The translations under genes and the position numbers were made by a program. 41,877 nt of DNA from Alphaproteobacteria bacterium MarineAlpha5_Bin7 (GTDB taxonomy: Bacteria; Pseudomonadota; Alphaproteobacteria; HIMB59; GCA-002718135). Below the pieces are notes generated by a model, which saw only the letters and a program-made list of their open reading frames with translations, was not told the origin of the DNA and did not search any database. Location: positions 1 through 41,877 of the forward strand of contig PTKX01000001.1 in assembly GCA_002938195.1 (NCBI GenBank). The letters are read 5' to 3'. Of the stretch, positions 1 through 41,877 are shown piece by piece. How positions within the stretch are numbered: the stretch's first letter is position 1; every line of letters begins with the position of its first letter.

Positions 1-131
1 AACCAATACCATTTAAAGCGTTGGTTAGAGGCCATGAATGTACCTAGTGTTTGCACAGAATCGTTTGCAATAACTGAGTAGGCAGCAAGAGAGAATCCTA
101 TAATTGTGTATATAAGGCTAAGATCCGAAAT
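1..131 (-). CDS. PiT-like phosphate permease family protein, N-terminal part (runs off left edge)
   Basis: Reading leftward from 131, the minus strand encodes about 43 residues of a hydrophobic N-terminus: S-D-L-S-L-I-Y-T, then a membrane segment with G-F-S-L-A-A-Y-S-V, then A-N-D-S-V-Q-T-L-G-T and M-A-S-N. The A-N-D...Q-T-L-G-T signature resembles the repeat signature of PiT-type inorganic phosphate transporters and their relatives. No ATG, GTG or TTG lies at the N-terminus in this frame, and a TAA is in frame just upstream (about 156-154). The best start is ATT at 131-129, four bases after an AGGGGG ribosome-binding site (141-136), with a well-spaced promoter behind it. The family call is moderate and the start codon inferred. 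A sequencing error or a degraded gene are alternatives. Confidence 0.5.
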   Translation of the reverse strand, partial: MSDLSLIYTIIGFSLAAYSVIANDSVQTLGTFMASNQRFKWYW

Positions 132-154
132 AATTCCCCCTAGTGATGTTCGAA

Positions 155-183
155 GTTATATTTTTACTTAATAGATTCGACAA
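155..183 (-). promoter_or_regulatory. sigma-70-like promoter for the PiT-like gene
   Basis: On the minus strand TTGTCG (183-178) and TATAAC (160-155) are separated by exactly 17 bases. The predicted transcript start is near 148, which gives a leader of about 17 bases containing AGGGGG before the ATT start at 131. The rest of the 135-286 gap is AT-rich, with no other gene that I can see. Confidence 0.5.
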
Positions 184-272
184 GATAAAATAAGATATTT
201 ACTATTATTTTTGTTTATTAGCTTAGGCATAATTAAGCCCTAAAATACATTTATACAAATCACTTATCACAC

Positions 273-280
273 TATAAAAT
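273..280 (+). promoter_or_regulatory. possible -10 element for murJ
   Basis: TATAAAAT ends seven bases before the murJ ATG at 287, so a transcript starting at the usual distance would be leaderless or nearly so. No good -35 hexamer is visible 16-18 bases upstream and no ribosome-binding site precedes the ATG. Confidence 0.3.
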
Positions 281-286
281 TGGATT

Positions 287-1834
287 ATGCAGGCTTTATT
301 TAGATCATTTTTTACAGTTAGTTTTTATACTCTCTTTAGTCGCATATTGGGTTTTGTTCGTGATATTTTTATAGCTAAATATTTAGGCTCAACTGTAATA
401 GCTGATGCATTTTTTGTAGCTTTTCGTATTCCTAATTTTTTTAGACGAGTTTTAGCGGAAGGAGCCTATAGCGCAGCACTAATTCCAGTTTTCTCTGGCG
501 TTGTAATAGATTCAAAAGATGATCATGAGGCAGCAGACTTTGTTGAAAATACAATGTCATTACTTCTTTTTGTTACCATTCTATTGACCATTATTTTTTT
601 CTTTGGAATGCCATATATCATTCAAATTTTGGCTCCAGGGTTTTCTTCAAATCAAGAAGCATTTGATCTAGCTGTTCATTTTGGAAAAATTATATTTCCT
701 TATTTAATCTTTATTTCTTTAGTGGCTCATTTTACATCCATCATGAATGTACACGGAAGATTTGCAGCAGGTTCACTTGCTCCAAGTATATTAAATATTA
801 GTTTTATATTGTCTTTGTTTATTTTAACACCGCAATTACCTTCTGCCGGACATGCCCTTTCCTATGGCGTCTTAATAGGAGGATTATTTCAATTTATTTT
901 AATGTACAAAGCTGTTCTTAATTTTTATCGCCCTAGAATAAAATTACCAAAAATTAACGATCGATTAAAAAAATTCTTTTCGTTATTTGGCCCAGGGGTC
1001 ATAGGGTCAGGCGTTATTCAAATTAATATTATTGTTGGAACAATAATAGCTTCTTTTCTTCCTATAGGAGCCATTAGTCATATTTATTATGCTGACAGGT
1101 TAAATCAATTACCTCTAGCCATATTTGGTATTGCTATGGGTATTGTCTTGTTACCCTCTCTTTCCAAAGCAATTAAAGAAAATAGTTCTGCAAAAATTCA
1201 CACAATGCAAAATAGATCGTTAGATTTTTGTCTACTTATTTCTTTTCCATCAGCGATTGGATTATATATTTTATCAAAACCTATTATTTTTATTTTATTT
1301 GAGCGTGGAGCTTTTTTAAGTGAAGATACTTTTTATACGGCACAAGTATTATCAATGTTTGCCTTAGGTCTTCCGGCCTACATCTTAATTAAAGTTCTTA
1401 TAACCTGTTATTTTTCTCGAGAAGACACAAAGACCCCTTTATATATTTCAATTGCCACCGTTCTATTGAATATTTTATTATCAATTTTATTGATACAATC
1501 CATGCGCGAAATGGGAATTGCACTTGCTACTTCAATAAGCGCTTGGTTTAACGTCTTTCTTCTATATTTTATTCTTAAATATAGAAATTATATAGCACTT
1601 GATTCAAGATTGATGACAAATAGCATGAAAATTATAATTGGTAGTGCAATAATGGGACTGGTTTGTTATTTTTTAAATATGTCAATGTTTAATCAAATGC
1701 AAAATCATAGCTTGATGGCAAATATTATGGCTTTACTTCTTATTATAATAGTTTGTAAAATTATTTATGTAGGCATGATTTTTATGTTAAAAGTTTTAAA
1801 AATTAGTGAAATTAGGGAATATATTCAAAAGTAA
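287..1834 (+). CDS. murJ: lipid II flippase MurJ (MviN)
   Basis: This 515-residue polytopic membrane protein belongs to the MurJ/MviN branch of the MOP superfamily. It flips the peptidoglycan precursor lipid II from the cytoplasmic to the periplasmic face of the inner membrane. The N-terminus ([12 protein letters not shown] near residues 15-26) followed by [16 protein letters not shown] is the strongly conserved MurJ opening, with the arginines of the central cavity. About 14 hydrophobic segments fill the rest and the length is typical. The ATG at 287 is the natural start because the conserved motif begins within 15 residues. trpS follows two bases after the stop, the usual alphaproteobacterial murJ-trpS pair. 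Confidence 0.95.
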
Positions 1835-1836
1835 AT

Positions 1837-2844
1837 ATGACATCATCTAAAAGAATTCTCTCAGGCGTCCAACCATCAGGCGATTTACATTTAGGTAATT
1901 ATTTAGGTGCAATTAAAAATTTTGTTTCATTGCAAAAAGAATATGAATGTTTTTTTTGTGTTGTTGATTTGCATGCAATTACCGTGTGGCAAGATCCAGA
2001 ACAATTGGCTGACAAGTCACGCGATGTCATAGCCTCTTTTATTGCTTCCGGTATTGATCCAAAACAAAATGTTTTATTTTTACAGTCCCAAGTTCCTCAA
2101 CATACTCAACTTGCTTGGATTTTTAGTTGCGTAGCAAGAATGGGATGGTTGAACCGCATGACACAATTCAAAGATAAAGCTGGCAAAGATAAAGAGAATG
2201 TTTCAGTAGGTTTATTTTCCTATCCAACTTTAATGGCTGCTGATATTTTAATTTATTTAGCCACGCATGTTCCTGTAGGCGAAGATCAAAAACAACATTT
2301 AGAATTAACAAGAGATATAGCGCAAAAATTTAATAATGATTTTAAAACTGATTTATTTCCTATTCCTGAACCTTTAATATTTGGAGAAGCTACCAGAGTG
2401 ATGAGTTTGAGAGATGGAACAAAAAAAATGAGCAAATCTGATTTATCTGATTATTCAAGAATAATGTTATGCGATACTAATGATGAAATTATTCAAAAAA
2501 TTAAAAAAGCAAAAACCGATCCTCATCCCCTTCCTTCAAATTTACAAGATTTAAATAAAAGACCTGAAGCATTAAATTTGTTTTCTATTTTTGCTTCTCT
2601 AAATAATTTATCCACAGAGGAGGTAGTTCAAAACTATGCTGGTAAAGAATTTTCTATTTTCAAAAATGATTTAGGAGAACTAATTGTGGAAAAAATAGGT
2701 CCTATAAGAGAAGAAATAAAGAAATTACTAGCTGATAAAGCTTACTTGGATAATGTTTTAAAAGATGGAAAAGAAAAAGCGACGATTGTGGCTGATTCGG
2801 TCTTAAAAGATGTTTATGATATTATAGGCTTTGCAAAGCCTTAA
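1837..2844 (+). CDS. trpS: tryptophanyl-tRNA synthetase
   Basis: This 335-residue class I aminoacyl-tRNA synthetase charges tRNA-Trp with tryptophan in the cytoplasm. The HIGH-type motif is seen at P-S-G-D-L-H-L-G-N (residues 13-21) and the second signature is K-M-S-K-S at 197-201. G-E-D-Q-K-Q-H matches the family's substrate-pocket strand. Length is normal for bacterial TrpS. It starts two bases after murJ, so the two are almost certainly co-transcribed. A 16-bp palindrome forms the last codons of the gene. Confidence 0.97.
2826..2841 (+). other. 16-bp perfect palindrome at the 3' end of trpS
   Basis: AGGCTTTGCAAAGCCT reads the same on both strands and encodes the final G-F-A-K-P of TrpS. 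As RNA it could fold into a short hairpin with a 4-base loop just before the stop. No U-tract follows, so a classical terminator is not supported. It may stabilise the 3' end or be chance. Confidence 0.3.
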
Positions 2845-2864
2845 ATTCCCCAAAAAAACAAGAT

Positions 2865-2910
2865 TTGCACATTTTTTTCATACGAATGACATAATAAAAC
2901 TATATATAAT
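2865..2910 (+). promoter_or_regulatory. candidate promoter region of nfu
   Basis: The 71-bp gap between trpS and the Nfu gene contains TTGCAC (2865-2870) with CATAAT 19 bases later (2890-2895). A consensus TATAAT (2905-2910) also lies only five bases before the ATG at 2916. No ribosome-binding site is visible. Either element implies a very short or absent leader. Which one is used cannot be told from sequence. Confidence 0.35.
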
Positions 2911-2915
2911 AAGAC

Positions 2916-3482
2916 ATGTTTATTCAAACTGAGAAAACGCCGAACCCTCTTACCTTGAAATTTTTTCCAGGTAGGGTTGTGTTGGAAGATGGAACTGTTT
3001 TTTTTAGAAGTAAAGAAGAAGCGGCAGATTCCCCATTAGCTGACAGGATATTCAAAGTTAATGGTGTAGAAGGTGTTTTTTTTGGAAATGATTTTATTAC
3101 AGTCAGTAAAGGTGAAAAAGAAAATTGGGAAGATCTCAAACCCAATTTGTTAGCAGCAATTACTGATCATTACAACTCCAATCAGCCGATTATTAATAGT
3201 TCAAGTAATGTTAAAACAAATACGAGTGAAACTCAGAATTCAAATGACTCTGATTTAGTTAAGCAAATTAAAGAATTATTAGATACTAGAGTCAGACCAT
3301 CAGTTGCTATGGATGGCGGAGATATTATTTATAAAGATTTTAAAGATGGAATCGTATTTTTACAAATGCAAGGTGCATGTTCTGGCTGCCCAAGTTCTAC
3401 TGCAACATTAAAGATGGGTATAGAAAATATGCTGAAACATTATGTGCCTGAAGTTAAAGAAGTTCAGCAAGTAAATGAATAA
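2916..3482 (+). CDS. Nfu-type iron-sulfur cluster carrier (NifU C-terminal domain protein)
   Basis: This 188-residue protein has the two-domain Nfu architecture. The N-terminal Nfu_N domain (opening M-F-I-Q-T-E-K-T-P-N-P) covers roughly residues 1-90. A polar linker rich in Asn and Ser follows (about 90-112), then a NifU-like domain (about 113-185) with the cluster-binding C-S-G-C at 155-158. Such proteins hold a 4Fe-4S cluster at a dimer interface and pass it to apo-proteins such as radical-SAM enzymes. MiaB, encoded a few genes downstream, is a plausible client. The stop overlaps the next gene by eight bases. In alphaproteobacteria this gene is often directly followed by tsaB; here two envelope genes intervene. 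Confidence 0.93.
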   Translation: MFIQTEKTPNPLTLKFFPGRVVLEDGTVFFRSKEEAADSPLADRIFKVNGVEGVFFGNDFITVSKGEKENWEDLKPNLLAAITDHYNSNQPIINSSSNVKTNTSETQNSNDSDLVKQIKELLDTRVRPSVAMDGGDIIYKDFKDGIVFLQMQGACSGCPSSTATLKMGIENMLKHYVPEVKEVQQVNE

Positions 3483-4554
3483 TTCAAAATTTAATAAATC
3501 ATATCATGAAGAATATTTAAGACTTTATGGAAATTATCATAAGAAAGAAAAGAATAATTATTTAAAAAAATTTGATAAGAGAAAAATTTTAATTACTAGT
3601 TTATTTATTTTTGTTCCTATTTTTTTTACATTTTTTATTGATTTTACTACAACTGTTAACAAGCAAGATATGTCAAAATCTTTCTTAATGACTTATGGTA
3701 AAAATATACATCAAAATTTTTATGAAATTTATCAAAATAAAAAAAGTAAAATTGATAAAACACATTTTAAATATGAACTTTTTTTTATTAATCCAAACAA
3801 AAAAGATATTGAAATTGAAAAACAACTTGTAAAACTAAAGCCAAAACAAAACACTTTGGATTTTAAAAATAATGATTATGATTTTAAGATCAACAGTAGT
3901 CATATAAGCGAAAAGAAAAAGAATTTTATACAAATGATTTTACCTTTAGCTATTCATCAAAATCAAATCATTTTAGTTGAAAGAGAAAGATTATTAAAAA
4001 TTAAAGATTTTTTGAATTTGAATAAAACAATAGATAAAAAAGAAAATAAATTTATTAAATTTTTAGCAAATAAATATAAGGTTAAATATAAAAATAAACA
4101 CAAAGTAGATATAATTGATGAATTGCTTTTATCAGTAGATGTTATTCCTAATTCTATTGTCTTAGCTCAAGCAGCAAATGAAAGTGGTTGGGGCTCTTCT
4201 AGATTTGCAAAGGAATACAACGCTCTTTTTGGTGAATATACTTATAATCATGAAAAAGGTGTAGTCCCTCATGATAGAGAAGAGGGGAAGAAACATTTAA
4301 TTAAATATTTTTCTTCAATTGATCAAAGTGTAATTTCTTATTTTAATAATATTAATTCACATTATGCATACGATCAGTTTAGACAATTAAGAAAAGCACA
4401 AAGAAACAACAATAATTCTTTTGACTCTTTTTCTCTTGTTGGTAAATTAGGATTTTATGCTGAAGATGTAGATTATATTAAGACAATTCATTCAATTATT
4501 AAAACAAATAACTTGCTGCAGTTCGATAACATCAAATCTACAACTAATTTATAG
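3475..4554 (+). CDS. Bax-like glucosaminidase, membrane-anchored
   Basis: This is a 359-residue protein. A basic N-terminus and one membrane segment (about 38-59) precede a Lys/Asn-rich low-complexity stretch (60-215). The C-terminal catalytic domain (about 218-355) resembles E. coli Bax and the GH73-type glucosaminidase fold. Visible hallmarks are I-V-L-A-Q-A-A-N-E-S-G-W-G-S-S-R-F-A, with the likely catalytic Glu at 236, then A-L-F-G-E, and S-V-I-S-Y-F-N-N-I-N near the end. The expected role is cleavage of N-acetylglucosaminyl bonds in peptidoglycan from the periplasmic side. It overlaps nfu by eight bases and shares its last six bases with the convergent deacetylase gene. Function is inferred from family; the in vivo substrate is unknown. 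Confidence 0.85.
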   Translation: MNNSKFNKSYHEEYLRLYGNYHKKEKNNYLKKFDKRKILITSLFIFVPIFFTFFIDFTTTVNKQDMSKSFLMTYGKNIHQNFYEIYQNKKSKIDKTHFKYELFFINPNKKDIEIEKQLVKLKPKQNTLDFKNNDYDFKINSSHISEKKKNFIQMILPLAIHQNQIILVERERLLKIKDFLNLNKTIDKKENKFIKFLANKYKVKYKNKHKVDIIDELLLSVDVIPNSIVLAQAANESGWGSSRFAKEYNALFGEYTYNHEKGVVPHDREEGKKHLIKYFSSIDQSVISYFNNINSHYAYDQFRQLRKAQRNNNNSFDSFSLVGKLGFYAEDVDYIKTIHSIIKTNNLLQFDNIKSTTNL

Positions 4555-5580
4555 ATATAATTGACGACCAAACCACCGCCAATTATTTTTAGAATCTTTG
4601 GCAGTACAATTTATACGTGATCTTCCTTTATTTAGAGGTCTATTTAACCTTATTTCAATTCTTTCATTGAACTTATATACATCACTATCTACTTGACCTT
4701 TATTATCAAAAACAAAACAATTAATGGTTGTTGTTAAAGACTTATCTAAGAGTGAAAAACCAATATAAGGAGGGTTTTCTTTAACTTTAGGATCTTCAGG
4801 AATAAAATCGTATACACCAAGACCCTTTGTGTTTGCTACAAACATTACTCTATCAATGTCGCCATATCTCTCATTAAGAGAAAATCTTGGCAAAAAATAT
4901 AAGTTAGATGTTTCATTGATAACGCCAGAATGTTGGCCAAAAGCTACTTTAAATTTATACTCCTGCAATAAGTCAATTAATTCTTTATTAGCTTCACCAT
5001 AGGGATAAGCAAACAAAGAAGGAATTTCTCCTATTTCTTTTAAAAAAATTTTATTTGATTGCTCAATATCAGCTTTTAATTCTTCAGTAGTTAAGTCAGC
5101 CATATGATTGTGTGTATGTGCGTGTGAACCTATCAACACACCTTCGTTTTTTAATTGTCTAATTTCATCCCAATTTAAATAATTTTTATTTTGTTTAGAA
5201 ATTGTAGATGTAGTAACAAATAATGTAACTGGTATTTTTTTTTCTTTGAATTTAGGCCATCCTGTAGTTAAAAAAGATCTGTCGGCATCATCAATACTGA
5301 TAGCAATAGTATTTTCTGGCAATTTCCCGTCATTAATTATGGTATCTACAATATAACCTAATGATAATATATTATATTTTTTTTTTGAAAACTCTTCTAA
5401 GTGTTTATTAAATTGTTCAATAGTTATATTGGTAGAGGGATATTTAGAAACACCAAATTTATGATACATAAATACGACAGCAGAATTTTTTACATTGTTT
5501 GCCAAGGATATTTTATTTATAAAAACAAAAAAAAGGATAAATAAGATTAATGGATATAAATAACTTTTAGAATTTTTCAT
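4549..5580 (-). CDS. secreted polysaccharide deacetylase family protein
   Basis: This 343-residue protein has a signal peptide (hydrophobic core about 8-22, probable cleavage after S-L-A near 27) and a NodB-type carbohydrate esterase 4 domain (about 34-215). Metal-site motif 1 is S-I-D-D-A-D with Asp97-Asp98, instead of the usual T-F-D-D-G. Motif 2 is S-H-A-H-T-H-N-H (152-159), rich in possible zinc ligands. Motif 3 is A-Y-P-Y-G (191-195). About 130 C-terminal residues form an unassigned, probably beta-rich domain. It likely removes acetyl groups from a cell-wall or surface glycan in the periplasm. It is convergent with the glucosaminidase and its ATG lies three bases from the divergent tsaB ATG, so its promoter must lie inside tsaB. 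Confidence 0.85.
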   Translation of the reverse strand: MKNSKSYLYPLILFILFFVFINKISLANNVKNSAVVFMYHKFGVSKYPSTNITIEQFNKHLEEFSKKKYNILSLGYIVDTIINDGKLPENTIAISIDDADRSFLTTGWPKFKEKKIPVTLFVTTSTISKQNKNYLNWDEIRQLKNEGVLIGSHAHTHNHMADLTTEELKADIEQSNKIFLKEIGEIPSLFAYPYGEANKELIDLLQEYKFKVAFGQHSGVINETSNLYFLPRFSLNERYGDIDRVMFVANTKGLGVYDFIPEDPKVKENPPYIGFSLLDKSLTTTINCFVFDNKGQVDSDVYKFNERIEIRLNRPLNKGRSRINCTAKDSKNNWRWFGRQLYL

Positions 5581-5583
5581 TGT

Positions 5584-6213
5584 ATGAACTTATTTTTAGA
5601 TACTATTTCGCCTATTCCTAAATTTTCTATAATTAACAAAAATAGTATTCAATCTATACAGATTTTAAATAAAAATAGTAACAAAATTAGTGACAATATT
5701 GTTCAAGTATTTCTCAAAATGCAAAGAAAATTTATATTAAATGATAAAATTGATAATCTTATTGTTTGTACAGGACCAGGATCATACACCGGATTAAGAA
5801 TTGGAATAGCTTTTATGTATGGCATTAGTATCTCACTAAAAATTCCTCTAATAGGAGTTTCTGGATTAGAACTACTTCAATTTGCAACTCCTAAACAGCA
5901 TCATAAGAAAACTTTATTCTTAATTAATTCTACAAATAATCAAAAATTTTATTCCAGTTATTCGAAAATTCATAATCAATATATAATAAATAAGATAATT
6001 TATAATCATGAAAATAATTGTATTTTTAACAATAAATTTGAATATAATATAAGTAATAGCGTATTGGATTCTTTATTAATTAAAATGCTGAATATAAATG
6101 AATATAAAACTATAAGTTTTGATCAAATAATTAAATCAAGCTTAAAGCAAATATTAAAAAAAAGACAAAATAAAATAATTAAACCAATATATATAGAAGA
6201 AAAAAAATCATAG
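5584..6213 (+). CDS. tsaB: tRNA threonylcarbamoyladenosine biosynthesis protein TsaB
   Basis: This 209-residue member of the ASKHA-fold TsaB/YeaZ family is the non-catalytic partner of TsaD in making t6A at position 37 of ANN-reading tRNAs. The signature C-T-G-P-G-S-Y-T-G-L-R-I-G-I-A is at about 62-76 and the start M-N-L-F-L-D-T matches the family. The C-terminal half is Asn/Ile/Lys-rich and poorly conserved, as usual for TsaB. The start lies only three bases from the divergent deacetylase start. A TATAAA at about 5555-5560 could be its -10 box. rimI follows after six bases, a standard pairing. Confidence 0.9.
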   Translation: MNLFLDTISPIPKFSIINKNSIQSIQILNKNSNKISDNIVQVFLKMQRKFILNDKIDNLIVCTGPGSYTGLRIGIAFMYGISISLKIPLIGVSGLELLQFATPKQHHKKTLFLINSTNNQKFYSSYSKIHNQYIINKIIYNHENNCIFNNKFEYNISNSVLDSLLIKMLNINEYKTISFDQIIKSSLKQILKKRQNKIIKPIYIEEKKS

Positions 6214-6219
6214 AATATT

Positions 6220-6705
6220 TTGTTAAAAATACAAAAAATTAATTTATCGCATATTCCTCATTGCTTGGACTCATTGAGTAATGATTTAAAAGAATTTCAG
6301 TATTTTCAAGATTTAGGTTGGTCTAAAAAACAATTGATTAATCAGATTAATAAAAAACACAACTACTCTTTGGGTTTATGGCAGTCAAATATCTTGATTG
6401 CATACTTGATAGGTGAATTAATTTATGTTGAAAAAAAATCAGAATATGAGATATTGTTACTTTATGTTGACAAAAATTTTCGTAACCAAGGGCACGCAAC
6501 TTTTTTAATCAATGCTCTTATCAGTAGTTTAAAATCAAAAAAATTGAGTAAAATCACATTAGAAGTGCCTAAATCAAATTATATCGCAATAAATTTATAT
6601 CGAAAAAATTATTTTTTTCAGATTGGAAAAAGAAAAGATTATTATAAAAATAAAATAACTATAAAAGAAGATGCTTTAATTTTTGAAAAAAAAATAAATG
6701 AATAA
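6220..6705 (+). CDS. rimI: GNAT-family N-acetyltransferase, RimI-like
   Basis: This 161-residue GCN5-related acetyltransferase resembles RimI, which acetylates the N-terminus of ribosomal protein S18. The acetyl-CoA-binding loop is seen as V-D-K-N-F-R-N-Q-G-H-A-T-F-L (about 84-97), and L-E-V-P-K-S-N-Y-I-A-I-N-L-Y-R-K matches the later GNAT beta-bulge region. The start is TTG at 6220, six bases after tsaB. No upstream ATG fits the frame. Identity as RimI rests partly on its place between tsaB and miaB; the exact substrate is not provable from sequence. Confidence 0.82.
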   Translation: MLKIQKINLSHIPHCLDSLSNDLKEFQYFQDLGWSKKQLINQINKKHNYSLGLWQSNILIAYLIGELIYVEKKSEYEILLLYVDKNFRNQGHATFLINALISSLKSKKLSKITLEVPKSNYIAINLYRKNYFFQIGKRKDYYKNKITIKEDALIFEKKINE

Positions 6706-8011
6706 TGTGAATAATAAAAAATTTTATATCAAATCATATGGTTGTCAGATGAATGTTTATGATTCTAATCGAATCAAAAATTTATTTCAATCAGAAGGAT
6801 ACAAAGAAACAAATGACTCAAAGAGTGCAGATTTGATAATTTTAAATACATGTCATATTAGAGAAAAAGCTGCAGAAAAAGTTTATTCAGATATTGGTAG
6901 AATAAAAAAAATAAAAAAACAAAAAAACCAAAAATATAAACTTGTAGTTTCAGGGTGTGTTGCGCAAGCTGAAGGTGAGGAGATTAAGAAAAGAGCCCCA
7001 AGTGTAGATTTTATTGTTGGCCCCCAATCTTATCACAAGCTTCCTGAAATGATTAAAAAAAAAGATAAAATAATTAATGATGATTTTTTACCTGAAGAAA
7101 AATTTTCCAAGCTAATTTTTCAATCCTCTAATAGAGTTACAGAATATGTTTCAATACAAGAAGGTTGTGATAAGTTTTGTTCTTTTTGTGTAGTTCCTTA
7201 CACAAGAGGTTCAGAATTTTCTCGACCAGTTACTGATATTTTGAATGAAGTTAATAAATATGTAAACAATGGAGTTAAAGAAATTATTCTACTAGGGCAG
7301 AATGTTAATGCATATCATGGGAAAAATAATTCAGGAAAACAGGTAGATCTATCTTATTTAATAAATTCTTTATCTGAAATTGATAAAATAGAAAGAATTA
7401 GATATATGACTTCGCATCCTATAAACATGAGTAATTCCTTGATTGAATCTCATGGAAAAAATTCAAAACTAATGCCTTTTTTACATCTCCCAATTCAATC
7501 AGGTTCTAATAAGATATTAAAAGAAATGAATAGAAAACATGATGTGAATCAATACATTGAGACTATAGAAAAATTAAAATCAGTTTGTCCAAAAATAGCC
7601 TTATCATCAGATTTCATTGTAGGTTTTCCAGGTGAATCAGATTATGATTTTGATCAAACTATGAAACTTATAGAAAAAGTAAACTTTTCAATAGCTTATT
7701 CATTTATGTATAGTCCTAGACCAGGCACACCTGCTTCAAACTTAAAAGAAATTGATTTATTAACCAAGAAAGCTAGGTTAAGCGCTCTTCAATCATTATT
7801 AAAAGAACAACAAATAAACTATAATAAACTTTTTGTTAATCAATCTATTAAAGTTTTATTTGATAAGGAAGGACGTCACAACAATCAGTATGTAGGTCGT
7901 TCTATATTTAATCAAAGTGTATTTTCTAACTCAGAAAACAATATAATTGGAAAAATATTAAACACTAAAATTGTTAGATCAACAGACTTTGCTTTAGAAG
8001 GACTAGTGTGA
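6698..8011 (+). CDS. miaB: tRNA-2-methylthio-N6-dimethylallyladenosine synthase MiaB
   Basis: This 437-residue radical-SAM methylthiotransferase converts i6A to ms2i6A at tRNA position 37. The N-terminal UPF0004 domain carries three cluster cysteines (Cys16 in Y-G-C-Q-M-N, Cys52 in N-T-C-H-I-R, Cys87 in S-G-C-V-A-Q). The radical-SAM cluster motif C-D-K-F-C-S-F-C gives Cys157, 161 and 164. A TRAM domain closes the protein. All six cluster ligands are intact. It overlaps rimI by eight bases and the following phoH-like gene by four (GTGA). The fur gene often found between rimI and miaB in relatives is absent. Confidence 0.96.
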   Translation: MNNVNNKKFYIKSYGCQMNVYDSNRIKNLFQSEGYKETNDSKSADLIILNTCHIREKAAEKVYSDIGRIKKIKKQKNQKYKLVVSGCVAQAEGEEIKKRAPSVDFIVGPQSYHKLPEMIKKKDKIINDDFLPEEKFSKLIFQSSNRVTEYVSIQEGCDKFCSFCVVPYTRGSEFSRPVTDILNEVNKYVNNGVKEIILLGQNVNAYHGKNNSGKQVDLSYLINSLSEIDKIERIRYMTSHPINMSNSLIESHGKNSKLMPFLHLPIQSGSNKILKEMNRKHDVNQYIETIEKLKSVCPKIALSSDFIVGFPGESDYDFDQTMKLIEKVNFSIAYSFMYSPRPGTPASNLKEIDLLTKKARLSALQSLLKEQQINYNKLFVNQSIKVLFDKEGRHNNQYVGRSIFNQSVFSNSENNIIGKILNTKIVRSTDFALEGLV

Positions 8012-8952
8012 CAGAAAAAAACAGCGAATCATTACAAATTGAATTTAATGATAATAATTTTTTAAGCAGCTTATTTGGTGTTGAAGATAGCAATATTCAT
8101 TTACTTGAAAAAATGAACAATGTTAAAATACAATATAGAGGAAATGTAGTAAAAATTATTGGCAACAAAATATCAATTATCGAAACAAAAAAAGCATTAG
8201 AAAAGCTTTTTGTTGAAGCTAAAAATGGAGTTGAAATAGATGAAGAAAAAATTAAAGATACAAAGAGTCTGTTGTCATTAGAAATAAACGACAATTCTCA
8301 GCTTGACTTTTTTATACAAACTAAAAAAAGAAAAATTATTCCTAGATCTCAGAATCAAAAAAAATATTTCCAATTATTAGAAAATAAAAATATAATCTTT
8401 GCAATAGGTCCTGCAGGAACAGGAAAAACTTATCTAGCAGTTGCTAAGGCAGTTTCTTTTCTTCAACAAGGTTTAGTTAAAAAAATTATTTTATCAAGAC
8501 CTGCCGTCGAAGCTGGCGAAAAATTAGGTTTCTTACCTGGTGATTTAAAAGATAAAGTTGATCCTTTTTTACGTCCTATATATGATGCTTTGTATGAGAT
8601 GATGCCGTATGATCAAGTTGAAAAAAAAATTAATAATGGAATTATCGAAATCGCTCCAATAGCGTTTATGAGGGGTAGAACATTAGATGATTGTTTTATA
8701 ATTTTAGATGAAGCTCAAAATACAACAAAAATTCAAATGAAAATGTTTCTCACTAGATTGGGTAAAAATAGCAAAATGGTTATAGTTGGAGATAAAACAC
8801 AAATCGATTTAGTATCAAAAAATGATTCCGGTCTCTTAGATGCTGAAAAAAGATTGAGTAAAATTCAGGACTTAGGATTTGTATATTTAAAGGATATAGA
8901 TGTAGTAAGACATGATATTGTTAGAAAAATTATAAATGCATATGATGAATAA
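8008..8952 (+). CDS. PhoH-like ATPase (YbeZ)
   Basis: This 314-residue PhoH-family P-loop ATPase is of the YbeZ type that pairs with YbeY. A KH-like N-terminal region (about 25-75) precedes the ATPase core with Walker A G-P-A-G-T-G-K-T (134-141) and Walker B F-I-I-L-D-E-A-Q-N. L-S-R-P-A-V-E-A-G-E and D-P-F-L-R-P-I-Y-D-A-L match the PhoH consensus. The GTG start overlaps the miaB stop (GTGA) and gives the family's normal length. It is thought to act with YbeY in rRNA processing and ribosome quality control; that role is from family knowledge. Confidence 0.93.
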   Translation: MTEKNSESLQIEFNDNNFLSSLFGVEDSNIHLLEKMNNVKIQYRGNVVKIIGNKISIIETKKALEKLFVEAKNGVEIDEEKIKDTKSLLSLEINDNSQLDFFIQTKKRKIIPRSQNQKKYFQLLENKNIIFAIGPAGTGKTYLAVAKAVSFLQQGLVKKIILSRPAVEAGEKLGFLPGDLKDKVDPFLRPIYDALYEMMPYDQVEKKINNGIIEIAPIAFMRGRTLDDCFIILDEAQNTTKIQMKMFLTRLGKNSKMVIVGDKTQIDLVSKNDSGLLDAEKRLSKIQDLGFVYLKDIDVVRHDIVRKIINAYDE

Positions 8953-8954
8953 AA

Positions 8955-9419
8955 ATGATTAACTACTCTATATTATGTAAATCTAATCATTGGCCTAGAC
9001 GCTTAAAAAAAATAGATAAAATAATACAAAAAGTATTAGTTTATGAAAAAGAATTAAAGTTTACCAATACTAGTAATTATTTTTGTAATTTTGTTTTAGC
9101 TAATGACAAATTTATAAAAAAACTAAATAATAAATATAAAAAAAATAATAAACCTACAGATGTATTAACTTTTGTATCAAATTATAACGTTAAGGATGTA
9201 AAAAAAGAAAAACACTGCGACATTATATTTTCAATAGAAAGAATTACTCAAGATTCAAAGAATAATAATATTGATTTTTATAATCATATAACTCATTTAA
9301 TTATTCATAGTTTTTTACATATTAATAACTTTATACACTATAAGTTAAAAGATTTTTTTATAATGAAAAAAATTGAAACCAAAATTTTAAAAAAGCTAGG
9401 GATCCAAGATCCTTATTAA
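8955..9419 (+). CDS. ybeY: endoribonuclease YbeY (rRNA maturation factor)
   Basis: This 154-residue UPF0054 metalloprotein has the zinc triad as H-x3-H-x5-H (His118, His122, His128). The family normally reads H-G-x-L-H-L-x-G-Y-D-H, but here the Gly, Tyr and Asp positions are replaced (H-S-F-L-H-I-N-N-F-I-H), so the loop is diverged while the metal ligands persist. The preceding K-P-T-D-V-L-T-F-V-S motif is conserved. YbeY takes part in 16S rRNA 3'-end maturation and ribosome quality control. Context (phoH-ybeY-corC-lnt) is the classic order. Confidence 0.9.
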   Translation: MINYSILCKSNHWPRRLKKIDKIIQKVLVYEKELKFTNTSNYFCNFVLANDKFIKKLNNKYKKNNKPTDVLTFVSNYNVKDVKKEKHCDIIFSIERITQDSKNNNIDFYNHITHLIIHSFLHINNFIHYKLKDFFIMKKIETKILKKLGIQDPY

Positions 9420-9424
9420 TTCTT

Positions 9425-10285
9425 ATGCAGGAAAAAAATCAAACAAAAAAAATTTCATGGAGAAATTGGTTAATTAAAAAACTTTTAATTAATGAAACTA
9501 GCAAGGAAGATATATTGAGTTTTATTACTCAAGATGACGAAAATATAAATTTAACTAATCAGGAAATTGAAGATATAAATGAAGAAAATTTAATTACAAA
9601 TATTATTAAATTAAATGACAAAAGTGTGGAAGACATTATGGTTCCTAGAGCAGAAATTGTTGCAATCGAGAAGAGTAAATCGTTAAATGAAATACTATTA
9701 GTTGTTGAAGATGAGGCGCACTCAAGAATGCCTGTATATGAAAAAAATTTAGACAATAGTTTAGGTTTTTTACATATAAAAGATTTACTAAATAATATTA
9801 ATAATAAGGATTTTTCATTAACAAAAATATTGCGAGAAGTGTTGTATGTGGCACCAAAATCACCAATTCTTGAGTTATTAAAAAGGATGCGATCATCAAG
9901 AATACATATGGGATTAGTCGTAGATGAATTTGGGGGAGTTGACGGATTAATAACTATTGAGGATTTAGTTGAAGAAATTGTTGGAGAAATTGAAGATGAA
10001 CATGATGCTGATGATGTTAATGAAAATCAATTAAAAAGAATTAATGATAATACAATTATTGTTGATGCTTCATATAAGATTTTAGAATTAGAAAATCTAT
10101 TTTCGATTGACATTAATTCTTCAATAGATGAAGAAGTTGATACAGTAGGGGGTTTAGTTTTTTTTATTGCGAACAAAGTTCCTAAAGTAAATGAAGTTTT
10201 TAAATTAAATAATAAAATTAGATTTAAAGTTTTAAAAGCTGATGAGAGACGAATTAAAACTTTAGAAATTAGTAAAATTATATAA
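9425..10285 (+). CDS. corC: CorC/HlyC-type CBS-domain protein
   Basis: This 286-residue soluble protein has an acidic N-terminal region and two CBS domains (about 62-120 and 125-185; the first opens with D-I-M-V-P-R-A-E-I-V). A C-terminal CorC_HlyC transporter-associated domain (about 200-280) contains V-D-T-V-G-G-L-V. There is no DUF21 membrane domain, so it is the short CorC type and not an HlyC/CNNM membrane transporter. It has been linked to magnesium/cobalt efflux and, by its constant neighbour lnt, to envelope function. The exact role is unsettled. Confidence 0.88.
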   Translation: MQEKNQTKKISWRNWLIKKLLINETSKEDILSFITQDDENINLTNQEIEDINEENLITNIIKLNDKSVEDIMVPRAEIVAIEKSKSLNEILLVVEDEAHSRMPVYEKNLDNSLGFLHIKDLLNNINNKDFSLTKILREVLYVAPKSPILELLKRMRSSRIHMGLVVDEFGGVDGLITIEDLVEEIVGEIEDEHDADDVNENQLKRINDNTIIVDASYKILELENLFSIDINSSIDEEVDTVGGLVFFIANKVPKVNEVFKLNNKIRFKVLKADERRIKTLEISKII

Positions 10286-11767
10286 TTGCAAACTTTATTT
10301 AAATTTGTTGTTTGCGGATTATTAAGTTCATTTTTATTTCCTCCTTTTTTTATACTTCCATTAGGATTTGTGGCATTTCCAATCTTTTTCTTTTTAATAA
10401 CCGATCAAAAATTTTTGCGAAAAACTAAGTTTTTTAAATTTTTATGTGGTTTATTTTATGGACTAGCTTTGAATTTTATTGCGTTAATTTGGATCAAGGA
10501 ACCTTTTTTAATTTATAAAGAAACAAGTGAATTATTTATTTTATCTTATTTATTAGTTCTATATTGCTCATTATATTATGGATTTTGTACACTTATCTTA
10601 AGCTTTATCAAAAATAACTTTTCAAAATTAATGTTAATTCCCGTTTTATTTGTTCTTTGTGAAATACTCAGAGAGAGTATTGGTTATGGCTTTCCATGGA
10701 TTACTTACTCATTAGTATATTCCAGTAATATTTTTACTATAAATTTTATTTATTATTTGGGCACCTATGGTTTGAGTTTTTTTATAATTTTAGTTTTTTT
10801 GATACCTACAAATATAATTCTTATATTGTTTAATAAAAAAAATTATTTATTAAAGATATATTTTGTAACTTCTTTATTAATAATTGTTGCTTTTTCATCC
10901 TTAGTTATTAATCGAATTAATTTTTCTAAAGAAAATAAAAATAATTTATATGAGATTCTATTAGTTCAACTAAATTCCTCTTTATTAGATAGAAATAAAA
11001 ATTTATCACAACAAAATACTATGGAAGAAATTACTAAGATAATCCAAATGAACAAATCTGATTTATTAGTTTTTTCTGAAAATGATTTTCCCTATATTGT
11101 AGAAAGTTTAAATCAATTAAAATTTCTACAAGATATGATGCACGAAGATCAAACTATTATTATTGGTGCTACAAAAAAAGATAATTCTAAGTATTTTAAT
11201 ACTTTATTTTCAATCCAAAAAAATAATATTCTAGAATTTGATAAAATAAAACTTGTTCCGTTTGGAGAGTTTTTGCCTTTTAGAAAGTATTTAAATTTTT
11301 TTAATATAATTGTAGGTCAGAATGATTACAGTATTGGGGAAAAAAATAGACACATTCTAATTTCAAATAATATCAGTATTCTTCCAATTATTTGTTATGA
11401 AATTATTTTTTTTAATGATTTAATTAATAAAGAAAATTTTGAAAGCAATTTACTTGTCAATATTACAAATGACTCTTGGTTTGGAGAATTATCAGGCCCT
11501 TACCAGCATTTTTATATTACAAGAAAAAGAGCTGTTGAATTTAATAAAACATTAATTAGAGTCTCTAATAATGGAATTTCTGCTATTATTGATGAATTAG
11601 GTAATATTATTTCTCATATTCCTCTAAATGAAAAAAGGACATTAGCAAAAAATATTAATAAGCCTGAAAATTTGTTTAATTTAACATATTTTCATAATTT
11701 AATTTTTATTTTTTTATTTTTTATTAGTTTGGGTGCTTTAATTATTAACTTAAAGAATAATGAGTAA
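10286..11767 (+). CDS. lnt: apolipoprotein N-acyltransferase
   Basis: This 493-residue inner-membrane enzyme adds the third acyl chain to the N-terminal cysteine of lipoproteins. About six membrane segments occupy residues 1-210, followed by a periplasmic nitrilase-fold domain (about 222-455) and a C-terminal membrane helix. The Glu-Lys-Cys triad is intact: Glu265 in F-S-E-N-D-F-P, Lys322 in K-L-V-P-F-G-E, and Cys370 in I-I-C-Y-E-I. N-I-T-N-D-S-W-F-G is the conserved strand after it. The TTG start follows the corC stop with no gap, implying translational coupling. Only trmB, and not the metK of many relatives, follows. Confidence 0.94.
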   Translation: MQTLFKFVVCGLLSSFLFPPFFILPLGFVAFPIFFFLITDQKFLRKTKFFKFLCGLFYGLALNFIALIWIKEPFLIYKETSELFILSYLLVLYCSLYYGFCTLILSFIKNNFSKLMLIPVLFVLCEILRESIGYGFPWITYSLVYSSNIFTINFIYYLGTYGLSFFIILVFLIPTNIILILFNKKNYLLKIYFVTSLLIIVAFSSLVINRINFSKENKNNLYEILLVQLNSSLLDRNKNLSQQNTMEEITKIIQMNKSDLLVFSENDFPYIVESLNQLKFLQDMMHEDQTIIIGATKKDNSKYFNTLFSIQKNNILEFDKIKLVPFGEFLPFRKYLNFFNIIVGQNDYSIGEKNRHILISNNISILPIICYEIIFFNDLINKENFESNLLVNITNDSWFGELSGPYQHFYITRKRAVEFNKTLIRVSNNGISAIIDELGNIISHIPLNEKRTLAKNINKPENLFNLTYFHNLIFIFLFFISLGALIINLKNNE

Positions 11768-12419
11768 CATTATTCATAAATATAGAATACATGGAAGAAA
11801 TAAAGGTAGAAAAAAAAATCAACTAATTACCAATGTTGTTGTTAAAGATTATTTATTAAATCTCAATAAAGACATTGATAAAAATAATAACATAATTGTT
11901 GATGTAGGGTCTGGAAGTGGGGAGAGCACAATTTTTTTATCCAAAAGAAATCCAAATTCATTGATCATAGCATGCGATGTTTTTGTGGACGGAAACATTA
12001 ACCTTTATAACGAGATATATAAAACACAAATAACAAATATTAAAATATTTAAAAACAATATTAATAAATTTTTTGATGAATTAAAAAGCAAAGAATATTT
12101 GAATGAAATATGGATTTTATTTCCAGATCCCTGGCCTAAAAAAAAACACCATAAACGAAGATTGATAAATTTAAATTTATTAAAAAAAATGCATTATTTG
12201 CTTAAGGCAGATGGTAAAGTTTTTATATCAACTGATTCTACACCATATTTATTTTCTATTCTAAGTAATATTTATTATGCTAAAAAAATATTTAAATGGG
12301 AAAATGATAAGCCCTATATCTGGCGGTATGATTTAGAAATTTTACCAGAAACAAAATATTGCAAAAAAGCATTTAAAGCCAATAAATCTCCTTTTTTTAT
12401 AAAATTAATAAAAATATAG
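11760..12419 (+). CDS. trmB: tRNA (guanine-N7-)-methyltransferase TrmB
   Basis: This 219-residue class I SAM methyltransferase makes m7G46 in the tRNA variable loop. SAM motif I is V-D-V-G-S-G-S-G-E-S (about 48-57). The TrmB hallmark F-P-D-P-W-P-K-K-K-H-H-K-R-R is intact and carries the catalytic Asp and RNA-binding basic residues. Length is normal. The ATG at 11760 overlaps the end of lnt by eight bases, so it is read as the last gene of the tsaB-to-trmB run. Confidence 0.95.
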   Translation: MSNIIHKYRIHGRNKGRKKNQLITNVVVKDYLLNLNKDIDKNNNIIVDVGSGSGESTIFLSKRNPNSLIIACDVFVDGNINLYNEIYKTQITNIKIFKNNINKFFDELKSKEYLNEIWILFPDPWPKKKHHKRRLINLNLLKKMHYLLKADGKVFISTDSTPYLFSILSNIYYAKKIFKWENDKPYIWRYDLEILPETKYCKKAFKANKSPFFIKLIKI

Positions 12420-12422
12420 TGC

Positions 12423-12451
12423 TTGAGTTTTAAAATAATATTAACTATATA
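12423..12451 (+). promoter_or_regulatory. promoter of the nusA-pnp operon
   Basis: TTGAGT (12423-12428) and TATATA (12446-12451) are separated by exactly 17 bases, placed just after the trmB stop. The transcript would start near 12458 and carry a leader of about 50 bases that includes the hairpin at 12473-12499. It is one of the best promoter matches in the window. Confidence 0.55.
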
Positions 12452-12472
12452 CGAATAAATTTGGATAATTTC

Positions 12473-12499
12473 AAAGGTGGGATTTCCCGCCTTTTTTTT
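12473..12499 (+). terminator. intrinsic-terminator-like hairpin / possible attenuator in the nusA leader
   Basis: AAAGGTGGG (12473-12481) can pair with CCCGCCTTT (12486-12494) through a 4-base ATTT loop, with a single G-U pair, and runs into an eight-base T-tract (12492-12499). This is a textbook rho-independent terminator shape. It ends only ten bases before the nusA ATG (12510) and follows a promoter, so it may act as an attenuator as well as ending read-through from trmB. NusA itself promotes hairpin termination, which makes autoregulation possible (inference). Confidence 0.65.
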
Positions 12500-12509
12500 G
12501 GTAAAAAAT

Positions 12510-14102
12510 ATGGCTAAACAAAAAATTAAAGTTATTAGAGAAGAAATGCTTCAAGTTGCTAGTAATGTAGCACAAGAGAAAAATATTGAAAAAGATGAAG
12601 TTTTTGAAGCAATGGAAATGGCGTTAGAAAAAGCTGCAAGAGTTAAATATGGATTTCAGAGAGATATTCGAGTTAAAATTGATAGAGAGAGTGGCGATAT
12701 AAACTTAAGTTCATATCTTAAAGTAGTAGATACAATTGAAGAAGAAGAAGAAAAAAATCAAATACTTATCGATGAAGCAAAAAAATTGAAATCAGACATT
12801 CAATTAGGTGAATATATAATTAAAGAGTTACCACCTTTTGACTTTGGAAGAGTGGCAGCACAAAACGCAAAAGGTGTAATTATTCAAAAAGTAAGAGAAG
12901 CTGATAAAGCTAGGCAATATAATGAATATAAAGACAAAGTTGGTGAAATTGCATTAGGAGTTGTCAAAAGAACAGAATTTGGAAATCTTATTATTGATTT
13001 AGGCAAAAGTGAAGCAATAATTAAACGAGAAGAAATCATTCCAAGAGAATCTTTTAAGAATGGTGATAGAGTTAGAGCTTATATTTATGAAGTAAAAGAA
13101 GACACTAAAGGGTATCAAGTATTTTTATCTAGAACTCACCCTCAATTTTTAGCTAAATTATTTACTCAAGAAGTTCCAGAAATTCTTGAGAAAGTAATTG
13201 AAGTAAAAAGTGTAGCTAGAGATCCTGGATCACGAGCAAAAGTTAGTGTCTTTACTGAAGATAGCACTATCGACCCAGTTGGAGCATGTGTAGGAATGAG
13301 AGGTTCAAGAGTCCAAGCTGTTGTTAATGAGTTGCAAGGTGAAAAAATCGATATTGTTATGTGGTCAGAGAATCAAGCTACCTATTTAGCAAATGCATTA
13401 GCGCCAGCAGAGGTAAGTAAAATTTTTGTATATGAAGAAAAAAATAAAGTAGAGGTAGTAATTCCTAATGATCAATTAAGTTTAGCTATTGGAAGAAAAG
13501 GACAAAACGTAAAACTTGCATCAAATTTAACAAATTTAGAAATTGATATTCTTACTGAAGATGAAGAAACTGAAAGAAGGCAAGAGGAATTTAAAGTTAA
13601 AACACAAATGTTAATTGAGATATTAGATGTTGAAGATGTTATTGCTCAGTTACTAGTCACTGAAGGTTATGTTTCAATCGATAGTATAGTAAATGAAAAA
13701 CAGGAAAATTTAGAAAAAATAGAAGGTTTTGATGAAGATTTATCTCAAGAAATAATTGAGCGAGCAAAAAGTTATATTAATGAGCAAAACAAAGAAGATC
13801 TAAAGATAATTGATGCAAAAATTTTCGATGAAGAATTAAAAAATTTATCTGGAATAAATAACAAAATGTTAGCCTTATTGGCAAATAATAATATTTGCAC
13901 TTTAGATGAATTTGCTGGGCTTGCAACCTACGATCTTTTAGACAAGACGGAAGGCATCTTTAGAGAATTGGATATAGATGAGACAACAATTAATGATATG
14001 ATAATGAAAGCTCGTGAAAAATGGTTTAAAGAAGATAGTGACGTTAAAGAAGATAGTGACGTTAAAGAAGATAGTGACGTTAAAGAAGATAAGGAACTAT
14101 AA
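12510..14102 (+). CDS. nusA: transcription termination/antitermination factor NusA
   Basis: This protein has about 530 residues. It contains the NusA N-terminal domain (1-125), an S1 domain (about 130-200, with V-G-E-I-A-L-G-V-V-K-R), and two KH domains. The first KH domain holds V-G-A-C-V-G-M-R-G-S-R-V and the second L-A-I-G-R-K-G-Q-N-V-K-L-A. Acidic alphaproteobacterial C-terminal repeats follow. The ATG at 12510 is chosen over an in-frame GTG at 12477 because that GTG lies inside the terminator-like hairpin and the conserved sequence starts at M-A-K-Q-K. It modulates RNA polymerase pausing and termination. The extreme C-terminus is built from an 18-bp tandem repeat. rimP, normally just upstream, is missing. 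Confidence 0.95.
   Translation: MAKQKIKVIREEMLQVASNVAQEKNIEKDEVFEAMEMALEKAARVKYGFQRDIRVKIDRESGDINLSSYLKVVDTIEEEEEKNQILIDEAKKLKSDIQLGEYIIKELPPFDFGRVAAQNAKGVIIQKVREADKARQYNEYKDKVGEIALGVVKRTEFGNLIIDLGKSEAIIKREEIIPRESFKNGDRVRAYIYEVKEDTKGYQVFLSRTHPQFLAKLFTQEVPEILEKVIEVKSVARDPGSRAKVSVFTEDSTIDPVGACVGMRGSRVQAVVNELQGEKIDIVMWSENQATYLANALAPAEVSKIFVYEEKNKVEVVIPNDQLSLAIGRKGQNVKLASNLTNLEIDILTEDEETERRQEEFKVKTQMLIEILDVEDVIAQLLVTEGYVSIDSIVNEKQENLEKIEGFDEDLSQEIIERAKSYINEQNKEDLKIIDAKIFDEELKNLSGINNKMLALLANNNICTLDEFAGLATYDLLDKTEGIFRELDIDETTINDMIMKAREKWFKEDSDVKEDSDVKEDSDVKEDKEL
14028..14091 (+). repeat. 18-bp in-frame tandem repeat at the nusA 3' end
   Basis: The unit AAAGAAGATAGTGACGTT occurs three times in perfect tandem (14028-14045, 14046-14063, 14064-14081), followed by a partial fourth copy (14082-14091). 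It encodes a repeated K-E-D-S-D-V acidic tail. Exact identity of the copies implies recent slippage or unequal exchange. The copy number probably varies between strains (inference). Confidence 0.9.
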
Positions 14103-14127
14103 CAATTTATTGAATGGTGGGTAATAA

Positions 14128-16356
14128 TTGGAAGACAATAAAAAAAACAAAAAACCCCTTAAACTATCATCTACTGGTAGATTGCAGATTAGGAAGAATT
14201 TAGGACCTTCTAGTTCTTCTAATAAAAATCAAGGAAATAAGAAGACGATACAGATTGTTTTTAGAAATAAAAATAATCAACAAAGAAGTTCTTCAGCGGC
14301 GCAATCAAATTATAGAGGATCTTCTTCTTTTAGAACAAGTCCAGTTAAGAATTTTACCCCACCTAATTTTGTACCAAAAACTAATAAAAGTTTTCAATCA
14401 AAAAATAAAAAAAATAATGAAAATAAAAAAACTCAAGCAAAAAGATCAACTTTAAAATCTAAGGATGAAGATGCAAAATTAGATATTAATAAAATATTAG
14501 AGCGGGAAGAACAGGAATTTGATAAATTTCCAAGTCTTGCAAAATTAAAAAGAGCTCGAGAAAAAGAAAAACAAAAAACCACTGAATTTGAAGAAGAAAA
14601 TAAAATAGCAAGAGAAATTGTTATACCAGAAATAATTACTGTACAAGAACTTGCAAATAGAATGGCTGAAAAAACTGCTGATGTAGTTAAGGCGCTTATG
14701 AAATTAGGAATTATGGCTAATGCAGCTCAATCTATAGAATCAGACACCGCAGAATTGGTAGCAACTGAATTAGGGCACAAAGTAAAATTAGTTAGCGATG
14801 ATGATGTTCTTAAAGAAATTGAAGACATAGAAGATGAAGAATCTAATTTAGAAAAAAGACCTCCTGTTGTAACAATCATGGGTCACGTTGATCATGGAAA
14901 GACAAGTATTTTAGATGCATTTCGCAGTTCAAATGTTGTATCAGGAGAAGCTGGAGGAATAACTCAGCATATAGGAGCATATCAAATTGACAATAAAGGA
15001 AAAAAAATTACTTTTATAGATACTCCAGGTCACGAAGCTTTTTCAAATATGAGAGCAAGAGGCTCCAAAACAACAGATATAGTGATATTAGTAGTTGCTG
15101 CAGATGATAGTTTAAAACCGCAGACTGTTGAATCTATTTCACATGCAAAAGCAGCTAAAGTTCCAATAATAGTTGCTATTAATAAAATGGATTTACCATC
15201 AGCGGATCCAGATAAAGTTAGGAATGACTTATTGAGTCACGAGGTAATTGTTGAAAAATTAAGTGGCGACGTTCTTGATGTAGAAATTTCAGCAACCAAA
15301 AAAACGAATCTTAATAAGTTAGAAGAGGCAATAAATTTACAAGCTGATTTATTAAATTTAAAGGCAAATCCAAATAGAATAGCAAGAGGAGTTATCATTG
15401 AATCAAAACTAGAAAAAGGTAAAGGTTCAATAGCTACTGTTTTGGTTCAAAAAGGGACATTAAAAGTGGGAGATATTTTTGTTTCTGGAGCAGAATTGGG
15501 GAAAGTAAAGGCTTTAGTAAATGATAAAGGCGAAAAAGTAAAAAGCGCAACACCTTCAACACCTGTTGAAGTATTAGGATTTGATTCAAATCCTCTGGCA
15601 GGAGATGATTTTATAGTTTTAGAAAGTGAGAACATAGCAAAAAAAGTAGCAGAATATAGATCAAACAAAAAGCTACAGAAAAAAAATACTGTAAATAAAT
15701 CAAATGTTGAAGAAATGTTTGAACAAATTTCCTTGGGAAAAGCAACAACTATGCCTGTCATAATTAAAGCTGATGTTCAAGGATCTGCAGAAGCAATAGA
15801 AAATTCTATTATTAAACTTTCAAATGAAGAAGTTAAAACATCTGTGATTTTTAAAGGGGTAGGCGCTATTACTGAAAGTGATGTTGCTTTAGCAAATTCA
15901 AGTAAAGGCTTTATCATAGGTTTCAATGTTAGAGCAATTCCACAAGCTAGAGATACGGCAAAAAGAGATGGGGTTGATATAAAATATTATTCAATCATCT
16001 ATGAGTTGATAGATGATATGAAAAATCTATTAAGTGGATTATTAAAACCTGATATTAAAGAAAATATTACAGGTAATTTAGAAATTAGAGAGGTATTTTC
16101 AATTTCAAAAATAGGCAATATTGCAGGATGCTTTGTTAAAGAAGGTAAGATATCTAGAAATTCTAAAATTAGATTACTTAGAGACAATGTAGTAGTCCAC
16201 ACCGGAGAAATTAGTAGTTTAAAAAGGTTTAAAGAAGAAGTTAAAGAAGTTAATCATGGTTACGAATGTGGAGTTATGATTGAAAATTTTGCTGATATAA
16301 AAGTTAATGATATAATTGAAACTTTTGATGTTATTGAGACAGCAAGAAAACTATAA
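14128..16356 (+). CDS. infB: translation initiation factor IF-2
   Basis: This 742-residue GTPase brings initiator tRNA to the 30S subunit and promotes subunit joining. The first 160 residues are a basic, Asn/Ser/Lys-rich, low-complexity N-terminus. An IF2_N-like segment (about 165-225) precedes the G domain: G1 G-H-V-D-H-G-K-T (252-259), G3 D-T-P-G-H-E and G4 N-K-M-D. Beta-barrel and C-terminal tRNA-binding domains follow. The start is TTG at 14128, behind GGTGGG (14116-14121); the nearby ATG at 14114 is out of frame. The gene lies 25 bases after nusA, where relatives usually carry ylxR between the two. Confidence 0.95.
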   Translation: MEDNKKNKKPLKLSSTGRLQIRKNLGPSSSSNKNQGNKKTIQIVFRNKNNQQRSSSAAQSNYRGSSSFRTSPVKNFTPPNFVPKTNKSFQSKNKKNNENKKTQAKRSTLKSKDEDAKLDINKILEREEQEFDKFPSLAKLKRAREKEKQKTTEFEEENKIAREIVIPEIITVQELANRMAEKTADVVKALMKLGIMANAAQSIESDTAELVATELGHKVKLVSDDDVLKEIEDIEDEESNLEKRPPVVTIMGHVDHGKTSILDAFRSSNVVSGEAGGITQHIGAYQIDNKGKKITFIDTPGHEAFSNMRARGSKTTDIVILVVAADDSLKPQTVESISHAKAAKVPIIVAINKMDLPSADPDKVRNDLLSHEVIVEKLSGDVLDVEISATKKTNLNKLEEAINLQADLLNLKANPNRIARGVIIESKLEKGKGSIATVLVQKGTLKVGDIFVSGAELGKVKALVNDKGEKVKSATPSTPVEVLGFDSNPLAGDDFIVLESENIAKKVAEYRSNKKLQKKNTVNKSNVEEMFEQISLGKATTMPVIIKADVQGSAEAIENSIIKLSNEEVKTSVIFKGVGAITESDVALANSSKGFIIGFNVRAIPQARDTAKRDGVDIKYYSIIYELIDDMKNLLSGLLKPDIKENITGNLEIREVFSISKIGNIAGCFVKEGKISRNSKIRLLRDNVVVHTGEISSLKRFKEEVKEVNHGYECGVMIENFADIKVNDIIETFDVIETARKL

Positions 16357-16365
16357 TAATATTCA

Positions 16366-16752
16366 ATGAGCACGAATCAAATGCCTACGCAAAGGCAAAT
16401 ACGTTATGGAGAATTAATTAGATCAATCATTAGTGAATGCTTAATTAAAGAAGATTTTTACGACTCTCCAATAGATATAGCAACTATCACAATTTCTTTT
16501 GTAAGAATGTCTAAAGATTTAAGAATAGCTTCTGTTTACTTTATGCCTCTTGGCGGCACAAAAAAAGAAGATGTATTAACATATCTGAATGAAAAAAAAT
16601 TTATATTTCAGAAGTCAATTTCAAAAGCTAAAATTAAATCAAAATTTACTCCAAAAATACAATTTTATTTAGATAACTCTTTTGAAGAAGCAGAAAAAGT
16701 TAAGAATTTATTATCTGATGCTAAAGTTATGAGAGATTTAAAAAATGAATGA
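16366..16752 (+). CDS. rbfA: ribosome-binding factor A
   Basis: This 128-residue single KH-type domain protein assists late 30S maturation and cold adaptation. Matching features are the N-terminal R-Q-I-R-Y-G-E-L-I-R-S-I-I-S-E helix and the I-T-I-S-F-V-R-M-S-K-D-L-R-I-A-S-V-Y strand typical of alphaproteobacterial RbfA. Length is normal. It starts nine bases after infB and overlaps truB by eight bases, in the conserved infB-rbfA-truB order. Confidence 0.92.
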   Translation: MSTNQMPTQRQIRYGELIRSIISECLIKEDFYDSPIDIATITISFVRMSKDLRIASVYFMPLGGTKKEDVLTYLNEKKFIFQKSISKAKIKSKFTPKIQFYLDNSFEEAEKVKNLLSDAKVMRDLKNE

Positions 16753-17647
16753 ACAGGGTTGGTTAAATATTTATAAACCATTAGATGTTTCGTCTTTTAA
16801 TGTTATTAAAAAAATAAAAAAAAAATTTAATATCATTAAATTAGGTCACGCTGGCACATTAGACCCACTTGCTGAAGGTATTCTACCTATTGCCATTGGT
16901 AAAACAACTAAACTAATACCATTTGTTCAAAATTCAATTAAGGAATATGAATTTGAAATCAAATGGGGTGAAGAAACTTCTACAGATGATAAAGAAGGTG
17001 AAATAATTGATATTTCAAAAAAAATACCTGATGATAACGAAATAATACAAGCTCTTAAAAACTTTGAATGTAAGTTCTACCAATATCCTCCAAAAGCATC
17101 TGCTGTAAAAATAAATGGTATCAGATCATATAAATTATTTAGATCAAATATTGATTTTGAAACGAATAAAAAAGAAGTTCAGCTGTTTAATACAAAATTA
17201 ATTAACACTAATTCAAACATTTCTAGAATAATTATTAAATGTGGATCAGGGTTTTATGTTCGAAGTTTAGCAAGAGATTTAGCAACAGAATTAGGAACAA
17301 AAGGTCATATATTTTCTTTAAAAAGAACAAAAGTTGGTAAATTTAGTACTAACAACTCGATTTTACTGGACGATGCGTTAAAAATAAGTCAAACGCTTTC
17401 TGAATTTAAAGAAATTCAGCCATCTATATCAATGCTGGACGACATCTTGGCTTATGAAATAGAAGATGAGAAATTAATAAAAGAAATTTCTTATGGCAAG
17501 TCTGTTGAAATTAATAAATTTAATTTTCATTCGGACACTTTAAATTTAAACGATAAGAAGACAATTTTTCTTACAATTGGAAAAAATGTTTTATCGTTTG
17601 GTAAATTTGATGGAGATTTATTTGTTCCAAAGAAAGTATTAATTTAG
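16745..17647 (+). CDS. truB: tRNA pseudouridine(55) synthase TruB
   Basis: This 300-residue enzyme makes pseudouridine at U55 of the T-loop of tRNAs. The catalytic motif H-A-G-T-L-D-P-L-A-E-G (35-45) carries the nucleophile Asp40. The opening G-W-L-N-I-Y-K-P matches the family, and G-S-G-F-Y-V-R-S-L-A-R-D-L-A is the conserved later motif. The C-terminal part is diverged. It overlaps rbfA by eight bases, and its stop codon touches the rpsO ribosome-binding site. Confidence 0.95.
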   Translation: MNEQGWLNIYKPLDVSSFNVIKKIKKKFNIIKLGHAGTLDPLAEGILPIAIGKTTKLIPFVQNSIKEYEFEIKWGEETSTDDKEGEIIDISKKIPDDNEIIQALKNFECKFYQYPPKASAVKINGIRSYKLFRSNIDFETNKKEVQLFNTKLINTNSNISRIIIKCGSGFYVRSLARDLATELGTKGHIFSLKRTKVGKFSTNNSILLDDALKISQTLSEFKEIQPSISMLDDILAYEIEDEKLIKEISYGKSVEINKFNFHSDTLNLNDKKTIFLTIGKNVLSFGKFDGDLFVPKKVLI

Positions 17648-17651
17648 GAGG
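17646..17651 (+). promoter_or_regulatory. strong Shine-Dalgarno of rpsO
   Basis: A perfect AGGAGG lies four bases before the ATG at 17656 and only one base before an in-frame TTG at 17653. The spacing selects ATG as the start. It is one of very few consensus Shine-Dalgarno sites in the window, fitting a highly expressed ribosomal protein. Confidence 0.75.
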
Positions 17652-17655
17652 TTTG

Positions 17656-17925
17656 ATGTCGATAGAGAAGAAAAATAAAAAACAGATTATTGAAAAGTAT
17701 GCAATTAACAAAAATGATACAGGTTCAGCTGAGGTACAAATAGCTGTTATAAGTGAAAGAATTAATAATTTAACTAAACACTTTAAAAATCACAATAATG
17801 ATGTTCATTCGAAAAGAGGACTATTAGCTTTAGTAAATAAAAGAAAAAAATTATTAAGTTATTTATCAAGAAAGGATACATCTAAGTATCAAGATCTTAT
17901 AAAAAAACTTAATATTAGAGGCTAA
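17656..17925 (+). CDS. rpsO: 30S ribosomal protein S15
   Basis: This 89-residue protein (M-S-I-E-K-K start) has the same length as E. coli S15, which binds 16S rRNA in the central domain. Family marks are N-D-T-G-S-A-E-V-Q, L-T-x-H-F-K-x-H-x-x-D-x-H-S-K-R-G-L and the C-terminal R-K-x-L-L-x-Y-L. It sits between truB and pnp, the conserved order. The AGGAGG upstream decides the start. Confidence 0.96.
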   Translation: MSIEKKNKKQIIEKYAINKNDTGSAEVQIAVISERINNLTKHFKNHNNDVHSKRGLLALVNKRKKLLSYLSRKDTSKYQDLIKKLNIRG

Positions 17926-17960
17926 TAAAATAAATATAAACAAATTAGGAAAATAAAAAA

Positions 17961-20048
17961 ATGTTTGAAATTAATAAAGTAGAAATAGACTGGTGTGGAA
18001 AAAAACTAATATTAGAAACTGGTAAGATTGCAAGACAAGCTGATTCATCAGTAATTGTTACTTATGGTGGAACAACTGTAATGTCAAATGTGGTTGCTGC
18101 AAAACAAGTAAAACCAGATATGGATTTCTTTCCATTAACAGTTAATTACCAAGAAAAATATTATTCAGTAGGTAAGATACCAGGAGGTTTTTTTAAAAGA
18201 GAGGCAAGGCCAACAGAAAAAGAAACATTAATCTGTAGATTAATTGATAGACCAATAAGACCATTATTCCATAAAGATTTTAAAAATGAAACACAGATTA
18301 CATGTACGGTTTTATCACACGACAAAGAAAATGACTCTGATATTGTTGCGTTGATTGCAAGTAGTGCAGCAGTAACATTATCTGGTTTACCTTTCATGGG
18401 TCCTTTGGGAGCTACAAAAATAGGCTTAGTTGATGATAAGCTTGTTGTTAATCCAACAATTGAAGAAATAAAAAGTTCAAAATTAGATTTAGTTGTTGCT
18501 GGAACTAAAAATGGTGTTCTTATGGTTGAATCTGAGGCACATCAGTTAAGTGAAGAAAAAATGCTTGAAGCTGTTGTGTTAGGTCAAGAATCTTACTTAC
18601 CAGTAATTGATGCGATTATATCTTTAGCTAAAAAGGCTGCAAAAGAACCATGGAACATTCCTGAGAAAGATAGTGAGATTGTTAATCTTCCTAAGCTGAT
18701 TGCTGATGAATATGGAAGTAAGTTTAATGATGCTTATAAAGTAATTGAAAAACAAAAACGTGTAGAAAAATTAAATGAACTTAAGCTTGAGATTGAAGAA
18801 AAATACTTAAGTGAAACTCTTACAGCCGTAATAGTCTCAGATGCGATTAAATCAGTTGAAAAAGAAGTTGTTAGAGGTGAGCTTCTTAAAACTGGAAACA
18901 GAATCGATGGACGTGATACTAAAACCGTAAGACCAATTGTATGCGAAACTGGATTATTAAGCCGTACCCATGGATCAGCTTTATTTACTAGAGGTGAAAC
19001 ACAAGCATTAGTTGTTACAACTTTAGGAACAGGAATGGATGAGCAAAGAATTGATGCTATTGAGGGAGAATATAAAGAAAACTTTATGCTCCATTATAAT
19101 TTTCCACCTTATTCTGTAGGAGAGGTAGGTAGAGTAGGTTCAACAAGCAGAAGAGAAATTGGTCATGGCAAACTTGCTTGGAGAGCAATACATCCAATGT
19201 TACCAACTAATGAACAATTTCCATATACGTATAGAGTTGTATCTGAAATAACAGAATCAAATGGATCAAGTTCTATGGCTACAGTTTGTGGAACTTCAAT
19301 GTCTTTAATGGATGCAGGTGTTCCAATTGAAAAACCAATAGCAGGCATAGCAATGGGTTTAATAAAAGAAAATGATAATTATGTTGTCCTTTCAGATATC
19401 CTAGGTGACGAAGATCATTTAGGTGATATGGATTTTAAAGTAGCTGGAACGAAAGATGGAATAACATCTTTGCAAATGGATATTAAAATAACAAGTATAA
19501 CTCCAAAGATAATGCAAGAAGCGCTTTCTCAAGCAAAAGAAGGTCGATTTAAAATTTTAGAGGAAATGTCAAAAGCAATTACACAATCAAGAGAAAAGAT
19601 CTCTAATTTTGCCCCAACTATAACAACTTTGAAAGTTCATAAAGACAAAATAAGAGAAGTTATCGGCAAGGGAGGCTCTGTAATTAGAGAAATCTCAGAA
19701 AAAACAGGAGCAAAAATTGAAATTGATGATGAAGGTCTTATAAGTATTGCAGCAATTGATGGTGAGTCAAGTAAAGCAGCTATAGATTGGATTAATGGCA
19801 TTGTAGAGGAGCCAGAAATAGGCAAAATATATGAAGGAAAAGTTGTTAAAATTATGGATTTTGGAGCATTCGTTAATTTTATGGGTTCAAGAGATGGGTT
19901 AGTTCACGTTAGTCAACTTAAAAATGAAAGAGTTGAAAAAGTTGGTGACGTTGTTTCAGAAGGTGATTTAGTAAAAGTTAAAGTTTTAGACATTGACTCA
20001 AGGGGCAAGGTTAAATTATCGATGAAAGCTGTCGAATCTGAAAAATAA
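17961..20048 (+). CDS. pnp: polyribonucleotide nucleotidyltransferase (PNPase)
   Basis: This 695-residue phosphorolytic 3'-5' exoribonuclease, a degradosome component, shows the full architecture. The first RNase PH-like domain contains [23 protein letters not shown] helical linker follows, then the second RNase PH domain, which opens with R-I-D-G-R-D-T and bears the active-site residues around [18 protein letters not shown] ([12 protein letters not shown]) and S1 domains complete the protein. A weak AGGA precedes the ATG. The stop and the next gene's start share a base (TAATG). Confidence 0.97.
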
Positions 20049-20797
20049 TGAACTTTTTTCTTCCCAAGTTAATTGGACATAGGGGGATTAGGGACATTGC
20101 TCCAGAAAATACTATATATTCAATTAAAAAAGCAATTGATCATAACTTTAAATGGATTGAAATTGACGTAAAGATCTCCAAGGATAATATTCCAATATTG
20201 TTGCATGATGAAAATTTATATAGAACTACTTTAGTAAATGGTACCCCTATTGAATTTGATTATAATGAAATATATAAATTTGATGCAGGCAAATGGTTTG
20301 ATAAAAATTTAAAAAATATTTACATTCCTACTTTAGAAGAAGTGCTAAACCTATGTGCAAAAAATCAGATTGGAATTAATATAGAGCTTAAACCAAATAC
20401 AGGTTTTGAAATAGAAAATGTCATAGCAATAGCAAAATTATTTAAGCATAATAAAAAAAATTTAAAATATTATTTTTCAAGTTTTGATTGGAATTCTATA
20501 ATTTTAATAAAAAAATTACTTCCTAAATCAAGAGTAGGTATCTTAATTGATAAATTTGATGAAGATATAAATATAACAATTAAAAAATGTATAAAATTTA
20601 AAATATTTTCTTTTGGATTAAATATTAAAATTGTTAATAATGAAATTACTTTTTTGTTAAAAAAAAATAATTTTCATATATCTGTATATTCTTCAAAAAA
20701 TATTACGTCCAAAGAATCTATAAAACTTTTTAATATGGGCATAGACAGTATTTTTTTAGATAATCCTAAAGGATATAATAAAATTTTAAATTATTAG
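20048..20797 (+). CDS. glycerophosphodiester phosphodiesterase
   Basis: This 249-residue GDPD-family TIM-barrel protein hydrolyses glycerophosphodiesters to glycerol-3-phosphate and an alcohol. Active-site residues are seen as I-G-H-R-G (His11, Arg12), E-I-D-V (Glu38, Asp40) and L-L-H-D (His53); A-P-E-N-T is the conserved loop. There is no signal peptide, so it is probably cytoplasmic and UgpQ-like. It is translationally coupled to pnp (TAATG) and its last four bases overlap the convergent fabI. The role may be phospholipid headgroup salvage for phosphorus (inference). Confidence 0.9.
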   Translation: MNFFLPKLIGHRGIRDIAPENTIYSIKKAIDHNFKWIEIDVKISKDNIPILLHDENLYRTTLVNGTPIEFDYNEIYKFDAGKWFDKNLKNIYIPTLEEVLNLCAKNQIGINIELKPNTGFEIENVIAIAKLFKHNKKNLKYYFSSFDWNSIILIKKLLPKSRVGILIDKFDEDINITIKKCIKFKIFSFGLNIKIVNNEITFLLKKNNFHISVYSSKNITSKESIKLFNMGIDSIFLDNPKGYNKILNY

Positions 20798-21567
20798 TCT
20801 TGAGGCATACCAATTATATTAAAACCACAATCTACATAATGTATTTCGCCGGTAACAGCTTTAGACATGTCACTGACTAAATATAATGCAGAATTTCCTA
20901 ATTCTTCAAGCTTTACATTTCTTTTCAATGCAGAATTTTTTTCAGTATGTTTATAAACTTCTCTTGCGTTTGCTATAGCTGAACCGGCTAATGTTCGCAT
21001 AGGTCCTGCCGAAATAGCATTTACACGTATATTTTTATTCCCAAGATCAACACTCAAATATTTGACACTTGTTTCGAGAGCTGCTTTTGCAATTCCCATA
21101 ACATTGTAATTAGGCATTACTTTATTAGCTCCATAAAAACTCATGGTTAATAAACTTCCACCATTTGGCATCATTTCTGAAGCATATTTGGATATTTCTG
21201 TGAAAGAAAAGCACGAAATATTTAAAGTGTTTGTAAAATTTTCTTTGGAAGTTTCAACATATTTCCCATTCAGTTCATTTTTATCTGAAAAAGCAGCTGC
21301 GTGAACAACAAAATCAATATTTTCCCATTTTTTTTTAATTGCATTAAAACAATTTTTTATTGAATTTTTTTCTGCGAAATCACATTGAATCAAATGCTCC
21401 GCATTAATTTTTTTAGCTAAAGGTTCAACTCTTTTCAATAAAGTATCATTTTGATAGGTTAAAGCAATGTTTGCTCCAAAACTATTTAGTTTTTCTGTTA
21501 TGCCCCAAGCTATTGAATGATCATTAGCAATACCAAAAATAATTCCTTTTTTATCTTTTAAATTCAT
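20794..21567 (-). CDS. fabI: enoyl-[acyl-carrier-protein] reductase (NADH)
   Basis: This 257-residue short-chain dehydrogenase carries out the last reduction of each fatty-acid elongation cycle. The FabI cofactor motif is [11 protein letters not shown] (12-22). The catalytic set Tyr145, Tyr154 and Lys161 lies in S-F-Y-G-A and Y-N-V-M-G-I-A-K. The start overlaps the fabB stop by four bases (ATGA), so translation is coupled. It is the distal gene of a fabA-fabB-fabI operon, a common alphaproteobacterial set. Confidence 0.95.
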
Positions 21568-22775
21568 ATTTTTGAAAAAACTAAGGTGGCATTAGTTCCT
21601 CCAAATCCGAAACTATTTGTCATAATATTGTTAATATTATCTTTATTTATTGTTTTACTAAGGATATTAAAATTTTTTGCCTTCTCATCAATCTTTTTTA
21701 TATTAGCTGAACCACATAAAAAATTGTTTTTCATCATAATTAAACAATAAATTGCTTCATGCACACCAGTTGCACCTAATGAATGTCCTGTTAAAGATTT
21801 AGTTGAACTAAGAAAAGGTATGTCATTCTTAAAAACTTCTTTAATTGCTAATAGCTCTTCTATATCACCAGCAGGAGTACTTGTGCCGTGAGTATTAATA
21901 TAGTCTATTTTACCTTTTATATTTTTTAGAGCTTGTTTCATACTTCGAGCCGCTCCTTCTCCTGAAGGTTTAACCATATCATAACCATCTGAAGTAGCGC
22001 CATAACCTGTGACTTCTGCATATATTTTTGCACCTCTAGCTTTAGCATGTTCATATTCTTCTAGAACAATAGTACCTCCACCACCTGCTATTACAAAACC
22101 ATCTCTGTCTTCATCATATGCCCTTGAAGCTTCTTTGGGTGTGTCATTGTATTTTGAAGAAAGCGCTCCCATTGCATCAAATAAGACTGACATAGTCCAA
22201 TGAAGCTCCTCTCCCCCTCCAGCAAAAACGATATTTTGTTTGCCCATTTGAATTATTTCATATGCGTTACCTATACAATGACTACTAGTAGAACATGCTG
22301 AAGAAATAGAATAATTAACCCCTTTAATTTTAAACGGTGTAGATAAGGTAGCAACATTTGTGCTAGACATGGTTCGTGGGACCATATACGGCCCTACTTT
22401 TCTTGAACCCCTATTCTTTGCAATATCAAAAGCATTAAACATATTTTTTGTTGATGGACCACCAGAACCTACAATTATTCCAGTCATTTCATTAGATACA
22501 TCATTGTCTTGAAGACCTGAGTCTATAATTGCTCTTTTCATAGCTATGTAATTAAAAGCTGCACCATCACCCATAAATCTTAATATTCTTCTATCTATAT
22601 TATCTTCTAGATTAATATTAGGTTTACCATGAACAAGACTCCTAAATGAAAACTCTTCATATTCTGGTGCTTTTATTATACCTGAATTTAAATTTTTTAG
22701 ATTTTCTTCAACTTCTTTTATAGTATTGCCAATACAAGATACTATACCTATTCCTGTAACAACAACGCGCCTCAT
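21564..22775 (-). CDS. fabB: 3-oxoacyl-[acyl-carrier-protein] synthase I
   Basis: This 403-residue thiolase-fold condensing enzyme has the Cys-His-His triad of KAS I/II: Cys161 (S-S-A-C-S-T-S), His296 (N-T-H-G-T-S-T-P) and His331 ([10 protein letters not shown]). Position directly after fabA, and [17 protein letters not shown], support FabB over FabF. FabB elongates the cis-3-decenoyl intermediate made by FabA, so the pair supplies unsaturated fatty acids without oxygen. The gap to fabA is two bases. Confidence 0.94.
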
Positions 22776-22777
22776 AA

Positions 22778-23284
22778 TTATTCACTTGGAGTGAAAAGTC
22801 CAACTTTCATATCCTTAACTTCATATATTGGTTTACCATCAGCTTTCATAATTCCATCAGCAACACCTAATATTAATTTACGCAAAATCAATCTTTTTAA
22901 AGAAATATGATACGTAACCTTCCTTACCGTTTGTAAAACTTGGCCAGTAAATTTAACTTCACCAACGCCCAATGCCCTTCCTTTACCTGGTTGACCTAGC
23001 CACCCTAAATAAAATCCTACTAATTGCCACATTGCATCTAACCCAAGACACCCTGGCATAACTGGATCATTTTTAAAATGACAATCAAAAAACCACAGAT
23101 CAGATTTGATATCTAACTCAGCTATAATTTCTCCTTTTGAAAAATTTCCACCATTTTCGTTTATTTTTGTTATTCTATCAAACATTAACATGGGAGGAAG
23201 AGGAAGTTGTGCGTTCCCTTTTCCAAATAAAATTCCTTTAGCACAATCAATTAATTGGTCATAGTTGAATGAATTTTTTTTCAT
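22778..23284 (-). CDS. fabA: 3-hydroxydecanoyl-[acyl-carrier-protein] dehydratase/isomerase
   Basis: This 168-residue hot-dog-fold enzyme dehydrates 3-hydroxydecanoyl-ACP and isomerises the product to the cis-3 form. The active site is F-F-D-C-H-F with His69 and [10 protein letters not shown] with Asp83; [10 protein letters not shown] is nearly identical to E. coli FabA. The ATG at 23284 (M-K-K-N-S-F) is preferred over a TTG 39 bases upstream: the family N-terminus matches from here and the TTG overlaps a putative -35 box. Confidence 0.94.
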
Positions 23285-23299
23285 ATATTCATGTACTGA

Positions 23300-23327
23300 T
23301 ATATAATTGTGAAATATTATCAATCAA
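23300..23327 (-). promoter_or_regulatory. candidate promoter of the fabA-fabB-fabI operon
   Basis: On the minus strand TTGATT (23327-23322) and TATATA (23305-23300) are 16 bases apart, giving a transcript start near 23293 and a leader of only about nine bases before fabA. No obvious operator dyad is visible. The 66-base gap to the upstream gene is AT-rich and has no terminator hairpin. Confidence 0.35.
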
Positions 23328-23350
23328 TTCTTGAATATAAAAATAATTTT

Positions 23351-24091
23351 TTAAAACACTCGGCATTTTTTGTTTTTTTCTATCATTAGATTTGTTATTT
23401 TTAATGATTTTGCATTAATCATAGTTATATAATTATCATCTTTATAATTTGTTAAAAAATTTAATGCTTTTTGAGCAGTTACCAAACCTGTCATTCCTGC
23501 AGCTATACCAGCTATGCCTACAGAATCACATCTAGAAATATCGGGCTCTTTATTAGTTGGAAATATACACTGCAAGCAAAGATGATTTTTTGGTTTGTTT
23601 TTGAATAATATTACCTGACCATCAAATCCTATCGCAGAAGAACTTATTAATGGAATCGATCTTTTTACACAATACCTATTAATTAAAATCATAGTTTTCC
23701 AATTATCTGTAGTATCAATTATTAATGATGAATTATTAAGAGCATCATTTATATTCTTTGAGTTAATATTATAACGTTCAATATCTATATTACATTCAGG
23801 GTTAATATTTTTTAATCTCTCTTTAGCAACAACAGCTTTTGATTTTTTTATATCATTAATAGAAAATAATAACTGTCTATTTAAATTATTTTTCTGAACT
23901 ATGTCTCCATCAATTAATTTAATATTTTTTACACCTGTAGAAACTAGATATTGAATAGCAGGACATCCAATACCTCCTAAACCAATTAAAGTAATTTTTT
24001 TCTTTTGTAATTTTTTAAAAGCAGCTTCATCAAATTCTTTCAAAATAAGATGCCTAGAAAAGATTTCTAATTCTTGTTCTGAAATATTCAT
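23351..24091 (-). CDS. ThiF/MoeB-family adenylyltransferase (E1-like)
   Basis: This 246-residue E1-like enzyme adenylates the C-terminal Gly-Gly of a small sulfur-carrier protein (ThiS or MoaD type). The nucleotide-binding motif is G-L-G-G-I-G (37-42), the acidic residues follow in I-D-G-D-I-V, and N-R-Q and K-S-K-A are the ATP-contact residues. T-D-N and C188 (R-C-D-S-V-G) are in the expected places. Zinc ligands are normally two C-x2-C pairs. The first is present (Cys172, Cys175), but the protein ends C-R-V-F, so the second pair keeps only Cys243. No carrier gene lies nearby, so ThiF versus MoeB cannot be decided. It is ten bases downstream of coaBC. Confidence 0.85.
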   Translation of the reverse strand: MNISEQELEIFSRHLILKEFDEAAFKKLQKKKITLIGLGGIGCPAIQYLVSTGVKNIKLIDGDIVQKNNLNRQLLFSINDIKKSKAVVAKERLKNINPECNIDIERYNINSKNINDALNNSSLIIDTTDNWKTMILINRYCVKRSIPLISSSAIGFDGQVILFKNKPKNHLCLQCIFPTNKEPDISRCDSVGIAGIAAGMTGLVTAQKALNFLTNYKDDNYITMINAKSLKITNLMIEKNKKCRVF

Positions 24092-24101
24092 CTCTTTGTC
24101 A

Positions 24102-25280
24102 TTATTTGTCCATATAAATATTAATTATTTTATTAACTAATATTTTTGCAACATTTTTTTTTGTCATTTTTTTAAAATGTTCTATCTTAGTTTTATCTAT
24201 TATAGAAACTCTATTATAATCAGAATTAAATACATTATTAATCTTGTTAATTTTATTTACTACAATTAAATCACATCCTTTTGAGATCATTTTTTCTTTA
24301 GCATTTAAGATATGATTGTTTGTTTCAGCAGCAAATCCAATAATAAGGTTATTTTTTTTAAATGTTTTTTTGGAGAAATTTTTTATTATATCTGGATTAT
24401 TCTTTAATATAATATTTTTTAATTGATTTTTTTTAATTTTTTTATTTGTAGTTTTTATTGGAGATATATCAGAAACAGCAGCAGTAAAGATTGCTATATC
24501 AAATTTATTATATTTTTGCACAACTCTATTCATTTCTTTAGCTGTTTTAACTTTAATTATTTTAGTTTTTGTAGGAGGTTGTAAATTTGTAGGACCACTT
24601 ACAAGTGTAACATTAGCTCCACTAAGTATAAGTTGTTTAGCAATTTCATAACCTTGTTTGCCAGAAGAGTAGTTGGATATATATCTTACTGAGTCGATTT
24701 CCTCTATAGTAGGTCCAGCAGTGACAATACAGTTTTTATTTTTAAGTTTATGAGTATTTTTTAAATTATCATATATTATTTGAATAATTTTATTTTCATT
24801 AGATAGTCTACCAAGCCCAGTTTCCCCGCAAGATAATTTACCATAATCTGGTCCGATAAATTCAGCACCATTTTCTAATACTTTTTTTACATTTCTTAGG
24901 TTGATATTGTTATTCCACATTTCCACGTTCATAGCCGGAACAAATACTATTTGTTTATCTGAAGCTATTAAAGTTGTGCTTGCTAAATCATCAGCATAGC
25001 CATTAGAATATTTTGCAATGATATTGGCCGTTGCTGGGCATACTACAATTAAGCTCGCTTTTCGAGCTAGTCTTATATGAAGCATTTTTTTTCTTTTTTC
25101 AGAAGAATCTAAATAAATTTTTCCTTTAATAATTTTTTTTAATGGATTTATATCTATAATTTTTTTAGCGCTATTAGTGACAATTATATCGATGATGATT
25201 TTTTTTTTAGAAAGTTCACTAACTATTTTTTTACATTTTTTAGCTGCGATTGATCCTGTAATAATTAGCAATAAATTCAT
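24102..25280 (-). CDS. coaBC: bifunctional phosphopantothenoylcysteine decarboxylase / phosphopantothenate-cysteine ligase
   Basis: This 392-residue CoaBC (Dfp) carries out two steps of coenzyme A synthesis. The CoaC flavoprotein half (1-180) shows I-T-G-S-I-A-A-K-K, His68 (M-L-H-I-R-L), P-A-M-N...M-W (115-122) and Cys151 in L-S-C-G-E-T-G. The CoaB half (about 183-390) shows V-T-A-G-P-T-I-E-E-I-D-S-V-R-Y-I-S-N and the C-terminal S-K-G-C-D-L-I-V-V-N-K region. The protein is complete. Its 5' end (first 35 codons) is duplicated immediately upstream, so its ATG now sits six bases after the stop of a 41-codon partial copy and not on the ubiE stop. The usual ubiB between ubiE and coaBC is absent. 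Confidence 0.95.
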   Translation of the reverse strand: MNLLLIITGSIAAKKCKKIVSELSKKKIIIDIIVTNSAKKIIDINPLKKIIKGKIYLDSSEKRKKMLHIRLARKASLIVVCPATANIIAKYSNGYADDLASTTLIASDKQIVFVPAMNVEMWNNNINLRNVKKVLENGAEFIGPDYGKLSCGETGLGRLSNENKIIQIIYDNLKNTHKLKNKNCIVTAGPTIEEIDSVRYISNYSSGKQGYEIAKQLILSGANVTLVSGPTNLQPPTKTKIIKVKTAKEMNRVVQKYNKFDIAIFTAAVSDISPIKTTNKKIKKNQLKNIILKNNPDIIKNFSKKTFKKNNLIIGFAAETNNHILNAKEKMISKGCDLIVVNKINKINNVFNSDYNRVSIIDKTKIEHFKKMTKKNVAKILVNKIINIYMDK

Positions 25281-25438
25281 TAAACTTTATAACCTTTGTG
25301 TATACTTAGTGACAATTATATCGATGATGATTTTTTTTTTAGAAAGTTCACTAACTATTTTTTTACATTTTTTAGCTGCGATTGATCTTGTAATAATTAG
25401 CAATAAATTCATTAAACTTTATAACCTTTGTGTATACT
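25174..25438. repeat. 132-bp tandem direct duplication across the ubiE/coaBC junction
   Basis: Copies 25174-25305 and 25306-25437 match base for base with a period of 132, except one site (C at 25256, T at 25388). One further matching base (25438) follows. Each copy holds the last codons of ubiE and the first 35 codons of coaBC. The period is a multiple of three, so the reading frame is conserved. Near-identity shows the event is recent, or an assembly artefact. The ancestral junction was evidently a TAATG overlap (ubiE TAA, coaBC ATG at 25412). Confidence 0.97.
25287..25412 (-). pseudogene. duplicated N-terminal fragment of coaBC (41 codons)
   Basis: Starting at the ATG that overlaps the ubiE stop (TAATG), this frame repeats the first 35 codons of CoaBC with one change. 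The Gly of the flavin-binding T-G-S-I-A-A motif becomes Arg (AGA for GGA). It then reads K-Y-T-Q-R-L from duplicated ubiE DNA and stops at TAA (25289-25287), six bases before the real coaBC ATG. It cannot make a functional decarboxylase. It is probably still translated through coupling to ubiE and could pass ribosomes to coaBC by re-initiation (inference). Confidence 0.85.
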
Positions 25439-26152
25439 CACAATTCCATCAAAAATATTAATAAAATTTGAAGTTGTGAATCCAGCATCATTTATCATAT
25501 CTAACAAACTTTCCTGATTTGGGAACAGACTTATGCTTTCATCTAAATATTTATATGCATCTTTATTGTTTGCAATTTTATCTCCCAAAAAAGGAATAAT
25601 TTTTTTTTTATATTCATTATATAATGAATTAATTATAGTTGTATTTGGTGTGCTAAATTCAAGACAATAAAAAGATCCTCCAGGTTTTAATATTCTGTGA
25701 GCTTCACTCAAGGCCTTTTCTATATGTGTTACGTTTCTTAAACAAAAAGATATTATATATTTATCAAAAATATTTTTTTGGAAAGGCAGGTTCTCTGCAT
25801 TTGCATTAATAAACTTTATTTTATTATATTTGTTATTTTTAAATTTATTTTTGCATTCATTTAACATATTAGCATTAAGATCTACACAATATATCTCATT
25901 ATTATTATTTTTTTTTGTAATTAATTTAATCAAATCACCAGTACCAGAACCAACATCAATTATTTTTTCATTACTACGAATATTCATTATTTCTAATAAT
26001 GTTTTTTTCCATATTCTATGAGTCCCAAAACTCATAAGATCATTCATCAAATCATAATTTTTTGAAACATTAGTAAATAATGATTGAACAAGAGAAGTTT
26101 TCTCAGAAATTTTAATTTTTCTTTTGCCAAAATTTGTTTTTAGATTATTCAT
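25412..26152 (-). CDS. ubiE: ubiquinone/menaquinone biosynthesis C-methyltransferase UbiE
   Basis: This 246-residue SAM-dependent methyltransferase matches the UbiE/COQ5 family throughout. The N-terminus has V-S-K-N-Y-D-L-M-N-D-L-M-S-F-G and R-I-W-K. SAM motif I is D-V-G-S-G-T-G-D-L, followed by F-C-L-R-N-V-T and R-I-L-K-P-G-G; the C-terminus is I-V-S-I-H-K-G-Y-K-V. It methylates the benzoquinone ring in quinone synthesis, which links to the quinone-sensing RegB encoded in the same window. Its last codons are duplicated downstream. Its start lies ten bases from the divergent mutM ATG. Confidence 0.96.
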   Translation of the reverse strand: MNNLKTNFGKRKIKISEKTSLVQSLFTNVSKNYDLMNDLMSFGTHRIWKKTLLEIMNIRSNEKIIDVGSGTGDLIKLITKKNNNNEIYCVDLNANMLNECKNKFKNNKYNKIKFINANAENLPFQKNIFDKYIISFCLRNVTHIEKALSEAHRILKPGGSFYCLEFSTPNTTIINSLYNEYKKKIIPFLGDKIANNKDAYKYLDESISLFPNQESLLDMINDAGFTTSNFINIFDGIVSIHKGYKV

Positions 26153-26162
26153 AAAATATTTT

Positions 26163-27005
26163 ATGCCAGAGTTACCAGAAGTCCATACAACTGTTCAGGG
26201 CCTTAATATATTAATAAATTATAAAATAACTAGTATAAAATTTTATTCAAGAAAACTTAGGTATAAAATACCAACAAATATTTCAAAATTATTAAATTTT
26301 ACTACAATTATTAAAGTTTATAGAATTGGTAAATACATTATTATTGATTTAAAAAATCACTATTCACTTATTGTTCATTTAGGTATGTCAGGAAGGTTAA
26401 GACTATATAAAGAATCCAATTATGATAAAAAAAAACATGATCATCTTGTTTTGTATACAAAAAAAAATATTTTAGTCTTTAACGATGCTAGAAGGTTTGG
26501 ATTTATTGATTTAAGTTTAACAAAAAACATTTATTCTAAAAAATACATTAAAATTTTAGGTGTAGATGCTTTAGATGAAAGATTAACTAGTAGCTACCTG
26601 ATGCTTAAAACTCAAAAATCTATAGTACCAATTAAACAATTATTACTTAATCAAAAAATAATATCTGGAATAGGGAATATTTATGCAAGTGAAATTCTTT
26701 TTGATGCTAAAATTAGTCCTTTAGTTCAAGGCTGCAATTTAAATTTGTTAGATATTAAGAATCTTATTCGATCTATTAAAAAAATATTGATCAAAGCCAT
26801 AAGATCTGGAGGTTCAAGCTTAAAAGACTATGTCTCAACCGATGGTACGCTTGGCAACTTTCAAAAAAATTTTAAAGTCTATAGTAAGCAAGGAAGAAAA
26901 ATTAAAGGAAATGAAATAATTAGAATCATTCAATATGGAAGATCAACTTTTTATTGCCCTAAACTTCAATTATTTAAAAAAAGTAGTAAAAATAATTATT
27001 TATAA
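26163..27005 (+). CDS. mutM: formamidopyrimidine-DNA glycosylase MutM (Fpg) with a degenerate zinc finger
   Basis: This 280-residue base-excision repair enzyme removes 8-oxoguanine and Fapy lesions and nicks the abasic site. The ATG at 26163 is required because the catalytic N-terminal proline must follow Met (M-P-E-L-P-E-V: Pro2, Glu3); an in-frame ATG 39 bases upstream is rejected. V-H-L-G-M-S-G-R, the H2TH region (Q-K-I-I-S-G-I-G-N-I-Y-A-S-E) and S-L-K-D-Y are intact. The C-terminal finger keeps G-R-S-T-F-Y-C-P, with the DNA-contacting Arg, but three of the four zinc cysteines are gone: K-I-K-G replaces C-x-x-C-G and the last C is Leu. It is a zincless-finger type. Confidence 0.94.
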   Translation: MPELPEVHTTVQGLNILINYKITSIKFYSRKLRYKIPTNISKLLNFTTIIKVYRIGKYIIIDLKNHYSLIVHLGMSGRLRLYKESNYDKKKHDHLVLYTKKNILVFNDARRFGFIDLSLTKNIYSKKYIKILGVDALDERLTSSYLMLKTQKSIVPIKQLLLNQKIISGIGNIYASEILFDAKISPLVQGCNLNLLDIKNLIRSIKKILIKAIRSGGSSLKDYVSTDGTLGNFQKNFKVYSKQGRKIKGNEIIRIIQYGRSTFYCPKLQLFKKSSKNNYL

Positions 27006-27008
27006 ACA

Positions 27009-27036
27009 TTGACAAATGTATCTTGAGAAATATAAG
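27009..27036 (+). promoter_or_regulatory. promoter of rpsT
   Basis: A consensus TTGACA (27009-27014) and TATAAG (27031-27036), spaced by 16 bases, lie just after mutM. The predicted start is near 27043, only about five bases before the rpsT ATG (27048), so the mRNA would have a minimal leader. No ribosome-binding site is present. Confidence 0.6.
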
Positions 27037-27047
27037 TCAAAATATAA

Positions 27048-27308
27048 ATGGCTAATCATAAATCAGCAAAAAAACGATCTAGACAGGCACTAAAACGCAA
27101 TCAAGTCAATAGATCATTGATGTCAAAGATAAGAAAAAATATTAATGATTTTAAACAACAAATATTATCTAAGCAAACTACTGAAATACACAAATCTTTT
27201 GCAAAAATTAATTCATCATTAGCAAGGGCGGCCAAAAAAGGGCTAATTAAAAAAGAATATGTGTCCAGAAAGTTATCCTCACTATCAGAACAAATAAATA
27301 AAATTTAA
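27048..27308 (+). CDS. rpsT: 30S ribosomal protein S20
   Basis: This 86-residue, strongly basic, helical protein has the S20 signature: M-A-N-H-K-S-A-K-K-R at the N-terminus, R-Q-A-L-K-R-N-Q-V-N-R-S and A-A-K-K-G-L-I-K-K near the end. It binds 16S rRNA in the 30S body. Position directly before dnaA is standard in alphaproteobacteria. A T-tract follows the stop (27309-27318) without a strong GC hairpin. Confidence 0.95.
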   Translation: MANHKSAKKRSRQALKRNQVNRSLMSKIRKNINDFKQQILSKQTTEIHKSFAKINSSLARAAKKGLIKKEYVSRKLSSLSEQINKI

Positions 27309-27403
27309 TTTTTTTTTTAAAATTTATACTTTTCTTCTTGCTAAAAATCCTTAAAGAGTATTGTCTGTCTAATATATAAAATTGGTGATAATAACTTTGC
27401 GTA

Positions 27404-27438
27404 CTTAGATCTTTGACACAAAGTTTATAATAAAGATC
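27404..27438 (+). promoter_or_regulatory. dnaA promoter with dyad symmetry in the spacer
   Basis: TATAAT (27426-27431) has a weak -35 match CTTAGA (27404-27409) at 16 bases. Within the spacer lies the inverted repeat CTTTG-ACA-CAAAG (27411-27423), and the whole is bracketed by GATCTTT (27408-27414) and AAAGATC (27432-27438). Such dyads around a promoter are typical of a repressor site, or could form alternative hairpins. A strong GGTGGGGGA (27444-27452) precedes the dnaA ATG. I see no cluster of DnaA boxes in the 144-bp gap. Confidence 0.4.
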
Positions 27439-27452
27439 AAATTGGTGGGGGA

Positions 27453-28847
27453 ATGACAAGTTCTTTTGGTGAATTTGACGATAAGATTTGGGCTCGCCTT
27501 AAAAAGGACCTTAAAAAAACTGTTGGAGATACCGCATATAACAATTGGTTAAAACAAATAACTTTTTTATCTATTGAAGAACAAACTATTTCCTTTTCTG
27601 TTCCAACAAAGTTTTTACGAGATTGGGTTGTCAATAACTACGCTGATAAGATTAAAAATCAATGTAAAAAACATGTTGAAAATATAGATGCAATTAAATT
27701 TGTTGTTAAACCATTGGGAGGCAGAGTAGTGCCAGGCACAGCAAGAATAATAAAACAAAATGATAGTCACTGGAAGAATTCTTTAGACATTAGAAATAGT
27801 CAATACCCTTCATCAGATAATGAATTTGGAGCGCCTCTAGATCCAAGATTTACTTTTGACAACTTTGTTGTAGGTAAACCAAATGAATTGGCTTTTGCTG
27901 CTTCTCAAAGGGTAGCTGAGTCAGAAAAAGTTCATTTTAATCCTCTTTTTTTATATGGAGGAGTAGGATTGGGCAAAACTCACTTGATGCATGCTATTGG
28001 ATGGAAGATTAAAGAGCGCAATCCTGAAAGGAAAGTAATTTATCTTTCTGCAGAAAAATTTATGTATCAGTTTGTTAGAGCTTTAAGATATAAAGATACC
28101 TCCGCTTTTAAGGAACAATTTAGATCAATTGATGTTTTAATGATTGATGATGTTCAATTTATTAGCGGCAAGGATAATACGCAGGAAGAATTTTTTCATA
28201 CTTTTAACGCTTTAATAGAACAAAATAGGCAGATAGTAATATCAGCCGATAAATCTCCTTCAGATTTAGATGGAGTACAGGAAAGATTAAAATCAAGATT
28301 AGGATGTGGATTAGTAGCAGATATTCATCCAACAACTTACGAATTAAGATTAGGCATACTAATTGAAAAAGCTCAAAAAAGAGGAGTAGAAATACCTTCT
28401 AAGGTTTTAGAGTTTTTATCACATAGAATCGTTTCAAATGTAAGAGAGATGGAAGGAGCTTTAAATAGACTGGTAGCTCATGCAACTCTTGTTGGAACAT
28501 CAATTACAGTTGAAACTGCACAGAGTGTTTTACAAGATTTGTTAAAGTCTAATAGCAAAAGAATTACAATTGAGGAAATTCAGAAAAAAGTTGCTGAACA
28601 TTTCAATATAAGACTGACCGACATGCACTCGCCTAGAAGATCAAGGTCTGTAGCAAGACCAAGACAAATTGCAATGTATTTAGCTAAGTCAATCACATCC
28701 AGATCTTTACCAGAAATAGGGCGTAAATTTGGAGGGAGAGACCACACTACAGTAATGCATGCAGTAAAAAAGATAGAAGAATTAAAGTTTCAAGATAATA
28801 ATTTTAACGAAGATATAGAACTTTTAAAAAGATTAATAGATTCTTAG
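27453..28847 (+). CDS. dnaA: chromosomal replication initiator protein DnaA
   Basis: This 464-residue AAA+ initiator opens oriC. Domain I covers about 5-85 (W-A-R-L-K-K-D-L, Y-N-N-W-L-K). A linker leads to domain III with Walker A G-G-V-G-L-G-K-T (about 169-176) and Walker B V-L-M-I-D-D-V-Q-F. Domain IV has the DNA-binding helix-turn-helix and the DnaA signature G-G-R-D-H-T-T-V-M-H-A. All motifs are intact. The ATG at 27453 follows a strong purine-rich ribosome-binding site. It heads a dnaA-dnaN-recF-gyrB run. Confidence 0.97.
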   Translation: MTSSFGEFDDKIWARLKKDLKKTVGDTAYNNWLKQITFLSIEEQTISFSVPTKFLRDWVVNNYADKIKNQCKKHVENIDAIKFVVKPLGGRVVPGTARIIKQNDSHWKNSLDIRNSQYPSSDNEFGAPLDPRFTFDNFVVGKPNELAFAASQRVAESEKVHFNPLFLYGGVGLGKTHLMHAIGWKIKERNPERKVIYLSAEKFMYQFVRALRYKDTSAFKEQFRSIDVLMIDDVQFISGKDNTQEEFFHTFNALIEQNRQIVISADKSPSDLDGVQERLKSRLGCGLVADIHPTTYELRLGILIEKAQKRGVEIPSKVLEFLSHRIVSNVREMEGALNRLVAHATLVGTSITVETAQSVLQDLLKSNSKRITIEEIQKKVAEHFNIRLTDMHSPRRSRSVARPRQIAMYLAKSITSRSLPEIGRKFGGRDHTTVMHAVKKIEELKFQDNNFNEDIELLKRLIDS

Positions 28848-28874
28848 TCTTTTTTTCATTATAATTTTCAAATA

Positions 28875-29990
28875 ATGAAAATTTCAGTTGAAAAAAGCAG
28901 TATATTTAAATCACTTTCTTATGTGCAGAGTATTGTTGAGAAGAAGAATACAATTCCAGTTTTATCTAATGTATTAATTCAAGCTAAAGATAATAATTTA
29001 ATTCTATCGGCTACTGATATGGATATATCTATAACAGCTCAATTAAACTGCAATGTTATAGAAGAAGGATTTGTTACTGTTTCAGCTCACACCTTATATG
29101 ACATCATTAGAAAGTTACCTGATGGGAACGAAGTAGAGTTTATTTCAAATGATGGAAAGATATTTTCTATTAGATCGGGAAAATCTAAATTTTCTTTAGG
29201 CTGTCTTCCAAAAGAGGATTTTCCTATTATTGAAGTTGATAAGTTGAAATCAGAAATTTCTATTCAGTCACAAGAATTATTAAAATTAATTGAAAAAACC
29301 CGTTTTGCAATATCAAATGAAGAAACACGTTATTTTTTAAATGGTATATATTTTCATATGAGAGAGTCTGGAGGCAATCAATATATATCAATAGTTGCCA
29401 CTGATGGACATAGACTCGCAAAAATTGATTATGAATCTAATAACAAGCCTGAAGATATACCTGGAGTTATAATACCAAAAAAAACAATTAACGAACTTTG
29501 CAAGTTGTTATCAGATTATAATGGTACAATTAAAATCGATCTTGATCCAAATAAGATTATTTTTTTTATAGATAAATCAGTATTAATTTCTAAATTGATT
29601 GATGGAAACTTCCCTGATTATCAAAGAGTAATCCCAAAGGATAATAAAAATATTATGACTATAAATAGGAATGATTTTTGTATGGCTGTAGATAGAGTTA
29701 GCACAATTACGAATGAAAAGTCACCAGTTATTAAATTTAGATTGCTAAAAGATTTAATGAATATGACTTCTGCAGATTCTGAAAATGGACTTGCTACAGA
29801 AGATATAATCACAGAGTACTCTGGTGAAGAAATAGAGATTGGCTTTAATTCTAAATATATTTTAGAAATGATAAATCATTTAACAGATGAAAAAATAAAA
29901 TTAAGTTTTAATGATTCATCTTCTCCAGTGATAGCTACTGAAGATTCAAATCAAAATTTGATTTATGTTCTAATGCCAATGAGGGTCTAA
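28875..29990 (+). CDS. dnaN: DNA polymerase III beta subunit (sliding clamp)
   Basis: This 371-residue protein has the three-domain clamp fold and normal length. Visible family features are I-P-V-L-S-N-V-L-I near residue 29, a middle motif A-T-D-G-H-R-L-A, and the C-terminal Y-V-L-M-P-M-R-V, matching the clamp's conserved ending. The dimer encircles DNA and tethers polymerase III and repair enzymes, probably including PolA encoded further on. It starts 27 bases after dnaA. Confidence 0.96.
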   Translation: MKISVEKSSIFKSLSYVQSIVEKKNTIPVLSNVLIQAKDNNLILSATDMDISITAQLNCNVIEEGFVTVSAHTLYDIIRKLPDGNEVEFISNDGKIFSIRSGKSKFSLGCLPKEDFPIIEVDKLKSEISIQSQELLKLIEKTRFAISNEETRYFLNGIYFHMRESGGNQYISIVATDGHRLAKIDYESNNKPEDIPGVIIPKKTINELCKLLSDYNGTIKIDLDPNKIIFFIDKSVLISKLIDGNFPDYQRVIPKDNKNIMTINRNDFCMAVDRVSTITNEKSPVIKFRLLKDLMNMTSADSENGLATEDIITEYSGEEIEIGFNSKYILEMINHLTDEKIKLSFNDSSSPVIATEDSNQNLIYVLMPMRV

Positions 29991-29996
29991 TTTTTT

Positions 29997-33592
<3,596 letters not shown>

Positions 33593-33607
33593 TCTTATTT
33601 AGATATT

Positions 33608-34870
33608 ATGTCTGACATTGCAAAGTTGTTCTCAAATAATATACTACTTAGCAATCTTATATATATTAGATGGATAGCTATTACTGGGCAGTTTTTTGCG
33701 GTATTAATAGTTTATTACTACTTTAATATTAAAATACCCTTAATTTTATGTATTTCGGCGATTTTAGTTTCTATTATAGTTAATCTGTTAAGCATCTATC
33801 AAAAAAAAATAAATAATTATTTATCAGATAAAGAAGCATTTTATTTTTTATTGTTTGATACATTCCAGTTAGCTATACTTCTATATTTGACGGGTGGAAT
33901 TTATAATCCATTTTTATTACTTTTAATAGCTCCAATTATTATTTCAGCTTCATATTTAAAAATAATTTATTCAGTTTTATTATCATTTTTATCTATCATC
34001 ATTGTTATTTTATTAAATTTTTATTATATTAAAATTAATTGGCTAGATGAATTTACAGTTCCAGGTTTATATACATTTGGATTAGTTTTATCATTAATTA
34101 TTTCTTTAATTTTTATAGCTGTATATGTTTATATATTTGCTGATTCTTCTCGAGGAATTTCAGAAGCATTAAACGAAACAAAAATAGCTTTATCAAATCA
34201 AAAAAAAATATCAGAAATTGGTTCATTAAGTGCAGCTGCTGTTCATGAATTAAGTACGCCATTAAATACTATTTTTTTAGTCTTAGATGATTTGAAGAAT
34301 AATAAAATTTTTATAGAAAATATTGAAATTAAAAAAGAAGTTGAATTAATAAAATCTCAAGCAGAAAGATGTAAAGAGATTTTATTCAAGTTATCACAAA
34401 ATCCACAAAATTTAAAAGATAGTTTTTTTGATAAAATCACACTATCAAATTTAATAAAAATAAATTTTGATAAATTTAATAGACGTAATATAGAATTAAA
34501 TATTAATCTAGTTACTAATAAAAAGGAACCAACAATAATTTATAAAGATGAATTAATGTATGGTGTAGGCAATATTATTCAAAATGCTGTTCAACATTGC
34601 AAAAACAATATATTGGTTAATATTTCTTGGGATAATAAAAATATTAAAATCAATATAATTGATGATGGACCAGGCTTTTCCAAAGAAATCCTAGATAATA
34701 TAGGCAATCCCTACATTTCATCGAATAAAAAAAATGGTATGGGTTTAGGAATTTTCATTGCAAAAAATTTAATAGAAAATATTGGTGGCAAGATTATTAT
34801 TAAAAATAATGAGAATTTCAAGGGATCAAATATTGAAATAATGTTAAATACAGATAATTTATTAGCATGA
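33608..34870 (+). CDS. regB: RegB/PrrB-type redox sensor histidine kinase
   Basis: This 420-residue sensor has six predicted membrane segments (about 15-180). The quinone-binding heptad G-G-I-Y-N-P-F (96-102) lies between segments 3 and 4, as in RegB. The H-box A-A-A-V-H-E-L-S-T-P-L-N-T carries phospho-acceptor His213. The redox-sensing cysteine of RegB is matched by Cys255 in Q-A-E-R-C-K-E-I-L. N-box (I-Q-N-A-V-Q-H) and glycine boxes (D-D-G-P-G-F, G-M-G-L-G-I-F) complete the kinase. It likely senses the quinone-pool redox state and phosphorylates the adjacent RegA. It starts 15 bases after gyrB and overlaps regA by four bases (ATGA). Confidence 0.92.
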   Translation: MSDIAKLFSNNILLSNLIYIRWIAITGQFFAVLIVYYYFNIKIPLILCISAILVSIIVNLLSIYQKKINNYLSDKEAFYFLLFDTFQLAILLYLTGGIYNPFLLLLIAPIIISASYLKIIYSVLLSFLSIIIVILLNFYYIKINWLDEFTVPGLYTFGLVLSLIISLIFIAVYVYIFADSSRGISEALNETKIALSNQKKISEIGSLSAAAVHELSTPLNTIFLVLDDLKNNKIFIENIEIKKEVELIKSQAERCKEILFKLSQNPQNLKDSFFDKITLSNLIKINFDKFNRRNIELNINLVTNKKEPTIIYKDELMYGVGNIIQNAVQHCKNNILVNISWDNKNIKINIIDDGPGFSKEILDNIGNPYISSNKKNGMGLGIFIAKNLIENIGGKIIIKNNENFKGSNIEIMLNTDNLLA

Positions 34871-35394
34871 AAAATGAATTAATTATTATAGATGATGACC
34901 TTCCTTTCAGAAGTAGACTGTCTACCTCAATGGAAAAAAAAGGATTTAATGTTGAATCATTTGGGGATTTTAAAAAATCTTTTTTAAGAATTAATGAAAA
35001 AAAATTTGATTTTGCAATAGTTGATATGAGATTAGAGGATGGTTCTGGTTTAGAATTGATAAAGCATATAAAAGAAAAAAACCCTAATACACGATCATTA
35101 TTACTTACTGGATATGGAAATATAGCAACTGCAGTAGCTGCTATTAAAACAGGAGCAATAGATTATTTGCCAAAACCTGCTGATATTGATCAAATTTATC
35201 ACGCTCTAATATCTTCAAAGGATACTTTGCCACCTCCACCAGATAATCCTATGACCGCGGATAGGATAAGGTGGGAACATATACAAAGAGTTTTTATACA
35301 ATGTAATCGTAACGTATCAGAAACAGCAAGAAGACTTAGAATGCATAGAAGAACTTTGCAAAGAATTCTTAATAAACATGCCCCAAAGGAATAA
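34867..35394 (+). CDS. regA: RegA/PrrA/ActR-type response regulator
   Basis: This 175-residue regulator has a receiver domain (1-120) with acidic pocket I-D-D-D, phospho-acceptor Asp53 (A-I-V-D-M-R-L) and the T/K sites L-T-G-Y and L-P-K-P. A proline-rich hinge (P-P-P-P-D-N-P-M) links it to a Fis-type helix-turn-helix (about 132-172) with V-S-E-T-A-R-R-L-R-M-H-R-R-T-L-Q-R-I-L-N. That helix is nearly invariant in RegA proteins. In known alphaproteobacteria this system controls respiration, carbon fixation and other redox pathways; the target set here is unknown. The usual senC/scoP neighbour is absent. Confidence 0.95.
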   Translation: MKNELIIIDDDLPFRSRLSTSMEKKGFNVESFGDFKKSFLRINEKKFDFAIVDMRLEDGSGLELIKHIKEKNPNTRSLLLTGYGNIATAVAAIKTGAIDYLPKPADIDQIYHALISSKDTLPPPPDNPMTADRIRWEHIQRVFIQCNRNVSETARRLRMHRRTLQRILNKHAPKE

Positions 35395-35397
35395 AGT

Positions 35398-36420
35398 TTG
35401 AAACTTTCTATTTTAATACCTGTATATAACGAGTTGAGATATATTAATTTATTAACAGATAAGTTATTTCATTCATTTAAAAATGAAGATGTTGAATATA
35501 TATTTATTAATGATGGTTCTACGGATGGATCAAAAGAATGGCTTGAAAATTTTTCAAAAAAAAACCAAAATAAAAATATTACCTTTATTAATTTTGATAA
35601 AAATCAAGGAAAAGGAATGGCTTTAAGAGAAGGTTTAAAAGCATCTATTGGTGATTATATTTTATTTCAAGATTCAGACTTAGAACTTGACCCTCAAGAT
35701 TCTTACGAAATGTACAAGATTATTAAAAATGATTCAAAAATTGATTGTTTATTTGGAACACGGTATTTGTCAGGCAAAATTAAAAAAAATAATAATTTTA
35801 TTAATGAGATTGTAGGCAGAGTTAACTCTATAATCTTTAATTTTCTTTTCCATCAATCTGTTAGTGATGTTCATTGTGGTACAAAAATTATTTCAAAAAA
35901 TGTAAAAAATAAAATTAATTTATCAATCAATGATTTTGGTTTTGAAATCGATTTGGCAACACAAATTGTAAAAAATAATTTTGATATTTTTGAATACGGC
36001 ATCTCTTATTTTGCCAGAACTGTTGATGAAGGAAAAAAAATAACATGGATAGATGGATTTAAAAGTCATTATTATTTATTTAAAACAAGATTTATTGATA
36101 ATAGCATTTCAACACAATTTTCTATTTTTTATAGCGTTTCATACATGCTTTATATTGGATCATTTTTTGGCTTAGGTTTAGGCAAGCTATTGATGATGAT
36201 ATTGACATTAATAGTAGGCCTTTTCATTGGTTTGCATAGAAAAATTGCCTCGTCTTCAATTATTTATCTAATGTGCTTTATAGGAAGTCTATTTAGTAAA
36301 GGTAATGGTAAAATATATACTGTATTATTGGGCTTTATTATTGGTATATATTTATCAAAAAAATTTGGTGAAATTGTAAAGGGCAATACAAAAAACAGAT
36401 TTATCAATTTTTTTGTTTAA
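35398..36420 (+). CDS. family 2 glycosyltransferase, dolichyl-phosphate mannose synthase-like, with C-terminal membrane segments
   Basis: This is a 340-residue protein. A GT2 domain (1-215) starts L-S-I-L-I-P-V-Y-N-E and has I-N-D-G-S-T-D-G-S, the G-K-G-M-A-L-R-E-G loop and the metal-binding Q-D-S-D-L-E. V-S-D-V-H-C-G-T-K is typical of the DPM1-like subgroup. About three or four membrane segments follow (245-330). Members transfer a sugar from a nucleotide donor to a polyprenyl phosphate or decorate lipid-linked glycans. The start is TTG at 35398, three bases after regA. Its last 17 bases overlap the convergent O-antigen ligase gene. Acceptor and sugar are not predictable. Confidence 0.85.
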   Translation: MKLSILIPVYNELRYINLLTDKLFHSFKNEDVEYIFINDGSTDGSKEWLENFSKKNQNKNITFINFDKNQGKGMALREGLKASIGDYILFQDSDLELDPQDSYEMYKIIKNDSKIDCLFGTRYLSGKIKKNNNFINEIVGRVNSIIFNFLFHQSVSDVHCGTKIISKNVKNKINLSINDFGFEIDLATQIVKNNFDIFEYGISYFARTVDEGKKITWIDGFKSHYYLFKTRFIDNSISTQFSIFYSVSYMLYIGSFFGLGLGKLLMMILTLIVGLFIGLHRKIASSSIIYLMCFIGSLFSKGNGKIYTVLLGFIIGIYLSKKFGEIVKGNTKNRFINFFV

Positions 36421-37723
36421 TTTTACTTAAAGATAAACACAAACCTATAATAAAAAATGTCATAATTCCATTCCAATTTTTAAGTAAACTTCCAGTAGAC
36501 ATAATTGGCCAAAAAAGAATCACAATTACTGCTATAGATAAAATTGAATAATTATTTGAGGATTTTCTTATAATAAAATTAACAACAAAATATAAATACA
36601 AGATGAATAGCAAAAAACCAAAAACACCAGTTTCCACCAACCATTGTAAATAGTAGTTATGTGGATGTGTGGTACAATTATAATTTGTCATTGTATTTTT
36701 ATAACGATCATCATTTTTGCATAAATATGTGAAATTATTTAAACCAATGCCTTGAAGCTTGTGGTCATTAAACATTTTTAAGCTTAAAATATAAATTTGC
36801 CCATATGCAGATTGATCAAAATTTTTTAAAACTTCAAAAAAAGTAGGTTGTAAATTTAATATTTTTTTGCACATTCCCTGACTATCATTGCATTTATACT
36901 CTTTTTCAATTTTTAATCCAAGATGGTGGGGAGTAGATTCTAATATTTTATAATCATTATAAAACGGATAAGTTTTGTAAATAAATAAATTAGCTAATAG
37001 AATTGACAACAAGGAAAAAAAGAAAATCATTCTTTTATGTCGATAAAAGATAACTAATAAAAATATACCCAATAAAAATGTTAAAAAAGACATTCTTTCT
37101 CCGGATATAAAAGTCACAATACCAATTAAAGTTAAATAAATAATCATAATCATATTTTGAGTCTTAATATTTTGAAATTTATTAAAAATAAATATAATAC
37201 CTATTAAGCCTAATTTCGAAACAAAAGCTCCTGGCACCAATTCATTATAGAATGGACCAGTTAATCTTCCATACCAATTTGGGGTAAAACCAAATATATC
37301 TTTACCAAAGCCATATTCAGGATCGTAATTTAAAAATTGATAAATTGAATCGATACAAACAAAAATTACACTAAAAAAAATTATATTAATTAAAATATTA
37401 AGTAAGTTTTTATTCTCTAGTATTAATAGGTATAAAATAATAGGAAAAATTAAAAATCTTATAAATATTAAAGAATCTCTATAGGCTAAAGAAAGATTTT
37501 CTGCAAAAACACTAATAAATAATAAAAAAAACCAAAATATAAATGAAAATTTAAATAAATTATAATAAATTAATTTATTAATTTCATTTTTCATAAAAAA
37601 ATAAATTATAAAAAAAATACTAGAAAATGTTACTGTTAAGTCAGGTATAGCAGGACCAGTTATTAGAGTTATTGGCAATATTATTATAAGAAAAATAAAA
37701 AAATAACTAATTTTATTTATCAT
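36404..37723 (-). CDS. O-antigen ligase / polymerase family membrane protein (Wzy_C)
   Basis: This 439-residue protein has about ten to eleven hydrophobic segments and one large soluble loop (about 245-345). The family motifs are the basic S-G-E-R-M-S-F (around Arg210) and the T-H-P-H-N-Y-Y-L-Q-W-L-V-E-T-G-V-F-G segment (about 349-366), whose His is essential in WaaL-type ligases. It probably joins or polymerises lipid-linked glycans on the periplasmic side of the inner membrane. Ligase and polymerase cannot be told apart from sequence alone. Its start overlaps the end of the ABC ATPase gene by 11 bases, so the two are coupled. Confidence 0.82.
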   Translation of the reverse strand: MINKISYFFIFLIIILPITLITGPAIPDLTVTFSSIFFIIYFFMKNEINKLIYYNLFKFSFIFWFFLLFISVFAENLSLAYRDSLIFIRFLIFPIILYLLILENKNLLNILINIIFFSVIFVCIDSIYQFLNYDPEYGFGKDIFGFTPNWYGRLTGPFYNELVPGAFVSKLGLIGIIFIFNKFQNIKTQNMIMIIYLTLIGIVTFISGERMSFLTFLLGIFLLVIFYRHKRMIFFFSLLSILLANLFIYKTYPFYNDYKILESTPHHLGLKIEKEYKCNDSQGMCKKILNLQPTFFEVLKNFDQSAYGQIYILSLKMFNDHKLQGIGLNNFTYLCKNDDRYKNTMTNYNCTTHPHNYYLQWLVETGVFGFLLFILYLYFVVNFIIRKSSNNYSILSIAVIVILFWPIMSTGSLLKNWNGIMTFFIIGLCLSLSKIKQKN

Positions 37724-38648
37724 TGTTTTTTATAAGGTTAATAAAAACATCTTCCAAATCACTTTCATAAGTATTTATTTCATTAAAATTCACTTTATTA
37801 TTATTTAATATTTGTATTATTTCTTTAAGTTGTGTCATTTTTTTATCATAATTTACCAGCAATTTGTTATCAACTAATTCTGGATTAAACTTATTTAAAG
37901 CTGAAGGAATTTGAAAATTATCTTCTAATATAAAGCTTACAGTTTTTTTACCAATTAAATTCAGCAAGTTCTTTTTAGTATCACTTCTTATTATTTTTCC
38001 ATTATTAATAATTGTTATATGGTCACAAAGATTTTCAGCTTCTTCTAAATAATGTGTAGTAAGACATATAGTAGTACCCATTGAATTAAGATTTTTTATA
38101 TAATTCCATAAATTTTTTCTTAATTCTACATCAACTCCAGCCGTAGGTTCATCTAAAATAATAATTTCTGGATTATGAACAAGAGCTTTCGCAACCAGCA
38201 ATCTTCTTCTCATTCCTCCTGATAAAGTTCTAGCGTAAGCATTTTTTTGATCTAATAAACCTACATTTTTCAATATTTCTTCACTTTTTCTATTTTTTTT
38301 TTTAACTCCATATAATCCTGCTTGAAGCTCTAATAATTCTATTGGTGTAAAAAAAGGATCCATATTTAATTCTTGAGGAACAATACCAATTTTTTTTTTA
38401 CATTCTTTAATACTCTTATCTATGTCTACTCCACAAATTTTTATTTTACCTGAATCTTTTTTTACTAAACCTCCTAATATATTAATAAATGTTGATTTAC
38501 CTGCTCCATTAGGACCCAATAAACCATAAATTGAACCTTTGGGGATTTTAAGATTAAAATCAATTAAAGCTTTTATTTCTATTTTATTATTTTTATTATA
38601 AGTTTTATTTAAATTATAAGATTCTATAGAATAATTAAAATGAGACAT
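37713..38648 (-). CDS. ABC transporter ATP-binding protein (ABC-2 / DrrA-YadG type)
   Basis: This 311-residue ATPase has Walker A G-P-N-G-A-G-K-S (45-52), the ABC signature L-S-G-G-M (142-146), Walker B I-I-I-L-D-E-P (Asp166, Glu167) and the switch His in L-T-T-H-Y. The C-terminal 80 residues resemble the extra domain of drug/lipid exporters of the DrrA and YadG groups, ending E-S-D-L-E-D-V-F. No permease gene is adjacent: downstream lies the O-antigen ligase-like gene and upstream the divergent polA. The partner is presumably encoded elsewhere. The substrate is unknown. Confidence 0.85.
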   Translation of the reverse strand: MSHFNYSIESYNLNKTYNKNNKIEIKALIDFNLKIPKGSIYGLLGPNGAGKSTFINILGGLVKKDSGKIKICGVDIDKSIKECKKKIGIVPQELNMDPFFTPIELLELQAGLYGVKKKNRKSEEILKNVGLLDQKNAYARTLSGGMRRRLLVAKALVHNPEIIILDEPTAGVDVELRKNLWNYIKNLNSMGTTICLTTHYLEEAENLCDHITIINNGKIIRSDTKKNLLNLIGKKTVSFILEDNFQIPSALNKFNPELVDNKLLVNYDKKMTQLKEIIQILNNNKVNFNEINTYESDLEDVFINLIKNNDK

Positions 38649-38662
38649 GAAATAAAAAACAA

Positions 38663-38672
38663 ACTATATACT
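38663..38672. promoter_or_regulatory. overlapping divergent -10 elements of polA and the ABC gene
   Basis: In the 34-bp gap, ACTATATACT contains TATACT on the plus strand (38667-38672, toward polA) and TATAGT on the minus strand (38668-38663, toward the ABC gene). Both would give very short leaders. Clear -35 boxes are not seen. If both are real, the two polymerases compete for the same ten bases. Confidence 0.3.
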
Positions 38673-38682
38673 TTTTAACACT

Positions 38683-41430
38683 ATGAATAAACAGAATAGA
38701 TTGATACTTATTGATGGCTCAGGATATATTTTTCGAGCATATTATGCTCTACCTCCAATGGCTAGAAAGGATGGCACACCTGTAAATGCAGTATTTGGAT
38801 TTACTAATATGCTAGTTAAGTTAATAGAGGATTACAGAAATGATAAACTTATAGTAATTTTTGATGCTGCAAGAGAAAACTTTAGAAATAATATTTATCC
38901 TGCCTATAAAGCTAATAGAGGCGAAACACCGGAAGATTTAATTCCTCAATTTGATTTAATAAAAGAAAGTGTAAAGGCCTTTAATATTCCTCAACTCGAA
39001 ATAGAAGGATATGAAGCTGATGATATCATAGCAACATATACTTGCTTAGCAAAAAAAAATGGAATTGATTCATTAATAATATCTTCAGATAAAGATCTAA
39101 TGCAACTAGTAGACAAAAAAGTGGAGATGCTTGATCCTATGAAAAATAAAAAAATTGGAATTAATGAAGTAATTGAGAAATTTGGAGTTGAACCAAATAA
39201 AGTTGTTCAAATCCAAGCTCTTACTGGAGATAAAATTGATAATATTCCAGGCGCCCCAGGCATTGGGCCTAAAACAGCTTTAGAATTAATTAATGAATTT
39301 GGAGATATTGAGGGATTAATAAAAAATGCTAATCAAATTAAACAAGAAAAAAGAAAAAAAATAATAGTTGAATCTGCTCAAAATATAAGAGTTAGTTTGG
39401 AGTTAGTAAAGTTAGAGCAAAACGTAAAACTTCCAATTTCAATTAAAGAAATTATTCCATACAGCTCTATAAAAAATAGCACTAAAAGTATAAGTGAATT
39501 TTTAATTAAGCAAGGATTTAAAGCAATTATTCAACGTTTAGAGAATAATTCATTTATAAATAAAAATCTTGATGAAAATATTAAGAATAAAGCAAATATT
39601 AAAACAAAATATATTACTATTGAAAGTATAGAAAAGCTTCATTCAGTTATAGATGAAATAAATAATATAGGAATTTGTGCTATAGATACCGAAACTGACT
39701 CTTTAAATATTGAAAAAGCTAAATTAGTTGGGATATCATTATGTTTTAATGAAAGCTGTGCATACTATATTCCCATTAATCATAAAAATATTCTTGATAA
39801 AAAAATAATTAATAGCCAAATAAAAGAAAATGAGATTATTAGAGAGATTAATTTTTTGTGCTCAAATCCAAGTGTATTAAAGATAGGTCAAAATATAAAA
39901 TATGATATTCGAATTTTAAATAAATATTCTATAAAATTTAAATCTGTAGCTGATACAATGTTGATGTCCTATGCTTTGGATAATGGTTTAACAAGGCATG
40001 GAATGGATGATTTGGCTTTTATGCACTTTAATCATTCCAATATTAAATTCAAAGATCTTGTTGGATCAGGGAAAAAACAGATAACATTTGATTATGTAGA
40101 TATAAAAGAAGCAACAAAGTATGCGGGAGAAGATGCTTTAATTACATTTAAACTTTTTCAATTTTTTCAAAAAAGGATTGTGAGAGAGTCATGTTCATTT
40201 GTTTATGAAAAAATAGATAGACCTTTGATAGAAACTTTATCTTTGATGGAAGAAAACGGCATCAAAATAGACAGCAAATATTTGAAAGAATTAAGTCAAG
40301 AATTTCAAAATCAAAGTTTAAAATTAGAAAAAAAAATTTTTAGTTTATCAAAAATTGATTTTAATATTGCCTCACCTAAGCAATTAGGTGAAATTCTTTT
40401 TATTGAGATGGGTATTAAAGGAGGAAAAAAAACTAAAACTGGAACCTATTCAACTGATTCTACAATTTTAGAGGATTTATCTCACCAGGGGTATGAAATA
40501 GCCAAACTTGTTTTAGAATGGCGCGAATTAACAAAATTGCGTACCACTTATACTGATGCTCTCTTAGATCAAGCAAAAGAAAAAACTAGTCGCGTGCACA
40601 CATCATATGCAACTGCTACAACATTAACAGGAAGGCTAAGCTCTAATGACCCAAATCTTCAAAATATTCCAATCAGAACTGAGAACGGTAAGAAAATTCG
40701 AAATGCATTTATAGTAGAAAAAAATTATAAATTAGTAAGTTTTGATTATTCTCAAATTGAATTAAGACTGGCTGCTGAAATATCAAAAGACAAAAATTTT
40801 ACTGAGGCATTTGTAAATGGCGAAGATATTCATACCTCAACTGCCAAAGAAATATTTAATTTAAAAGATCAAGATATCTCTTCTGATCACCGGAGAAAAG
40901 CAAAAGCAATCAATTTTGGTATTATTTATGGCATTAGTCCTTACGGTTTAGCAAAACAATTATCTATATCAAATGCAGAAGGAAAAAAATATATTGAAGA
41001 TTACTTTGCTAAATATCCAAAAATTAAAGATTATATGTCATATCAAATTAATTTTGCTAAAACTAATAACTATGTTCAGACAATCTTTGGCAGAAGATGT
41101 AATATAAAAGGCATTAATGATAAAAATTTTGCAGTTAGGGGATTTGCAGAAAGACAATCTATTAATGCCCCAATTCAGGGAACTGCTGCAGATATAATTA
41201 AACTTGCTATGATTGAGATTCATAACAAGATTATTTTAAAAAAAATAAATGCAAAAATGCTTTTACAAGTGCATGATGAATTAGTTTTCGAGATAGAAAA
41301 CAAATATTTAGATGAAAGTATTTCGTCAATCAAAAAAATCATGGAGAATAATCATTTAATATACAAAGATTTTAATATACCTTTGATAGTAGACTACGGA
41401 GTAGGGAATAATTGGGGAGAATCCCATTAA
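38683..41430 (+). CDS. polA: DNA polymerase I
   Basis: This 915-residue protein carries all three PolA activities. The 5' nuclease domain (1-290) has I-D-G-S-G-Y-I-F-R-A-Y and the acidic D-D-I-I-A-T and S-S-D-K-D-L-M-Q-L motifs. The 3'-5' exonuclease domain has intact catalytic Asp335 and Glu337 in A-I-D-T-E-T-D. The polymerase domain has motif A F-D-Y-S-Q-I-E-L-R, the O-helix R-R-K-A-K-A-I-N-F-G-I-I-Y-G and motif C Q-V-H-D-E-L-V-F-E. It removes RNA primers and fills repair gaps, including those opened by MutM. The aromatic in the O-helix ribose-selecting position is Phe. Confidence 0.97.
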   Translation: MNKQNRLILIDGSGYIFRAYYALPPMARKDGTPVNAVFGFTNMLVKLIEDYRNDKLIVIFDAARENFRNNIYPAYKANRGETPEDLIPQFDLIKESVKAFNIPQLEIEGYEADDIIATYTCLAKKNGIDSLIISSDKDLMQLVDKKVEMLDPMKNKKIGINEVIEKFGVEPNKVVQIQALTGDKIDNIPGAPGIGPKTALELINEFGDIEGLIKNANQIKQEKRKKIIVESAQNIRVSLELVKLEQNVKLPISIKEIIPYSSIKNSTKSISEFLIKQGFKAIIQRLENNSFINKNLDENIKNKANIKTKYITIESIEKLHSVIDEINNIGICAIDTETDSLNIEKAKLVGISLCFNESCAYYIPINHKNILDKKIINSQIKENEIIREINFLCSNPSVLKIGQNIKYDIRILNKYSIKFKSVADTMLMSYALDNGLTRHGMDDLAFMHFNHSNIKFKDLVGSGKKQITFDYVDIKEATKYAGEDALITFKLFQFFQKRIVRESCSFVYEKIDRPLIETLSLMEENGIKIDSKYLKELSQEFQNQSLKLEKKIFSLSKIDFNIASPKQLGEILFIEMGIKGGKKTKTGTYSTDSTILEDLSHQGYEIAKLVLEWRELTKLRTTYTDALLDQAKEKTSRVHTSYATATTLTGRLSSNDPNLQNIPIRTENGKKIRNAFIVEKNYKLVSFDYSQIELRLAAEISKDKNFTEAFVNGEDIHTSTAKEIFNLKDQDISSDHRRKAKAINFGIIYGISPYGLAKQLSISNAEGKKYIEDYFAKYPKIKDYMSYQINFAKTNNYVQTIFGRRCNIKGINDKNFAVRGFAERQSINAPIQGTAADIIKLAMIEIHNKIILKKINAKMLLQVHDELVFEIENKYLDESISSIKKIMENNHLIYKDFNIPLIVDYGVGNNWGESH

Positions 41431-41474
41431 ATGAAAAAAATATTTTTAATAACAGATTATTTTTAAATATTTAA

Positions 41475-41603
41475 ATGTTAAAAAAAAAGAAAATTCAAAA
41501 AAAATCTAATCCTTTTGCAAAAGATTTAAGAAGTCCAAAATATAAACAAAGAACTCTTAAAAGTAGAAAAATTTATGACAGAAAGAAAAAAAATATTACT
41601 TAA
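41475..41603 (+). CDS. 42-residue basic protein resembling ribosome-rescue factor ArfA
   Basis: This short frame encodes 42 residues, almost half Lys or Arg. After a Lys-rich start comes N-P-F-A-K-D-L-R-S-P-K-Y-K-Q-R-T-L-K-S-R-K-I-Y-D-R-K-K-K. This aligns by eye with the ArfA core L-x-x-P-L-F-R-Q-R-V-x-K-x-K-K...S-Y-x-R-K: shared Leu, Pro, aromatic, Gln-Arg, Lys run, Tyr and Arg-Lys. ArfA rescues ribosomes stalled on mRNAs without a stop codon by recruiting RF2. The stop (41601-41603) overlaps the convergent grxC stop. It lies 44 bases after polA with no clear ribosome-binding site. The family call is tentative; that it is a real gene is more likely than not. Confidence 0.5.
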   Translation: MLKKKKIQKKSNPFAKDLRSPKYKQRTLKSRKIYDRKKKNIT

Positions 41604-41839
41604 AAATCTTGGTCAGGAGAATTAAAGGCTAACCATTTTTCTAATTCATGATAGCCACCCACATGTTCATTATTAATTATAATTTGAGGAAATGTTTTTG
41701 CATTAGGAAATTTTATAAAAAATTCCTCTCGAGAATAATCTTGATCTAGCATGTGGATTTTTGGGTTATGTTTTTGTAATTTTATTTTTGCTCTATCACA
41801 GTAGGTACAATTAGTTTTAGAATAAATTTCTACGTTCAT
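41600..41839 (-). CDS. grxC: glutaredoxin (GrxC type)
   Basis: This 79-residue single thioredoxin-fold protein is the length of bacterial Grx3. The active site is C-T-Y-C (11-14), with Thr replacing the common Pro of C-P-Y-C. The cis-Pro motif T-F-P-Q-I-I-I and the glutathione-binding G-G-Y-H-E-L are present. It reduces disulfides and glutathione adducts using glutathione. It begins immediately after the stop of the upstream minus-strand gene and ends inside the ArfA-like gene. Confidence 0.92.
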   Translation of the reverse strand: MNVEIYSKTNCTYCDRAKIKLQKHNPKIHMLDQDYSREEFFIKFPNAKTFPQIIINNEHVGGYHELEKWLAFNSPDQDF

Positions 41840-41877
41840 TTAAAAAGTTTCATCAAATGCAAGCGCTCTGTCTGTGG
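41840..41877 (-). CDS. C-terminal tail of an upstream minus-strand gene (runs off right edge), possibly comF-like
   Basis: Directly before the grxC ATG the minus strand reads T-D-R-A-L-A-F-D-E-T-F followed by TAA (41842-41840), an open frame to the window edge. The stop abuts grxC with no gap, implying an operon. In many alphaproteobacteria a ComF-family phosphoribosyltransferase precedes grxC, and a short tail after an arginine-alanine-leucine stretch would fit. Eleven residues are too few to assign. Confidence 0.4.
   Translation of the reverse strand, partial: TDRALAFDETF

Follow-up and report, generated by a model that had tools for sequence, protein, structure and literature searches.

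A 132-bp tandem repeat spanning the ubiE/coaBC boundary in the draft genome of a marine alphaproteobacterium

Genes and repeat at the ubiE/coaBC junction

The window, by which we mean the whole stretch of 41,877 nucleotides analysed here from Alphaproteobacteria bacterium MarineAlpha5_Bin7, carries ubiE and coaBC as neighbouring genes on the minus strand. The boundary between them is straddled by a head-to-tail tandem repeat of two 132-bp units (25174-25305 and 25306-25437), which are identical at 131 positions. The sole mismatch lies at unit position 83 (C at 25256, T at 25388) and is flanked by runs of identity of 82 and 50 bp. The features of the junction are:

25412..26152, minus strand: ubiE, intact, 246 aa, family matched over almost its full length
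25306..25437, minus strand: copy B of the 132-bp unit (the 5′ copy on the coding strand), source of the true ubiE tail and of the spare CoaC fragment
25388, minus strand: the single differing base, T where copy A has C (25256), making residue 9 of the spare fragment Arg instead of Gly
25287..25412, minus strand: spare 41-codon CoaC N-terminal ORF, its ATG on the ubiE stop and its TAA six bases ahead of the coaBC ATG
25305..25306, no strand assigned: novel junction between the copies, with 1 bp of exact homology and AATTGT in common nearby at offset positions
25174..25305, minus strand: copy A of the unit (the 3′ copy), holding a spare ubiE tail and the first 107 nt of coaBC
25281-25305, minus strand: the spare ubiE tail within copy A, which now lies immediately ahead of the genuine coaBC start
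24102..25280, minus strand: coaBC, intact, 392 aa, almost full-length family match (TIGR00521 at 362.7 bits)

The sequence GTCACTAAGTATACAC is specific to the novel copy-copy junction. On re-reading the repeat in the window, we recovered the same coordinates, unit length and copy number as an earlier note on this DNA, as well as its layout of stops and starts, with TAATG at the end of ubiE and TAA, 6 nt and ATG at coaBC. The note had also described both genes as rebuilt intact with a 41-codon partial coaBC between them, and the ORFs of 246 aa, 392 aa and 41 codons bear this out.

Both genes are whole because the unit spans the end of ubiE and the start of coaBC. The ubiE tail is supplied by copy B and the coaBC start by copy A, so that the 25 nt ahead of coaBC are still the native ones. 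The 41-codon ORF encodes CoaBC residues 1-35 with Gly9 replaced by Arg, followed by a frame-shifted ubiE tail and TAA; taken alone it scores 18.9 bits against TIGR00521, under the cut-off of 219.7, as compared with 362.7 for the genuine gene. No second coaBC was found elsewhere in the genome. Since 132 is a multiple of three (44 codons), coaBC follows in the frame of the fragment, after TAA and two sense codons (TAA-AGT-TTA-ATG), a continuity that the earlier note overlooked. The fragment’s stop is a second copy of an in-frame TAA that already preceded the ancestral coaBC ATG.

The junction in relatives

The nearest relative in the genome collection, G003, belongs to another genus of the family (67% CoaBC identity) and shares the gene order of the window (rpsT, mutM, ubiE, coaBC, a ThiF/MoeB-like gene and fabA), with a single-copy ubiE-TAATG-coaBC junction. 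With one unit removed in silico, the window again shows this TAATG overlap and encodes both proteins in full. All 29 family junctions read, namely those with ubiE present (loci L003-L005, L007-L031 and L036), are single-copy; the TAATG overlap is the usual spacing (26 junctions), while two have +4 nt and one, that of L036, has a native stop-to-start spacing of +6 nt.

A second CoaBC N-terminal match was found in none of the 86 relatives with a CoaBC match (100 genomes searched) and only in the window’s own genome, and the 41-codon fragment is absent from all relatives examined. The genome collection holds no second strain of the species, the window’s genome being alone in its genus among the genomes searched, and viral contigs searched by protein and by the exact junction yielded none either. 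As judged from these genomes, the duplication is limited to the window’s lineage, or to its assembly. The earlier note’s proposal of a lineage-specific duplication that rebuilt both genes thus holds against relatives, as G003 has the collapsed TAATG form and no relative has a second copy; likewise, the comparison of junctions that it had suggested finds a single copy in 29 of 29 and the duplication fixed nowhere.

Comparable repeats and homology at the junction

We searched 282 kb of the window’s genome (the window and twelve 20-kb stretches) for tandem arrays with a period of at least 24 bp and a match of at least 85%, and found only a 24-bp repeat besides the one at ubiE/coaBC. Because these 282 kb hold only that one other array, chance is excluded as an account of the observation, and general repeat instability of the genome was rejected as an explanation, there being no other comparable tandem repeat. 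In 492 kb of related loci there was no array of the 132-bp class, and the only two detected, of 51 and 59 bp, lie in unrelated genomes. Two smaller repeats were noted in coding sequence. At 14026-14091 of the window, 3.7 copies of a perfect 18-bp repeat give a NusA-like protein a C-terminus of KEDSDV repeats, and at 13422-13540 of locus L095 directly repeated segments of about 46 bp, with a spacing of 72 bp, lie just ahead of a TatC-like gene.

Microhomology was considered as proof of origin and rejected, as a 6-mer is shared near both breakpoints in about 8% of position pairs by chance. Work on Salmonella arrived at a cut-off of at least 11 bp of junction homology for true duplications, with shorter junctions inseparable from chimeras (PMC3411829).

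The substitution in the spare copy

The single difference between the copies is a GGA to AGA change that turns Gly9 of the spare fragment into Arg. In 53 aligned rows this column has Gly in 51, Ala in two and Arg in none, so the residue that had been called invariant is nearly, though not strictly, so. The fragment allows 306 single changes, of which 141 lead to a residue unseen in relatives and 15 to a stop, 156 in total; with no selection at all, a change of this kind is therefore to be expected in about half of cases. A nonsynonymous change is indeed present, as would be expected of a copy free of selection, but one such change cannot show that freedom, and we take it as a weak sign of relaxed selection.

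By general rates, one copy of the 132-bp unit would be expected to be lost orders of magnitude sooner than it gains a point mutation. Tandem repeats of 101 bp in Escherichia coli delete at high frequency without RecA (PMC8378479), and because repeats near 132 bp are readily lost, the substitution is awkward for a neutral repeat. It may have arisen with the duplication or by sequencing or amplification error, or may reflect a low rate of loss here or selection keeping the repeat. Dating the event by this single substitution was rejected, with too few changes and rates that are not known; the substitution is unusable as a neutral clock.

Origin of the repeat

The explanation we favour, with moderate confidence, is a single lineage-specific 132-bp duplication of the slippage type at the ubiE/coaBC boundary, without selected function; that the duplication is real we consider probable. 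Replication slippage or template switching, at a junction nearly devoid of homology, would have produced it, and a unit reaching from the tail of ubiE into the beginning of coaBC would have left both genes whole again, with the 41-codon CoaC fragment and a 25-bp ubiE tail as the remainder. Two observations count against this explanation, namely that a neutral repeat is usually lost before gaining a substitution (PMC8378479), and that 1 bp of junction homology falls below the 11-bp Salmonella cut-off (PMC3411829).

That the second copy is not in the organism at all seems to us doubtful, though well worth weighing. It could stem from a chimera formed during amplification or library preparation, from gap filling or from joined overlapping contig ends, in which case the mismatch would be a strain variant or an error. 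The genome is a draft in 42 contigs, the repeat is the only large near-identical tandem repeat in 282 kb and is seen in no relative, its 1 bp of junction homology lies in the range where chimeras are inseparable from real events (PMC3411829), and the 6-mer shared near the breakpoints is not beyond chance (P ~0.08). The internal mismatch, on the other hand, means that the copies are not an exact shared contig-end k-mer above 82 bases, and a functional coaBC with Arg at a position where relatives lack it would be unusual as a natural allele, though the base could be an error. The stretches read also contain no Ns that would mark scaffolding, and a de Bruijn assembler needs junction-carrying reads to build a junction.

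Translation across the duplicated junction

In published reporter work, stop-to-start spacings of -8 to +10 nt were taken to predict translational coupling, and a spacing of +14 nt cost 40-80% in E. coli (PMC10666635). At the window’s junction, the spacings are -1 nt between ubiE and the fragment and +6 nt between the fragment and coaBC, both inside this range, and this geometry would be permissive for coupling by termination-reinitiation at each step. If the fragment ORF were not there, 131 nt would separate the ubiE stop from the coaBC ATG and coupling to ubiE would be lost; with the fragment, a two-step passage becomes possible. For a duplication without selected function, ribosomes finishing ubiE would then probably reinitiate on the fragment’s ATG, terminate at its TAA and start once more at coaBC, six bases further on, or coaBC might alternatively be initiated directly from its own intact start region, the fragment peptide itself being presumably functionless. 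Some drop in CoaBC is possible if each reinitiation step is less than fully efficient, though direct initiation may compensate, as coaBC has an intact start region with only weak structure.

The earlier note had suggested that the arrangement lowers or tunes CoaBC synthesis, a suggestion for which we find no support: the start region is intact (25 nt upstream and the gene start) and weakly structured, and the +6 nt spacing occurs naturally in L036. A structured leader was rejected, as folding at either start is no better than in shuffled sequences. Comparison of relatives and folding at both starts gave no evidence of selected regulation. A selected leader, in which the fragment lowers or tunes CoaBC through a forced second reinitiation, strikes us as very unlikely. 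Its -1 and +6 nt geometry permits termination-reinitiation at both steps, and persistence of the repeat up to a substitution would fit selection against loss, but the leader is missing from every relative, neither start shows structure beyond chance and the genuine coaBC start sits in its native context. Slightly less probable again is a reversible down-tuner kept by selection, where the second reinitiation would lower CoA synthesis and frequent deletion of one copy would revert it within the population. Finally, readthrough of the TAA to join fragment and coaBC into a longer CoaBC is barely credible, for although the frame is continuous over TAA-AGT-TTA-ATG with a unit of 44 codons, the same TAA stood in frame upstream of the ancestral ATG, which makes the shared frame a by-product of unit length (a chance of 1 in 3), and the product would bear a second, mutated N-terminal strand without evident use.

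Comparison with known systems

Like other short tandem duplications of bacteria attributed to slippage or template switching, the repeat has head-to-tail, near-identical copies, involves no mobile element and could be reversed by deletion between its copies; it differs in that its unit spans a gene boundary, so that no gene is broken. The verified duplications of Salmonella have 11 bp or more of homology (PMC3411829), against 1 bp exact at the window’s junction. The overlap of the ubiE stop with an ATG by one base is that of TAATG termination-reinitiation pairs, and a -1 nt stop/start overlap is a very common spacing in prokaryotes (PMC10666635), but in the window this ATG is the start of a truncated copy, and the real gene comes only after a further stop/start at +6 nt. 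With false tandem duplications in draft assemblies the repeat shares a nearly identical copy with a single mismatch and its confinement to one draft genome, whereas the copies here differ internally and join without a gap.

The duplication is probably an ordinary chance event, possibly an artefact, and the known picture of CoA and ubiquinone synthesis is unaffected. If real, it would be a natural boundary-spanning duplication in which nothing is broken and a coupled operon in a streamlined marine genome gains a translatable fragment, and it would offer a convenient site for measuring the loss rate of such repeats.

Other arrangements of ubiE and coaBC

In the window’s family (24102-26152 in the window) and the sister genus, the gene immediately ahead of coaBC is ubiE. 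In Pelagibacterales loci, ubiE is about 1.6 kb upstream of coaBC, leaving room for another gene, perhaps ubiB. The UbiB-like gene of the window’s genome is on another contig (G000:C40:28299-29270); UbiB-like matches fall under the family cut-off in 80 of 80 genomes.

In genus g7, a member of the sister family f2, one in-frame stop at the domain linker divides coaBC into coaC and coaB. The loci concerned are L101 (450-1611), L102 (540-1703) and L108-L127, and their genomes include G060, a single contig of 1,410,127 bp. The stop is TAA in 21 loci and TAG in one, and in all 22 loci read it is directly followed, in frame, by TTG or GTG and never by ATG. The arrangement resembles either an ancient, conserved fission of the gene, in which a non-ATG start sits right next to the stop, or a site of conserved readthrough, and is of greater interest than the duplication in the window.
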